A stretch of 64,000 nt of DNA from Acidimicrobiia bacterium. GTDB taxonomy: Bacteria > Actinomycetota > Acidimicrobiia > IMCC26256 > JAMXLJ01. Within the stretch, counting starts at the first letter, position 1. The number at the start of each line of letters is the position of its first letter. The position numbers and the translations under genes are program-made. A model generated the notes under the pieces. The model was not told the origin of the DNA, did no database searches, and worked only from the letters and a program-made list of their open reading frames with translations. Positions 1 through 64,000 of this stretch are shown here, piece after piece. The stretch covers positions 1 through 64,000 of the forward strand of contig JAMXLJ010000093.1 in the NCBI GenBank assembly GCA_024281095.1. The letters are read 5' to 3'.

Positions 1-540
1 GACCAGATCATTCCGGCCGAGTGGCTCAAGCGCGTCGAGCGCACCGGGTTCGGCGAGGGTCTCTTCTCCGCGTGGCGCAAGAGCAGCGACTTCGTGTTGA
101 ACCAGGCGCGGTACCAGGGCGCCAACGTGCTCGTGGCGGGCCCGAACTTCGGCTGTGGCTCGTCACGCGAGCACGCGCCGTGGGCACTCGAGGACTACGG
201 GTTCCGGGCCGTGATCGCGCCGAGCTTCGCCGACATCTTCCGAGCCAACTGTCTGAAGATCGGCTTGCTCCCGGTGGCGCTGCCGCAGGAGACGGTGGAA
301 CGGCTGATGCGCGCCCTCGAGGACGATCCGTCGGTGGAGATCGTGATCGACGTCGAACGTCGACGGGTCGAGGCGCCCGCGGTCGGGGTCGACGAGGAAT
401 TCCCGCTCGACGACTTCACCCAGTACCGCTTGCTGAACGGTCTCGACGACATCGGCCTCACGCTCCGGCAGGAGGACCTCATCGGCAAGCACGAGGCGAC
501 GCGGCCCGACTACCTCCCGCACCTGGACCACACCGCCTGA
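1..540 (+). CDS. leuD: 3-isopropylmalate dehydratase small subunit (5' truncated by window edge)
   Basis: Frame 1 open from base 1; translation contains VLVAGPNFGCGSSREHAPWALEDYGFRAVIAPSFADIFRANCLKIGLLPV, typical of LeuD; adjacent to leuA. Confidence 0.95.
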   Translation, partial: DQIIPAEWLKRVERTGFGEGLFSAWRKSSDFVLNQARYQGANVLVAGPNFGCGSSREHAPWALEDYGFRAVIAPSFADIFRANCLKIGLLPVALPQETVERLMRALEDDPSVEIVIDVERRRVEAPAVGVDEEFPLDDFTQYRLLNGLDDIGLTLRQEDLIGKHEATRPDYLPHLDHTA

Positions 541-548
541 CCTCACGG

Positions 549-2105
549 TCAGGGGCCCACCTCGACGTCGCGCACCACTGGGTTCTCGCGGAGCCGAACG
601 ATCTTGTTGACCGCGTTCAGGTACGCGCGCGCGGACGCCTCGACCACGTCGGTGGAGACACCGCGGCCGGACACCTTGTGCCCGTCGGCCTGCAGTTGCA
701 CGACCACGTCGCCGAGCGCGTCACCACCACCCGTCACCGACGAGACGTTGAAGTCGAGCAGCGTGCCCCGCACGTCGGTGGCCGCCGCGATCGCCGCGAT
801 GGCCGCATCGATCATCCCGTTGCCCTCGCCGCTGGCCTCGACCTTGCCCGACCCGTCGCTCAGCACGACCCGTGCGGTCGGCGTGGAGGACGTACCGCCG
901 TTGAGATCGAGGCTGACCATGTCGTAGCGGTGCACGACACCGGTACCGAGCTCCTCGGCGACAATCGCCTCGAGGTCGGCCTCGGTGATCTGCACCTTGC
1001 GGTCGGCGAGCTCCTTGAACCGTGTGAACGCCTGGTTCAGCGCGTCGCCCTGGATGCGGATGCCCATCTTCGCCAGCGAGTCGGAGAAGGCGTGGCGCCC
1101 GGAGTGCTTCCCGAGCACGATCTGCGCCGCCTCTTGTCCGACGATGTTCGCGTCCATGATCTCGTAGGTCTCACGGTCGGCGAGGACGCCGTGCTGGTGG
1201 ATGCCCGACTCGTGTGCGAACGCGTTCCGCCCGACCACGGCCTTGTTGTACTGCACCGGATATCCCGTGAGCCGGGACACGATGCGCGACGTGCGGGCCA
1301 GCTCCTCGGTACGCACGCCGGTCTCGAGGCGCACGCCCGAGCGCTCGACGAAGTAGTCGCCACGCGTGTGGATCGCCATGACGATCTCCTCGAGCGCGGC
1401 GTTGCCGGCCCGCTCGCCGAGCCCGTTGATCGCGCACTCGACCTGTCGCGCGCCCGCAGCTACCGCGGCAAGCGAGTTGGCGACCGCGAGCCCCAGGTCG
1501 TTATGGCAGTGCGTCGAGACGACGTAGTCACCGTTGACGGTGTCGAGGATGTGACGGATCAGGCCCGCGTACTCCTCGGGGATCCCGTAACCCACCGTGT
1601 CGGGGATGTTGAGCGTCGTCGCGCCGTTGTCAACCGCGATCTGGAGCACCTCGCACATGAAGTCGACGTCGGAGCGGCTGCCGTCCTCGGGCGAGAACTC
1701 CACGTCGGCGGTGTATCCCCTCGCGCGTGACACACCCGACGCGGCCTCGGCCTTCACCTGGTCCTCCGTCATGCGGAGCTTCTTCTTCATGTGGATCGGC
1801 GACGTGGCGATGAAGACGTGGATGCGCGGGTTCTGCGCGTCGCGCACCGCTTCCCATGCCCGGTCGACATCCTTCAGGCCCGTGCGCGACAGCGCGGTGA
1901 TCACCGGACCGCGCACGGACCGGGCGATGGCCTCGACCGCGTCGAAGTCACCCTGGCTCGCGATCGGGAACCCCGCCTCGATGACGTCCACACCGAGACG
2001 AGCGAGCTGCTCGGCGATCTCCAGCTTTTCGGCCACGTCGAGCGAGATGCCGGGCGACTGCTCACCGTCGCGCAGCGTCGTATCGAAGATCCTCACCCGT
2101 TCCAT
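549..2105 (-). CDS. leuA: 2-isopropylmalate synthase
   Basis: 518 aa; [54 protein letters not shown]-terminal regulatory domain. Confidence 0.95.
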
Positions 2106-2140
2106 GTCGTCACCTCGGTCGTACGGGTTTCACGGCAAAC

Positions 2141-2172
2141 AAAAACCTCCTCGGCCGGAAGGCACGAGGAGG
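2141..2172 (-). terminator. Rho-independent terminator of the leuA leader (attenuator)
   Basis: Minus strand reads CCTCCTCG-TGCCTTCCGGC-CGAGGAGG-TTTTTG: 8-bp stem followed by a T run, upstream of the leuA start. Confidence 0.8.
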
Positions 2173-2177
2173 CGTCC

Positions 2178-2200
2178 GCGAGCACCGGGCGGGTGCTCGC
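2178..2200 (-). promoter_or_regulatory. Upstream hairpin of the leuA attenuator
   Basis: GCGAGCACC/GGTGCTCGC perfect 9-bp stem between the leader ORF and the terminator. Confidence 0.65.
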
Positions 2201-2202
2201 AA

Positions 2203-2244
2203 CTAGGGAAGCAGCAGGGTCGCGAAGCGCAGGTCCTGAGTCAT
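2203..2244 (-). CDS. Leucine leader peptide MTQDLRFATLLLP
   Basis: 13-aa ORF on the minus strand (ATGACTCAGGACCTGCGCTTCGCGACCCTGCTGCTTCCCTAG) with 4 Leu codons, three consecutive, followed by hairpin, terminator and leuA. Confidence 0.75.
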   Translation of the reverse strand: MTQDLRFATLLLP

Positions 2245-2317
2245 AAGGCGACACAGTTTGCCAGGTCTACGCGATATCCGTCAATTGCGCGCGTCCACGC
2301 GGCAGAATCAATTGCCC

Positions 2318-2680
2318 GTGAAGACGTTGATGCGATCCCTGCGTGTCCTCGCGCTGCTCGCCGCGGCGCTCGGTGTGTGGCGGCTGCTCGTCTCGCGCGG
2401 CTCCAACGTCTCGGTCATCGAGTCGCAACCGGGGGAGCCCGCGCCGCGACCGGCGCCGAAGCTCACCGTCGTGCCCGAGCCCGAGATCGACCTCACGGAC
2501 CCCGACTGGGCCGAGCCGGTCGACGGCGAGGTCGCCCCGGGGTATCCCGTCAAGGGCAAGGTCGGCAGCGGCATCTATCACGTGCCCGGGGGCCTGAGCT
2601 ACGACCGCACCATCCCCGACCGCTGCTACGCGACGCCGGAGGACGCGGAGGCCGACGGTCTCCGACCCGCCAAGCTCTGA
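2318..2680 (+). CDS. Small membrane-anchored protein with C-terminal YPVKGKVGSGIYHVPGG...CYATPEDAEADG motif (sunset-domain-like)
   Basis: GTG start; N-terminal hydrophobic segment; recognisable C-terminal motif. Confidence 0.7.
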   Translation: MKTLMRSLRVLALLAAALGVWRLLVSRGSNVSVIESQPGEPAPRPAPKLTVVPEPEIDLTDPDWAEPVDGEVAPGYPVKGKVGSGIYHVPGGLSYDRTIPDRCYATPEDAEADGLRPAKL

Positions 2681-2693
2681 CCCCGCATCACGA

Positions 2694-2736
2694 GTCGGGT
2701 GGTTCGGCCGCCGTATCCGTGCCGCGAGGTCCCGAC
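2694..2736. repeat. Possible degenerate member of the convergent-intergenic hairpin family
   Basis: GTCGGG...CCCGAC stem with CCGCCGTA...CCGCGAGGTCCCGAC resembling the element at 20419-20462; between convergent ORFs. Confidence 0.35.
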
Positions 2737-2753
2737 CGGCGAGGCGCCGGCGG

Positions 2754-4340
2754 TCAGCCGAGCTCGATCGCCTTGGCGTCGAGGATGCCCGGCTCGGCCC
2801 GAAGCTGCTCGACGAGCTCGGTCGGCACCGTGCTCGACGTCGTGAGGGCCATCATCGCGGCCTCACCGCTCGGGCTCTTGCCCACCCGCATGTCCGCGAT
2901 GTTGATCCCCGCTCCGCCGACGATCATCCCGACCCGGCCGATCATCCCGGGCCGGTCCGCGTTGCGCACGATCAGCAGGTGACTGGCCGGCGGGATGTCG
3001 ATCACGTGGTCGTCGATGCCGACGATGCGGGGCTCGTCGTCGCGCCCGACGAGCGTGCCGTCGACGTGGACTGCCCGACCACCGACCTGACCGCGCAACG
3101 TCACGAGGTTGACGAACGAGCGCGCCGACGAGGAGGTCGTCTCGCGCACGTTGAGGCCACGGTCACGGGCCAGCTGCGGCGCGTTGACGAACGTGACGGG
3201 CTCGTCGACGACCGGCCCGAGGACGCCGCGCAGTACCGCCAGCGTCAGCACGCTGCAGTCGTAATCGGCGATCTGACCCTCGTAGGTCACTTCGAGCGTG
3301 TCGACCATCCCGCCGGCGAGGCCCGTGAACAGCGCGCCGAGCCGCTCGGCCAGGGGCAGGAACGGCCGCACCGTCGAGGACGCCTCCGCCGCGGCGACGT
3401 TGACCGCGAACGGCACGAAGTCGCCGTTGAGCGCGAGCACGACCTGCTCCGCGATGGTGACGCCCGCCTTGTCCTGCGCCTCGGCCGTCGATGCGCCGAG
3501 ATGCGGCGTCACCACGACGTGGTCGAGCTCGAACAACGGCGACTCGGTTGTCGGCTCGGTGGCGAAGACGTCGAGCGCGGCACCGGCGACACGGCCATCG
3601 CGCACCGCGTGTGCGAGCGCGGCCTCGTCGACGATCGCGCCCCGGGCAGTGTTGACGATCCGTAACGTCGGCTTCGCACGCGCGAGTACGTCGGCACCGA
3701 TGAGACCGATCGTCTCGCGTGTCTTGGGCAGATGGATCGTGAGGAAGTCCGCGTCGGCGACGAGGTCGCCGAGGTCGGGCACGAGTTGCACGCCGAGCTG
3801 GCGCGCCCGATCGGACGAGACGTACGGGTCGTACGCGCTGAGCCGCATCCCGAACGCAAGGGCCCGTTGCGCGACGAGCACACCGACGCGACCGAGGCCG
3901 ACGATACCGAGCGTCTTTCCGTGGAGCTCCACGCCTTCCCAGCGCGAGCGGTTCCACGCTCCGGCCTTCAAGTCGGCGTTGGCCTGCGGAATGTTGCGTG
4001 CCTGCGCGAGCATCAACGCGATCGTGTGCTCCGCTGCGGACAGCACGTTCGACTGCGGCGCGTTCACCACCATGACGCCCCGCCGGGTTGCGGCCTCCAC
4101 GTCGACGTTGTCGAGGCCGATGCCCGCCCGCCCCACCACGACGAGCTGGGACCCCGCGTCGAGTACTTCGGCGGTGACCCGCGTCGCGCTGCGGATGATC
4201 AGGGCGGCCGCGCCCTCGACCGCCTCGATCAGCTCGTCGGGTGACAGGCCGAGCCGCTCGTCGACCTCGAAGCCGGCCTCCCTGAGCGCGTCGAGACCAC
4301 GGGGTGCGAGCTGCTCGGTGACGAGAACACGGTCGGCCAT
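2754..4340 (-). CDS. serA: D-3-phosphoglycerate dehydrogenase
   Basis: MADRVLVTEQLAPRGLDALREAG...GLGRVGVLVAQRALAFGM...NTARGAIVDEAAL; C-terminal ACT domain; ORF track start is over-extended. Confidence 0.95.
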   Translation of the reverse strand: MADRVLVTEQLAPRGLDALREAGFEVDERLGLSPDELIEAVEGAAALIIRSATRVTAEVLDAGSQLVVVGRAGIGLDNVDVEAATRRGVMVVNAPQSNVLSAAEHTIALMLAQARNIPQANADLKAGAWNRSRWEGVELHGKTLGIVGLGRVGVLVAQRALAFGMRLSAYDPYVSSDRARQLGVQLVPDLGDLVADADFLTIHLPKTRETIGLIGADVLARAKPTLRIVNTARGAIVDEAALAHAVRDGRVAGAALDVFATEPTTESPLFELDHVVVTPHLGASTAEAQDKAGVTIAEQVVLALNGDFVPFAVNVAAAEASSTVRPFLPLAERLGALFTGLAGGMVDTLEVTYEGQIADYDCSVLTLAVLRGVLGPVVDEPVTFVNAPQLARDRGLNVRETTSSSARSFVNLVTLRGQVGGRAVHVDGTLVGRDDEPRIVGIDDHVIDIPPASHLLIVRNADRPGMIGRVGMIVGGAGINIADMRVGKSPSGEAAMMALTTSSTVPTELVEQLRAEPGILDAKAIELG

Positions 4341-4375
4341 CGGCTCGAGGGTAACTGGTGCCGGTGTCGGCGCCG

Positions 4376-5581
4376 TCAGCCGAGGAGCTCGGCCATCCGC
4401 GACACGCCCTCTTCGAGGTCGTCGTCTCCGAGGGCGAACGACATACGCGCGTAGCCCGGGGCGCCGAAGGCCTCGCCGGGCACGATCGCGACCTTCACCT
4501 CCTCGAGCACGAGCTCGCAGAGCGCCAACGTGTCGGCGGGGCGCCGGCCGGCGATGTCGCGTTCGAGCACGCCGGCGAAGTTCGGGAAGCAGTAGAACGC
4601 CCCCTGGGGCTCGAGGCACGCGACGCCGTCGATCTTCACGAGCAGCTCGTGCATACGACGACCCCGTCGGGCGAACGCCGCCCGCATCTGGGCGACCGCC
4701 TCGAGATCGCCGGTGAGCGCGGCAACGGCGGCGCGTTGCGCGACGTTCGACACGTTGGACGTCACGTGCGACTGCAGGTTCCCGGCCGCGGTGATGACGT
4801 CGCGTGGCCCGATCATCCATCCGACTCGCCACCCGGTCATCGCGTAGGTCTTCGCGACACCGTTGACCACGACACAACGGTCGGCGAGCTCGGGTACGAC
4901 CACGGGCATCGAGGTGAATTCGTGATCGCCGAATGTCAGGTGCTCGTAGATCTCGTCCGTGACGACCCAGACGCCGCGCTCGACCGCCCACCGTCCGATC
5001 GCCTCGACTTCGTGACGCGGGTACACCGCGCCCGTCGGGTTGCTCGGCGAGACGAACAGCAGCGCCTTCGTGCGCTCCGTGCACGCCGCGTCGAGTTGCT
5101 CGATCGTGACTCGGAAGCCGCTCGCCTCGCTGGTGGGAATGGCGACCGGGATGCCGTCGGCGAGCGCGATCGCCTCTGGATACGTGGTCCAGTACGGGGC
5201 GGGCAGCAGCACCTCGTCGCCGGGATCGAGCAGCGTCTGGAACGTGTTGTAGACGGCCTGCTTGCCGCCGTTCGTGACGAGCACGTCGGCGGCCGCGACC
5301 TCGAGCCCCGAGTCCCGCGCCGTCTTGGCCGCGACCGCTTCACGCAGCTCGGGAAGCCCCGGCGTCGGTGAGTAGCGGTGGTTGCGCGGATCGCGGCACG
5401 CGGCGACGGCGGCCTCCACGATGTGGTCCGGCGTGGGGAAGTCGGGCTCCCCGGCGCCGAAGCCGATGACGTCCTCGCCGGCGGCCTTGAGCGCCTTGGC
5501 CTTGGCGTCGACGGCCAAGGTGGCCGACTCGGTGATCGCGGCGATCTTGCGGGAGATCCGGGTCCCGGTGGTGGGGGTCAC
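4376..5581 (-). CDS. Pyridoxal phosphate-dependent aminotransferase (aspartate aminotransferase family)
   Basis: [66 protein letters not shown]-Lys motif; GTG start chosen. Confidence 0.93.
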
Positions 5582-5681
5582 CCCGCCATCCTCGCACGTG
5601 CCCAGCCCGCGGCTCGACGCGTTTGCACCCACGGCACCATGTCGCACTTTCGCCGGCCCGGCGCCTACCCTGTCCGGCCGG

Positions 5682-6935
5682 ATGTTTCGGCGCGCCTGCG
5701 TCCTCCTCCTCGTTGTGGCCGGCCTCGTCGGCGCGCTCGCCGCGCCGGTTGCCGCGGCGAACAACGGCTCGCCCACGCACTCGTCGCGCGCGTCGCGCTC
5801 GACCGAGGTATCCGGGGAATGGACGCCCCCGGCCCCACGGGCCTACGTCGTCTTCGACCAGGACACCGGCACCATCCTCGCGTCGACCAACGAGCACCAG
5901 ATCTTCCTCACCGCGTCGACGGTGAAGCTCATGACCGCGTTGACTGCGCTCACGAAGCTGCCGCTGTCGAGCACGGTGACGGTCAGCCCGCGCGCGGCGA
6001 GCATGCCTGCGATGGACATCGGCGCGAAGCCCGGCCAGGTGTGGAAGCTCGACGACATGCTCCACGCGCTGCTGATGATCTCGGGCAACGACGCGGCGTA
6101 CGCAATCGCCGAGCGAGCCGGGGGCACCGTCGAAGGGTTCGCCGCGTTGATGAACGCGACCGGCAAGGAGCTCGGCCTGCGCGACAGCATGTTCAGCGAC
6201 CCGGCCGGGCTCGACGGCCGTGAGGGCCTCGGCGGTGGGAGCCGCATGTCGGCCTACGACCTCGCGGTGGTGGCGCGCAACGCGCGGGCCGTCCCGGAGA
6301 TCGCGTCGATCGTGCGCCTCTCGCGCTACAAGTTCACGGGCCCCGACGGCGCGCACGACCTGAGCAACCACAACAACTCGTTCCTGCTCAAGTACTCGGG
6401 TGCCGACGGTATGAAGACGGGCTACACGAGCCTGGCCCAGAACTCGCTCGCCGCCTCGGCGACGCGCAATGGGCGCACGCTCATCGCGGTGATGCTGGGC
6501 TCCGACGGCGGCGAGCTCGGCACCGCGCGTTGGGCGATGACATTGCTCGACTCGGCCTTTCGCACGGCGCCAGCTTCGGCGGGAACGGGCGAGGTGCTGC
6601 CGCCCGTGAAGGTCTTCACCGCCGACGCACGCGCCGGCCTGCTCGATGGGCTCGCCCGGCCGCTCGGCAGCAGCGGCCTCGCGGGCGCGGCTCAGACCGG
6701 CAACACACCGGCGGCCGCGGGGAAGGCGGTGCCCGAGGGCGGCGTCGTGGTCGCGGGCCAACGAGCGTCGACGCCGGTCTCGAGCCACGCGGGCGGCAGC
6801 TCGCTCACGCGGTACGTCGTCGGCGCGGTGATCGTGCTGTTGCTCGTCCTGCTGGTGCTGCGCCGGCGGGCCATCGTGCGCCGGCGCCGGCGGGTCCGGA
6901 GCCGCGCCCGCCGGGCGGCCTGGGAAGAGGCCTGA
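5682..6935 (+). CDS. D-alanyl-D-alanine carboxypeptidase (serine-type, S11)
   Basis: Signal peptide; [16 protein letters not shown] (SxxK), [11 protein letters not shown] (SxN), [15 protein letters not shown] (KTG); C-terminal TM. Confidence 0.93.
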
Positions 6936-6941
6936 GGCGGC

Positions 6942-8189
6942 TCAGGCGACTGCGCTCGGCTGCGTCAAGTACGTCAGTCGCTCGTCGTTGGAGAAGATCT
7001 CCTCGATGGGCTGCTGCAGGTTGAGGCGACGCTGCACGACGCGCACCTCGTTCTCCTGATTCCACAACGAGAGTGTGATCACGACACCGCTGTCGCCGGC
7101 CCGGGCCGTGCGCCCGGAGCGGTGCAGGTACGTCTTGTGATCGTCGGCGGGGTCGTAGTGCACCACGACGTCGATGTCGTCGACGTGGATACCGCGTGCC
7201 GCGACGTCGGTAGCGACGAGCACGGCGAGCTTGCCCTCGGAGAAGTCCGCGAGCGCCTTCTCACGCGCGCCCTGCCGCAGGTCGCCGTGGATCGCTCCGG
7301 CGCGCACGCCTTCGCGGCGGAGGTCGCTCACGAGGCGGTCGGCACCGCGCTTCGTGCGCACGAACATCAACGTGCGCCCCGCGCCGCGGGCGATCGACGC
7401 CGCGACACGCACCTTGTCCATCTGGTGGACGAGGAAGAAGTGATGCCGCATCTCCTCGACGGTCGCCTCCTTCGACGCAACCTCGTGGAACACCGGGTCG
7501 TCCATGTAGCGCCGCACGAGTTGGTTGACCGCGCCGTCGAGTGTCGCCGAGAACAGCAGCGTCTGGTGGCTGCGCTTGATGCGGTAGAGGATCTTCTGCA
7601 CCTGCGGCATGAAGCCCATGTCGGCCATGCGGTCGGCTTCGTCGAGGACGAGCACCTCCACCGCGTCGACCGACAGCTCGTCGCGCTCGAGAAGGTCGAT
7701 CAGGCGGCCGGGCGTGCCGATCACCACATCGACACCCTTGCGGAGTGCGCCCACCTGGCGGTCCATCGACACGCCGCCGTAGACCGCGCGCACGGTGACA
7801 CCGCGGCGCCGGCCGAGGGTCACGAGGACGTCGGCGACCTGGTTCGCGAGCTCGCGGGTGGGGACGAGGACGAGCCCGGTAGGCCGCCGGGGCTCCGCCT
7901 TGGCGACCCGCTGCAGCATCGGCAGGCCGAAGGCGAGCGTCTTGCCCGAACCGGTTTTCGCCTTGCCGCAGAGATCACGCCCGGCGAGGGCGTCGGGGAT
8001 GGTCAGTGCCTGGATGGGGAAGGGGCTCTCGATCCCGTCGGCGGCGAGCGCCGCGACGAGGTCAGGGGAGACGCCAAGCGTCTCGAACGTTGCCAAGGGG
8101 TGCTCCGTCTCGTCGTCGTCTGCGCGTCGGGTCGAGCTCGAAGGGCGACGGCGCCGACGGAAGTCGACGATTCGAGGTACTCGGCCCAT
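6942..8189 (-). CDS. DEAD/DEAH-box RNA helicase
   Basis: AKTGSGKTLAFGLPML, PTRELANQV, VLDEADRM, SATL, HRSGRTARAG; internal start chosen. Confidence 0.95.
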   Translation of the reverse strand: MGRVPRIVDFRRRRRPSSSTRRADDDETEHPLATFETLGVSPDLVAALAADGIESPFPIQALTIPDALAGRDLCGKAKTGSGKTLAFGLPMLQRVAKAEPRRPTGLVLVPTRELANQVADVLVTLGRRRGVTVRAVYGGVSMDRQVGALRKGVDVVIGTPGRLIDLLERDELSVDAVEVLVLDEADRMADMGFMPQVQKILYRIKRSHQTLLFSATLDGAVNQLVRRYMDDPVFHEVASKEATVEEMRHHFFLVHQMDKVRVAASIARGAGRTLMFVRTKRGADRLVSDLRREGVRAGAIHGDLRQGAREKALADFSEGKLAVLVATDVAARGIHVDDIDVVVHYDPADDHKTYLHRSGRTARAGDSGVVITLSLWNQENEVRVVQRRLNLQQPIEEIFSNDERLTYLTQPSAVA

Positions 8190-8343
8190 GGTCGAGCGAA
8201 AGGAGGCTCGTCGACCACGCTCCGTCCAGCATACCGGGCCGGCGGGCCGATCTGGCTGTTCCTGGGATTCGAGCGTCATGAGCGGCCAGCATGAGCGGCC
8301 GGCGTCAGGAGCGGATCTGCACGGAACGGCGTACGCTGCCACG

Positions 8344-8745
8344 GTGCCGCGGATCGACCACGTGAACCTCGGTGTCCCGGTCGACGGTCTCGACCGGGAG
8401 GCGGCGTTCCTCGTCGACATGCTCGGCTACCGGCGGGTCGAGGGCGGCCCCGAGGCGCAGGGTTTCGGGACCCTCTGGTGGTTCGAGGGCGACGACGGCA
8501 GCCAGGTGCACCTGAGCCCCGACCCCGAGCACCGCCCCCCGGCCCGGGCTCATACCGCCATCCACCTCGACGACGCCTTCGAGGCGACCCTGCAACGTCT
8601 GCGCGACGACGGCCGGGACTGCGGCGAGATCGCCTTCGACGGGTACCGCCACGCCTTCACGCGGGACCCGGCCGGCAACACGTGGGAGCTCATCGGGCCG
8701 GTCGACGCGGCCGCACGAGCGAATTCCCCGGCCCGCTCCGGCTGA
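8344..8745 (+). CDS. VOC (glyoxalase/bleomycin-resistance) family protein
   Basis: IDHVNLGVPVDGLDREAAFLVDMLGYRRV...HAFTRDPAGNTWELIGP. Confidence 0.85.
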   Translation: MPRIDHVNLGVPVDGLDREAAFLVDMLGYRRVEGGPEAQGFGTLWWFEGDDGSQVHLSPDPEHRPPARAHTAIHLDDAFEATLQRLRDDGRDCGEIAFDGYRHAFTRDPAGNTWELIGPVDAAARANSPARSG

Positions 8746-8813
8746 CCTGCTGCCCGACGCCGGGCAGCCGATGCGGCCGGCGGCGGGGGGCCGTCTGGTA
8801 GGCATGGCGCCCG

Positions 8814-9548
8814 ATGCCGGAGGTCACCGCGGCGACGTTCAACATGCATTGGGGCCGCGACAAGAAGGGCCGCCCCTACGACGTGGTCGACGTCTGCCGC
8901 CGTCTGGATGCCGACGTCATCGCGCTCGAGGAGATGTGGCGTCCGAACGGCGGCCCTTGCGTCGTCGACGAAGCGGCCGCGCAACTCGGCTACACCCTCG
9001 TCGAGCAGCCACTCTCGCCGGACAACTTCGAGGAGCGCCCGAAGGCCATCGTGCTGCCGCCCGGACCGCCGGGCACGTGGGGCGTCGGCATCCTCACCCG
9101 GCTCCCCGTTCGCGAACGCTTCACGGTGGACCTGGGGCATGCACTGGGTGATCACGTCGAGCGCCGGATCGCGCTGTGTGTCGAGGTCGACGCGCAGGGC
9201 GCAGCGTTCGTGTTCGCGGCGGTGCACGCGTCACACCGGCTCTACGGTTCGCCGCCGCAACTGTTGCGACTCGCGCGCGCGCTCGACGAACGCGGCCAGG
9301 CGAGTGTGATCGCGGGCGACTGCAACATGTGGGGCTTCGTCCTCGCACCGCTGCTCCGCGGTCGCGAGCGGGCTGTGCGCGGCGCGACGTGGCCGGCGCG
9401 ACGTCCGCACAGCCAGATCGACCACATCTGGGTCTCGTCGGGCATCGCCGCGGTCGAGGGCGGCGTCCTCGACCCGGTCGGCTCCGACCACCGGCCGATC
9501 CGCGCCCGTCTTCGCGTTCCCGCTGAAACCACCGCCTCGCGTCGGTAA
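8814..9548 (+). CDS. Endonuclease/exonuclease/phosphatase family protein
   Basis: [13 protein letters not shown]...ALEEMW...[10 protein letters not shown]...QIDHIWVS...SDHRPI. Confidence 0.85.
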
Positions 9549-9558
9549 AGTCCCGCGC

Positions 9559-10641
9559 GTGAACGAAGTACGAGGCGTCGTCGCACGCGCGAAGGGCGAA
9601 CCGGTAACGGTCGAGACGGTCGTGGTACCCGATCCGGGCGTGGGCGAAGTGCTCGTACGCGTTCAGGCCTGCGGCGTCTGCCACACGGACCTGCACTACC
9701 GCGAGGGCGCCATCAACGACGACTTCCCCTTCCTCCTGGGCCACGAGGCGGCGGGAATCATCGAGACCGTGGGCGAGGGGGTCACCGAGGTCGCTCCGGG
9801 CGACTTCGTGATCCTGAACTGGCGCGCGGTGTGCGGCGAATGTCGTTCCTGCCGGCGGGGCCGGCCCTGGTACTGCTTCTCGACGGCCAACGCGACGCAG
9901 AAGATGACGCTCGGCGACGGCACACCGCTCAGCGCCGCGCTCGGTATCGGCGCGTTCGCCGAGAAGACACTCGTCGCGGCCGGACAGGCCACGAAGGTCG
10001 ACCCGCGTGCGCGCCCGGAAGCAGCCGGACTGCTCGGCTGCGGGGTGATGGCGGGCCTCGGTGCCGCGATGCTCACCGGCGAGGTGCGCCGTGGCGACAC
10101 CGTCGCGGTGTTCGGTTGCGGCGGGGTCGGGAACGCCGCGATTGCGGGCGCGCGTCTCGCGGGTGCGGCACGTGTCATCGCGATCGACATCGACGCGCGC
10201 AAGCTCGTGTGGGCCAAGGAGTTCGGCGCGACCGACGTCGTCGATTCCCGCGAGACAGACCCGGTGGAAGCCGTGAAGTCGCTCACCGACGGCAACGGGG
10301 CCGACGTGTGCATCGAAGCCGTGGGCCGCCCGGAGGTGATGGAACAGGCGTTCTACGCGCGCGATCTCGCGGGCACCCTCGTGCAAGTCGGCGTGCCCGA
10401 TCCCTCGATGCGCGTGGAGCTTCCCATGATCGAGTTCTTCGGCCGCGGCGGCGCGCTCAAGCCGAGCTGGTACGGCGACTGCCTTCCGAGCCGCGACTTC
10501 CCCGCGCTCATCGATCTCTACCTCCAGGGCCGGCTCGATCTCGACCGGTTCGTCAGCGAGACGATCGACCTCGACGGTGTCGAGGACGCGTTCCACAAGA
10601 TGGAGCGCGGCGAGGTGCTGCGCTCGGTGGTCGTCCTCTAG
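9559..10641 (+). CDS. S-(hydroxymethyl)mycothiol dehydrogenase / Zn-dependent alcohol dehydrogenase
   Basis: [70 protein letters not shown]. Confidence 0.88.
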
Positions 10642-10667
10642 TCCTTCCGCCACTCGCGTGCACGCGG

Positions 10668-11012
10668 CTAACAACCGAGACACGTCTTGCGGAACAGCTC
10701 CTTGCCGTCGACCGCGCCGACGAAGTCGCCCTTGCTCCCGGACTTGTCGTCGGTCGTGCCCGTCAGCGCGACCGTGTGCCCGTTCGTCGTAGTGCCTTGG
10801 CACGACACGGACACGCGGGTGCCGCTGCTGTTCGTGGCTCTCGCCGTGCAACGCAAGCCGTCCTTGATCGGGAACCCCCGATCCTTGAACTCCTTCGCGC
10901 CCCCGATGGCCACCGCGTTACGCACTGCGGTCTCACTGATCGCCTTGCGCTGCCCCGATGTACAGCCGGTGACGACGAGCGCGCCGGCAATGACGAGCAC
11001 GACGATCCGCAT
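10668..11012 (-). CDS. Small secreted lipoprotein (DUF4333-like)
   Basis: MRIVVLVIAGALVVTGCTSG lipobox; ~114 aa; paired cysteines. Confidence 0.6.
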   Translation of the reverse strand: MRIVVLVIAGALVVTGCTSGQRKAISETAVRNAVAIGGAKEFKDRGFPIKDGLRCTARATNSSGTRVSVSCQGTTTNGHTVALTGTTDDKSGSKGDFVGAVDGKELFRKTCLGC

Positions 11013-11094
11013 GCCCCGAGGGTTCCCAGGCGGACGGCACGGCATGCGCGGCCATGGACGGTTCCGCGCCCACCTCGTTGGGTAACTCCGGACC

Positions 11095-11169
11095 ATGTAC
11101 ATCGGCGTCGGCACACTCGTGGTGATCCTGCTCATCGTCCTCATCATCTACTTCCTCCGCCGGGCGTAG
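11095..11169 (+). CDS. Very small hydrophobic membrane peptide MYIGVGTLVVILLIVLIIYFLRRA
   Basis: 24-aa ORF: a single predicted TM helix with RR C-terminus; ends 9 nt before the next GTG start; absent from the ORF track because of size. Confidence 0.5.
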   Translation: MYIGVGTLVVILLIVLIIYFLRRA

Positions 11170-11178
11170 CCTCACGGC

Positions 11179-11811
11179 GTGTCCCGGGCCGAGGTCTTGC
11201 GCGTCGTCACCTCCGGCACATTCACGCTCGACGGCGAGGACTTCGCGGTCGACAACAACGTCTGGGTCGTCGGCGACGACCGTGAGGTCTTCGTGGTGGA
11301 CGCCGCCCACGACCCGGGCCCGATCGTCGCCGCAGTCGGTGGCCGGCGGGTCGCGGCGATCCTGTGCACGCACGGCCACAATGACCACATCAACGTCGCG
11401 GTCGAGCTGTCGGCGGCGCTCGACGCGCCGGTCGCGCTCCATCCCGATGACCGCATGTTGTGGGACAGCGTGCACCCCGATCACGAGCCGCACCACGCGC
11501 TCCGCGACAACGAGCGCCTGGTGACCGGCTCGCTGACGCTCCTTGCGCTGCACACACCCGGTCATTCACCGGGCGGGGTGAGCTTCCTCGACGCGGCGGA
11601 CGGGCACGTGTTCGCGGGTGACACGTTGTTCAACGGCGGCCCGGGTGCGACCGGGCGGTCGTTCTCCAGCTTCCCCACGATCGTCGAGTCGATTCGCACC
11701 CGGCTGCTGACGCTGCCGCCCGAGACGATCGTCCACCCCGGTCACGGGGCGGACACCACGATCGGCGACGAGGCACCACACCTCGACGAGTGGATCGAGC
11801 GCGGGCACTGA
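11179..11811 (+). CDS. MBL-fold metallo-hydrolase
   Basis: LCTHGHNDHINVAVEL (HxHxDH), LHTPGHSPGGVSF, FAGDTLFNGGPG. Confidence 0.92.
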   Translation: MSRAEVLRVVTSGTFTLDGEDFAVDNNVWVVGDDREVFVVDAAHDPGPIVAAVGGRRVAAILCTHGHNDHINVAVELSAALDAPVALHPDDRMLWDSVHPDHEPHHALRDNERLVTGSLTLLALHTPGHSPGGVSFLDAADGHVFAGDTLFNGGPGATGRSFSSFPTIVESIRTRLLTLPPETIVHPGHGADTTIGDEAPHLDEWIERGH

Positions 11812-11821
11812 CGCGAGCTGT

Positions 11822-13279
11822 CTACCCCGTGGCGCCGTAGCCGTCGTTGCGAACGCCGACGTAGGTTCCGCCGCTGTACGCGAGGCCGCGCCACCGGTCC
11901 GCCTTCGCGTAACCGGACAGCGTCACGGAGCGCATCGAGCCGGTTCCGTGCACGACACCCCATGCGTCGAGCACCGCCCACCCGTTGCCCTTCGGGTCGA
12001 CCGCGAGACCGCGGGCGGTGTCCCAACCGGCCCAGTACGACGTCGTCGGGTACACGTGCGCAGTGCCGGACGGGTGCACACTCCCCCACCCGTCGAGGAC
12101 CCACAGGCCCGTCGAGTGCACGCCGTCGGGCGCGGAGAGCGCGACGCGACGGGCGATGTCCCAACCGGGCCAGTACGTGTCGGGCAGAGGCAGGCTCGAC
12201 GCGGTGCCGGACGTGTGCACGCCGCCCCAGCCGTCGACGACGACGAGTCCCTGCCCGTCGGCGGTGATCGCGATGCCGCGGGCGATGTCCCATCCGGGCC
12301 AGTAGGTCGTGGGGAGCGGGAGCGCGGCGGCGCTCCCGAACTTCTGCACGCCGCCCCAGCCGTCGAGCACCACGTAGCCCTTGCCATCGGGCATCACCGC
12401 GATGTCACGGGCGATGTCGAAGTTGAACGTCGGAGCACCGGCGTACAGCGCGCCCCCGTACGCGGAGACCCGACCGTCACCGTTCAAGACGTAGTAGCCG
12501 CCGAGCGGGTTCGCCGCGACCGCGCGGCCCGGCTGACGCAGCGCGGCCGGGCAGCCCCACGCGAAGTTGCGTACACCGAACCCCGGACTGTCGGGAGGGC
12601 ACGCACCGGGCAGGCCGGCGAAGATGAGCATGCGGTTGTAGATGCCGAGGACCTTCTCCGCGTAGTCCGGCGCGGAGGCCCAGTTGCCGTTGCCCATCTG
12701 CGACCACGTGGGCGCGACGCCCTTCTTGAAGAACGTGTCGTACGCCCGAGCGCTGCCGCCGGCGTCGACGAGTGGGTAGTGCAGGTTGGCCGCCCGCGAC
12801 AGCGGGTCGGCGTAGCTGCGCAGATGCTGGATCTGGGCCCGCACACCTTCCTCTGCGGTCGGCGCGGTGAAGACGACGCATCCGCCGCACGCGCCCATTC
12901 CCGAGAAGTTGTTGAACCACGGACGCACGTAGCCGCCGTCGGGGAACGAGAACCACCCTGTCTCGAGGATCGACTGCGCGAACGCGACGTCGCCGCGCAC
13001 GTTCTCCGCGTTGCCCTCGTCGACGAAGATCTGAGCGAGGATGTCGATCGGCACGGTCGCGCGGTAGGGCTGCCGAGTGTTGGCCTTGAAGTACGCGGCG
13101 AGTTGCGGGCCGCTCAGGCGCGACGGGCCCATCACGGGTTGACCGGCGAGGTCGAGGGCAGCTGCCCGCCGCGTCGGTGAGGAAGCGCCGCTCGGCAGCA
13201 CCGTCGCGAAGACTGCGACGAGTGCTGCTACTCCAGCGAGCGGAACGAGGACGCGATGAGGATGATGAGGGTGGCGCAT
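11822..13279 (-). CDS. Secreted glucosaminidase-like cell-wall hydrolase with C-terminal WD/Trp-Gly-rich repeats
   Basis: Signal peptide; IDILAQIFVDEGNAENVRGDVAFAQSILETGWFSFP...NNFSGMGACG; C-terminal repeats YWPGWDIARGIA...DGWGGVHTSGTA. Confidence 0.75.
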   Translation of the reverse strand: MRHPHHPHRVLVPLAGVAALVAVFATVLPSGASSPTRRAAALDLAGQPVMGPSRLSGPQLAAYFKANTRQPYRATVPIDILAQIFVDEGNAENVRGDVAFAQSILETGWFSFPDGGYVRPWFNNFSGMGACGGCVVFTAPTAEEGVRAQIQHLRSYADPLSRAANLHYPLVDAGGSARAYDTFFKKGVAPTWSQMGNGNWASAPDYAEKVLGIYNRMLIFAGLPGACPPDSPGFGVRNFAWGCPAALRQPGRAVAANPLGGYYVLNGDGRVSAYGGALYAGAPTFNFDIARDIAVMPDGKGYVVLDGWGGVQKFGSAAALPLPTTYWPGWDIARGIAITADGQGLVVVDGWGGVHTSGTASSLPLPDTYWPGWDIARRVALSAPDGVHSTGLWVLDGWGSVHPSGTAHVYPTTSYWAGWDTARGLAVDPKGNGWAVLDAWGVVHGTGSMRSVTLSGYAKADRWRGLAYSGGTYVGVRNDGYGATG

Positions 13280-13393
13280 GCGGCGCGCGTATCGGCCGGC
13301 TCTGCGGACGGCTTGAGCTCGAACAGCCGGAAAACCGAGGAATCATGCGGGTCCTGCGCGTACCGAGGCCGACACACCACGTCACGCGCGTGG

Positions 13394-13429
13394 ACCCCCA
13401 TTGGGCTCGCGCACAGCGAGTCCGGGGGT
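13394..13429. promoter_or_regulatory. Two-part inverted repeat in the divergent intergenic region
   Basis: ACCCCC...GGGGGT outer stem and CTCGC-gcaca-GCGAG inner stem. Confidence 0.35.
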
Positions 13430-13496
13430 GCGCTCGCTACCACGCGTTGCGGTCGCGGAAATCTCACGATGCGCGTTCGTCCATACGTGCGAGAAC

Positions 13497-13545
13497 ACAC
13501 ATCGTGGGAAGCCTCCCGGCGTGGTCGACGGGAGACTGGATGTGT
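13497..13545 (+). promoter_or_regulatory. Nested inverted repeat in the 5' region of the LPXTG gene
   Basis: ACACATC...GATGTGT (13497-13503/13539-13545) enclosing CTCCCG...CGGGAG (13513-13518/13529-13534). Confidence 0.35.
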
Positions 13546-13598
13546 TGACGATTCGGGTAAGGTTCCTGGGGATCACGTGTGCAGGAGGGGATCGCCGC

Positions 13599-13943
13599 AT
13601 GAAGCGTGTCCGTTGGTTCGTCGTCTTCGCGCTCGCACTTGGCGCCCTGGCATTGCCCGCGAGCGCGTTCGCCGCGCGCTCGGCACAGTGCCCGAACTAC
13701 CCCGGCACGGACTGCACCGTCCCGTCGTCGGTGCTCGGCATCACTACGACGCCGCAGAACCCGGCGACGACCGGCGGCACCGGCGCCAACGTCGCGCCCG
13801 CCAACGCCGCTGTGAGCGCGGGGCAGAGCTCGCTTCCGTTCACCGGTGGTGACATCGCCGGCCTCGGCGCGATCGGTGTCGGCGCCGTGCTCGTGGGCTT
13901 CTTGCTCGCCCGCACCCGCCGCGGCGCCCGCACCCGCTCGTAG
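13599..13943 (+). CDS. LPXTG-type cell-wall sorted surface protein
   Basis: Signal peptide MKRVRWFVVFALALGALALPASAFA; C-terminal LPFTG, hydrophobic span, RTRRGARTRS tail. Confidence 0.8.
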   Translation: MKRVRWFVVFALALGALALPASAFAARSAQCPNYPGTDCTVPSSVLGITTTPQNPATTGGTGANVAPANAAVSAGQSSLPFTGGDIAGLGAIGVGAVLVGFLLARTRRGARTRS

Positions 13944-14066
13944 CGGCCACCGCTCGGCCGTCGCGCGCCCGGCGACGCGCGTCCTTGGCCGTCTGTTCGT
14001 CGCGGCCTTACAGAGTCCTCACACGAGGGGCGTTCACTGGAACGCACGAACTCTCGTCTGGAGGAC

Positions 14067-14873
14067 ATGATGAAGAAGGTTCTGGTCGTGGTCGTCGCGG
14101 TCGGGCTGCTGGCCGGCGGCGCGGGAGTCGCCTGGGCGGCAGCCGGCGACTCGTCGAGCGGCTCCGGGAGCGGGTCGGCCCAGTTGGCCGCGTTCACCAC
14201 GGCGGCCCGTCCCGGCCAGGGTGCACGAGGCGGAATCGCGAGGCTCGCCGTCCAGGTGGCGGCGGACACGATTCACGTCGACCGCGCCACGCTCGTGCAG
14301 GAGCTGCGCTCGGGGAAGAGCATCGCCGACGTTGCCCGTGAGCACAACGTCGACCCGCAGACTGTGATCGACGGGCTCGTGAAGGCGGCCACGGACAAGT
14401 TGCAGTCGCTCGTGACCGCGGGCAAGGTCGACGCCGACCGGGCCAAGAAGGTCGAGGCGCGGCTCCCGCAGCTCGCGGCCAGGCTCGTGAACGGCAAGCT
14501 GCGCAACGCCGGCCGGCCCGGCGTCCGGCGGGCGATCGTGAAGGGATCACTCGACGTCGCGGCCGACACGATCCACATCGACCGCGCCACCCTCGTGCGT
14601 GACCTGCGCACAGGCAAGAGCATCGCCGACGTCGCCCGTGACCACAACGTCGACCCGCAAGCCGTGATCGACGCGCTCGTGAACGCCGCGAAGCAGAAGC
14701 TCTCCGATCTCCAGTCGAGCGGGAAGCTCACCGAGCAGCGTGTCCAGCGCATCGAGCAGCGGCTGCCGACGTTGGTCGAGCGCCTGGTGAACCGGAAGTT
14801 CGACGGTCGCAACCGTCCGGCGTCCACGGCGTCCACGGCGGCGACGGCACAACCGGCAGACCTCGCGGCCTAG
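14067..14873 (+). CDS. Secreted helical repeat protein with two tandem ~100-aa domain copies
   Basis: Signal peptide; VAADTIHVDRATLVQELRSGKSIADVAREHNVDPQTVIDGLVKAA and VAADTIHIDRATLVRDLRTGKSIADVARDHNVDPQAVIDALVNAA. Confidence 0.8.
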   Translation: MMKKVLVVVVAVGLLAGGAGVAWAAAGDSSSGSGSGSAQLAAFTTAARPGQGARGGIARLAVQVAADTIHVDRATLVQELRSGKSIADVAREHNVDPQTVIDGLVKAATDKLQSLVTAGKVDADRAKKVEARLPQLAARLVNGKLRNAGRPGVRRAIVKGSLDVAADTIHIDRATLVRDLRTGKSIADVARDHNVDPQAVIDALVNAAKQKLSDLQSSGKLTEQRVQRIEQRLPTLVERLVNRKFDGRNRPASTASTAATAQPADLAA

Positions 14874-14899
14874 TTCCCACGATCTGCACCCCGCACCGC

Positions 14900-14932
14900 A
14901 CGAGCGGCCGGCGCCCCCCGCCGGCCGCTCGT
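14900..14932. terminator. Bidirectional hairpin terminator between convergent genes
   Basis: ACGAGCGGCCGGC-gcccccc-GCCGGCCGCTCGT, 13-bp perfect stem. Confidence 0.75.
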
Positions 14933-14937
14933 CTCGT

Positions 14938-16524
14938 TCAACACCAGGCGTCGTCGGGAACGCCCTCGCAGACCTCGGGCATGGAGCGCTGCCTCGTCAT
15001 CGGCCGCAAGACCACGCTCGTGGCACGCGGGTAGTGCTTGCCGGGCGCGTCGGGACACGGGCCGAACACCTCGGTGTCGCAGATCACCTGCGCGGTCAGC
15101 TCGCTGCCCAGATCGGCGCCCTGGTTCGCCACGCCGCACACCCCGTGGGTCGCCTGCAGGTCGCCGGGTGCACCCGTGAAGCCGGTCGGGTCGAGGTTGC
15201 CGTGCCAGCAGTTGCCCGGATCGTGCAAGCCGCTGATATCGCCACCGTCGCCGTTCGTCGGATTGCCGAAGAACCCGTTGCCGCGGAACCGGTTGGCGGA
15301 GACCTCGTTGCCCCAGTCGTCGTAGTAGCAGAGACCCGGTTGCTGCTGGCCGCCCTCGCAATGTGCCACCGGCGGTGGCGTACCGCTGTCGGGGAACGGC
15401 ACGAGCAGGACTCCCCACGCGCCGTTCCGGTCGAAACGGTTCTGCGTGATGGTGTCGAACCGTCCGCCCGCGACCACGATCCCCGTGCCGACCGGACCGA
15501 GCCCCGCGGTGCCGGACTGGGGCACGTTCGGGTTGTTGTTGTCGTGGATCCAGTTGTTCCGGAAGAAGGTGCACGACCGACCGGGCGAGCCCGGGCACGC
15601 GCCGCTCTGCGGCGACGGTGCGTCGTCGTTGTTCTGACTGTTCGTCGAGATGCCGGTCTTGTTGTGGTCCCATTCGGAGCGCTCGATGACGAGGTGCCCG
15701 CCGGCGTTCGTGCCCGAATACCCGAGTGCGGAGTTCTGCGCGTGCGCGTCGGTGACGAGGGTGTTGCAGTCCGGACACGCGCCGACGTAGTAGCTGGAGT
15801 CGGCCATGTTGCTCGCGTAGGTGTGCGCCAACACACCCGGGCCGTGGGAGTTGCTGGCGAAGATCCCGTACTCGGCGCGCGGCGACTTCGACGTGTCGAA
15901 GTACGTGCTCGTGGCCGAGAGATACGCGCCACGGAACGCACCGATGTGCGTCTGACCCGAACCGTCTCCCCCGTTGAACCAGATCTGGTTGCCGCCGCCC
16001 TTCGCGCCGTCGAGGAAGTTGCACACGGTCAGGTTCTCGACCGTCACGCCGTCCACCTCGAACACCTCGATGCCGTTGCGTCCTGCGCCCCGACCGGAAC
16101 CGTCGGCTGGGCCGAAGTCCTGCGCCGCGGGTGCGGGGTCGCATTGCTTCGATCCCGGCTTCGTGCCGTCGACGACGACGCGGTTGCGGTCGAGGCCGCG
16201 CAGGTGGATGCCCGGCGTGCGGATCAACACACCCGCTCCCGCCTTGTCGGCGGATACTTGGTGACCGGTGTAATCGGCGCGCTCGTGGTAGTCGCCGGGA
16301 GCGATGAGGATCCAGTCGCCCGGGCGGGCGGCGTCGACCGCGTCCTGAATGGTGTCGAAGCCACCACGACGTCCGCGCCATTCGCCGACGCGCAGCACGC
16401 GTCCACCGCGGCGGTGCTCGCCGGCCGGCCGGCTCGCGCCGGCCGCGACCGCGCTCACCCCGATCAGGGTCGCGACGGTCATGGCCAACACCGCCGTGGC
16501 CGTGGGCGTCCGCAGGCTTCTCAT
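14938..16524 (-). CDS. Secreted right-handed parallel beta-helix protein
   Basis: Signal peptide; FDTIQDAVDAARPGDWILIAPGDYHE...GVTVENLTVCNF...repeated N-rich rungs. Confidence 0.8.
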   Translation of the reverse strand: MRSLRTPTATAVLAMTVATLIGVSAVAAGASRPAGEHRRGGRVLRVGEWRGRRGGFDTIQDAVDAARPGDWILIAPGDYHERADYTGHQVSADKAGAGVLIRTPGIHLRGLDRNRVVVDGTKPGSKQCDPAPAAQDFGPADGSGRGAGRNGIEVFEVDGVTVENLTVCNFLDGAKGGGNQIWFNGGDGSGQTHIGAFRGAYLSATSTYFDTSKSPRAEYGIFASNSHGPGVLAHTYASNMADSSYYVGACPDCNTLVTDAHAQNSALGYSGTNAGGHLVIERSEWDHNKTGISTNSQNNDDAPSPQSGACPGSPGRSCTFFRNNWIHDNNNPNVPQSGTAGLGPVGTGIVVAGGRFDTITQNRFDRNGAWGVLLVPFPDSGTPPPVAHCEGGQQQPGLCYYDDWGNEVSANRFRGNGFFGNPTNGDGGDISGLHDPGNCWHGNLDPTGFTGAPGDLQATHGVCGVANQGADLGSELTAQVICDTEVFGPCPDAPGKHYPRATSVVLRPMTRQRSMPEVCEGVPDDAWC

Positions 16525-16555
16525 TCCGGCCCTCCCCGTTGGGACGTGCGGGAGC

Positions 16556-17938
16556 CTACGCCGGCGTCACCGCCCACGCCGGAGGTATCGGACCACCCGG
16601 GCGGCCGGCCGTGCACGCAGACGCACCGCCTGTCGCCGAGAGTCCCGGTGCCGGGAGGACCGGCGGCTCGAGAAAGGGCGGCCGGCGTGCGTCGAGGTCC
16701 AGCGCGTCGAGCAGGTTGTCGGCGTTCGCGTCGCGATACGTCAGTGCGGGCAGGTTCCACTTCGTTTCGACGAGTTTGAGGATCGACGTGTGGTCGTGCA
16801 CCACGTGCGAGACGTAGTGGCGTCGCGAGTATGGCGACACGATCACTGCAGGAACCCGGAACCCGTACTGGTCGTATCCGCCGGGGATGTCGGGCGGCAC
16901 GTGGATGGCGGGCGGGATGGAATCGGGCGCGATCGCACGAGGCGGAACCACATGGTCGTAGTAGCCGCCGTGCTCGTCGTAGCACCAGATCAGGAGGGTC
17001 CTCGGCCACGCGGGGCTCTCGAGCACCGCGCGCACGACCTTCGCGACGAACGCCTCGCCGATGCGGATGTCCTGCGGGTTCTCCTCGCTGCCGTCGGCGT
17101 TGAACGGTGGGTCCACCAGCGAGAAGAAGGGCAGCGTGCCGGCCTTCGCGTCCGCGTAGAACCGTTCGATGGTCGACAGATGAGACGAGTACTTCTGGAA
17201 CGTCGTCAGCAGGATGAGGAGTTGCGCGACGTCCGACGCGTAATCGCGCCATGTGATGCCGTGCGCGTCGAGACGGTCGAAGATTGTTCCGTTCGGCGGC
17301 GGCGGCGCCACCAATGCGTCGCTGGTGGTGCTGACGATGCCCGCCGCGGTCGCCGCGAAGAGAAAGCGCCGGTTCGGGTAGGTCTGCGCGAGGCACGACG
17401 CGAACCAGCGGTCGCACACGGGGAACTGACGGGCAAGGCCGTAATAGAACGGGATGTCGTCCGCGGTCCAGTAGCCCATGGCCACGGGGCCGCACGCCCG
17501 CACGAACCCGTCGTTGTCGCCGTCGCCGAGTGAGATGTGGCTCGCGTTCCACGCCTGGCTCGGCACGCGGTCGAGCTGGCACGTCGACGGCATGTGGAAC
17601 GCGTGCACCACATCGCCCGTGCCGTCGGGAAGCGCGACGCGCGGACGGCCGTCGTGACCGAGCCGGAACCCGTCGCCACGGCGCAGCATCCCGAGGTAGT
17701 TGTCGTACGAGTGGTTCTCCATCATCACGACGACGATGTGCTCGATCTGCGGAAGCGTGTCGACGCCTTCGGGCAATCTTGGATACGGACGGGAACCTGG
17801 TGGCCGTACGCCGTGGCCGTGCCTCGCGCCGTCACCGGCATCGAGCCCGTCGAGCGCACGGCCGCCGAACGCGAGCCCCGCGCCGAGTGCGGCACCGCCG
17901 CGCAGGAACATCCGTCGCGAAACCGGTTCCCTGGCCAT
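16556..17938 (-). CDS. Tat-exported phosphoesterase family protein (phospholipase C / acid phosphatase-like)
   Basis: SRRMFLRGGAALGAGLAFGG Tat signal; IEHIVVVMMENHSYDNYLGMLR; WCYDEHGGYYDHVVPP. Confidence 0.9.
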   Translation of the reverse strand: MAREPVSRRMFLRGGAALGAGLAFGGRALDGLDAGDGARHGHGVRPPGSRPYPRLPEGVDTLPQIEHIVVVMMENHSYDNYLGMLRRGDGFRLGHDGRPRVALPDGTGDVVHAFHMPSTCQLDRVPSQAWNASHISLGDGDNDGFVRACGPVAMGYWTADDIPFYYGLARQFPVCDRWFASCLAQTYPNRRFLFAATAAGIVSTTSDALVAPPPPNGTIFDRLDAHGITWRDYASDVAQLLILLTTFQKYSSHLSTIERFYADAKAGTLPFFSLVDPPFNADGSEENPQDIRIGEAFVAKVVRAVLESPAWPRTLLIWCYDEHGGYYDHVVPPRAIAPDSIPPAIHVPPDIPGGYDQYGFRVPAVIVSPYSRRHYVSHVVHDHTSILKLVETKWNLPALTYRDANADNLLDALDLDARRPPFLEPPVLPAPGLSATGGASACTAGRPGGPIPPAWAVTPA

Positions 17939-18047
17939 CCTGCCCCTCCCCTCGCAGGCCACGATTGTGCCCCGCGCGAGTCATGCGGGGGAATGGAGCG
18001 GCGCCGACCGCGTCTCGACCCCGGCCGGTGTCTCGGCCCGGCCGGTG

Positions 18048-19289
18048 TCAGCGCAGCGTCGAGCCGGCACTCGGTGCGGCGGAGTGGTCCATCGCGCTGC
18101 CGGCGAGCCAGTAGCCCCACGGCATGTTCCAGTCCATCATCGCGATGTCACCGAGCTCCGGCGCCCGGCCGGTGTTGACGACGTTCACGACGTCGCCCCG
18201 CTGCGTGAAGTTGAAGAACCAGGTCGCGCTGTCGGGACTGAGGTTCACGCAGCCGTGCGACACGTTCGTGCGACCCTGCTGACCGACCGACCACGGGGCG
18301 GCGTGCACGTACTCGCCGCCGATGCTGATCTGGACGTCCCAGAACACCGTCTCGTAGTACCCGTCGGGTGAGTTGCGCGGGATGCCGTTCGTCGCGGAAT
18401 CCATGACGACGCTCTGCTGCTTGCCGAGCACGAGATGCGAACCGTTCATCGTCGGATACTTCTCGCGGCCGAGGCTCGCGGGGAACACGTTGACGACGCG
18501 GCCGTTGCTCGTGACGGTGAGGGTGTGGGTATTGGCGTCGGCGGTCGAGATGTGCGCGTCGCCGATCGTGAAAGTCGTGCTGTGCTGTTCGGTTCCCCAG
18601 ACCCCGTTCCCGGCATCGACACCCGCGAGATCCGCGATCACCTGGACCTTCGTGTTGGGCGGCCAGTACTGCTGCGGCCGGAAGTGGACTTCCTTGTCGG
18701 AGAACCAGTGCCACGCGCCGGTCAGCGGACGTGAGGTCTCCACCTTGAGGCGCTGTTCGACGGCGCGCTTGTTGGTCACCGGCTGCCGGAACTTCAGGAT
18801 CACCGGCTGCCCCACGCCCACGACGTCGCCGTCGCCCGGCGTCATCTCCCACGAGAGGTGGGCCTTCGGTGCCGCGGTCGCGAACGTCGACAACGCGGTT
18901 TGCGCGTGGCCGCGGGAGTCGACGAGGTGCACACCCATCCCGTAGTGCGACGCGGGCACGAGCGCGTTCACCTCGGCGTACCACAGCGACCCGTCGGCGA
19001 CGACGCTTCCGGGCACGGGGTTGCCCTGTCCGTCGCGGAACTCGACGTCGACAATCCGGCCGTTCGTGACGACGACCTGCACCCGCTGGTCGAGCGGGAC
19101 GTTCGTCGCGTTGTCCGCGGGTTGCACGGTGACCTGGGCCGCGGCCACGGCGCGGGTGGACTCGCGCTCCGGCCCGTGGTCGGCGGAGCTCGAGGAGGGC
19201 GCGAGCTGCCATCCCGCCACGCCGACACCGGCCGCGACGAGCAACGACAGCATGGCGATTCCGCCTCGACGTACCTGGCGCTTCGTCAT
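18048..19289 (-). CDS. L,D-transpeptidase (YkuD) with N-terminal Ig-like domains
   Basis: VHAAPWSVGQQGRTNVSHGCVNLSPDSATWFF (SHGCxN); N-terminal hydrophobic segment. Confidence 0.93.
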   Translation of the reverse strand: MTKRQVRRGGIAMLSLLVAAGVGVAGWQLAPSSSSADHGPERESTRAVAAAQVTVQPADNATNVPLDQRVQVVVTNGRIVDVEFRDGQGNPVPGSVVADGSLWYAEVNALVPASHYGMGVHLVDSRGHAQTALSTFATAAPKAHLSWEMTPGDGDVVGVGQPVILKFRQPVTNKRAVEQRLKVETSRPLTGAWHWFSDKEVHFRPQQYWPPNTKVQVIADLAGVDAGNGVWGTEQHSTTFTIGDAHISTADANTHTLTVTSNGRVVNVFPASLGREKYPTMNGSHLVLGKQQSVVMDSATNGIPRNSPDGYYETVFWDVQISIGGEYVHAAPWSVGQQGRTNVSHGCVNLSPDSATWFFNFTQRGDVVNVVNTGRAPELGDIAMMDWNMPWGYWLAGSAMDHSAAPSAGSTLR

Positions 19290-19501
19290 GGGCTCGGGGG
19301 AGTTCGGCCGGCGGGGGAACGGAGCATCATGCGCTGTCCGAACGCCCACCGGCAAGTTGGAACGATCCGTTCACCCTAGGACACCACGCAAGGGGGTCCG
19401 AACACGCGAGCCCGGCGCCTTCCGCAACGGAGGCCCGCACCGATCGGGCGAGGACGCGAGTACGGTCCGGGCGGCAGGAAGCAACTGGTAAGAGGGGTTC
19501 G

Positions 19502-20410
19502 ATGGACAGGCTGCGCACACCAGACGAGCGATTTGACACGCTTCCCGGATACCCGTTCCCGCCGAAGTACACCGAGGTCCCGAGCGGCGACGGAGACGAA
19601 CCGCTCCGCGTGCACTACATCGACGAGGGACCCTCCGGCGGTCCGGCGGTCCTGCTCCTCCATGGCGAGCCGTCCTGGTCGTACCTGTATCGACGCATGG
19701 TGCCGGTGCTGGTACACGCGGGACTGCGCACCATCGCGATCGACCTCGTCGGCTTCGGACGATCCGACAAGCCCGCGCACCGCGGCGACTACACGTACCA
19801 GCGCCACGTCGACTGGATCCGTGCCGCGGTCGAGGCCATCGGCGCGCGTGACCTCACGTTCGTCGGCCAGGACTGGGGTGGCCTCATCGGGCTGCGGATC
19901 GTCGCGGAGGATCCCGACCGTTTCGCGCGCGTCGTCGCGGCGAACACGTTCCTCCCGACGGGTGACCGCCACCCCGGAGACGCGTTCCTCGCGTGGCAGC
20001 GGTACTCGCAGGAGACGCCGGAGTTCGACGTCGGCGGCATTGTCAACGGCGGCTGCCTCACCGCGCTTTCCCAAGCGGTGATCGACGCGTACGACGCGCC
20101 ATTTCCCGATGATCGCTACAAAGAAGGCGCCCGCCAGTTCCCGATGCTCGTACCGACATCGCCCGATGATCCTGCCGCGGAAGCAAACCGCGCCGCGTGG
20201 AAGGTGTTCGAGCGGTGGGACAAGCCGTTCCTCTGTGCGTTCAGCGACTCCGACCCGATCACCCGCGGAGCCGAGAAGGTGTTCCAGTCCGTGGTTCCCG
20301 GGGCACGCGGACGCGAGCACCCCACGATCGTCGGAGCCGGCCACTTCTTGCAGGAGGACAAGGGCGAGGATCTCGCGGCCGTCGTCGCCGAGTTCGTTCG
20401 CACCACCTGA
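19502..20410 (+). CDS. Haloalkane dehalogenase (alpha/beta hydrolase)
   Basis: LLLHGEPSWSYLYRRM, VGQDWGGLIGLR nucleophile with adjacent Trp, FSDSDPITRG, GAGHFLQEDKGE. Confidence 0.9.
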   Translation: MDRLRTPDERFDTLPGYPFPPKYTEVPSGDGDEPLRVHYIDEGPSGGPAVLLLHGEPSWSYLYRRMVPVLVHAGLRTIAIDLVGFGRSDKPAHRGDYTYQRHVDWIRAAVEAIGARDLTFVGQDWGGLIGLRIVAEDPDRFARVVAANTFLPTGDRHPGDAFLAWQRYSQETPEFDVGGIVNGGCLTALSQAVIDAYDAPFPDDRYKEGARQFPMLVPTSPDDPAAEANRAAWKVFERWDKPFLCAFSDSDPITRGAEKVFQSVVPGARGREHPTIVGAGHFLQEDKGEDLAAVVAEFVRTT

Positions 20411-20418
20411 CTCCCTCG

Positions 20419-20462
20419 AGTCGGGACGATCTTCCGGCGTAGGACCGCGAATGGTCCCGACT
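20419..20462. repeat. Structured hairpin repeat, copy A, between convergent genes
   Basis: AGTCGGGAC-gatcttccggcgtaggaccgcgaatg-GTCCCGACT; loop similar to that of the element at 40447-40495. Confidence 0.7.
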
Positions 20463-20475
20463 GATCGGAGGGTGG

Positions 20476-21588
20476 CTAACCCGTGTGCTCGAGTTGCATG
20501 CGCTCGTACTCGGCGCCGGTGTCTTCCCAGTCCTCGAACTGGAGCACGCCGAGTTCGCCGAAGCGCTGGCGCAGCCACCCGTCGCCCGCGTCGAGCAAGC
20601 CCAGCTTCTTGAGGTTCGGAACGATCTTCGAGAACAGCAACTTGCGGAACTCAAGCTGCATCTCACTGTGCAGCATCACGTCGCAGCATTCCCGCACGGG
20701 CAGGCCGGCCCACTCCCAAACTTCTTGGGTGAGGAACCGGTCGCGCATCTTCACCGCGGCCTCGTAGCAGAACTCCTGGCGCTCGCGGATCTCGGATCCG
20801 CTCAGCTCGCGATACGCCTCCTGGAGTGAGAGCACGCCGAACGCGACATGGCGGGCCTCGTCGGCCATGACGTACCGCGTGATCTGCTTCAGCAGGGGAT
20901 CGGGCGAGGTCTGGTACTGGAAGCCGAACGCCGCGAGCGCGAGACCCTCGATCATGATCTGCATGCCGAGGTAGGTCATGTCCCAACGCGGGTCGGACAC
21001 GACGTCGTCGAGCAGGGCCCGCAGATGGAGATTGATCGGGAACTCGTGCGCGAGCTTCGTCTTCAGATAGCGGGAGTAGACCTCGACGTGGCGGGCTTCG
21101 TCCATCACCTGCGTCGCCGCGTAGTACTTGGCGTCGATCCACGGCACCTGCTCGACGATCTTCGCGGTGCAGATGAGCGCGCCCTGCTCGCCGTGCATGA
21201 ACTGCGACAAGGTCCAGGCCTGGCTCGCGGCGCCCAGGTCGTACCACTCGTCGTCGGTGAGCTTCTCGAACGGCGTGCCCACCCGGTCGATCGCCATCGT
21301 CGTGTTCAACGGGTTGTTCGGATCACGTGCGATCTTCCACGGGTCCACGTCGATGTCCCAGTCGATGTCGGACGAGACGTTCCACATCGACGTCTTGGCC
21401 TTCTCGTAGAGCTTCACGAGCGCGGGCCGGCTCTGGTCGTAGTCCCAGGTGAACAACGCGTCTCCGGCGGAGCGCACGGCATGGATCGCCTGGCGCTTGT
21501 CGGCGTCGGAGATCGTCTCCGCCAACTCGTCGAGCGTTCCCGATTGCACCTCGTCGCCTGCGTCCATGACCGCTCCTCCCAAGCTCAC
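20476..21588 (-). CDS. Ferritin-like di-metal domain protein
   Basis: EQGALICTAKIVEQVPWIDAKYYAATQVMDEARHVEVYSRYL...VMADEARHVAFGVLSL; repeated DEARH motifs. Confidence 0.8.
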   Translation of the reverse strand: MSLGGAVMDAGDEVQSGTLDELAETISDADKRQAIHAVRSAGDALFTWDYDQSRPALVKLYEKAKTSMWNVSSDIDWDIDVDPWKIARDPNNPLNTTMAIDRVGTPFEKLTDDEWYDLGAASQAWTLSQFMHGEQGALICTAKIVEQVPWIDAKYYAATQVMDEARHVEVYSRYLKTKLAHEFPINLHLRALLDDVVSDPRWDMTYLGMQIMIEGLALAAFGFQYQTSPDPLLKQITRYVMADEARHVAFGVLSLQEAYRELSGSEIRERQEFCYEAAVKMRDRFLTQEVWEWAGLPVRECCDVMLHSEMQLEFRKLLFSKIVPNLKKLGLLDAGDGWLRQRFGELGVLQFEDWEDTGAEYERMQLEHTG

Positions 21589-21636
21589 CCTGCAGCCATC
21601 GTACGACCGCCGCCGTCCGGCGCGCGTGTCGTGGGC

Positions 21637-22656
21637 TCAGGCGGGCATGTAGGGGAACGTGGTCAGCATGGTGGCACCGGACTCCGTGACGAGGAACGTG
21701 TCCTCGCCGGCGACGCCCTCGTGACCGAAGCGCGCCGCGAGGACCATCCCGGGCTCGAGGACCTGGTCGTCGTCGAGCAGCTCGTCACCGGTTCCGACGC
21801 CGCGGACGGCGGAGTGTTGCGTACGGAGCTCGGCGACAGTCGTGCCGGGACGCAGCTGTTCGAGGAGCGGGTTGCGCAAGGCACGCCACTCCACGACCGC
21901 AGCTCGATGCGCCTTTGTCGGTTTGCCGCAGGGCCACGTCCGCGCCAGCCGGCCGACCCATCCGTGAGACAGCACACCGACGGAAGCGACGACGAGGTCG
22001 CCGTCGCGCACCACACGCTCCGTTGCGAAGTTGCCGGCCACGTCGTCGTCGACGACGTGGAACACCGCGTCGAACTCGGGCGTCGTCACACCCAGGCCTC
22101 CGGTGGCCTCCACATAGGCGCCGACGAGATCACGTTCCCGCACGCCGGGAACGAGGGCGCTCAACGCGACGCGCAACGCCTCCTCGGCCACACCGATCGC
22201 AGCCCGGATCGCACCGACGTCGGCCGCGCTCTTCACCCGGCGCACCGACGCGAGCAGGTCTTCGCCGTCGACGAGCACCGCCTCGGGAAGCAGGCCGCGC
22301 AACAACTGCGCGAACAAGGGCGTCATGCCGTCGACTCCGACCCGGCGCGCGTCGGCGACGCCGGGGATCGCGGCGAGCGCGCCCGCGATGGTCGCCGGGT
22401 TCCAGCTCATCGGGAACAGCTGTTCACGCGACAAGGGGACGAGGTCGTCAGTCGTGCTGAGGAGATGCACGGTCGCGCGGTCGCGCACGACGACGCAGCC
22501 GGGACCGAACGGGCGCGTTCCCGCGAGCCAGAGGCGGGTCGCCCCGCTGAGGTAGCGCGCGTTGGCCTCCCGGCCCAATACGAGCACGTCCACATCACGC
22601 CGCTTCATCTCGTCGAGGCATCGCTGCAGGTGCTCGGGATCGAACGCCGGCATCAC
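21637..22656 (-). CDS. M24 family metallopeptidase (Xaa-Pro peptidase-like)
   Basis: DVDVLVLGREANARYLSGATRLWLAG...KSAADVGAIRAAIGVAEEAL...; atypical metal-site region in the C-terminal half. Confidence 0.8.
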   Translation of the reverse strand: MMPAFDPEHLQRCLDEMKRRDVDVLVLGREANARYLSGATRLWLAGTRPFGPGCVVVRDRATVHLLSTTDDLVPLSREQLFPMSWNPATIAGALAAIPGVADARRVGVDGMTPLFAQLLRGLLPEAVLVDGEDLLASVRRVKSAADVGAIRAAIGVAEEALRVALSALVPGVRERDLVGAYVEATGGLGVTTPEFDAVFHVVDDDVAGNFATERVVRDGDLVVASVGVLSHGWVGRLARTWPCGKPTKAHRAAVVEWRALRNPLLEQLRPGTTVAELRTQHSAVRGVGTGDELLDDDQVLEPGMVLAARFGHEGVAGEDTFLVTESGATMLTTFPYMPA

Positions 22657-23828
22657 GTGAACGGCCAGTAGTGATGACGGGTGAGGAACTCACAGCCGTC
22701 GTCGGTCACAACGACGATCTCTTCCGCGCGGTAGCCGCCGTAGCCGTCTTCCCACGCGATCGGCTCCAGCACGACGATCATCCCCGGCGCGAGCGTCAGC
22801 GACGCGTCGAACGCGGGGCCGAGATCGGTGCCGACCAGTGGCATCTCGGCGCTGTCGGTGCCGATGCCGTGCCCGAGGTAGAGGTGCGACGGCCACGGTC
22901 GTCGCCCGTAGACCTCGCCCGCGCTCTGAACCAAGTCCGCCGCGGTCGCGCCGGGCCGTATCGACGCCGCGACGCGGTCGATGACCTCGCGCCATCGCTC
23001 GAACTGCGCCCGCTGACGGGCGTCGGGCTCGTTGCCGACGATCCACGTGCGCCCGAAGTCGGACGCGTATCCGTGGAAGTTGATGCCGGTGTCCACCCAG
23101 ATCACGTGGCCCTGCTCGAAGCGCTGGTCCCGGGTGACCGTCGGGAAGACGAGGTCGCCCGTGAGGGTGAACGGACCGGCGTCGATCGACGCCGGCATCA
23201 GCTGGAAGATCGGGTCCACCGTGTTCGCAGTCGCGCCGAGCTCGTAGATCCGCCGCAGGAATCGGCCGCTGAGCTCCGTCGCCCGCACGCCCGGTACGAG
23301 GAGCGACTCCACGTCGAGCATCGCCTGCTCGTTGATGCGTTCCGCGGCCCGGATGAGCTCCACCTCGTCGGGCGTCTTGACGACCTTCGCCGCACCCAGC
23401 GCCGGCGTCGCGTCCTTCGGCTCGCGGCCGGCGAGGACCCGGTAGAGCGCGAACGTGTACTCGTCGATCCCGACGTTGCGGGCGGGCAGGCCCGCCGCGA
23501 GTGCTCCCGCTCCTGCGTCGCGCTCGACCGGCAACGCGTCGTGCACATGATCGGCGGGAAGTTCCGGCGGCACGCCGTCGGCGAAGGCGGTGTAGAGATG
23601 TGGCCACTCGTCGTCGGCGTGCACGACCGCGACCATCCGCTGGTGCGCCGCGAGCGACGCGTCGGCTGCCGGTGCGCGAGCACCGGTCGCGTAGACGACA
23701 TTCGACTGCCCGATGAGCGCCAGCGCGTCCAGCTCGTTGGCCCGCATCGCGTCCCGCAGCTTGGCGAGACGCTCGCGACGGAGCCGGGTGAAGTCGACGG
23801 CCGGCGCGTCCAGGGTCGTGGCGGTCAC
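22653..23828 (-). CDS. M24 family metallopeptidase (Xaa-Pro dipeptidase-like)
   Basis: IWVDTGINFHGYASDFGRTW, LYLGHGIGTDSAEMPLVG, VLEPIAWEDGYGGYRAEEIVVVT; 4-bp overlap with the adjacent M24 gene; GTG start. Confidence 0.9.
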   Translation of the reverse strand: MTATTLDAPAVDFTRLRRERLAKLRDAMRANELDALALIGQSNVVYATGARAPAADASLAAHQRMVAVVHADDEWPHLYTAFADGVPPELPADHVHDALPVERDAGAGALAAGLPARNVGIDEYTFALYRVLAGREPKDATPALGAAKVVKTPDEVELIRAAERINEQAMLDVESLLVPGVRATELSGRFLRRIYELGATANTVDPIFQLMPASIDAGPFTLTGDLVFPTVTRDQRFEQGHVIWVDTGINFHGYASDFGRTWIVGNEPDARQRAQFERWREVIDRVAASIRPGATAADLVQSAGEVYGRRPWPSHLYLGHGIGTDSAEMPLVGTDLGPAFDASLTLAPGMIVVLEPIAWEDGYGGYRAEEIVVVTDDGCEFLTRHHYWPFT

Positions 23829-25036
23829 GAGGTGACGTCCAAGCGATACGCCTCGACCGCGTTCTGCCCGAGGATGCGCGCCCGATCGGCTTCCGGCAAC
23901 GGCGCCACGGCCTCCTCGACCTCCTTCAGCACGCCCGGGTGGTACTCCGGATGCGGGTAGTCGGAAGCCCACAGGATCCGACCGGCGCCGAGCCACTGTG
24001 CACATGCGGCGAGATTCCACTCCTCCGCCTCGAAGCCTGCGTAGCACTGCCGGCGGAAGTATTCGCTCGGGAGGAGGCTCAGCCACCGTTTCTCGAGCGG
24101 GAACGCCTTGACCTGTTCGTCCATGCGTTCGAGCAGCGTCGGCATCCACCCGCCGCCCGACTCGAGGAACAGAAAGCGCAGGCGCGGGAATCGCTCGCAC
24201 ACGCCGCCCATGATGAGGCGGCCCATGCTGACGGTCATGTCGACGAGATTGCCGACGGCCTGCCCGAGCCCGGAGCCGCCGTGCAGCTCGTCGACCGCCG
24301 AGTTCGTCACCATCATGTTCTCGCTCTCGAGCACGAGGCCGAACTTGCGGCACGCACCGGGCGTGTCGACGTGCACACCGGGGTGTAGCGCAACGGGCAC
24401 GTCGAGGTCCTGCGCGGCCGACCAGAACGGGTCGTACACGGAGTGGCTCAACGGCAGCTCGTCGACGTACGCCGAGGGCCGGATGAACGCGCCTCGCAAG
24501 CCCAGCTGCTCCACGGCGCGGCGCAGCTCCGTGACCGCGCGATCGACGTCCTGCAGCGGAACCGCGGCCATCGCGAACAACCGCTTGGGAGAAGCGGAGC
24601 AGTACTCCGCGACCCAGTCGTTGTACGCGCGGATGCATTCGGTGACGAAGTCGATGTCGTGCAGTGCGGGAATCGGGTCGAGCGGACCGAAGAACATCGC
24701 CTGGCTCGGATAGAGCACCGCGACGTCGATCCCGTCGCGGTCCATGTCCGCGAGGCGCGCGTCGGGGTCGTGACCACCCGGAGTGCGCAGGCTCTCCAAG
24801 AGCTCGTGGAACTGCCGGGCTGTGAGCCCGGCACCCGCGGCGATCTGGTCCTGCAGCTCGCGGCCACCGCCGCGCACGACGCCTCCGGTGTAGACGACCT
24901 CGTAGATCTCGTCCTCGACGACCTTGCGCGGGATCCAGTCCCCCCACTTGCCCGCGTCCATGCGCGCGGTCCAGAGATCGTCCGGCTCCATCGTGTGGCC
25001 GTCGGCGTCGACGACGAGCTGCTTCGTCATGCTCAT
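23825..25036 (-). CDS. Amidohydrolase family protein (metal-dependent TIM-barrel hydrolase)
   Basis: VVDADGHTMEPDDLW...PVALHPGVHVDTPG...WASDYPHPEYHPGVLKEV. Confidence 0.88.
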   Translation of the reverse strand: MSMTKQLVVDADGHTMEPDDLWTARMDAGKWGDWIPRKVVEDEIYEVVYTGGVVRGGGRELQDQIAAGAGLTARQFHELLESLRTPGGHDPDARLADMDRDGIDVAVLYPSQAMFFGPLDPIPALHDIDFVTECIRAYNDWVAEYCSASPKRLFAMAAVPLQDVDRAVTELRRAVEQLGLRGAFIRPSAYVDELPLSHSVYDPFWSAAQDLDVPVALHPGVHVDTPGACRKFGLVLESENMMVTNSAVDELHGGSGLGQAVGNLVDMTVSMGRLIMGGVCERFPRLRFLFLESGGGWMPTLLERMDEQVKAFPLEKRWLSLLPSEYFRRQCYAGFEAEEWNLAACAQWLGAGRILWASDYPHPEYHPGVLKEVEEAVAPLPEADRARILGQNAVEAYRLDVTS

Positions 25037-25210
25037 GGCTCCCCCCGGTCGGCGCGTCGAGGCACCTGACGTGCCCGTCAGGGATCTTGCCACCGCGGCG
25101 ACGGGGCGCCAAGGGTGCAGTTCCGCCGAAAGGGGTAGGGTGCCGACCGGCCAAAGGGTTGGGCCGAAATGTCCGGGCAGAGTGCGTCAGGGCAGCACGC
25201 AAGGACAGAT

Positions 25211-25243
25211 GCGCCGCATGGGCGTCGGCGGCGCCTTTCGTTT
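25211..25243 (+). promoter_or_regulatory. Hairpin with short T-rich tail immediately upstream of an RBS
   Basis: GCGCCGC-atgggcgtcg-GCGGCGC-CTTTCGTTT, then GGGAGG and ATG at 25258. Confidence 0.35.
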
Positions 25244-25257
25244 CGGGAGGTTCGAAC

Positions 25258-26436
25258 ATGAGGGCAGGAAGGCTCCGCGGCGCGGCCGCAGGCATTGCCG
25301 GGGTCATCGCGCTGTTGGGAGCCACCGTCGCGGTGGCACCGGCTGCGTGGGCGAAGGAAGGCAAGCATCAGGAACAGCACCAACGGGACCACCACGCGGG
25401 CGCGGACCTCACGGTCTCGACGCAGGGCCACGACAGCGCGACGTGCGGCTCGGAGGACCACGCGTGCCGCACGATCGGACAGGCGGTGAAGAACGCCTCG
25501 CCCGGTGACGAGATATCGGTCCGCAAGGGCACGTACGCGGAGTCCGTCACGATCGACAAGAAGCTCGAGCTCACGAGCGACGGCGCCGTGATCGACGCGT
25601 TCGGTCACATCAACGGGATCGCCCTCACCAAGGACGCATCGTGGTCCGAGGTGCGCGGATTCAAGATCATCAACGCGATCGGCGAGGGCCTCGTGTCGAC
25701 CGCGAACACGGGGGTCGAGATCAGCTGGAACACCATCGAGAACAACAACCAGGGCGGAACGGTGCCGCCGAAGCAGGCGACGACTTACCCGTTGTGCACG
25801 CCGCAGGGCCCCATCCCGGGTGACTGTGGCGAGGGTCTGCACCTCGACGGCACCGTGAAGGCACGGGTCGAGCACAACGTCGTGCGGGACAACGTCGGCG
25901 GCATGCTCATCTCCGATGACGCCGCTTCGTCGCACGACAACTGGATCGCCCACAACCTGGTCAAGGACAACAAGCTCGACTGCGGCATCACGATGCCGTC
26001 GCACTCGACGCACACCGTGCACGACAACGTGATCGCGTACAACACGTCGACGGGCAACGGAGCCGCAGGCGTGCTCATCGCGGCATCGGGCCCCGGCGAC
26101 AACGATTACAACAACACCATCAAGGGCAACCGGATCTGGGGCAACGGCGAGGGTGGCGTGATGATGCACGCGCACGCGCCCGGCCAGACGATGGACGGCA
26201 ACAAGGTCATCGACAACTGGATCGGCACGAACAACAGCATGGGCGACATGGACTCCGGTGACATGCAGACCACCGGCATCATCGTGTTCTCGGCTGTCGT
26301 GCCCGTGAACGGCACGGTCATCCACGACAACACGATCGTCAACAACCACTTCGGGATCTGGCTGTCGAAGATCGTCAACAGCAGTCAGGTCGACGACAAC
26401 GCGTTCCACAACGTCGTGGTGCCGGTGCAGCAGTAG
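25258..26436 (+). CDS. Secreted right-handed parallel beta-helix (NosD-like) protein
   Basis: Signal peptide ending AAWAKEG; CRTIGQAVKNASPGDEISVRKGTYAESVTI; repeated NxIxxNN rungs. Confidence 0.85.
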   Translation: MRAGRLRGAAAGIAGVIALLGATVAVAPAAWAKEGKHQEQHQRDHHAGADLTVSTQGHDSATCGSEDHACRTIGQAVKNASPGDEISVRKGTYAESVTIDKKLELTSDGAVIDAFGHINGIALTKDASWSEVRGFKIINAIGEGLVSTANTGVEISWNTIENNNQGGTVPPKQATTYPLCTPQGPIPGDCGEGLHLDGTVKARVEHNVVRDNVGGMLISDDAASSHDNWIAHNLVKDNKLDCGITMPSHSTHTVHDNVIAYNTSTGNGAAGVLIAASGPGDNDYNNTIKGNRIWGNGEGGVMMHAHAPGQTMDGNKVIDNWIGTNNSMGDMDSGDMQTTGIIVFSAVVPVNGTVIHDNTIVNNHFGIWLSKIVNSSQVDDNAFHNVVVPVQQ

Positions 26437-26460
26437 GACCACGTCGTCAACACGCACGAA

Positions 26461-26490
26461 ACGAGGCCCCTGCTTCAGCAGGGGCCTCGT
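26461..26490. terminator. Bidirectional hairpin terminator
   Basis: ACGAGGCCCCTGC-ttca-GCAGGGGCCTCGT, 13-bp perfect stem between convergent genes. Confidence 0.85.
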
Positions 26491-26533
26491 CGCGCCTGCC
26501 CCGGCCCACGAGGTTCGGGCCGGCCGGGACGAG

Positions 26534-27037
26534 CTAGGAACCGGGGGAGTTCCCAGCTCCGACCCCGACCGGCTGGCTCCGCGCCGTCCCACCTGCCTCT
26601 GTCGCCACCGCACGCCTGTCGGTTTCTCCCAGGCGCGCCGTCATCCCCGCCAGCATCCGCCGGGCGACAGGTAACGGCAGCGAAGCCACCAGTGTTGCGA
26701 ACTCCAACGCGCTGAAGGACAGGATCGTCATCGGCTCGCTCGCGGTCACCGTCGCGATGCGCGGCGACCGGTTCAGCATCGCCATCTCGCCGAAGAAGCT
26801 CCCGGGCCCCAGCGTCGCGAGATGCTGGCCCTCGATCGTCACCGTCGCGTGCCCGTCGACGATGACGAAGAAGTCGCGCCGGTACTCGCCTTCGCGGACG
26901 AGCACCCGGCCGGCGTCGACGTCGACGACCGTACTGGTCGACGCGATGCGGTGGAGCTCGTCCCGTGAGCAGCCGGAGAACAGCTGCACGTTGGCGAGAT
27001 ACTCGGCGCGGGGATCGTTCTTGCGCAGCACGCTCAT
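26534..27037 (-). CDS. Stand-alone cyclic nucleotide-binding domain protein
   Basis: VQLFSGCSRDELHRIAS...VLVREGEYRRDFFVIVDGHATVTIEGQHLATLGPGSFFGEMAMLNRSPR; no HTH. Confidence 0.85.
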   Translation of the reverse strand: MSVLRKNDPRAEYLANVQLFSGCSRDELHRIASTSTVVDVDAGRVLVREGEYRRDFFVIVDGHATVTIEGQHLATLGPGSFFGEMAMLNRSPRIATVTASEPMTILSFSALEFATLVASLPLPVARRMLAGMTARLGETDRRAVATEAGGTARSQPVGVGAGNSPGS

Positions 27038-27153
27038 GGTGCATCCCCCGATCGACAAACTTGGTGTTGGGCGTCGTGCTCCTGCAGCCTGCGCCAGATG
27101 CGGGAGTCACCGCTGCGCGCCGGTACGCCGTGGCACTGCGTACGTCTACCCAA

Positions 27154-27819
27154 TCAGACGGACGCTCGGGAACGCAGCGCAGCCTCGTCGACCACCGTCA
27201 CGCTCCGGCCGCTCGCGTGGATCCATCCGAGCGCCCGCAACGACTGCAGGCCCTTGACGACCGCCTCGCGCGACAACCCGGCCAGCGCGGCCAACTCGTG
27301 CTGCGCCAGCGGGAGCCTCACCGATCGACCGGCCCCTTCGTCGACTCCGTAGCGGTCGGTCATGTCGACGAGGCACCGACAGAGACGGGTCAGCGCGTCT
27401 GCCGTGCCGAACTCGAGCTGACGTTGCGAGCTCTCCCGCAGCCGCTCGACGATGGTGCGGAGCAGCTCGTGTGCGACCCTCGGCTGACGCTCGAGGAACG
27501 CGTCGAACTCCGAAACGGCAACGACGAGTGCGACGACGGACGTGAGCGCGATCGCGGCGGCCGACCGCGGCGCGCCGTCGACCGCCGAGAGCTCTCCGAG
27601 GATCTCGCCGGTGTCGAAGACGCCGAGGATGACGTCGCGTCCGCTTGCTGCACCCCGCGTGATCTTCACCTGTCCCGAGAGCAACACCAGCACGTCGTGG
27701 GCGTCGTCGCCCTCGTGGAACAACACCGCGCCTTTGCGCAGGGTGCGCCGGCGGCCGTGGGATTCGAGGTCGATGCGCTCGGCCGCCGTGAGCCTGTCGA
27801 GGAACGTCCCACCACCCAC
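27154..27819 (-). CDS. Crp/Fnr family transcriptional regulator
   Basis: CNB domain (VLFHEGDDAHDVLVLLSGQVKI) plus C-terminal HTH (LPLAQHELAALAGLSREAVVKGLQSLRALGWI). Confidence 0.92.
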   Translation of the reverse strand: MGGGTFLDRLTAAERIDLESHGRRRTLRKGAVLFHEGDDAHDVLVLLSGQVKITRGAASGRDVILGVFDTGEILGELSAVDGAPRSAAAIALTSVVALVVAVSEFDAFLERQPRVAHELLRTIVERLRESSQRQLEFGTADALTRLCRCLVDMTDRYGVDEGAGRSVRLPLAQHELAALAGLSREAVVKGLQSLRALGWIHASGRSVTVVDEAALRSRASV

Positions 27820-27836
27820 GCACGGAAGGTTACGGC

Positions 27837-29354
27837 TCAGTCGGCCTCCGGTCGCAGGGTGGGGAACAACACCACCTCACGGATCGACGACACGCCGGCG
27901 AGGAGCATCACCAACCGGTCGATGCCGATCCCGAGCCCGCCGGTGGGCGGCATGCCGTATTCGAGCGCGCGCAGGTAGTCCTCGTCGATGCCTTCGGCTT
28001 CTTCGTCGCCCGCGGCTCGCAGACGCGCCTGCGCCTCGAACCGGGCCCGTTGATCGACCGGGTCGTTCAACTCGCTGAAGGCGTTGGCGAGCTCGCGCCC
28101 CGCCACGACGCCCTCGAAGCGCTCGACCAGTGCGGGATCGTCGCGATGCGTGCGGGCCAGTGGCGACACCTCGCGCGGGTAGTCGAGGACGAAGATCGGG
28201 TCGACGAGCTTGGGCTCCACCACGTCGTCGTACAGCTCCATGATGAGCCGGCCGGGGCCCCAATGCGGCTCGACCGGCACGCCGAGACGTTCGAGCACCG
28301 CCCGGAGCTCTTCCACCGGTTGCGACGGGTGCACGCGGACGCCGGCGTGCTGCTCGATGAGATCGAGCATCGGCACGCGTGGCCACGGCGGCGCGAGGTC
28401 GACCTTCCCCTCGCCCACCTCGACAACGGTGCCGCCGAGCGTGGCGCGGGCCGTCGCGGCGACGAGCTCCTCGGTGAGGCTCATCATGTCGTGGTAGTCC
28501 GCGAAGGCTTCGTACAGCTCCAGCATCGTGAACTCGGGATTGTGCCGGGTGTCGATGCCCTCGTTGCGGAAGACCCGGCCGATCTCGAACACTTTGTCGA
28601 GCCCGCCGACGATCAGCCGCTTCAGATGGAGCTCGAGCGCGATGCGCAGCCGCAGCTCGAGATCGAGCGCGTTGTGGTGCGTGACGAACGGCCGGGCCGC
28701 CGCGCCTCCGGCCTCGGCGGTGAGCACGGGCCCTTCGACCTCGACGTAGCCGCGCTCGCCGAGGAATCGCCGGATCTCCGTGACGGCACGGGAGCGGATC
28801 GCGAAGATCCGCCGCGCGTCCTCGTTGACGATCAGGTCGACGTAGCGCTGACGGAACCGGGTATCGACGTCGGCGAGGCCGTGCCACTTGTCCGGCAGCG
28901 GACGTAGCGCCTTCGCGAGGAGCTGGAACCGCTGCACCTTGACCGACAGCTCGCCCTTCCGCGTGGTCATCACCGTGCCGGTCGCGCCGACCCAGTCGCC
29001 GCGGTCGAGGCGGTTGAAGTCGGCCTGGCCGTCCTCGCCGACCACCTCGCGCGACACGAACAGCTGCACGGAGTCGTCACGGTCGCGGATCGTCGCGAAC
29101 GTGAGCTTCCCCTGGCGCCGCAACAGCACGATTCGTCCCGCGACCGTGACCTCGACCTCGGTCTCCACGTCGGGCTCGAGATCACCGAACTCCTCGCGCA
29201 GCTGCGCGAGCGTGCGGTCACGATGGAACGTGACCGGATACGGATCGACGCCCCGCTCGCGCAGCTCTTCGACGTCGCGTGCGCGCCGCGCCCGCTCGTC
29301 CTCGGAGCCGGCTGCTTCGGCTCGAGATCCTTCCGGTTCGACGGCGTCAGCCAT
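27837..29354 (-). CDS. lysS: Lysyl-tRNA synthetase (class II)
   Basis: FRNEGIDTRHNPEFTMLELYEAFADYHDMM; MPPTGGLGIGIDRLVMLLAG; OB-fold N-terminus. Confidence 0.96.
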   Translation of the reverse strand: MADAVEPEGSRAEAAGSEDERARRARDVEELRERGVDPYPVTFHRDRTLAQLREEFGDLEPDVETEVEVTVAGRIVLLRRQGKLTFATIRDRDDSVQLFVSREVVGEDGQADFNRLDRGDWVGATGTVMTTRKGELSVKVQRFQLLAKALRPLPDKWHGLADVDTRFRQRYVDLIVNEDARRIFAIRSRAVTEIRRFLGERGYVEVEGPVLTAEAGGAAARPFVTHHNALDLELRLRIALELHLKRLIVGGLDKVFEIGRVFRNEGIDTRHNPEFTMLELYEAFADYHDMMSLTEELVAATARATLGGTVVEVGEGKVDLAPPWPRVPMLDLIEQHAGVRVHPSQPVEELRAVLERLGVPVEPHWGPGRLIMELYDDVVEPKLVDPIFVLDYPREVSPLARTHRDDPALVERFEGVVAGRELANAFSELNDPVDQRARFEAQARLRAAGDEEAEGIDEDYLRALEYGMPPTGGLGIGIDRLVMLLAGVSSIREVVLFPTLRPEAD

Positions 29355-29438
29355 GGCCTTCCACCCTAACGGCCCCACGCCGGCACCAGGCTGTGCGATT
29401 CCGCGCGCACACGCGTCGCGCGATCGACACGAGGCGCC

Positions 29439-31367
29439 TCAGTCGTGGGCGCAGTGTTCCTGCGGGGCGACGTCGAGGCTCGGATTGCGGTCGAAGAAGC
29501 CAAACGGCACGAGGGTGAAGCCCGTGTACTCCACCGGCATGACCGGCCAGTCCTCCGGACGGGGAATGTGGGTGACGCCGAACGTGTACCAGACCACGAC
29601 GTCCGTGTCGTCGAGCGCGCGATCGGCCGCGGTCCATTCCGGGATGCCGCCGCCACCCGCGTGCTGGTTGGGATACTCCCCTGCTGCGCGCATCTCGTCG
29701 CGCGAGTACGGCGTGACCCACAGGTTCTTCGTGGCGAAGGTCGCGCGCCGGCCGATGCTCGAGTCGGGTGAGGCGAGCAGCGTGGGCGTCGACCCGGGGA
29801 TGAGCTTGTAGCCGACCGGCTGGCCCACACGGTTGTGCCGGCTGGGGTTCACGATCTTCCACGTCCGACTGCGGGCCGGGTCGACGAGGCGCTGGGCTTC
29901 CGACTCGCGTGCGAGGAGCGTGGGCCGGGTCACGAACGCGTTGGCGAACGAATTGTCGGCTCCCGCGGGCACGGCTTCGACGTCGACCTCGTACACGGAG
30001 TTCGTCTTGCCGTCGATGTCGAAATCGAGCCGGAAGTTGAACAGGTGCTGGTGGTTCGGCGCCGCGAGCTGCGGAGCCACGAGCTCGCCGTACCGAGGTT
30101 GCTCATCCGGTGCGACCGCCATCGTCTGCATGATCCCGGTGAGCTTCACCTCGTGCTGGATCATCCCGTCTTCGTAGAAGTACCAGAAGAAGCCGTACTC
30201 GTAGTTCCCGACGGTGTGGATCGAACTGACGACCAGGCGCCGCCGGCGGCGCACCTCCGTGTTGCCGGTGTGCATGTCCACGTGCTTCCAGAGGATCCCG
30301 TAGTCCTCCTCGTGCACACAGATCGCCTTCTCGACGACGTACGGATCACCGCGTTCCGTCGCCATGGCGGCATCGAAGTAGCGGATCGCTCCGAGGCAGT
30401 CGCAGCCGAGCGTGAGCGAGTTCACCATCCGGCCGAGACCCCACTCACCCGCGTCGAACGCGTTCTTCCACGCGTGCATCGGGCTCGTGTCGCCGTAGGG
30501 CACCACCATCTCGCTCAGCGACGCCCGATGCAGGATGGGCCGGACCCGGTCGCCGTCCTCGTACGCGATCGTGTGCAGGACCAGACCATGGATCGGATGC
30601 ATCGCGACCCGGAAGCGCCACCGCTGCCACAGGACTTCATGGCCCTCCACCCGGAAGCTCGGCCCCTCGGGCTGCAGGATCTCGAGCGGCTTGCGGTCGT
30701 CGCGCAGCGCCCCCACGTGCTCGATGTCGTAGTTGGCGCACTCGGGCGGGATCTCCACGACCCCGTAGTCGTCCACCTGCACGACCTGACCGCTGTGGAA
30801 GTCGTAGTAGACGAGCACGCCCTCGATCGGGTGCGCGTATCCGTTGTCGGCCTCGTCGTGGCGCACGTAGGACAGCACGCGCGTGAGGCGGCGCCCGGCC
30901 TCGACGTCGAGACCGAACCGCCCGGCCGGCCAGGGGTCGAGCTGAATGCTCTCGAAGTCGGTGATGCCCCGGCGGCGCATCGCTTCCTGCCAGCGCGGGT
31001 CCTCCTTCACGGCGATGATCGCGTCGAAGCAGTCCTCGAACAGGAGTGCGGGCTGGACGTCGTCCAGGTCGCGCCACGCAGTGACCCGTCCCTCGGTGAG
31101 CGACACCACCGCTTCGGAAACCGTACCGGTGGCCCGATCGATCAGTACCGCCGCGGCGCGACGCTCGATCGCCCCGGACGTGTCGAACGCGTCGAGCTCG
31201 TCCTTGTCGGGCTCGTCGAGCGCGACGTACGAGAAACGCACGGTGTCGGCGAGGCCGCGCTGCTCGCGCAGCAGCGTGACCGCGGCCCCGATCTCCTCGG
31301 CGCTGAGCGGCTCCAGCGGGTGCGCGGCGCCGGTGTCGGACGCTGGTACCTCCACCGAACTGCTCAT
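29439..31367 (-). CDS. Primary-amine oxidase (copper/topaquinone type)
   Basis: VGNYEYGFFWYFYEDGMIQHEVKLTG (NYE topaquinone site), HQHLFNFRLDFDIDG, YTFGVTHIPRPEDWPVMP. Confidence 0.95.
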   Translation of the reverse strand: MSSSVEVPASDTGAAHPLEPLSAEEIGAAVTLLREQRGLADTVRFSYVALDEPDKDELDAFDTSGAIERRAAAVLIDRATGTVSEAVVSLTEGRVTAWRDLDDVQPALLFEDCFDAIIAVKEDPRWQEAMRRRGITDFESIQLDPWPAGRFGLDVEAGRRLTRVLSYVRHDEADNGYAHPIEGVLVYYDFHSGQVVQVDDYGVVEIPPECANYDIEHVGALRDDRKPLEILQPEGPSFRVEGHEVLWQRWRFRVAMHPIHGLVLHTIAYEDGDRVRPILHRASLSEMVVPYGDTSPMHAWKNAFDAGEWGLGRMVNSLTLGCDCLGAIRYFDAAMATERGDPYVVEKAICVHEEDYGILWKHVDMHTGNTEVRRRRRLVVSSIHTVGNYEYGFFWYFYEDGMIQHEVKLTGIMQTMAVAPDEQPRYGELVAPQLAAPNHQHLFNFRLDFDIDGKTNSVYEVDVEAVPAGADNSFANAFVTRPTLLARESEAQRLVDPARSRTWKIVNPSRHNRVGQPVGYKLIPGSTPTLLASPDSSIGRRATFATKNLWVTPYSRDEMRAAGEYPNQHAGGGGIPEWTAADRALDDTDVVVWYTFGVTHIPRPEDWPVMPVEYTGFTLVPFGFFDRNPSLDVAPQEHCAHD

Positions 31368-31430
31368 GACCCCTCCGTTGGTTCGAACATCCGGCCGATT
31401 ATCGCCCGACGAGACCGCCGCGTGACGCGG

Positions 31431-31706
31431 TCAGGGCTCGAGCGAACCGTCGACCGGCTCGGCGGGTTCGGCACGGGCGCGCCGTGCCGCGCCGTAGGCC
31501 TCGAAGATGAGCATGGCCCCGTAGACGAACGCCACCGTTCCGACGACGTGCAGCACGAAGGACGCCTGGTGGTGGAACTGCGACTGGCCCAGCGCGTCGA
31601 GGGCCCAGGTGACGATGCGGTTGCCGAGGAATGCGAGCAGGCACAACGCCGCGGCGGCGAGCACACGCGGTTCACGGAACCATCGGGAGCGGGAGGGCGT
31701 AGACAT
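31431..31706 (-). CDS. Small two-TM membrane protein, unknown function
   Basis: MSTPSRSRWFREPRVLAAAALCLLAFLGNRIV...; ATG overlaps the stop of the adjacent gene. Confidence 0.6.
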   Translation of the reverse strand: MSTPSRSRWFREPRVLAAAALCLLAFLGNRIVTWALDALGQSQFHHQASFVLHVVGTVAFVYGAMLIFEAYGAARRARAEPAEPVDGSLEP

Positions 31707-33313
31707 CAGCGGGATGGTGCCTCCACGTTCCGGGCCTGATGGCTGACTTCGGAGGGATCTGCGTGCAACCGGTACACGTCGATCTTGTCGATGGAGCGTA
31801 CGTAGCGGTAGTAGTCGGCGACGATTCCGGCGAGGCTCGGATAGTTCGTGAGCGGGTAGTACTGCGAGCCTCGGATCTTCGCGTTCGAGGTGTCGAGGAT
31901 GTACTCCGGTGGCCGGCTGGCGAAGTCGTCCCAGAACTCCTTCCACGCACCGGGTGTTGCGAGATCGGGAGACACGGCCTGGGGTGGTCGCCCGCCCCAA
32001 TGGCCGGTCAGGAACCCCGTCGTGATGAACCTCGTCGCCGGTTCACGGCCCGATGCCCAGTAGATCTCGGGCAGGTGCCCCCACACGAGGATGCGATCCT
32101 GCGGCTTCGTGTGAAGGGCCAGGAACCCGCTCGTCTGCGCGTATGCGGGCTCGTTGTCGAGCCGATCTGCCCAGAACGCGGCAACCGAGAACCCCGCGGC
32201 GATCATGCCTGCGAACGCCACCGTCGCGATCGAGAGCCAGACGTGCTTGCGCACGAGCACGCCCGTCGTGAGCAACACGAGCGGGGGAAGCAACTGGAGG
32301 TAGTAGTGCCCGAAGAAGCGGAACCCGATCGCCACGGACAGCGCCGCGGACAACAGCCAGAGCCACAGGTCCGCGTTCTCGCGTCGCGATCGCCACGCGA
32401 AGGGGAGCGGCAGCAGCAAGGGCATGTTGGCGCCGACGTACGAACCGGTCTTCTGCAAGAACCGCCATACGACGAACATCGAGGCGTTCTTCGCCTCGAG
32501 GTAGCTGCCGTTGCCGAGGATGGCCCAGAACAGCAGCTCCCCCGGCCCGACGATGAGGGCCACGATCGCGATCGGCACGACGAAACCCGCGAGCGTGTCT
32601 CGTACCCCGCGACGGCCGCGCAGCTTCGCGACGATGAAGATGACCGGTAGCAGCGTCGCGGCCGCGGTCTGCTTCGCCAGCGTTGCCACCGCGAGCGCCA
32701 GTCCGGACGCGACCGTGTGTTTGCGGCGCGCGAGCACGAAGCCCGCGGTCATCGCAGGCAACATGAAGATCTCGAAGTTCGCCGCCTGACCGTCTTGCGG
32801 CACGAACAGAAGGCTTCCGAGCGCGCACAACAGTCCGGCGATCCACGCGGCACGGTCTCCGTAGCGCCGTCGCGCTTCGATGGCGACGAGCCAGGCCGTG
32901 AGCGCGGCCGCGACGACGGCAAGCAGACGAACGGTCCACAGGCCGCTCGTGCCGAAGACGCGGAACGTCACCGCGTAGAGATATGGAACAAGCGGAGGCT
33001 TGCGGTCGACCGCGTCGTGATACAGCCGTCCGCCGTGGTTGAGTACCTGCGCCTGCGTCGCGAGGAACGTCTCGTCGGAGTTGAACACGTCGACCTTGAA
33101 GCCGGCCACGTGCAGCACGCTGAGCAGCAGGAGCAAGACCGCGAGCAAGCGCCACGGATGCCACGAGCGCGCGCCGTCCGCATGCGCTGACGCAAGCGAC
33201 TCGCGCGCCTCGACGCTGCTCGCCGGCTGGGCACCGACCACGGTTCGCGAATCCACCGGGCTCCTCACCCGTTCGTCGACGTCGACATTCTGACCCGCAG
33301 CCGCATGGTTCAA
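31706..33313 (-). CDS. Glycosyltransferase family 39-like integral membrane protein
   Basis: FNSDETFLATQAQVLNHGGRLYHDAVDRKPPLVPYLYAVTFRVFG plus multiple TM segments. Confidence 0.85.
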   Translation of the reverse strand: MNHAAAGQNVDVDERVRSPVDSRTVVGAQPASSVEARESLASAHADGARSWHPWRLLAVLLLLLSVLHVAGFKVDVFNSDETFLATQAQVLNHGGRLYHDAVDRKPPLVPYLYAVTFRVFGTSGLWTVRLLAVVAAALTAWLVAIEARRRYGDRAAWIAGLLCALGSLLFVPQDGQAANFEIFMLPAMTAGFVLARRKHTVASGLALAVATLAKQTAAATLLPVIFIVAKLRGRRGVRDTLAGFVVPIAIVALIVGPGELLFWAILGNGSYLEAKNASMFVVWRFLQKTGSYVGANMPLLLPLPFAWRSRRENADLWLWLLSAALSVAIGFRFFGHYYLQLLPPLVLLTTGVLVRKHVWLSIATVAFAGMIAAGFSVAAFWADRLDNEPAYAQTSGFLALHTKPQDRILVWGHLPEIYWASGREPATRFITTGFLTGHWGGRPPQAVSPDLATPGAWKEFWDDFASRPPEYILDTSNAKIRGSQYYPLTNYPSLAGIVADYYRYVRSIDKIDVYRLHADPSEVSHQARNVEAPSR

Positions 33314-33497
33314 TCCGATCGGGGTGCTCGGATGGCATGCGAACGACCGGTCCCGGACGGACCGCCATCCTTACCGACGCCGTCGACCCGCGTCACGGCA
33401 CCCCGGGCGCCCCCTCAGGTCCGACGGGGTCAGACGAGCGCGGGCTCGCGCTGAACGTCGCCGCCGGCGCGCGTTCCGATGCGATGCCGCGCCGGGG

Positions 33498-33653
33498 TCA
33501 GTGGAGCTTGATGCGCAGCTGGCCGGTCGGGACGTCCCGGCGCGAGGTGAGCGCCTCCCGCCGGGCGCGGGTGCTGCCCAACAGCACCAAGGTCGCCGCG
33601 TTGACCGCCACGAACGTCACCACCGTGATGACCACGATCAGGACCACAGGCAT
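33498..33653 (-). CDS. Small single-TM membrane protein (51 aa)
   Basis: MPVVLIVVITVVTFVAVNAATLVLLGSTRARREALTSRRDVPTGQLRIKLH; below the ORF track threshold. Confidence 0.45.
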   Translation of the reverse strand: MPVVLIVVITVVTFVAVNAATLVLLGSTRARREALTSRRDVPTGQLRIKLH

Positions 33654-33758
33654 CCGCCTGGCATACCACATCGTGAAGAGTCAGAAGTTCATTTGACGAT
33701 GCGTACGGAGTGCATCCGCGACATGAGGGGCGAACCAAAGCGGACAAATGCCGGCTTC

Positions 33759-34580
33759 TCACGTGAACGGATAAGCCAAATGAGCCAGGTACCCCTCCGG
33801 CGGGACAGGGTCATGCGTCCCGAATCCGCTCGGACGCCTGTCCTTCGGGAGGTACGCCGTTCCGAAGAGCAGATCGACGAGGGGCAGCCCGAAATTCTTG
33901 TTGCGGGCGTCGTCGTCGATGGCGTGGTGCCAATGGTGCCATTCAGGTGTGTTGACGACCCAGCGCAGGAAGGGGAACCGCATCCGCACGTTCGCGTGCT
34001 GGAACAGCGCGAGCAGCGTGACGAACACGACGACAGCGGCGAACGCGCCACCCCCGTATCCGAGCAGGAACAGCGGCATCACCGTGAAAGTCTGCGTGAA
34101 GGCCGAGTCGAGCGGGTGCAGACGTCCCGACGCTACCCAGTCCATGTACTCGATGCTGTGGTGCACCGCATGGAAGCGCCACAGAAACGGCACCTGATGC
34201 GTGAGCCGGTGGCCCCAGTAGTTGCCGACGAGGACGGTGAGCACGGCCACGGTCGCGGCCACAGCGCCCGGGAGATGGCTCTGGACATCGAACCGACGGA
34301 GCCAGATCAGCGGAAGGGCGCCGATGACGACGAACACCACCGTGGCCGCGGAGACGAGCAAATTGTTGACGAGGAGGTGGGTCAGGTCGGTGACGATTCC
34401 GGGCCGGAACACGTTCTGCGGGCGGAGCGCGAAGAGCTTCTCGAGCGGCACGAACAGCAGGAACAAGACCGCGATCCCGACGACGGCGTTCCCGCGTACG
34501 AGCAGCGCCACGACGAGCGCCACCGTGAACGTGATGGCGCTGAGGACTCCCGTGCGGGTGGGTCGTTCCGAGGTCTTCAT
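33759..34580 (-). CDS. Sterol desaturase / fatty acid hydroxylase family protein
   Basis: HRLTHQVPFLWRFHAVHHS, NTPEWHHWHHAIDDDARNKNFG histidine boxes. Confidence 0.92.
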   Translation of the reverse strand: MKTSERPTRTGVLSAITFTVALVVALLVRGNAVVGIAVLFLLFVPLEKLFALRPQNVFRPGIVTDLTHLLVNNLLVSAATVVFVVIGALPLIWLRRFDVQSHLPGAVAATVAVLTVLVGNYWGHRLTHQVPFLWRFHAVHHSIEYMDWVASGRLHPLDSAFTQTFTVMPLFLLGYGGGAFAAVVVFVTLLALFQHANVRMRFPFLRWVVNTPEWHHWHHAIDDDARNKNFGLPLVDLLFGTAYLPKDRRPSGFGTHDPVPPEGYLAHLAYPFT

Positions 34581-34672
34581 GCGCCCCTTGTACGCCGCCC
34601 GTGTCAGCGGCACAACGCGGAATTGCGATGGTTTCGTGAAGCGCGTTCGGCCGGCGCCCCCGTCGCCGAGCG

Positions 34673-35731
34673 TCAGCGAATGGTGCCGAGCAGACGGTTC
34701 GCTCCCCACTCGACGGTGTCGAGGAGCTCACGACGGCATTGCGGCGGTGGATCCGACCGCAACTCGCACGCCGCCGAGCGGATCGCGGCCGCGATGGCGC
34801 GCACCTCCTCGACGAGCGGGCCACTTCCCGCGTCGATGCGGGGCTCGAGCAGCGAGACCGCCGCTTCAAAGCGTCGCGCCCGCGCGACCGCGGCCGCGAC
34901 GCGCGGGACGAACCGCCGCAAGAGCTCGAACGCGTCCTCGTCGAAGCGCTCGCTCGGCGGCGCACCGAACGTGATGACGCCGAACAACGTGCCGTCGTGC
35001 TCGAGCGGTGCGCACATCACCGACGTGGGTCGCGACGGCGAGTGCGCGGTGTCGAGCGCCAGCGGTACCGGACCGGAGAGCAGCATCGGCTCCCGTGCCA
35101 GGGCGACCTGCATCTCCAGCGCGTCCGCAACTCGGAGGCCGTTGCCCGAGCCGTGCGACGCCGCTTCGCGCAGATCACCGTCGTCGGTGAGCAAGCTCAC
35201 CGACGCGTTCGCGGCAACAAGCATCGTGGCGCCCTTTTCCAACGCCGCGTGCAGCACGACGTCGAGCTCGAGCGAAGCGCTCACGGCACGCTCGGCATCC
35301 GCGAGCGCCGCCGAATCGAGGATGCGCTCGGCCACCTCGTAGTCGACTTGGCGTGCCTCGTGCCCCAGTGAGCTCAGCCGCCGCAGGTGCATCTCCTTCT
35401 CGAGCGCATACGCGATGAACGCCACGCTGAACAGCAGCATCGCGAGACGTGCGGTGTCGACGTCGACGATCGAGGAGCTGCGCTTGAAATCGATCCAGAG
35501 ATCGTTGGCAAGCGTCGTCAGCACCAGGCCGAGCAACACCACCACGGCGACGATCGCGATCTGCGCCCGGCGCCGCCGAATCGCCGCGTCCGTCACCCGA
35601 CCGTTGCTGCGAAGCCCTGTGGCGCGTTCCTCGCGACGGATCTGGTCACGGATCGTCTCGGTCGATGCGGAGCGCGCGGCATTGAAGGCGTCGCGCGGAG
35701 GCGCAGCGAGGGCGCCGTGCGTTCTGTTCAT
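34673..35731 (-). CDS. Membrane-anchored GAF domain protein
   Basis: N-terminal TM pair; LDVVLHAALEKGATMLVAANASVSLLTDDGDL...VMCAPLEHDGTLFGVITFGAP. Confidence 0.75.
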   Translation of the reverse strand: MNRTHGALAAPPRDAFNAARSASTETIRDQIRREERATGLRSNGRVTDAAIRRRRAQIAIVAVVVLLGLVLTTLANDLWIDFKRSSSIVDVDTARLAMLLFSVAFIAYALEKEMHLRRLSSLGHEARQVDYEVAERILDSAALADAERAVSASLELDVVLHAALEKGATMLVAANASVSLLTDDGDLREAASHGSGNGLRVADALEMQVALAREPMLLSGPVPLALDTAHSPSRPTSVMCAPLEHDGTLFGVITFGAPPSERFDEDAFELLRRFVPRVAAAVARARRFEAAVSLLEPRIDAGSGPLVEEVRAIAAAIRSAACELRSDPPPQCRRELLDTVEWGANRLLGTIR

Positions 35732-35854
35732 GTTGGGACTCTCCCGGACGACTCTTCGCGGTATCGGAGAATACGGCCGCGAATCTTGAACGCATTGGCC
35801 CACGAACTTCGATGAACCACCAGCCTGCGCCGTGGTTCTGAGAAATTCGCCGGC

Positions 35855-37066
35855 TCAGCGGTCGTGCGCCGTCACCCAGTCGAGGATCTCGTAGTAGACG
35901 CGCAGAATCGAGTTCGCGTACCCATCGGCGGTAGCCCACGTGTGCGTGAGACCGGCCCATGTGCGGGCCTGCCCTTTGCGGAAGTTCTGATCCATGTTGG
36001 GATCGACGGGCGGATGCGCGAAGCGCGCGACGGTGATCTTCGGATCCGCGTAGACGTGGAGATACTGCATCTGCACGCGTACGCCGGTGCGCGCGTCGGG
36101 ATACACGTGTCCGTGCGCGCAGCTGTCGCAGGCGCCGACACCGGCGAAGTTGTTGTCAGTTCCGTTCACGAGCCCGCCCGCCGGGTACGAGAACGAGCCG
36201 GTCTCGACGATCGACTGCGCGAAGGCGATGTCGCCCCGTACACCCTCGTCGTGGCCCTCGCCGAGGAACAGGGCCGCGAGATCGTCGATGGTCACCGTGG
36301 TGTTGGGCGGCGGTCGCGTCGCCTTGAACCACGAGGCGAGATCGGCGGCGGTCAGCGCGGGCGTGCCCAGGATCGGCGTGTCGATACCGTTCGAGACAGA
36401 GAGCCACCGGTCGAGTCTTCGGTGAGCTGCGTCGGCCCTCACACGCGCGCCGGCCACCGCGGCATCGGCAGCCGGAACGGTACGTTCGACCGCCGTGACA
36501 CGCGCCCTGCGCCTGGCCCGCTCCTCCTCGGCCTGCTTCGCGGCTCGAACCGCGGCAGCGTGATCGGCGCGGGCCTGCGCCACGACGCGCCGGCGGGCGT
36601 CGTCGGCCCGGCTCAGCAGGAGCCGGCGGCGGCCGGTGTCGAGGGGGTCCGTTACGGTGAGGATGTCGAGCGCGGGCGCGTCGCCCCCGCCTTGCATGTA
36701 TGTGAGCGCGGCGATCCGGTCGAGCTCCGCTCGGGTCGCGGCGTACCGGGCTTCGGCATCGGCTGCGGCCGCGTTGAGGTCCGACGTGGCGGCGTCCGCC
36801 TGAGCGAGCGCCGCCTGGGCGGCGGCAAGATCCGCGGCGATCCGGTTGCGGCGGCCGGTGGCGTCGGACAGCGCGGCGTCGGCGGCGCCGGCGCCGGCCG
36901 ACAGGCCGGCGATGCGAACGAGCGGGGTGGGGTCCGGTGCGGCGGGCGCAGCCGCGGTCGGTGGCGGAGCGGGCGCGGGCGCGGCTCCCAGCGGGATCCC
37001 GCTGAGGACCAGGTTCATCAGGGCGAGCGCGACGACGGTGCCGGCACGGGTCACGTCCATGATCAT
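35855..37066 (-). CDS. Secreted coiled-coil plus glucosaminidase-like peptidoglycan hydrolase
   Basis: Signal peptide; Ala-rich coiled coil; VTIDDLAALFLGEGHDEGVRGDIAFAQSIVETGSFSYPAGG...NNFAGVGACDSC, paralogous to 11822..13279. Confidence 0.75.
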   Translation of the reverse strand: MIMDVTRAGTVVALALMNLVLSGIPLGAAPAPAPPPTAAAPAAPDPTPLVRIAGLSAGAGAADAALSDATGRRNRIAADLAAAQAALAQADAATSDLNAAAADAEARYAATRAELDRIAALTYMQGGGDAPALDILTVTDPLDTGRRRLLLSRADDARRRVVAQARADHAAAVRAAKQAEEERARRRARVTAVERTVPAADAAVAGARVRADAAHRRLDRWLSVSNGIDTPILGTPALTAADLASWFKATRPPPNTTVTIDDLAALFLGEGHDEGVRGDIAFAQSIVETGSFSYPAGGLVNGTDNNFAGVGACDSCAHGHVYPDARTGVRVQMQYLHVYADPKITVARFAHPPVDPNMDQNFRKGQARTWAGLTHTWATADGYANSILRVYYEILDWVTAHDR

Positions 37067-37107
37067 CGGCACGCGGTGAGGCCCGGTTGACGGCGCGCGG
37101 GCGTGCA

Positions 37108-38301
37108 TCACGCGGGCGTCGGACGAGCGGGCGCCAATCGGGCCCTCACCGGCCGCGGAGCATCCGGAGAGTCCGGCGAGTCCGGAGAGTCCGCCCGGGC
37201 GCCGTCCCGCACGAGGGCGACGATGGCGGCCACCCGCAGCACGACGAGGGCAAGCATCGTGTAGGCCCACGCCCTCGTCCAACCGAAGTGGTGCCCGAGC
37301 GACCCGAAGACCAGCACGAAGATGCCGATATCCGCGAGGACGTACGCGACATAGTCACGCCGCGGCACTGCGAGCATGACGAAGAACGGCACCAGCCACA
37401 GGTCGTACTGCGGGGAGTACACCTTGTTGCTCAGGAGGAACACAGCGGTCGCCGCCGCGCTCGCGGCGATCGGGCCGAGGGCATGACGCCACGCGAGCCA
37501 CGTCACAACGGCCATACCTGAGAGCAGGGCCAGCAGGCCGCCCACGTTGCCGATCACCGGTGCACTCCCGCGGCTCACCCAGAGGTGCAGTGCAGGTGTG
37601 CGGATCGCGTAGTGCCACAGGCTGCCCCACGTCGGGGTGCGCTTCGATTGGAAGCGCAGCGCGTACAACCAACCGCTCGGTCTGGCGACGAGAACCGGCA
37701 CGTTGACGAGCGCGAACGTGACTGCCGACCAACCGAACAGGCGCGCAGCACCGCGCGCGTCGCCGGAGCGCAGACGGTTTGCGACGAGCGGGGCAACGAA
37801 GAGACCGGGGTAGATCTTCATTGCCGCGCCGATTCCCAACAGCACGCCCGCGCGCGTGTCACGCTGCCGCTCGAACGCAAGGAGCCCCGCGACCGCGGGC
37901 GCGAGGGCGAAGAGATCCCAGTTCGCCGAACCGTAGAGCGCCAGCGGTGGAGCGAGCGCGAAGTACCAGGCTCGATTTCCGTAGCGACGCGCCAGCAGCC
38001 ACGCGGTCAACACTGCGAGCACGAGGGCCGCGAGCGACGTCACCGTGAAGAACGACCGCGCGGTGTCGGTGACGAGTGTGACGGCCCAGAACACCAGCCC
38101 GGTGCCCACCGGATACTCGAAGTTCGCGTTCGGACTCACGTACGGAAACGCGTCCGGCCGAATGCCTCGGTTCTGGAAGTCGCGGCCGAGATCGCTGATG
38201 CAGGCGTTCGAACAGGCGGCGAGCCGCACGCCGATCCCGGCACCCGCGGTGAGCGCGGTGGCCACGACGATCGCCGCGACGAGCCGGTGCGGGGCGGACA
38301 C
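37108..38301 (-). CDS. Polytopic membrane glycosyltransferase (GT87/DUF2029-like)
   Basis: GRDFQNRGIRPDAFPYVSPNANFEYPVGTGLVFW...KIYPGLFVAPLV...NKVYSPQYDLWLVPF; many TM segments. Confidence 0.85.
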   Translation of the reverse strand: MSAPHRLVAAIVVATALTAGAGIGVRLAACSNACISDLGRDFQNRGIRPDAFPYVSPNANFEYPVGTGLVFWAVTLVTDTARSFFTVTSLAALVLAVLTAWLLARRYGNRAWYFALAPPLALYGSANWDLFALAPAVAGLLAFERQRDTRAGVLLGIGAAMKIYPGLFVAPLVANRLRSGDARGAARLFGWSAVTFALVNVPVLVARPSGWLYALRFQSKRTPTWGSLWHYAIRTPALHLWVSRGSAPVIGNVGGLLALLSGMAVVTWLAWRHALGPIAASAAATAVFLLSNKVYSPQYDLWLVPFFVMLAVPRRDYVAYVLADIGIFVLVFGSLGHHFGWTRAWAYTMLALVVLRVAAIVALVRDGARADSPDSPDSPDAPRPVRARLAPARPTPA

Positions 38302-38375
38302 GGCGGCGAATCCTACGGCGATGCGCCAGGGAACGGCCCGCGGGCCGCCCGAGCGCCGCAGTACGTTTCGAGCTC

Positions 38376-39587
38376 GTGAACTTCTTCTTCTTCCATTTGA
38401 TGCCGTGGCCGGATTTGCCGCCACCGCGCGAGTTCCTGCGTGAGCACGAAGCCGCGTGGGTCACACTGCCCAATTCGCTCTACGACCCCACCGCCGGCGC
38501 GCGGCTCTATACGCGCTATCTCGACGAGCTCGTCGCCGCCGAGGAGCTCGGCTTCGACGGCGTTGTCGTCAACGAGCACCATCAGAACGCCTATGGCCTC
38601 ATGCCGTCGCCGAATCTGATCGCGGCCGCGCTGACGCAGCGAACCGAGCGGGTCAAGATCTGCGTGCTCGGCAACGCGCTTCCTTTGTACAACCCACCGA
38701 CGCGCGTCGCGGAGGAGTTCGCGATGCTTGACGTGTTGAGCGGCGGCCGCCTGATCAGCGGGCTCGTCGTCGGCGGCGGCCCCGAGTACTACTCCTACAA
38801 CGTGAACCCGACCGAGGCGCGTGAGCGTTTCCGTGAGGCGGTCGACCTCGTGCTCCGCGCGTGGACCGAGCCGGGGCCGTTCCCCTTCGAGGGCGAGTAC
38901 TACAACCTGCCCTACGTCAATCCGTGGCCCCGCCCATTGCAGCAACCCCATCCGCCGGTGTGGATCCCCGGTCTCGGGAGCCCGGGAACCATCGATTACT
39001 GCGCCGAGCGCGGATTCGGGTACATGGGAGTCGCGTACTACGCGCCGCCCGAGTCATTCGGCCGGCAGGCGGCGCGGTACCGCGAAGCCGTCGCCCGCGC
39101 CGGGCGCCCGTACGAGCCCGAGAACCTCGGCTGGTTGACGACGGTCTACGTCGCCGACAGCGACGACGAAGCTCGCGCCGACGCGTACGAGCCGCTCGCG
39201 TACTTCAGCGGCAACCTGGCCGCGGGTTTCGTGGGCGCCGGCAAGGTGTGGATGCCGCCCGGATACATCGACCCGCCCGCGCTCGTGCAATTCCTCGAGG
39301 ACCTGCGCGCACAGGCACAGGCCACCGCCGGCGGGGACCGCCGCGAAGCCGCGTTCCTGCGCAACCCGCTCGTCGGCGGCGTCGACACCGTGCGGGAGCG
39401 GCTTCTCGCACTCGTGCAGGAGCATCGGCTCGGCACGGTGCTCGCGCTCATGTCGTTCGGCAACCTCGCCGCCGACAAGGTGCGGCGGAGCATGGAGCTG
39501 TACGCGCGCGAGGTCGTGCCCTGGGTGAGGGAGCGCGCCGACGCGTGGTTCGCCGAGGAATTCCCGCACGTGGCGACCGCGCGATGA
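38376..39587 (+). CDS. LLM class flavin-dependent oxidoreductase
   Basis: ELGFDGVVVNEHHQNAYGLMPSPNLIAAALTQRTERVKICVLGNALPLYNPPTRVAEEFAMLDVLSGGRLISGLVVGGG. Confidence 0.92.
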   Translation: MNFFFFHLMPWPDLPPPREFLREHEAAWVTLPNSLYDPTAGARLYTRYLDELVAAEELGFDGVVVNEHHQNAYGLMPSPNLIAAALTQRTERVKICVLGNALPLYNPPTRVAEEFAMLDVLSGGRLISGLVVGGGPEYYSYNVNPTEARERFREAVDLVLRAWTEPGPFPFEGEYYNLPYVNPWPRPLQQPHPPVWIPGLGSPGTIDYCAERGFGYMGVAYYAPPESFGRQAARYREAVARAGRPYEPENLGWLTTVYVADSDDEARADAYEPLAYFSGNLAAGFVGAGKVWMPPGYIDPPALVQFLEDLRAQAQATAGGDRREAAFLRNPLVGGVDTVRERLLALVQEHRLGTVLALMSFGNLAADKVRRSMELYAREVVPWVRERADAWFAEEFPHVATAR

Positions 39588-40414
39588 CAGGCATCATGCT
39601 CGACGACCGGCGCGTGGAGCTGCTTCGCATGGGCGAGGGCGAGCCCATCCTCTACCTGCACGGTCTCGCCGACGTGCACTCGGTGTTCGAGCCCGGCGAG
39701 CCGCCCCCGTTGCTCAGTCAGCTCGCCGCGGGCCGTGAGGTCCTTGCGCCGGCACACCCCGGTTACGAGGGAAGCGGTGAGCTCGGCGTGCACGCCGACG
39801 CCGAGGACTACGCGTTCCACCTGCTCGACGTCGTGGACGAGCTGCAGCTCGACGCCGTGGACATGGTCGGCGCGTCGTTGGGCGGGTGGCTCGCAGTCGA
39901 GTTCGCGCTCCGTCACCCCGCACGGGTGCGGCGACTTGTGCTCGTCAATCCGCTCGGGTTGCACGTGCCGCGCGCGAAGACCGGGCTGTTCTTCGGCGCC
40001 GCAGCCCCGCGCGGCATCGGCGGCTTTGCCGAAGTCCGGTCGATGCTGTTCTCGGATGCGCAATCGGCGGTCGCGACCGAAGCGCTGCCCGACGACATGA
40101 GTCGCGAACGTCAGCTTCGCTGGTTCGGAGGCCTTGCGGCTGCGGCCCGCCTCGGATGGCGCGGCCCCGAGCTGCGCAACCCGAAGCTGCGCGGCCGCCT
40201 GCGCCGCGTCACGATCCCGACGCTGCTGCTGTGGGGGAAACACGACCGCATCTCGTCGGTCGAGCATGCGCGGGCGTGGGAGCGTGAGTTGCCCGACGCG
40301 GAGCTCGTCCTCGTTCCCGACGCCGGGCACAGCGTGCCGTTGGAACGACCCGACGTCGCGTTCGACTGGATCTCGTCGTACCTGGCCCACCCCTCCGCTC
40401 CACTCACCGCGTAA
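39584..40414 (+). CDS. Alpha/beta hydrolase
   Basis: VGASLGGWLAVEFALRHPARVRRLVLVNPLG; GHSVPLERP; ATGA overlap with upstream gene. Confidence 0.9.
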   Translation: MTGIMLDDRRVELLRMGEGEPILYLHGLADVHSVFEPGEPPPLLSQLAAGREVLAPAHPGYEGSGELGVHADAEDYAFHLLDVVDELQLDAVDMVGASLGGWLAVEFALRHPARVRRLVLVNPLGLHVPRAKTGLFFGAAAPRGIGGFAEVRSMLFSDAQSAVATEALPDDMSRERQLRWFGGLAAAARLGWRGPELRNPKLRGRLRRVTIPTLLLWGKHDRISSVEHARAWERELPDAELVLVPDAGHSVPLERPDVAFDWISSYLAHPSAPLTA

Positions 40415-40446
40415 ACGGCCCGACTCGGACGGGCCAATCTCGAACA

Positions 40447-40495
40447 TCGGTTGGGACGATTTCGTGCTCGTACAGCGGAAAATCGTCCCAACCGA
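40447..40495. repeat. Structured hairpin repeat, copy C, between convergent genes
   Basis: TCGGTTGGGACGATTT-cgtgctcgtacagcgga-AAATCGTCCCAACCGA, 16-bp perfect stem; on the minus strand the loop resembles that at 20419-20462. Confidence 0.8.
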
Positions 40496-40501
40496 GCGGG
40501 G

Positions 40502-41443
40502 TTATTCGAAAGCGGGCATGACCTCACGCGCGAAGCGGCGCAGGGTGGCGGGGTCGGCGCGGTCGTGCGTGAAGAACACGAAGAACGTGATGCCACGTTG
40601 CACCTGTTCGCGAATGCGCTCGACCACTGCGTCGGGCGTTCCGGTGTAGCCCCCGTCGGCGAGACCCCAGCCCGGCCCGCCGAAGCGACGGTTCGCGAGC
40701 CGCATCGCATCATCGAGCTCCGACTCGTCACCGGCGAGCACCAGGACGGCCTCGTGCGAGATGCGGATGCTCGCCGGGTCACGACCGACGTCCGCACAGT
40801 GCCGGCGCAACGCGTCGCGCTTCGCGTCGAACTCCCCCAAGGCGTACGTCGGGCAGTTCCAGACGTCGGCGTAGCGGGCGACGATCGGAAGTGTGAACCG
40901 CTCGCCGGCACCACCGACGTGGATGGGCGGCCGCGGCCGCTGGACCGGGGGCGGCAAGTTGGGCATGTCGCGCACGCGATAGTGAGTTCCCTCGAACGAG
41001 GTCGACGCATGCTCGAACATGCTCGTGATCACCGCGAGTGCTTCGCCGAGCTCACTCGAACGCTCGCGTACAGTCCCCCACGGGATGCCGGCCCGCTCGT
41101 GCTCGGCCGCATACGAGCCGCTCCCAATGCCGAGCTCGAGGCGGCCGCCGGAGATCACGTCGAGTGACGTCGCCATCTTGGCGAGCAGCACGGGATGCCG
41201 GAACGTGTTGGACGACACGAGCTGGCCGGCGCGCAACCGGCTCGTGTGCGCGAGCACCGAGGATGTCAGCGTCCACGCCTCGAACGACGGTTGCTGGGGC
41301 AGCTCGGGGCCGTAGAGATGGTCGAAGAACCAGATGGAATGGAAGCCGAGCTCGTCGCAAAGCTCCGCGCGGGCGCGGATCTCGTCGTACGAGAAGCCGA
41401 TCTGGGGGAGATAGATGCCGAACTCGACCTTGGAGCGCTCCAC
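40502..41443 (-). CDS. LLM class (probably F420-dependent) oxidoreductase
   Basis: VEFGIYLPQIGFSYDEIRARAELCDELGFHSIWFFDHLYGPE...LELGIGSGSYAAEHERAGIPWG; GTG start assumed. Confidence 0.9.
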   Translation of the reverse strand: MERSKVEFGIYLPQIGFSYDEIRARAELCDELGFHSIWFFDHLYGPELPQQPSFEAWTLTSSVLAHTSRLRAGQLVSSNTFRHPVLLAKMATSLDVISGGRLELGIGSGSYAAEHERAGIPWGTVRERSSELGEALAVITSMFEHASTSFEGTHYRVRDMPNLPPPVQRPRPPIHVGGAGERFTLPIVARYADVWNCPTYALGEFDAKRDALRRHCADVGRDPASIRISHEAVLVLAGDESELDDAMRLANRRFGGPGWGLADGGYTGTPDAVVERIREQVQRGITFFVFFTHDRADPATLRRFAREVMPAFE

Positions 41444-41468
41444 GGCCCGGGGACCGTACACTCCCGCC

Positions 41469-41918
41469 ATGCCCGGCGTCGCGTTCAACCATGTCGGCCA
41501 CTGCGTCAACGATCTGGAACGGTCGCGACGGTTCTACGAGGAGCTCCTCGACTTCACGTTCCAACGCGTGATCTCACCGCCCGACGAGCCATCCGCCCAG
41601 TTGTTGCAGATGAAACCGCCGATCGGTATGACGGCGTGCTATCTCGGGCGTGACGGGCTGGTGCTCGAGCTGTTGCACTACGCGGACGCGGAAACCGTCC
41701 AACACGGGCCACGCGTGATGAACGAGACGGGCCTCACCCACTTGTCACTGAGCGTCGACGACATCGACGCGGTCTGCCGGCGCATTCCGGAGTACGGCGG
41801 CGAGGTCCTCGCCGACACGAATATCGGCTTCGGTGTGTTCGTGCGCGATCCCGACGGTCAGCTGATCGAGCTGCTGCCGATGAGCTACCGCGAGCAGCTC
41901 GACCAGGCGAGCAGCTGA
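41469..41918 (+). CDS. VOC family protein (glyoxalase-like)
   Basis: FNHVGHCVNDLERSRRFYEELLDFTF...FVRDPDGQLIELL. Confidence 0.9.
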   Translation: MPGVAFNHVGHCVNDLERSRRFYEELLDFTFQRVISPPDEPSAQLLQMKPPIGMTACYLGRDGLVLELLHYADAETVQHGPRVMNETGLTHLSLSVDDIDAVCRRIPEYGGEVLADTNIGFGVFVRDPDGQLIELLPMSYREQLDQASS

Positions 41919-42022
41919 CCCGGCGTCGCGCGTCCGCGCGCTCGCCACGCGCATGGTGCCCATTCGCACCGGGAACGCTGACGGTCGCGTATCGTTGAAC
42001 GAGGCCGACGAAGGACGACTCG

Positions 42023-42931
42023 ATGCACGATCGGATCGGGCTCCTGTACCTCGAACGGCTCGGCGCCGACGACGTCGAGCTGCTCGCCGACGCCGCCCGA
42101 CACGGCGGTTACCGCGAGGTCGATGCCGCGCGGTTGCGCGCGGAGCCGGCTCGGATCGTGCCGTTGTTGTCGGAGCAGGCCACGCGTGACGCGGTGTTCG
42201 GCACCGCCGAGGAACTCGCGACCCCGGGCCGCCTCGTCACGGCGCGTGCCACCGCGTCGGCCTTCCTCACCTTCGCGGTCGCGGTGCACCAGGCCGCCGC
42301 AGAGTTGGACGACCTGCACTTCACCGCGGAGTGGGTGGGCCCGCGCCGGCGTCTGCCTGTGTTCGACGTGCCCGTCCTGCGCGACTTCGTCGCCGATCCG
42401 ATGCGCCGGCTGTTCCTGGTCGAGCTGCTCGCGTCGTACACCCACGTTGGCAGCGGAGCCACCTGGGAACGGACCTCGCGCGGCTGGCGACGCCGTCGGT
42501 TCAGCGAGCTCGAGCCTGCGCAGCTCGCCGCGCTGCTCGAGGTCGTCCCGGAGTCGGAACGGCCCGGTGTGTACCGGCGCCTCGGCGACCTCGCCCTCTT
42601 TCTCACGGGCGTGTTCCCGGACCACACCGCGGCGCGCGGCCTCGGGCCGGCGCAACGGCTCCGCCTGCTGCGCGTCAGTGGCGTCGACGCGGACATCGAC
42701 GACGTCCTGCCCGCCGATGTCACCGCACTGGGCACCGTTGGACTCCTGGAGCTGCTCGGTGAGCGTTGGTACCGCCTCGCGGTCGCGAACGCGCGGCCCC
42801 CGCTCACGGCGACGATGCAGGTGACGGGAGCAGTCTCGGAACAGTTCCGGCAGGCTCGCCGGGTGCTCAACTTCGTCACCGATCAATTCCTGTTCCCCAT
42901 GCGGGGACAGTGGTTCGGGATCGCGAGCTGA
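42023..42931 (+). CDS. Hypothetical protein, ~300 aa
   Basis: ORF with start following an A/G-rich stretch; GC codon bias; no family recognised. Confidence 0.65.
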   Translation: MHDRIGLLYLERLGADDVELLADAARHGGYREVDAARLRAEPARIVPLLSEQATRDAVFGTAEELATPGRLVTARATASAFLTFAVAVHQAAAELDDLHFTAEWVGPRRRLPVFDVPVLRDFVADPMRRLFLVELLASYTHVGSGATWERTSRGWRRRRFSELEPAQLAALLEVVPESERPGVYRRLGDLALFLTGVFPDHTAARGLGPAQRLRLLRVSGVDADIDDVLPADVTALGTVGLLELLGERWYRLAVANARPPLTATMQVTGAVSEQFRQARRVLNFVTDQFLFPMRGQWFGIAS

Positions 42932-42995
42932 AGCGGAGGCGTGGCCGGAGGCCGGGACGCCGCAGCGGAAGCGACCTGACAACATCGCGAGCTGA
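42920..42995. repeat. MIRU-like structured intergenic element, single copy
   Basis: AGCGGAGGCGTGGCCGGAGGCCGGGACGCCGCAGCGGAAGCGACCTGACAAC flanked by a 12-bp direct repeat ATCGCGAGCTGA (42920-42931 and 42984-42995). Confidence 0.7.
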
Positions 42996-42999
42996 GGGG

Positions 43000-43989
43000 T
43001 CAGCGGGTAGGGCGGGGCAACGTCACTTCCGCGACGAGCGAGCCGTCCTCCTCCGAGAGCGTGAGGCTGCCGGCCAGATCCGTTGCGGCGGCAGCAACCG
43101 CCTCGAGCGCGGGCGCGGCGTCCGCGTCGGCGGTCCAGCCCGTACACGACACGGTCAGTCCCACGGAGTCCGCCGCGCTGCGCACGGTCACGGCGATGCT
43201 CTCGGAACGCTTCGCAACCGCGGCGAGCAGTTCCTGTGCCATCCGCAGTGCGCCGAGCGCGAACGCGGCATCGAGCTCGGCCTCCATCACCGCCTCGGCG
43301 AGCTCCGCGTACGTGCCGACGTCCTCGCGAAGCAGCTCGACCTCGGTGGTCAGGGCAGCAGCGAGACGCTCGGCCGGCCCGATGAGCTCCGCGTCCGCCG
43401 CCGCGGGCTCGGGAAGCCATCCGGAACGGTGCTGGCGCAGCAGCTCGAGGCGCCACAGTGCTTCCGACAGCCCGGGCGGGCCGGTCTCGAGCGACACCTG
43501 GTGCGCGAGCCGCGCGATCTGGTCCTCGAGCGCCCGGGCCCGGGCCTCCTGGTCGGAACACCGCTGCTCCGCGTCCTTCGCGTCGCGTTCACTCGCCTCG
43601 GCTCGCTGCTCCAGTGCGACGTGCGGGCGCCGGTCGCGCATCACGACGACAGAACCGCCGGGCACCACGACCTCCCGATAGACGACCGGGACCGGGTCGC
43701 CACCGGACGCGTGCACCTCACGCGCTCCGCTGGTGCGGTCATCGCGAAGCACGCGTTGATCGAACGCGCCGGGTTCGCCGAGATCGCTCGCACTCCAGCC
43801 GAGCAGTGTGCGCGCCCGATCATCGACCGCGACGACGCGACGCGCCCGGTCGAGGCGCAGTGTCGCGTCGTCGGGCGCGACCAGCGCTTCGAGCGCCGGC
43901 ACTTGACGCGCAATGCGCACGGACATGATCACGAGGATCACCGCGACGACGACGAGAACGCCGGCAACCGCGACCGCGACCACACCCAC
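43000..43989 (-). CDS. Membrane-anchored PAS-like/coiled-coil signalling protein
   Basis: N-terminal TM; PAS-like segment LRLDRARRVVAVDDRARTLLGWSASDLGEPG; coiled coil; degenerate C-terminal domain. Confidence 0.55.
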   Translation of the reverse strand: MGVVAVAVAGVLVVVAVILVIMSVRIARQVPALEALVAPDDATLRLDRARRVVAVDDRARTLLGWSASDLGEPGAFDQRVLRDDRTSGAREVHASGGDPVPVVYREVVVPGGSVVVMRDRRPHVALEQRAEASERDAKDAEQRCSDQEARARALEDQIARLAHQVSLETGPPGLSEALWRLELLRQHRSGWLPEPAAADAELIGPAERLAAALTTEVELLREDVGTYAELAEAVMEAELDAAFALGALRMAQELLAAVAKRSESIAVTVRSAADSVGLTVSCTGWTADADAAPALEAVAAAATDLAGSLTLSEEDGSLVAEVTLPRPTR

Positions 43990-44022
43990 GGCGTGCAGGC
44001 TATGCGTGTTGTGCGCGCGCGG

Positions 44023-44979
44023 TCACCCCGCGAGCAGCTCCCGTGCGCCTGTGTCGGCCGAGGGATGACGCAAACGCGCCAGTGCCTTCGACTCGATCTG
44101 CCGGATCCGCTCACGCGTGAGGCTGAACAGCGCGCCCACCTCCTCGGGCGTGCGCGGCTCGCCCCGGTCGAGGCCGAAGCGCAGCCGCAGGATCTCACGC
44201 TCGCGCTCGTCGAGCACCGAGAGCAGCTTCTCGACCTCGGCGGGCAGCATCGCGTTCGCAGCCACGTCGAACGGCGCCTCAGCCGAACGATCCTCGATGA
44301 GGTCGCCCAGCTCGGTCTCACCATCCTCGCCGACGAGCTCCGACAGCGAGACCGGCTCCGACGCATGACGCAACAGCTCCGTGACCTTGGCCTCGGGAGT
44401 GTCGAGCGCCTCGGACAGCTCGCTCAGCGTCGGCCCGCGGCCGAGCTCGGCCTCGAGCTTGGCCCGGGTCTTCTGCAGCCGGGCGAGCTCGTCGCCCGCG
44501 TGCACCGGCAGCCGGATCGTGCGGCCGGTGTTCGCGATGCCGCGCTGGATCGCCTGGCGGATCCACCAGGTCGCGTACGTGGAGAACTTGAACCCCTTGC
44601 GCCAGTCGAACTTCTCGACCGCGTGCATGAGGCCGAGATTGCCCTCCTGCACCAGGTCCAGAAGCGGGAGACCGGACGCCTGGTAGCGCTTCGCGATCGA
44701 CACGACGAGGCGGAGGTTCGCGTTCACGAAGGTCTGACGGGCCGCTTCACCCCGGCGGGCGATGCGACCGAGCTCGGCACGGTCGGAGCGGCTCAGCGCG
44801 GCATCGGCCCGCTCGAGGGCTTCGCGCGCGTCGCGGCCGGCCTCGATCTCCTGCGCCAGACGGGCCTCGTCAGCCTTCGTGAGCAACTCGTGGCGGCCGA
44901 TGTCGTCGAGGTAGAGGCGGACGAGGTCCTCGTCCGGTGCCTCGGCTCGGCGGTCGACTCGCTTGGTGGTTCGGGCCAA
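44023..44979 (-). CDS. RNA polymerase sigma factor, RpoD/SigA family (short, group-2-like)
   Basis: [102 protein letters not shown] start preceded by GGAGG. Confidence 0.93.
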
Positions 44980-45079
44980 TGATCCTCCATCAGTCGTCCC
45001 GTCGCGGCGGGGGGCACGCGCCGGGGACGATTCCCGGGCACCCTGTGGGTGCTCCCCGGGGTCTCCCAAAAAGGAACGC

Positions 45080-45130
45080 CCGTTCGGCAGGCTTTGTTCC
45101 ATGTTGGTCGGCGGAGCGGGCGTTCTCCGA
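45080..45130 (-). terminator. Terminator-like hairpin upstream of the sigma factor gene
   Basis: Minus strand GAACGCCCG...CGGGCGTTC followed by CTTTTT. Confidence 0.5.
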
Positions 45131-45366
45131 ACCGGGCGGACGAGCCCGCTGACCAGGCACGCTCTGAAGTGGTGGCGCCATGGGACGCTCCCGCCGAGCA
45201 CACGGTTCCAACTCCGCCGCCGCCCCGTGCATTCCACCGAGGCGATCCAGACGTGCCCGCTCGTTCTGCCACGGAGTGCGTTACACGACCACTCCCCCCT
45301 CCGTCGGGGGATCAAACGGGCGGGAGGGCGGTCCCCGCTCCGTCTGCTGAGTACGCTGCCCCGCCC

Positions 45367-46161
45367 GTGGCCGACATCGTCGACAACTTCCGGGTCGCAG
45401 ACCGCGTCGCCGTGATCACCGGGGCCGGGCGGGGCATCGGAGCGGCCGTGGCCCGGACGCTCGCTTCCGCCGGGGCCGACGTCGGTCTCACGGCCCGGAC
45501 CGCCGACCAGCTCGAGGACGTCGCGGCCCAGATCCGTGAGCTCGGTCGGCGGGCCGTTGTGGTGCCGGGGGACGTCAACGACACCTCGGTGCTGGCGAGG
45601 CTGGTGGATCGCACGGTCACGGAGCTCGGTCGCCTCGACATCGTCGTGAACAACGCGGGCGGCACGGCGCCACGGCCGTTCCTGGCGACGAGCGAGGGCT
45701 ACCTCGAGCGGGCGTTCCACTTCAACGTGACGACCGCGTTCGCACTCGCCAAGGCGGCCACGCCGCACCTTCTCGAGAGCGGCGAGGGCGCGGTGGTCAA
45801 CATCTCGTCCGCGATCGGACGGCTGCGTGACCGCGGGTTCGTCGCGTACGGCACCGCCAAGGCCGCCCTCACGCACCTCACCCGGCTCATGGCCGCCGAT
45901 CTGGCGCCGCGGGTGCGGGTGAACGGGATCGCGGTCGGGTCGGTCGCGACGTCCGCGTTGGAAACGGTCCTCACCGACGATGCGATCCGCGAGGAGATGG
46001 TGCACCGCACGCCGCTGCGCCGGCTCGGACGGCCCGACGACATCGCACTGTGCGCCCTGTACCTGGCGTCGCCGGCCGCGAGCTTCGTCACCGGCAAGAT
46101 CTTCGAGGTCGACGGAGGGCTCGAAGAACCGAATCTCGCGCTCGGTCTGCCCGACCTCTGA
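45367..46161 (+). CDS. SDR family oxidoreductase
   Basis: [32 protein letters not shown] start. Confidence 0.93.
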
Positions 46162-46162
46162 T

Positions 46163-46765
46163 TCAGGACGCTTCGGCCGCGGCGGGGCGGTACGCGCAGA
46201 CGAGCACGCCCGTGCTCGCGGTCGTCGCCGACACGAGCTCGAGTGGCCGTGCCTCGCGGTCGTCGGGGAAGAGCCGCTTGCCACCGCCGAGGAGGATCGG
46301 CTCGAGCATGAGCCGGTACTCGTCGACGAGATCGTTGCTGATGAGCTGCCGCGCGAGCGAGGGACTGCCCATCACCTGCATCGCGCCACCCGGCTGCTCA
46401 CGTAACGCACGAATGGCGCCGAGTGCGTCGGCTGCGGGAAGCAGCTTGCTGTTGGTCCAGGTGAGGTCGTCCTGCGTCAGTGTGCGCGAAGCGACGTACT
46501 TGTCGATCTCGTTCATACGATCGGCGAACGGATCCCCGGCCCGATCCGGCCACGCCGCCGCCATCGTCTGCCACGTGCGTCGCCCGAAGAGGAGCGCGTC
46601 CGTGGCCGCCATCACCTCGCCGATCACCGGGCCCATCGCGTCGGGATCGAAGAACGGCATCGACCAGGCACCGTGCCGGAACCCGCCATCCGTGTCCTCC
46701 TCGCGGCCGCCCGGAGCCTGAACGACGCCGTCGAGGCTCATGAAGTCACTGAGGATGATGCGCAT
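46163..46765 (-). CDS. Dihydrofolate reductase family protein (RibD C-terminal-like)
   Basis: [20 protein letters not shown]...[17 protein letters not shown]...[37 protein letters not shown]. Confidence 0.92.
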
Positions 46766-46837
46766 GCCGGCTCCTTGGGTGAGTTCGATGGTTTCGACGC
46801 CGCGATGCACGCGAAGTCATCGGCCTAATCTCCCCGC

Positions 46838-47422
46838 ATGGCCGCGCCCGTCATCCCGATCACCGGCAACGACGAGGCCGATCGGCTGCTCGTCGACGAC
46901 CCGTTCGCGCTGTTGCTCGGCATGCTCCTCGACCAGCAGGTACCCATGGAGGTGGCGTTCCGGGCGCCGTGGGTGTTGAAGCAACGGCTCGGCGGCATGC
47001 TCGACGCGACCGCGCTGGCGGCGATGGACCCCGACGCCGTCGAGGCGGCATTCAGGGAGAAGCCCGCACTGCACCGGTTCCCGGCCTCGATGGCGAAACG
47101 CGCTCATGCCCTCGCGACGCATGTCGTCGAGAACTACGGGGGCGACGCGGCCGCGATCTGGCGTGACGTCGACGACCCGGCGGTCCTCTTCGAGCGGCTC
47201 CGTGCACTTCCGGGCTACGGCGACGAGAAGGCGAAGATCTTTCTCGCGATCCTCGGCAAGCGGCTCGACGCCGCGCCGAGCGGATGGCAGGCCGTCGCGA
47301 AGCCGTTCGGCGACCCGACGCCCCGGTCTGTGGCCGACGTCGACTCGGCGGAGTCGTTGGCGCGCGTCCGCGAGTGGAAACGGGCCCAGAAGGCGAAGGG
47401 CAAGGGGAAAGGGGACATGTAG
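46838..47422 (+). CDS. HhH-GPD-type base excision DNA repair protein
   Basis: ITGNDEADRLLVDDPFALLLGMLLDQQVPMEVAFRAP...LPGYGDEKAKIFLAILGKRL. Confidence 0.85.
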   Translation: MAAPVIPITGNDEADRLLVDDPFALLLGMLLDQQVPMEVAFRAPWVLKQRLGGMLDATALAAMDPDAVEAAFREKPALHRFPASMAKRAHALATHVVENYGGDAAAIWRDVDDPAVLFERLRALPGYGDEKAKIFLAILGKRLDAAPSGWQAVAKPFGDPTPRSVADVDSAESLARVREWKRAQKAKGKGKGDM

Positions 47423-47424
47423 CA

Positions 47425-48183
47425 ATGCCGGCCAAGGTCGACTTCGCGTACTTCTCGTTCACCGAGATCACCGACCCGGCCGAGCACGACTCGTACAACG
47501 AGTGGCACCTGCTCGATCACATGCCGGAGAATCTTGCGCTCCCCGGCATTGCGTGGGCACAACGCTGGGTCGCCAGTCCCGACCTCCCGGTGTTCGGGGT
47601 CGACGAGGCGTTGCGTCCGGTTCACTACGTGACGGCGTACCTGATGACTGAGCCGGCCGAGCGCACACTGGGTGAGTTCATGGCGCTCGGCGAGCGTCTG
47701 CGGTCGCTCGGCCGCTTTCATCGTCAACGGCAGGCGCTGCTCGGTGGCCCGTTCCGCCTGGTGAAGTGCTACGCCGCGCCGCGCACCCTCGTGAGCGCGG
47801 ATGCGATCCCGTACCGGCCGCATCGGGGCATGCTCATCACCGTCGGCGACGTCGTGGAACGCGGGCGCAGCGACGAGGTCGCGCGCTGGCTCGACGACGT
47901 GCACGTGCCCGATCTCCTCACGGTCCCCGGAGTCGCCGGGGTGTGGACGTTCCAGGCGATGCCGGGGGCGACCACCACCCTCCCACCGAACCCGCCGACG
48001 CGGTCGGTGCAGCTGTGCTGGCTCGACGACGACCCGATGACGGTCGGCGGATCGATTGCGGAGAAGGTCGGCGACGTGCCGTTCACCGACGACACCTGGC
48101 ACATCGCGTACCGGCGCACGCTCGCTCCCATCGATCCGCATGGTCCGTTCGACTGGTTCTCGCCGGAGCGGCGTCGTGGGTGA
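47425..48183 (+). CDS. Conserved hypothetical protein (EthD/dimeric alpha-beta barrel-like)
   Basis: DFAYFSFTEITDPAEHDSYNEWHLLDHMPENLALPGIAWAQRWV; two half-repeats. Confidence 0.6.
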   Translation: MPAKVDFAYFSFTEITDPAEHDSYNEWHLLDHMPENLALPGIAWAQRWVASPDLPVFGVDEALRPVHYVTAYLMTEPAERTLGEFMALGERLRSLGRFHRQRQALLGGPFRLVKCYAAPRTLVSADAIPYRPHRGMLITVGDVVERGRSDEVARWLDDVHVPDLLTVPGVAGVWTFQAMPGATTTLPPNPPTRSVQLCWLDDDPMTVGGSIAEKVGDVPFTDDTWHIAYRRTLAPIDPHGPFDWFSPERRRG

Positions 48184-48952
48184 CACGGTGGTCTACGAGC
48201 GCGACGGCAACCTCGTCACGATCACGTACAACCGCCCCGAAGTTCTCAACGCGATCAACGCCGAGCTGCGCCAAGACCTCAACGACGCATGGACGCGCTT
48301 CCGCGACGACGAGGAGGCGTGGGTCGCCATCCTCACGGGCGCGGGCGACTCGTTCTGCGCCGGCGCCGATCTCCACGACGGCGCGGGTGCGGCCGGCACA
48401 TTCCCCGGCTCGTTCTGGGAGATCCCCACGATCAACTCGTTCGAGAGCGGCCTCGAGCTGTGGAAGCCGACGATCGCGGCAATCGACGGGTACTGCCTGG
48501 GGTACGGCCTCACCGCGGTCGCCGCGTGCGACTTCGTCATCGCGACCGAGCGGGCCCAGTTCGGGTTCCCGGAGGTCCGCCTCGGCGTGCCGACGATCGT
48601 CGGGGCGATCAGGCTCCCAGGCCGCATCTCGATGCAGCACGCGCTCGAGCTGCTCCTCACGGGTGATCGGATCGACGCGGGACGGGCCCGCGACATCGGG
48701 CTCGTGCTCGAAGTGGTGCCGCCCGACGAGCTCATGCGGGCGGCGCGACGGCTCGCGGACCGACTGTTGCAGGCTGCACCGCTCGCGGCGCGCGCGACCA
48801 AGGAGATGGCGTACCGCGGCCGGGCGCTCCCCTGGCTCGACGCGGTCCGGATGGGTGAGACGATGCGGAGGGTCGCGGGCGCGACCGAGGACGCGCGCGA
48901 AGGCATGGCCGCGGCGCGCGAAGGCCGCGCACCGAGGTGGCGCGGCCGCTGA
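48176..48952 (+). CDS. Enoyl-CoA hydratase/isomerase family protein
   Basis: VTITYNRPEVLNAINAEL...AILTGAGDSFCAGADL...AIDGYCLGYGLTAVAACDFVIATERAQFGFPEVRLG; GTG start overlapping upstream gene. Confidence 0.93.
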   Translation: MGDTVVYERDGNLVTITYNRPEVLNAINAELRQDLNDAWTRFRDDEEAWVAILTGAGDSFCAGADLHDGAGAAGTFPGSFWEIPTINSFESGLELWKPTIAAIDGYCLGYGLTAVAACDFVIATERAQFGFPEVRLGVPTIVGAIRLPGRISMQHALELLLTGDRIDAGRARDIGLVLEVVPPDELMRAARRLADRLLQAAPLAARATKEMAYRGRALPWLDAVRMGETMRRVAGATEDAREGMAAAREGRAPRWRGR

Positions 48953-49041
48953 CCCCCCGCGTGCCAGTTGGGTCGCTCAGGCCAGCGATACCGGGGAAGA
49001 TCGCCCCCAAAGGCGCGAAGTGCGTTGCAGTCGTGCGGGGG

Positions 49042-51969
49042 TCAGGAGCGGGAGCTCGACTGCTTTCGCTCGGAAGCAGTCGACATCTCGCGGGAGCGCA
49101 GCAGCGGTGCGGGGACCGCGATCTGGAAGTCGACCTGATCCGCCGGCATCGGCCGCGCGATGAGGTAGCCCTGGCACATGGTGCAGTCGAGACGGCGCAG
49201 CTCCGCGAGCTGCTCGGTCGTCTCCACGCCTTCGGCCACGACGCTTAGGTTGAGCGAACGGGCCAGGCCGACGACCGCGTGCACGATCGCCTCGCTCTCG
49301 GAGTCGCTGCCGAGCCCGTCCACGAAGGACCGGTCGATCTTCAGCACGTCGACGGGGAAACGCTTGAGGTACGCGAGCGACGAGTAGCCGGTGCCGAAAT
49401 CGTCGATGACGAGGTGGACGCCCAACGCCTTGACGGCCGAAAGCGTGCGGGCCGCACCGGCCGCGTCGTCCATCAGCACCGACTCCGTGATCTCGAGCCA
49501 CAGCGACTCGGCGTCGAGACCCGAGCCGTGCAGCGCCTCGGCGATCGTCGCGACGAGCTCCGGGTCGCCGAGCTGGCGGCCCGAAAGGTTGACGCTGAGG
49601 TGCATCGCGTGCGCACCGGGCACCGTCGCCTGCCAGCGGGCCATCTGCTTGCACGCCTGCTCGAGCACGAACGCGCCGAGCGGCAGGATGAGACCGGTCT
49701 CCTCGGCGATCGGGATGAACTCGGTGGGAGGGATCGCGCCGCGCGTCGGGTGGTTCCAACGCACGAGGGCCTCCACCCCGACGACCCGGTTCGTGAGCAT
49801 CGAAGAGATCGGCTGGTAGTGCACCTGGAGCTGGCCTTCGTCGATCGCGAGACGAAGGTCGCGTTCGATGTCGAACCGCCGCTGAGCCCGGGCCCGCAAC
49901 ACCTCGTCGAAGTGCTCGACCCGAGCGCGTCCACGCTCCTTCGCCCGGTACATCGCGACGTCGGCGTCGCGCAACAGCTCCTCGGGATCGGCTGCACCAC
50001 CCCGCACGAACGAGATGCCGATGCTCGCGGTGATGACGACCTGACGACCCGACGAAACCGCGATCGGCTGTGAGATCACGCGAGCGATGTCCTCCGCGCG
50101 TCGCATCGCAGCTTCGTTGTCGGGCAGGTCGGGGCACAGCACGACGAACTCGTCACCGGCGAGCCGGGCGACGGTGTCGACGTTTCGGGTCGCGGCATGG
50201 AGTCGTCGCGCCACTGCGACGAGGACCTCGTCGCCGATGAGGTGCCCCATCGAGTCGTTGACGGTCTTGAAACGGTCGAGGTCGACGAACAGCACCGCGT
50301 CGGTCGACTGGGCGCGGCGGGCATGGGCCAACGCCTGGCGGAGCGACTCGATGAAGACGGGACGGTTGCGCAGACCGGTCAACGCGTCGTGTGTCGCCTG
50401 ATAGTTGAGCTGGCTCTCGGCGCTGCGCCGCTCGGTCACGTCCGAGAACGAGCACACCACCCCGTACGGGCGCGACGACGACTCGGCGAGCAGCGGCCGT
50501 GAGTTGACCGACAGCCAGCGCCGGTCGCGACCCGACCGCGCGATGCCGATGAGCAGGTTCGTGCACGGCTCGCCGGTGCGCAACGTCACCGCGGCGGGGT
50601 GATCGGCGACGGGGAACGGCCGGCCGTCCGTGTGCGTCGCGAGCCGGTCGCCGGAGAACGCGCTGAAGAAGTCGCCGCCGATGGTCACGGGGCCGAGGAT
50701 GTGCTCGGCGGCCGCGTTCGCCGCCGTCACGCGGCCGCTGTCGTCGGTGACGATGATGCCTTCCTCGAGCGCCTCGACGACCGCCGTGTAGCGCTCCTCG
50801 GCGGCCCGGCGCTCGGCCTCGGCCCGGCGCGACTCGGTGACGTCGGCACACACGACGACGGATCCGACGACGACGCTGCCGTCGAAGATCGGCGCGACCG
50901 ACAGGCGCACGTCGACGGGACTGCCGTCGGAACGCCGGTGAATGGTCTCGAGGCCGGTAACCGACTCCGTCCCGAAGCCGGCGGTCCCGCCGACCAGCTC
51001 GTCGAGTGCGCGGCCCTCGGCCTCTTCCGCGGTCCAGCCGTAGATGCGCGCCGCAGCCGGGTTCCAACTCTCGACCGCGCCGTGCGCGTCGACGCCGATG
51101 ATCGCATCGGAGACGTTCTGCACCAGGCCGGCCTGGTATCGAAGGGTCGCCTGGGCCGCCCGCCGCTCGGTGAGGTCACGCATGATCACCTGGAAGGCGG
51201 GCTCACCCTCCCACTTCGTGCGCACGCTGACCGTCTCGACGACGACCTCGCTGCCGTCGGCGCGCTTGATCCGCGCCTCGGCCGGCTGCGAGTAGTCCTC
51301 GTCTTCCTTCATCGCGGCGATGCGGGCGAGCATCTCGGGCACCGAGTCGGGATGCACCCAGTTGAGCAGCGAGTCGCCGACGACCTCGTCGAGGCTGTCG
51401 ATGCCCACGAGGCGCATGGCCGAGACGTTGCCCCAGCGGATCGTGCCGGCCTGGTGGACCATGATCCCGTCGGGGCTGAGCTCGACGAGCAGCCGGTAGC
51501 GGTCGATGTGTTCCTGGAGCGCCTGCGCGGTGCGCAGGTTGTCGGTGATGTCGACGACCACGCCGACGCACGCCACGGGCTCGCGGCCGCGAGCGATGAT
51601 CTTCGCCCGCACGAGCAGTACGTGCGATTCACCGTCGGCGTCGAGCACGGGCCGCTCGAGCGAGTACTCGTGCCATGGCGCTCCCCCGGCCGCGACCGCG
51701 ATGACGGGCTCGAGGATCCACCGCCCGAGGTCGGCGGTCTCGGGAAGCGGGCCCCGGGCGTCGCCCGCGGGCCGGAAGCCGATCACCTGCTCGAGAGAGC
51801 CCCGCCACGTGAGCTCAGCCGTCGCCAGCTCGAACCGCCAGCTCGCCATCCGCCCGACCGACATCGCGAGGTCGTGGGCAGCCGCGAGGTCGCGACCGGA
51901 GTCGCGGTACGTCGGCTCGCCCTTCCCGCTGTCGGTGCCCATCCTGCTCCCGTCGGAGATCAACCCCAC
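49042..51969 (-). CDS. Multi-PAS GGDEF-EAL protein (diguanylate cyclase/phosphodiesterase)
   Basis: Several PAS/PAC units; VARLAGDEFVVLCPDL; VVGVEALVRWNHPTRG; DDFGTGYSSLAYLKRFPVDVLKIDRSFV. Confidence 0.95.
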   Translation of the reverse strand: MGLISDGSRMGTDSGKGEPTYRDSGRDLAAAHDLAMSVGRMASWRFELATAELTWRGSLEQVIGFRPAGDARGPLPETADLGRWILEPVIAVAAGGAPWHEYSLERPVLDADGESHVLLVRAKIIARGREPVACVGVVVDITDNLRTAQALQEHIDRYRLLVELSPDGIMVHQAGTIRWGNVSAMRLVGIDSLDEVVGDSLLNWVHPDSVPEMLARIAAMKEDEDYSQPAEARIKRADGSEVVVETVSVRTKWEGEPAFQVIMRDLTERRAAQATLRYQAGLVQNVSDAIIGVDAHGAVESWNPAAARIYGWTAEEAEGRALDELVGGTAGFGTESVTGLETIHRRSDGSPVDVRLSVAPIFDGSVVVGSVVVCADVTESRRAEAERRAAEERYTAVVEALEEGIIVTDDSGRVTAANAAAEHILGPVTIGGDFFSAFSGDRLATHTDGRPFPVADHPAAVTLRTGEPCTNLLIGIARSGRDRRWLSVNSRPLLAESSSRPYGVVCSFSDVTERRSAESQLNYQATHDALTGLRNRPVFIESLRQALAHARRAQSTDAVLFVDLDRFKTVNDSMGHLIGDEVLVAVARRLHAATRNVDTVARLAGDEFVVLCPDLPDNEAAMRRAEDIARVISQPIAVSSGRQVVITASIGISFVRGGAADPEELLRDADVAMYRAKERGRARVEHFDEVLRARAQRRFDIERDLRLAIDEGQLQVHYQPISSMLTNRVVGVEALVRWNHPTRGAIPPTEFIPIAEETGLILPLGAFVLEQACKQMARWQATVPGAHAMHLSVNLSGRQLGDPELVATIAEALHGSGLDAESLWLEITESVLMDDAAGAARTLSAVKALGVHLVIDDFGTGYSSLAYLKRFPVDVLKIDRSFVDGLGSDSESEAIVHAVVGLARSLNLSVVAEGVETTEQLAELRRLDCTMCQGYLIARPMPADQVDFQIAVPAPLLRSREMSTASERKQSSSRS

Positions 51970-52016
51970 CGGGAGTCCTATCGGCCCGACCCCGAGCCAG
52001 GTTTACGAGGAGATGG

Positions 52017-52145
52017 AGCGCAGGCGTGCTCGGAGAGCGGGACGCCGGAGCGGAATCGACCAATTGAAACCAAGATGCAGCGCAGGCGTGCTCGGAGAGC
52101 GGGACGCCGGAGCGGAATCGACCAGTTGAAACCGAGATGGAGCGG
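52017..52145. repeat. Two tandem 62-bp MIRU-like units plus start of a third
   Basis: Units 52017-52078 and 52079-52140: AGCGCAGGCGTGCTCGGAGAGCGGGACGCCGGAGCGGAATCGACCARTTGAAACCRAGATGS. Confidence 0.85.
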
Positions 52146-52147
52146 CA

Positions 52148-52180
52148 ATCCGGGCGCCGGCCCTGTCCCGGCGCCCGGAT
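52148..52180 (-). terminator. Hairpin terminator downstream of the ketoacyl synthase gene
   Basis: ATCCGGGCGCCGG-ccctgtc-CCGGCGCCCGGAT, 13-bp perfect stem. Confidence 0.7.
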
Positions 52181-52191
52181 GCCCTGCCGGC

Positions 52192-53373
52192 TCAGGCCTC
52201 CGCGAGCACTACGACCGAGTTGTGCCCACCCATCCCGATCGACGACTTCAAGGTGATCCCTGGCTGGCGCAGCTGCGCGCCCGCGATCAGCCTCGGGTGC
52301 CCGGCGGAGACCTGCGGCGGTGCCGGAATGATGCCCGTGTCGTAGGCGAGACACGTGCCCGCGAGCTCGACGGCCGAGGCCGCGCCCTGGCAGTGACCTG
52401 CGAGCGGCTTGAGGGAGTAGACGCCCACCGCATCGGTGAGCAGTGTGTCGAGCACCTCCGCCTCGGCCGCGTCGCACTGCGCGGTGCCGGGGCCGTGAGC
52501 GTTGAGGTACGCCACGTCCTCCGGTGCGACGCCGGCGCTCGTGAGGGCGTCGTCGAAGCAGCGGCGGATCTGCGCGTGGTCGGGGTTGATGTGCACGACG
52601 TGGAAGCCGTCGTGGTTCATCGATCCGCCGGCGACGCGGAGGTACGGCGCACCGCTCGTGTTCGAGACGACGTATGCGACGGATGCCTCACCCGCGGGGA
52701 ACCCGCGGCTGCCCTCCTGGAACGGGCGGCACGCTTCCAGCGCGGGGATGTCGACGATCGCGACGCCGAGATCCACGAAGTGCTTGATGTTCTCGGGAAG
52801 GGCCGAGACGTCGGTCGCGACCACGACCACGTCGTCCACGATGCCGGCGTCGATCCACATCTTCGCGGTGATGAGCGCGGCGTTTCCGGACGCGCACATT
52901 GCGGTGACGCCCATCGTGGGGCCGTGCCATCCGTGGCGCTGCATCAACAGCGACAGCGGCGTCGACGGCATGAGCTGCAGATAGTCACGGCGGCTGACGC
53001 TGGCGTTGCGCTCCAGCCAGAAGTCGTGCCACAGGTCGACCTCGCCCAGCACGATCGCGTGGATGAGCCCGACGTTCGGACCCGGGCGCCAGCCGCGGTC
53101 GGTGGCGTCCTCGATGGCTTCCTCGGCGGCGAACGTCAGCGCGCCGGAGAACCGGCTCATGCCCGCGGGCCCCTCGTCCGGAATCAGCGCCGCGTACGCG
53201 AGGTCGTGGCCGAGCACGTCGCCGTAACCGGGGTGGGCCACGACCGCCGACTCGCCCGACAGCATGCCGTTCCACAGCAGCTTGCGGCCCCAGCCATAGC
53301 CCGTGACGGTGCCGAGTCCGACGATGCCAGGCTGCGAACGCGCGCGCGACCCTGACTCGAAGCCCGTGCCCAT
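52192..53373 (-). CDS. Beta-ketoacyl synthase (KAS II-like)
   Basis: MGVTAMCASGNAAL, YLNAHGPGTAQCDAAE, LKPLAGHCQGAASAVEL (Cys-His-His). Confidence 0.88.
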   Translation of the reverse strand: MGTGFESGSRARSQPGIVGLGTVTGYGWGRKLLWNGMLSGESAVVAHPGYGDVLGHDLAYAALIPDEGPAGMSRFSGALTFAAEEAIEDATDRGWRPGPNVGLIHAIVLGEVDLWHDFWLERNASVSRRDYLQLMPSTPLSLLMQRHGWHGPTMGVTAMCASGNAALITAKMWIDAGIVDDVVVVATDVSALPENIKHFVDLGVAIVDIPALEACRPFQEGSRGFPAGEASVAYVVSNTSGAPYLRVAGGSMNHDGFHVVHINPDHAQIRRCFDDALTSAGVAPEDVAYLNAHGPGTAQCDAAEAEVLDTLLTDAVGVYSLKPLAGHCQGAASAVELAGTCLAYDTGIIPAPPQVSAGHPRLIAGAQLRQPGITLKSSIGMGGHNSVVVLAEA

Positions 53374-53608
53374 GAGGTGCCTCCCGGTCTGTCGCGCACC
53401 ACCCTGCGCGTCGGTGCCGACGAACCTGGCCCACCGGGACTGGTCCCTCGGGGCTCATCGGCACGCCCCGCTCTCCGAGAAGCAATATACGGCTGCGCGC
53501 GCGTGTGGAACCAGAGGCGAAAGTACCCCGTTGGATGAACGACCCAGGGCGTTCGCGCGTGCACTCAGCGCTCTCGCGGGTCGCTATGTGGTGAGTTGCG
53601 TACCCGCT

Positions 53609-56020
53609 CTACCGCACGCGCACACCGGTTTCTTCGGGCAGGCCCGGCCACGTCCACTCGGTGATCTCGGGAAGATCGTCGCCGTACTCGCGCGTGTACT
53701 GGCGCGCCTTCACCCGCATGTCCACCATTTCCTGCCGCAGTCGGGCGGCGCGCGGGCCGAGCCGGGGCACGCGGTCGATGACATCCATCACGAGCCGGAA
53801 GCGGTCCAGGTCGTTCAACAGCACCATGTCGAACGGCGTCGTGGTCGTGCCCTCCTCCTTGTAGCCCCGCACGTGGAGTTGGTCGTGCCCGTGGCGGCGG
53901 TACGTGAGGCGGTGGATCAACCACGGATAGCCGTGGTAGGCGAAGATCACCGGACGGTCCGTCGTGAACAGCGTGTCGTAGTCGCGATCCGACATGCCGT
54001 GCGGATGCTCCGAGTCCGGTTGGAGCCTCATGAGATCGACCACGTTGACGACGCGGACCTTCAGCTCGGGAAGATGACGGTGCAGGAGGTCGGCGGCCGC
54101 GAGCACCTCCAGCGTCGGGACGTCGCCCGCGCACGCAAGCACGACGTCGGGCTCCCCGTCCGAGTCGTTGCTCGCGAACTCCCAGATCCCGACCCCGCGG
54201 GTGCAGTGGAGGATCGCGTCTTCGATGGCGAGCCAGTCCAGCGCCGGGTACTTCTGTGCGACGACGACGTTGACGTAGTCGCGGCTGCGCAAGCAGTGGT
54301 CGGCGACCGACAACAGGCAGTTCGTGTCGGGCGGGAGGTACACCCGGATGATCTCCGCCTTCTTGTTCACCACGTCGTCGATGAAACCGGGATCCTGGTG
54401 CGAGAACCCGTTGTGGTCCTGACGCCAGACGTGCGACGACAGCAGGTAATTCAGGGACGCGACCGGCCGGCGCCACGTGAGCGTCCGGCTCACCTTCAGC
54501 CACTTCGCGTGCTGGTTGAACATCGAGTCGACGATGTGGGTGAACGCCTCGTAGCAATTGAACATCCCGTGACGGCCGGTCAGGAGATAGCCCTCCAACC
54601 ACCCCTGACACGTGTGCTCGCTGAGGATCTCCATGACGCGACCGGACGGCGCGAGATGTTCGTCGACCGGGAGGATCTTCTCGAGCCACACCTTGTCCGT
54701 CGCCTCGTACACCGCGTCGAGGCGATTCGATGCCGTCTCGTCCGGCCCGAAGAGACGGAAGTTCCGGTACGGGTCGTTGAGTTTCACCACATCGCGCAAG
54801 AACTGCCCGAGCACGTGTGTCGCCGCCGAGCGGGTCGTGCCGGGCTTGTCCACCTCGACCGCGTACGAGCGGAAGTCCGGCAGCACGAGACCGCGCAGGA
54901 GCAGGCCGCCGTTCGCGTGCGGGTTGGCTCCCATCCGCCGGTCGCCGCGGGGAAGCCAGTCGAGCAGCTCGGGCCGCGGCACGCCCCGATCGTCGAACAG
55001 CTCGTCGGGGCGGTAGCTGCGCATCCACTGCTCGAGCAGCGCGCGGTGATCGTCACGTGTGCGGACCTCGGCGAGCGGCACCTGGTGGGCCCGCCACGTG
55101 CCCTCGACCGGCACCCCGTCGACCTCCTTCGGGCCCGTCCATCCCTTCGGAGTGCGCAGCACGATCATGGGCCAGCGCGGGCGCGCCCGATCACCGCCGT
55201 CTCGCGCGCGGCGCTGGATGGCCGCGATCTCGTCGACGACCTCGTCGAGGGTCGCCGCGAGCTGTTGGTGAACGGACGCGGGGTCGTCGCCCTCGACGAG
55301 ATACGGAGTCCAGCCGGTGCCTTCGAAGAACGCCGCCAACTCGTCGTCGCCGACCCGCGCGAAAACCGTCGGGTTCGCGATCTTGTAGCCGTTGAGGGCC
55401 AGGATCGGCAGCACCGCCCCGTCGCCCACGGGGTCGAGGAACTTGTTTCCGTGCCACGACGTCGCAAGGGGCCCCGTCTCGGCCTCGCCGTCGCCGACGA
55501 CACACGCGACGAGCAGATCGGGATTGTCGAACGCGGCTCCGAACGCATGGCTCAACGAGTAGCCGAGCTCTCCGCCTTCGTGGATCGACCCGGGCGTCTC
55601 CGGCGCGACGTGGCTCGGGATCCCGCCGGGAAACGAGAACTGGCGGAACAACTCGGCCATGCCGACCTCGTCCTGCGGCACGTTCGAGTAGATCTCCGAG
55701 TACGTGCCTTCGAGCCAGGAGTTCGCCACGATCGCCGGGCCTCCGTGACCGGGCCCGATGACATACATCGCGTCGAGATCGCGGCGCGCGATTTCGCGGT
55801 TCAGATGCGCGTAGACGAGGTTGAGGCCGGGCGTGGTACCCCAGTGACCGAGCAGGCGCGGCTTGATGTCGTCGGCCTCGAGCGGCTCTCGCAGCAGCGG
55901 GTTGCGCATGAGGTAGATCTGCCCCACCGACAAGTAGTTCGCCGCCCGCCAATAGGCGTGGACGCGGTCGAGCTCGGCCGGCGCGAGCGGTGTGCGCGAC
56001 ACCGTTCTCATCTCGCCCAT
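53609..56020 (-). CDS. xfp: Xylulose-5-phosphate/fructose-6-phosphate phosphoketolase
   Basis: [75 protein letters not shown]. Confidence 0.97.
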
Positions 56021-56140
56021 GGGGCCTCCCCTCCTTCGCCGGCTTCCCGGCCTCGGCAAGGCTCTCGCACCGCCGCGGACGGCTCAAGGCCGACGAAGAG
56101 TGGCCGATGAGACACGAACGGATCGACAAGAAGGCCGAAC

Positions 56141-57298
56141 TTGGGGCGACGCTCGTCGGTCGGCTCTCGGAACGTCGACACGCCCGTCGATGCACCGCGT
56201 GCCGGACGTGACCAAAGTCTGAAGCACGATGTCGCCGGCACGCGCGCGAGCGCGGACGCCGATTTCTGGCTGCGCCACCTCAATCTCGGCCTGCTCCTGT
56301 ACGGGGTGTCGATCTCGGTCAGCCTCCTGTATCTCATGCTCGTGCCAGGCCCGAACCGGCCGGTGCTGCTGGTGCTCGCGGCCGTTGCGATGCTGTCGCT
56401 CCTCGTCGTGTTCGCACTGCCGCGACGCGCGATCGCCGCGTCACCGCATCGCATGCGGTTCTTCTACACGTGGACCGGGTTCAGCGTGACGTTCGTGTTG
56501 GTGGTCGCGTCGTTCGACCGAGGCGCCGGCAGCCCGTTGTGCCTGCTCCTGTTCTTCGCAGTCGTGTACTGCGGCCTCGCCTACCCGCCGGTCGCGGTCG
56601 CGGTCACGACTGCGGCGGCAACGACCGGGTATCTCCTGCTCACCGTCGCCGAGGACTCGGCGAGCGGCTTCCCGCTCATGACCGTGGTCGTGCTCATCGG
56701 CCTCGGGGCGGTGTCGGCCTTCGCGGCGGAGGCACGCGAGCGCGTGCGCTGGACACTGGACGTACTCGCGACGCAGGACGGTCTGACGGGCTGCCTCACC
56801 CATCGCGCGTTCCATGATCGCCTCACCGCGGAGATGGCGCGTGCCGAGCGACACCGGCGACCGCTGTCGGTCGTCATCGTCGACCTCGACCACTTCAAGC
56901 GGGTCAACGACAGCTTGGGCCACCTCGCGGGCGACGAGCTGCTCCGGGTGGTGGGCGCGGTCCTGCGCGCGGGGCTGCGCGTCGGCGACGTCGCGGGCCG
57001 GCTGGGCGGCGACGAGTTCGCCCTCCTGCTTCCCGACACCACCCTCGACGGCGCGGTCGCGCTGGCCCAGCGCCGGCTCGACGACCTCGAGACGCGCGAC
57101 ATCAGCGCGACATTCGGCGTCGCGCAGAACTGCATCCCGCCCGGCATGGGAAGCGACTGCCCGACCGACGCGAACCTGCTGCTGCGCCGGGCCGACGACG
57201 CGCTGTATCGCGCGAAGAAGCTCGGGCGGCGGCGCGTGCTCGATCACCGCTGCGCCTGTCGCGGCCGCATCCACGCCGACCTTGTCCACATCGGGTGA
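56141..57298 (+). CDS. Membrane-associated GGDEF diguanylate cyclase
   Basis: Six-TM-like N-terminus; DGLTGCLTHRAFHDRL; VDLDHFKRVNDSLGH; GRLGGDEFALLLPD; start codon uncertain (TTG). Confidence 0.9.
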   Translation: MGRRSSVGSRNVDTPVDAPRAGRDQSLKHDVAGTRASADADFWLRHLNLGLLLYGVSISVSLLYLMLVPGPNRPVLLVLAAVAMLSLLVVFALPRRAIAASPHRMRFFYTWTGFSVTFVLVVASFDRGAGSPLCLLLFFAVVYCGLAYPPVAVAVTTAAATTGYLLLTVAEDSASGFPLMTVVVLIGLGAVSAFAAEARERVRWTLDVLATQDGLTGCLTHRAFHDRLTAEMARAERHRRPLSVVIVDLDHFKRVNDSLGHLAGDELLRVVGAVLRAGLRVGDVAGRLGGDEFALLLPDTTLDGAVALAQRRLDDLETRDISATFGVAQNCIPPGMGSDCPTDANLLLRRADDALYRAKKLGRRRVLDHRCACRGRIHADLVHIG

Positions 57299-57316
57299 CC
57301 GGGAGAAGCCCCCGGG

Positions 57317-57985
57317 TCAGAAGCCGAGTTCCCGGGGCGGCAGCGTGCTCGGCCCGACGTGGCGGTCGAGCCAGCGGTTGACAGGCGCCGCATCGCGCCA
57401 CACCTCGACGATGCGGTCCAGCGCTCGTTTCGTGTGCAGCCAGCGCGCCGGTGCGAACGTGCGGCCCACGGTGAGGCCCTTGCTCCGAAGCAGGTCAACC
57501 CGTGGATGGTCCTTCGGGTAACCGCGAGGCGCAGACTTGAGCGACTCGTGCGCGGCGATCTCGTACCGCTTGGCCCGCATCCGCTCGACCTCTCGAGCCA
57601 GCCTCGCGCCAGTGCGCGCGTCGGCAACCGAGCGACGCCACCGCTCCAGCTGATCCGCCGCGAGGACGTAGTACCCCGACGCCACAAGGAGCCCCTCGGC
57701 CGAGATCTGCACGTAGTACCCCGCACCGCCCGGTCCCTCGGTGACCGCGGCCGCGCTCGTCTTGTACGGGCTCTTGTCGCGAGCGAAGCGCACGTCGCGG
57801 TACGGGCGGAAGAGGTGGAGCGTCCCGAACTCGCGTTCTACTTCGGCCGCGAGCGCGAGGAACGGAGCCTTGACGGCCGACTCGTAGACATCGCGGTGCG
57901 CCTGCCAGTACGACTTCGAGTTGTCGGTCTCGAGCCCGGCGAAAAACTCGAGCGCTTCGGCAGGCCAGCCGGCGAACGCGCGCAC
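57317..57985 (-). CDS. DUF2461 / TIGR02453 family protein
   Basis: ALEFFAGLETDNSKSYWQAHRDVYE...DVRFARDKSPYKTSAAA...GYYVQISAEGLLVASGYY. Confidence 0.9.
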   Translation of the reverse strand: MRAFAGWPAEALEFFAGLETDNSKSYWQAHRDVYESAVKAPFLALAAEVEREFGTLHLFRPYRDVRFARDKSPYKTSAAAVTEGPGGAGYYVQISAEGLLVASGYYVLAADQLERWRRSVADARTGARLAREVERMRAKRYEIAAHESLKSAPRGYPKDHPRVDLLRSKGLTVGRTFAPARWLHTKRALDRIVEVWRDAAPVNRWLDRHVGPSTLPPRELGF

Positions 57986-57992
57986 GCTGTGT

Positions 57993-59414
57993 CTACGCGG
58001 CGGCGTCGAAGACGGCGCGCGGTGCGTTGGTGCGGTTCACCACCACGCCGATCACGTTGGCGCCACCACGTCGCAGTGCCTCGATCGCGGCGCGCACCGC
58101 ACCTTTGCGGCTCGACTTCATGTCGAGCACGAAGACGGTCGCGTCGCACTGCGACGCGACCGCGAGCGCGTCCGCGAACAGCGAAACCGGAGGCGTGTCG
58201 ACCACGACGAGCCTCATGCTCCGCAGCTGGTCGAGCACCGAGCGGAACGCGCGCGCGCCGAGCAGGGCCGACGGGTCGTCGCCGGAGCTTCCGCTGGGCA
58301 ACACGCGCAGGGCGCTGCCGCTACGCACCCTGCGCAGCGCCGCGGCGACGTCGGCGCCCTGCAAGACGCCAGTCAACCCCGGTGCGCGGCGGACCCCGAA
58401 CTGCTCGTGCGCCGAGGGCCGGCGCAGGTCTGCGTCGACGAAGACAACCTGGTCCTCGACCGCGGCCGCGGCTTCGGCGAGCTGCACCGCGACGAATGTC
58501 TTTCCGGCTTCGGGATTCGCGCTGACGACCGCGACGGTCCGCGGCTTCGCGGCACCCGACAGGAACATCAGGTTCGTCCGCAGGGTGCGGATCGACTCGA
58601 GCGTCTCGCCCGACTTGCCGCTCGGCACCCGCGCGAGCACCGGGAGCCCGAGTTCGCGCATCATCTCAGTCTCGTCGAGGCTCGAGAACCGGTCCGCCCG
58701 GTTCGATCGCAGCACCCACAACTCCGACGCGATCAACGCAGCCGCGATGAACGCGAACTCGGCGTCGCGCCCCGGCTTCGGAGAGATCGGCTTGCCGTCG
58801 CTCGCGCCGGATGCGATCGACGTGACCACGTCGGTGGGCAGCGCGGCCCGCTGGGCCAGGGCGGACTGCAATCCGGCCAGTCGAACGCGCAACAGCGCCG
58901 CCTCACGACTCTGCGGCGACAGGCGCGCGAGCTGTTCGTTGATTCGCGTCCGCTCCGCCTGCAGGTCCGCGGTGTTGGTCTTGTAGATCGCGGCGAACCT
59001 GTTCTTCGTCGCGTTGACCAATCCGTCGGTGACGCCCTTCGCCAGACCAACCGCGTCGTGCACCGACGGGCCGTTGGCCTTCACCAGCAGCACGCCGAGG
59101 GCGACATTGTCGACCGAGAGCCGGCTCTGCGCGGTGGCGAGGTCTGCGTGCACGCCGTTGCTCTCGATCGCCTGCGTGACGATCATCGAGGACTTGCCGA
59201 GCGTCGCGTAGATGTCGGTGACGTACTGGGTCTGGCTGGTGTCGCCGAAGCCGACGAGCGAGGCACCGCTCACGACCTGGACGACCCCGAGGGCCTGATA
59301 CTGCTTCGGAGCCTGCTTGCGGACCGCGTACGTGACCCCGGCGACGAGCACCGCGACGATGAGGATCCTCCACCATCCCGCGAGGATCGTGCGGAAGTGT
59401 TCGCCGACGTCCAC
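57993..59414 (-). CDS. Wzz-type chain-length/BY-kinase-like polysaccharide biosynthesis protein
   Basis: N-terminal Wzz-like TM region; VVSANPEAGKTFVAVQLAEAAA Walker A; VVFVDADLRRPSAHEQFG Walker A'. Confidence 0.88.
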   Translation of the reverse strand: MDVGEHFRTILAGWWRILIVAVLVAGVTYAVRKQAPKQYQALGVVQVVSGASLVGFGDTSQTQYVTDIYATLGKSSMIVTQAIESNGVHADLATAQSRLSVDNVALGVLLVKANGPSVHDAVGLAKGVTDGLVNATKNRFAAIYKTNTADLQAERTRINEQLARLSPQSREAALLRVRLAGLQSALAQRAALPTDVVTSIASGASDGKPISPKPGRDAEFAFIAAALIASELWVLRSNRADRFSSLDETEMMRELGLPVLARVPSGKSGETLESIRTLRTNLMFLSGAAKPRTVAVVSANPEAGKTFVAVQLAEAAAAVEDQVVFVDADLRRPSAHEQFGVRRAPGLTGVLQGADVAAALRRVRSGSALRVLPSGSSGDDPSALLGARAFRSVLDQLRSMRLVVVDTPPVSLFADALAVASQCDATVFVLDMKSSRKGAVRAAIEALRRGGANVIGVVVNRTNAPRAVFDAAA

Positions 59415-59489
59415 CGGGGCATCCTACGAGGCGGCCGGCGCCACGCGACGCGCACCCGCACGGCCCCGCCGATAGGGTGGCCGGCGCCT

Positions 59490-60014
59490 GTGGACGACTT
59501 GACCCGCCTCTTCGTCGACGCCCGCGACGGCGATCGCCTGGCGCTGGCGTCCGCAATCCGTGCCACCCAGGCCGACGTGTGGCGGTTCGTGGCGAGCCTC
59601 GTCGGGCGGGATGATGCCGACGACGTCACCCAGGACGCGTACCTCCGGATGTGCCGGGCCCTTCCCCGGTTCCGCGCCGAGTCGAGCGCCCGCACGTGGC
59701 TCCTCGTGATCGCCCGCCGTGCCTGCGTCGACCTGCTGCGGCGTCGCGGCCGCGAGCAGCGGCGTGCCGCGTCCCGCGACCCGGACCGCCGCCTCGAAGC
59801 CGAGGCCGGGCCCGAAGTCAGCGTTCCGCTCGACGCAATGGTGCGGGCCTTGGCGTCCGAGCGGCGCGATGCCTTCGTGCTCACCCAGTTGCTCGGCTGC
59901 TCCTACGACGACGCGGCCACGATCTGCGACGTCCCCGTGGGCACCATCCGGTCCCGCGTCGCCCGCGCCCGCGAAGATCTCGTCTCCGCGCTGGCGACCG
60001 CCGAAGCGATCTGA
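59490..60014 (+). CDS. ECF-type RNA polymerase sigma factor
   Basis: DDADDVTQDAYLRMCRALPRFRAESSARTWLLVIARRACVDLLRR; LLGCSYDDAATICDVPVGTIRSRVARAREDL. Confidence 0.93.
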   Translation: MDDLTRLFVDARDGDRLALASAIRATQADVWRFVASLVGRDDADDVTQDAYLRMCRALPRFRAESSARTWLLVIARRACVDLLRRRGREQRRAASRDPDRRLEAEAGPEVSVPLDAMVRALASERRDAFVLTQLLGCSYDDAATICDVPVGTIRSRVARAREDLVSALATAEAI

Positions 60015-60097
60015 CCGGGGCCCGCGACCGACCGATGGTGGAAGTTCGCGAGTATCGGCGCAATCACCGCGCCGCGACTCCCCCTGGAAGCATCACG

Positions 60098-60988
60098 ATG
60101 AACAGACACCAGCATGACGAACCCATCGCCTCGATGCTCTCGCGTCGGTCCTTCCTCGCCGCGACGGGCGGCCTGCTGCTCGCCGCGGCCTGCGGCTCCA
60201 ACGGAGGCGGCTCGAGTCGGGGCGGCGCGGGCTCGGCCGCGAAGAACAACGTCGTGAATCCGGGGCTGCTGTCGATCGAGCCGTACGCGTCGACCGCGCC
60301 GGAACGCATCGCCTTCGCGCTGGCGGACTTCAACGGACGGTGGATCGCGGGACCACCCGCGACCGTCGCGATGCAGCCGCCCGGCGGTCAACTCGGAGCG
60401 CCCGTGCCGGCCGCGCTGCACGCCGAGGGCCTGCCGCCGGGGCGCGGTGTCTACGTGGTCGACGTCCCGCTCGCCGCCGGAATCTGGAACGCAGTCGTGC
60501 AGGTCCCCGGGCGGTTGCCCGCCAAACTGGTCTGGCAGGCGACCGCGACGCCGACCGTCGTCGTGCCGGGCGCCAAAGCACCGGCGACACCGTCGCCGAC
60601 GGTCACGAACACGATGGGCGTCGATCCCCTGTGCACGCGGGTGCCGGCCTGCCCGCTGCACTCGGTCTCGCTCGACCAGGCGCTCGCCTCCGCTCGGCCC
60701 GTCGCGGTGATGTTCGCCACGCCGGCGCGGTGCCAGTCGCGTTACTGCGGCCCGGTGTTGGACCAGCTGCTCGCGCTCTCCGCCGCCTACCGTGACCGGG
60801 TGCAGCTCATCCATGTCGAGATCTACAAGGACGCCACGAGCGACGCCCTCGTGCCCACCGTCGATCAGTGGAAGCTCCCCGGCGAGCCGTGGTTGTTCGG
60901 CATCGACCGCAGCGGGACGGTGGCCGGCCGTCTCGACGGAGCGATGGGCACCGACGAGGTGCGCGCGCTGCTCGACAAGATCGTGTGA
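60098..60988 (+). CDS. Tat lipoprotein with thioredoxin-like C-terminal domain
   Basis: SRRSFLAATGGLLLAAACGS Tat/lipobox; VAVMFATPARCQSRYCGPVLDQL...PWLFGIDRSGTVAGRLDG. Confidence 0.75.
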   Translation: MNRHQHDEPIASMLSRRSFLAATGGLLLAAACGSNGGGSSRGGAGSAAKNNVVNPGLLSIEPYASTAPERIAFALADFNGRWIAGPPATVAMQPPGGQLGAPVPAALHAEGLPPGRGVYVVDVPLAAGIWNAVVQVPGRLPAKLVWQATATPTVVVPGAKAPATPSPTVTNTMGVDPLCTRVPACPLHSVSLDQALASARPVAVMFATPARCQSRYCGPVLDQLLALSAAYRDRVQLIHVEIYKDATSDALVPTVDQWKLPGEPWLFGIDRSGTVAGRLDGAMGTDEVRALLDKIV

Positions 60989-61893
60989 ACGACCGCGGCG
61001 AGGCCGTCCTCGTCGAGGCACTCGAGGTCGTCGAAGCGCGCCCGCGACGGACGCTCGGCGTGCTCGCGGGCATCGCGGCCGCGGGTGTCCTCGTGGTGTA
61101 TGCGCTCGGGGTGCGCACCGCGTGGGGTCAGCGCCTCGACGCGACGGCGCTCAGCGGCAGGCGCGAGCTCCGAACGCGAGCGGTGCATGCCGCGGCGCGA
61201 CTGCTCACCACGATCGACGTCGCGTCACTCCTGCTGTTGGGCGGCGCGATCGTGCTCGTGGCCCTGCTGCGTGCGCGCCCGCGCCTGGCCGCCGGCGCCG
61301 GCACCGTCATCGCCGGTTCGATTCTCACGACGGAGCTGCTCAAACGGGTGGTGCTCACGCGACCCGACTTCGGCATCGTCGACGCGCTGGGGATGCGCGC
61401 CAGCTATCCGAGCGGCCATACGACCGTCGCGATGTCGCTCGGTGTTGCGGCGACGATGGTCGCACCGCGCCGCTGGCGGACGTTCGTCGGCGTGATCGGC
61501 GCGACGTATGCATCCGCGATCGGCGTCGCAGTCGTCGCGACGGCGAACCACCGGCCGAGCGATCCGATCGGCGCGGCACTTGTCGTCACCGCCTGGGCCG
61601 CCGCGGTCTCGGCGCTACTCGTCGACCGCGACACGCGTGCGCCGCATCGACCGTCGCCGGATCGTGCCGGTGCGATCCCCTGGATCGCACTCGCGGGATT
61701 GGTGCTCCTCGTCGTCGCGTTCGTCGGCCTGGCGGCCACCGTCGTCGCGATCCGCAGGAACCGGCTCGACACGATCGAGCTCGGCGGCGCGTTCGCGGCA
61801 TCGGCGACCGCAATCGTGGGGACCATCGTGCTCGGTACGGCAGCGCTCCTCGGAGTACTGCGCGGGATCGAGCTCGACCGCCCCTCGCGCTGA
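60985..61893 (+). CDS. PAP2 superfamily phosphatase
   Basis: LKRVVLTRPD, YPSGHTTVAMSLG, HRPSDPIGAALV; GTGA overlap with upstream gene. Confidence 0.88.
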   Translation: MNDRGEAVLVEALEVVEARPRRTLGVLAGIAAAGVLVVYALGVRTAWGQRLDATALSGRRELRTRAVHAAARLLTTIDVASLLLLGGAIVLVALLRARPRLAAGAGTVIAGSILTTELLKRVVLTRPDFGIVDALGMRASYPSGHTTVAMSLGVAATMVAPRRWRTFVGVIGATYASAIGVAVVATANHRPSDPIGAALVVTAWAAAVSALLVDRDTRAPHRPSPDRAGAIPWIALAGLVLLVVAFVGLAATVVAIRRNRLDTIELGGAFAASATAIVGTIVLGTAALLGVLRGIELDRPSR

Positions 61894-61910
61894 CGACGCC
61901 CCGGAACGGA

Positions 61911-63665
61911 TCAGAACTTCAGATCGGAGCGGCAGGCGACGCGCTCCGAAAGGTGTTGCAACTCGACCGCGTCGTCGGTCAACCACTCCTCGTACTGGTA
62001 TGCGGTGAGGAGCGGCTGCTGGAGCGATACCACCAGAGCCTCGTGACCCTCGGCCGGGATCGCATAGCCCTGGAGCACCGTGTGCGCGAGATCGCGCGCT
62101 TCCTCGACGTCGAAGCGCGCGCCGGCAAGGTCGAGACGGATCACCGGGCCATCGCGCTCGAGCCGCCACGATTCGTCACCGAGCGCCCTTCGGATCTGCC
62201 AGAGCAGGGTGCGTACCCGCCCGGGCCACACCGAGGACGCGACGTTGGGCCACAGCCGCTCGGCGAGGGTCTCGCTGTTCACACCGTCGTCGCCGGCGAG
62301 AGCGAGGATGAACACCGCCGCCTCAGCATGGCGCGTCGCGAACTTCACGGGCTTGTCACCGACGAGGATGCGTCCGCGCCCGAACGCGTCGATGCGTAGC
62401 GGCGTGTTGCTCGTCAGCAGGCGCCGGTACGCGGGATCCCGATCCATGAGTTCGATCGCGCGTCGCCTCCATTCCTCCCGGCGCTCCGTGTCGACGTCGG
62501 TCAGGAGACGTGCGACGCAGGCCTGCACGTAGCGCGAGTGCGCCTCGGCGGCAAGGCCCAGCGCCTCGTTGAGCACGGCGCGCGCTTGGTTCAGCTGGCC
62601 CGCGTGTCGCCGACACTGTGCCAGCGCGAGCAGGATCCAGGCCCGCTCCATTGCGTTGGTGTCCTGCTCGAGAAGCGAGGTGAAACTGTGCGCCGCGGCG
62701 TCGAAGTTTCCCGAGTACAAATCGGCGATCGCGAGTGCCCGCCGGGCCCACCGCAACCAGAAGTCGTTGCGCATGACGTCGGAGAAGTAGTCGATGGCGA
62801 GGTTCGCGTCGGCCGTTGAGCGCGGCGCGTTCCACATCGCGCACGACTCCGCCCGCATGATCCGGATGATCCCGGTGAACCAATCGGTGCCGGCCGCCTG
62901 CGACATCCGCAGCGCGGAATCGAACATCGCCTCCGCGCTCGCGCGCCTGCTGCGCTGCGCGTACAGCACCCCGAGACCCGCCTCGACGAGCGCGGCCTCG
63001 AGCCGCTGATCCGGATCGAGGATCTCGCAGTACACGCGCCGTGCGGTCGTGAGGAGCGTCTCCCCTCGGGCGAAGTCGCCCATCCACATGCTGAAGAACC
63101 CGAGATACAGCAGGCTGACGCCCTCGCCGCGGCGGTTGCGTCGCTGCCGCGCGAACGCGAGCGCGTGCTCCGCTGTCGCGAAGGCCTCGTGCACGCGCCC
63201 GTCTTGATAGGCGGCGAGCGCGAGATGCGCGAGCGCGACCTCGCTCAAGGGACCGCCGTCTTCGCCCAGGTACTCGCGCGCCTGTCGCCACCACTCCGCG
63301 GCTTCGCCGAAGTCACCCCGCCGTATCGCCGCCCTCGCACGCACGTACGCCACATGACCGAGCCCGCGTTCGTTTCCGTCGCGCCAGAACTCGTCTTCGG
63401 CGGACATGAGGAGGTGATCGAGAAGCTGATTGGTGCCGCCGGTCGGTGCTTGCAGCGCGGCAGCGGCGACCACCGAGCCCCACGGATGACCGTCGAGATC
63501 CCTCAGGTCCAGCCCCGTGAGCCAGGGCGCGACGCTCTCAGGACGCCCCGCGGCGATGAGGTCGGGCGCGAGACGGTCGAGCTCCTCGAGGACGTCTTCG
63601 CGTGCACGCTCGTCTGCGTCCGGCAGCACCGGCGGCATCACCTCGTCCTGGCTCTCGGAATCCAT
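61911..63665 (-). CDS. TPR-rich protein with C-terminal OmpR/SARP-type winged-helix domain
   Basis: Multiple TPR-like helices; C-terminal LRIDAFGRGRILVGDKPVKFATRHAEAAVFILALAGDDGVNSETLAERLWPNVASSVWPGRVRTLLWQIRRALG. Confidence 0.8.
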   Translation of the reverse strand: MDSESQDEVMPPVLPDADERAREDVLEELDRLAPDLIAAGRPESVAPWLTGLDLRDLDGHPWGSVVAAAALQAPTGGTNQLLDHLLMSAEDEFWRDGNERGLGHVAYVRARAAIRRGDFGEAAEWWRQAREYLGEDGGPLSEVALAHLALAAYQDGRVHEAFATAEHALAFARQRRNRRGEGVSLLYLGFFSMWMGDFARGETLLTTARRVYCEILDPDQRLEAALVEAGLGVLYAQRSRRASAEAMFDSALRMSQAAGTDWFTGIIRIMRAESCAMWNAPRSTADANLAIDYFSDVMRNDFWLRWARRALAIADLYSGNFDAAAHSFTSLLEQDTNAMERAWILLALAQCRRHAGQLNQARAVLNEALGLAAEAHSRYVQACVARLLTDVDTERREEWRRRAIELMDRDPAYRRLLTSNTPLRIDAFGRGRILVGDKPVKFATRHAEAAVFILALAGDDGVNSETLAERLWPNVASSVWPGRVRTLLWQIRRALGDESWRLERDGPVIRLDLAGARFDVEEARDLAHTVLQGYAIPAEGHEALVVSLQQPLLTAYQYEEWLTDDAVELQHLSERVACRSDLKF

Positions 63666-63847
63666 CCCGTCAACACCCTGACGAGGCGTTCAGGATCGAC
63701 GTTCGGCTGCGCTGAGCACTGCGCCGACGGCCGGACCGGCATCGTGCGGGCCTGCCGCCTCATCGGCTGGCTCCGATCGCTGACGAAATCCCACGGGCAC
63801 AATCCACTCGGTTCGCCTGACACAGCCGTCAATGGGTCTGAGGGGTC

Positions 63848-63874
63848 GGGGTGGCGTGCAGCGCACGCCACCCC
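63848..63874. terminator. Strong hairpin (terminator or leader structure)
   Basis: GGGGTGGCGTGC-agc-GCACGCCACCCC, 12-bp perfect stem. Confidence 0.55.
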
Positions 63875-63960
63875 CGGTCCCTCCTGCCCGCCGCCCAGAT
63901 GCCCACATGACCATGCCCGTCTCCGGGCTTCATCGGTAATGCAAGAACTTTCCCGCTTCA

Positions 63961-63988
63961 CGTCAAAGTCGCGTCAAAGAGCACGTCA
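63961..63988 (-). promoter_or_regulatory. Three CGTCA (minus-strand TGACG) direct repeats at 11-12 bp spacing
   Basis: CGTCAAAG at 63961 and 63972, CGTCAG at 63984; upstream of the 61911..63665 regulator. Confidence 0.4.
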
Positions 63989-64000
63989 GCGGCGCGCAGG

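Follow-up and report, generated by a model that had tools for sequence, protein, structure and literature searches.

In the 64,000-nucleotide stretch of Acidimicrobiia DNA analysed here (hereafter the window), a short block at the end of the gene at 42023..42931 is one copy of a dispersed family of short repeats, which are likely to be non-autonomous, mobile or recently mobile, and to work like the mycobacterial interspersed repetitive units (MIRUs), which Supply et al. are said to have described in 1997. What is new here, on our analysis, is a MIRU-like dispersed repeat family in Acidimicrobiia that is unlisted in Rfam; MIRU-type behaviour itself is already known. The best supported mechanism is that the insertion of such an element is tolerated because translation continues across it.

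The copy in the window

The core of the element occupies positions 42924..42976 of the forward strand (53 nt here, 54 columns in the model; covariance model R1 75.4 bits, E 4e-19 over the loci searched and 7e-18 over the genome). An earlier note on this DNA had placed a 52-bp block (42932-42983) directly after the TGA of the 42023..42931 gene; the letters and coordinates of that block are correct, but the core contains the stop codon, and its first 8 bases (CGAGCTGA, as placed by the model) are the end of the gene, which terminates ATC GCG AGC TGA. All parts of the element lie on the forward strand. The 5' strand of helix P1 (GCT, 42927..42929) overlaps the terminal AGC TGA and pairs with AGC at 42970-42972, as indicated by alignment A1 (columns 4-6/48-50, two pairs with two-sided changes) and by the minimum-energy RNA fold; GCT/AGC is a rare pair type for P1, in which complementarity is kept. 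Helix P1b (GC at 42933..42934 with GC at 42965-42966) is bordered on either side by purine-rich internal loops and is backed by covariation in A1 and by the energy fold. The hairpin GGCGT-GGCC-GGA-GGCC-GGG-ACGCC, already read from the letters, was found at 42938..42961 and comprises, on the evidence of sequence and covariation, P2 (GGCGT/ACGCC), P3 (GGCC/GGCC), the loop GGA and a 3-nt bulge (GGG) on the 3' side, and the conserved 3' end of the core (GACC) lies at 42973..42976 (columns 50-53, CGAC, are invariant in A1).

The exact 12-bp repeat reported around the block, ATCGCGAGCTGA, is present on the forward strand at 42920..42931 and 42984..42995 and entered our flank-repeat count as a 12-bp match. 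Its first copy is made up of the final 12 bases of the gene and overlaps the first 8 of the element, and its second reaches 5 bases into the element (GCTGA). Because arrays elsewhere in the same genome also finish with the first 12-17 bases of another unit (at 52134-52145 and at locus L137), at least part of the second copy represents the beginning of a further, truncated unit (period 64), and because flank repeats are enriched across the family, a target duplication of ATCGCGA is compatible with the arrangement. By comparison with the other arrays, the 12-bp repeat is best read as the target duplication ATCGCGA joined to the first bases of that truncated unit. The arrangement that had suggested the likeness to MIRUs, a clean target duplication directly behind a stop codon, is the less typical feature.

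The likeness to tandem units at 52.0 kb was borne out, as the core recurs there twice (3 pattern matches in the window vs 0.03 expected from shuffles). The two units (52009..52061, R1 76.5 bits, and 52071..52123, R1 71.6 bits, forward strand) form a tandem array of period 62 (TRF: 52011-52144, 2.2 copies), which ends in a truncated third unit (GAGATGGAGCGG, 52134..52145, forward strand) analogous to the 12-bp repeat at 42984. The window also holds a tandem repeat at 12140-12418 (period 129, 2.2 copies, 77% match).

The upstream gene (42023..42931, forward strand, 302 aa, no Pfam match) has orthologs in 4 other genomes of the order. Its natural end appears to be intact and its reading frame undisturbed, as the ortholog in the sister species (G001) stops at the equivalent residue without an element; the neighbour gene differs there. 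On the other side stands a convergent gene (43000..43989, reverse strand, 329 aa, no Pfam match), the stop of which is 23 bases from the element. Start-codon coupling is absent at this site, as a convergent neighbour leaves nothing for the copy to couple to. By its position between convergent genes the window copy is atypical of its family, most junction copies of which directly precede a start codon, and it is probably without function, except possibly in shaping the transcript end.

Distribution and fold of the family

Blast searches of the source genome (G000, 4.39 Mb in 177 contigs) with either unit returned many further copies, as the earlier note had anticipated. The covariance model R1, which was built on A1 (53 copies from four genomes, aligned by sequence alone, with the structure drawn from the same copies), recovered 55 copies in this genome at E ≤ 0.001 and 68 at E ≤ 1. 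Among relatives, 41 copies were detected in G001, 40 in G030, 35 in G048, 22 in G049, 14 in G047 (a genome 64% complete) and 12 in either of G002 and G005; a few copies turned up in other genomes. This spread is patchy: most genera represented in the 58 genomes of the order are without copies, the positive genomes among 395 of the class all fall within one order, and 396 other genomes across the phylum contained zero copies. The family is confined to one group of mostly freshwater actinobacteria, and exact matches are found in Acidimicrobiia and Actinomycetota metagenome assemblies, one of them from Lake Baikal. No gathering matches on the elements were obtained in Rfam 15 (the window copy gave only chance matches at E > 2), and no account of such repeats in Acidimicrobiia was found in the literature. 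As regards carriage, the searches gave no phage match, and the single plasmid match (Gemmatirosa) was rejected as a short chance match, apparently within a reading frame.

The repeated unit consists of a 54-nt core and a short spacer (period 62-66 bp) and forms tandem arrays in 20 of the 123 cases. Near-identical copies occupy unrelated sites in different families of the order (100% over 54 bp against the consensus of G000). A second subfamily in the genus of G000, GTGCGGACGGAG...GGGAGCCATGA, forms the same hairpin, except that P2 is 9 bp long; it shows covariation of its own, and its model detects copies in a subset of the same genomes. Among individual loci of G000, we observed a subfamily-2-like element directly before an ATG (C54:5306-5389, L045), in which the hairpin part CCGGAGGCCGCAATGGCGCAG stands three times in tandem; a copy resembling it near a contig end (C50:135-184, L044); and three near-identical tandem units between two same-strand tRNA genes (C21:28073-28255, L131). 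Locus L137 carries two nearly identical GAGATGGAGGGGAGCCCTGGGCGGA-type elements separated by 3.4 kb. The first (6868-6921) and the second (10449-10502; 3499-3552 as numbered on the minus strand, where it lies) are opposite in orientation; a phosphodiesterase gene has one of them in its start region, a GlmS-like gene contains the other, and behind each the beginning of a further unit follows.

From its base upwards the fold begins with P1 (3 bp) and P1b (2 bp), between which lies a purine-rich 3x3 loop. A further 3x3 loop (GGA/GGA) leads to P2 (5 bp) and then to P3 (4 bp), which is closed by a GGA(N) loop; on the 3' side, three bulged nucleotides (GGG) separate P3 from P2. In A1, 97.8% of the cells are paired, and 92 two-sided changes stand against 2 one-sided ones; the corresponding figures for A2, a wider alignment that was fitted to the model and so leans towards it, are 98.1%, 183 and 21. 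None of 500 shuffles reached the observed covariation, slid controls lay far lower, and the architecture recurs in the second subfamily, supported there by 21 two-sided changes. The share of G-U among standard pairs is 0.3% in A1 and 1.6% in A2, as compared to 6.1% in the tRNAs of the same genomes, which hints at, but does not prove, a structure kept at the DNA level or by strict recognition. Folding of the single window copy by energy favours a shifted CCGG/CCGG register, where covariation backs GGCC/GGCC, and yields z scores of -1.25 (RNA) and -1.61 (DNA); single-copy energy folding being uninformative, the case for structure rests on covariation.

The ends of the element are conserved as (G/T)GAG and CGACC. 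Its ATG was considered as a conserved start codon and rejected: GAT/ATC alternates with GAC/GTC, so that the triplet belongs to helix P1 and is not a start. P3 is species-biased (mainly GGCC/GGCC in G030 and GGTC/GACC in G048, shared sites included), as though copies had been converted or replaced together.

Start codons, reading frames and site turnover

Placement was assessed on genes called by a simple codon-usage script, which fixes individual starts only approximately. In 76 of 123 arrays a start codon on the same strand lies at -15..+45 nt of the 3' end of the element, as compared to 7 at the mirror position (p 9e-16). Placement at gene junctions, for which the earlier note had drawn the comparison with MIRUs, holds for the family; most junction copies stand directly before a start codon. 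Of 48 such genes in G030 and G048 taken jointly, 35 begin with a start codon that shares bases (-4 or -1) with the stop of a frame passing across the element; among control genes the proportion is 33% (p 8e-8). Strict micro-ORFs, with a start codon at most 24 nt upstream of the element, were found in 31 arrays (15 of 33 in G030; 11% in control genes). Coupling is seen in many copies of G030 and G048 and in subfamily 2 of G000; most type-1 copies of G000 and most copies of G001 are without it. In several of these arrays the upstream start codon duplicates that of the gene itself, as at L118 (CTGATGGAG...CTGATGGAG), L119 (TAATGGA...TAATGGA), L245 (CATGAGCAC...CATGAGCAC) and L214 (ATGAAGATC...ATGAAGATC).

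The flank duplications that the earlier note proposed to look for at other copies are enriched but not universal: repeats of at least 8 bp border 14.6% of the arrays vs 2.9% of mismatched flank pairs, those of at least 7 bp only 25% of the arrays, and the length of the duplication ranges from none to 12 bp. In the flanks upstream of the elements, taken over all genomes, hexamers of the form TANNNT accumulate such that the first base falls ~16 nt ahead of the element (7 at -16 vs 0.05 expected), which suggests insertion at the start codons of leaderless or short-leader transcripts. The downstream genes have no common theme by Pfam (argG, rpsQ, atpH, clpP, nuoJ, hisI, a mutase, a thiolase).

Across the family, insertion between or inside genes usually leaves the reading frame unbroken. 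Copies within coding regions are a minority, and the clearest of them lies in a cytochrome P450 of G001 (L105), which, relative to its 78%-identical ortholog in G000 (L132), is longer by exactly 66 bases (22 codons), which make up the element plus a short spacer and keep the frame. A methylmalonyl-CoA mutase of G048 (L206) has ~21 extra residues, as judged against an enzyme only ~49% identical, and a GATase/SIS-domain (GlmS-like) protein of G000 holds one element. An alpha/beta hydrolase (L101) was rejected as a clean in-frame insert, the loop being variable in relatives.

Occupied sites differ between G030 and G048, two species of one genus that have 7 sites in common. In a divergent intergenic region (L216/L202) the element stands beside one gene in G030 and beside the other in G048, and two adjacent junctions of one operon (L228/L230) are reciprocally occupied. 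G048 is without the element at L121 and L224, and likewise at L125, where the edges align poorly; the empty-site alignments of L121, L125, L224 and L228 are not clean at the edges. Empty sites in relatives, a check proposed in the earlier note, were found for several sites of the family; the window site affords no full test, as its neighbour in G001 differs.

Explanations and relation to known repeats

As we see the family, a ~54-nt unit with its short spacer folds to a single bulged hairpin of four stacked helices. It would enter genomes mainly where translation starts or where a stop adjoins a start, in many cases duplicating a few target bases, and a mobilising enzyme would recognise the hairpin with its conserved loops. 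The orientation of the element and its open reading frames would let ribosomes read through it: a duplicated start codon would open a micro-ORF whose stop overlaps the true start codon of the following gene (ATGA or TGATG), or else ~20 residues would be added in frame. Read-through would make insertion nearly harmless, and this harmlessness would in turn explain the placement; tandem arrays and truncated second units may later arise by slippage or recombination. Several observations count against this MIRU-like explanation. No mobilising enzyme was found among the Y1 transposases and reverse transcriptases searched for: PF01797 is absent from all carriers, and a reverse transcriptase, present in G030, G002 and G005, is absent from G000, G001, G014, G045 and G047-G049, so that both were rejected as mobilisers. 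Many copies in the genus of G000 are not start-coupled, coupling is absent at the window site, flank repeats of at least 7 bp are limited to a quarter of the arrays, the edges of several empty-site alignments are unclean, the sites common to G030 and G048 indicate that not everything moves, and the conservation of the fold is stricter than a purely neutral insertion needs.

The helices change in whole pairs and partly in a species-specific manner (P3), which points to hairpin-templated copying or conversion and not to one-by-one selection. We tentatively consider it possible that the hairpin element is recognised and copied as folded single-stranded DNA (or RNA) by some enzyme that would be aimed at translation start sites, where the host start would be duplicated to drive the micro-ORF. 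If this holds true, MIRU-like behaviour would have arisen twice, here through a mobilising system of separate origin.

The main rival is a cis-regulatory RNA leader, in which the 54-nt fold would lie in 5' untranslated regions or operon junctions and control downstream translation by binding a ligand or protein. The strict fold keeps this reading alive, together with its conserved purine loops and strong covariation, the sense-strand position just before start codons (76 vs 7), the promoter-like TANNNT hexamers ~16 nt upstream and the 7 sites common to G030 and G048. We nevertheless regard it as unlikely: the downstream genes are unrelated and form no coherent regulon, some copies lie within the coding regions of enzymes, in tandem arrays, or in the gaps that separate convergent genes or tRNA genes, and sites differ between species of one genus, all of which speaks against regulatory RNA as the main explanation. 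Moreover, there is no Rfam match, and G-U pairs are ~4-fold depleted relative to the tRNAs of these genomes, a strange deficit in an RNA under selection for its fold.

Somewhat less probable still is a vertically inherited relic, spread by tandem duplication and recombination only, without present transposition, in which the fold would be a by-product of a palindromic origin; the common sites of G030 and G048 and the many tandem and truncated units fit such a history, but near-identical copies lie at unrelated sites across families of the order, and covariation goes on at every helix, when a neutral relic would lose its pairing. That the elements are REP-type palindromes moved by a resident RAYT or IS200-like Y1 transposase acting on single-stranded hairpins is highly improbable and largely refuted: despite the bulged hairpin with mismatched loops, the conserved fold with little G-U and the dispersed, often tandem copies, there is no conserved GTAG or CGTC tag, and PF01797, found in control genomes, is absent in G000, G001, G002, G005, G014, G030, G045 and G047-G049, so that the gene would need to be missing from all drafts.

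A recent review describes MIRUs as apparently mobile units that go into start codons and contain an ORF coupled to the gene at -4 (PMC12548453), and their units measure 53 and 77 bp (PMC2453075, PMC4213456). The family described here resembles them in its short units (a 54-nt core, 62-66 bp period), tandem arrays and position at gene junctions, in the start-codon insertion with an element ORF ending on the start of the next gene (-4 overlap) in many copies, and in its enriched flank repeats and sites empty in relatives. It differs in belonging to one order of another class, outside of which R1 is negative (the likeness to MIRUs being one of description), in its conserved bulged hairpin with strong covariation, and in having many uncoupled copies, some of them deep in coding regions; its defining feature may be a conserved fold instead of a conserved ORF. 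The MIRU resemblance put forward in the earlier note is thus partly supported: the analogy is good for the behaviour of the family, but the window copy is atypical and MIRU membership is not demonstrated.

Rickettsia palindromic elements are palindromic repeats that stand in frame in protein-coding genes and add a short peptide. In-frame insertion in conserved coding regions was likewise observed here (P450, methylmalonyl-CoA mutase), in a minority of copies, but the lineage is unrelated and start/stop junctions are favoured. With REPs, which carry GTAG/CGTC tags (PMC3733652), and REPINs the family has in common small, dispersed, extragenic hairpins with mismatches, often in tandem; in contrast, it has no such tag and no Y1 in its carriers, and lies inside or at the edge of reading frames. 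Like MITEs, the elements are short, non-autonomous and multi-copy, with some target duplication, but terminal inverted repeats of the classical kind, belonging to a known insertion sequence, were not identified, the length of the duplication is not fixed, and no partner transposase was found in a search that covered Y1 and reverse transcriptases.

For the annotation of these genomes, the family carries a warning, in that ~20-residue peptides of the type ETQRSPGRTAGRPERSRP derive from the repeat and not from protein evolution. We know of no experimental explanation for the spread of MIRUs and their placement at start codons, and comparison with a second family, from an unrelated class but placed by the same logic, gives access to this question. 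Its fold clearly covaries, its copies include in-frame inserts, and close relatives among its carriers differ in the sites occupied. The points on which it bears are the enzyme that tracks the presence of the elements, their target, and the form, DNA or RNA, in which the fold acts.
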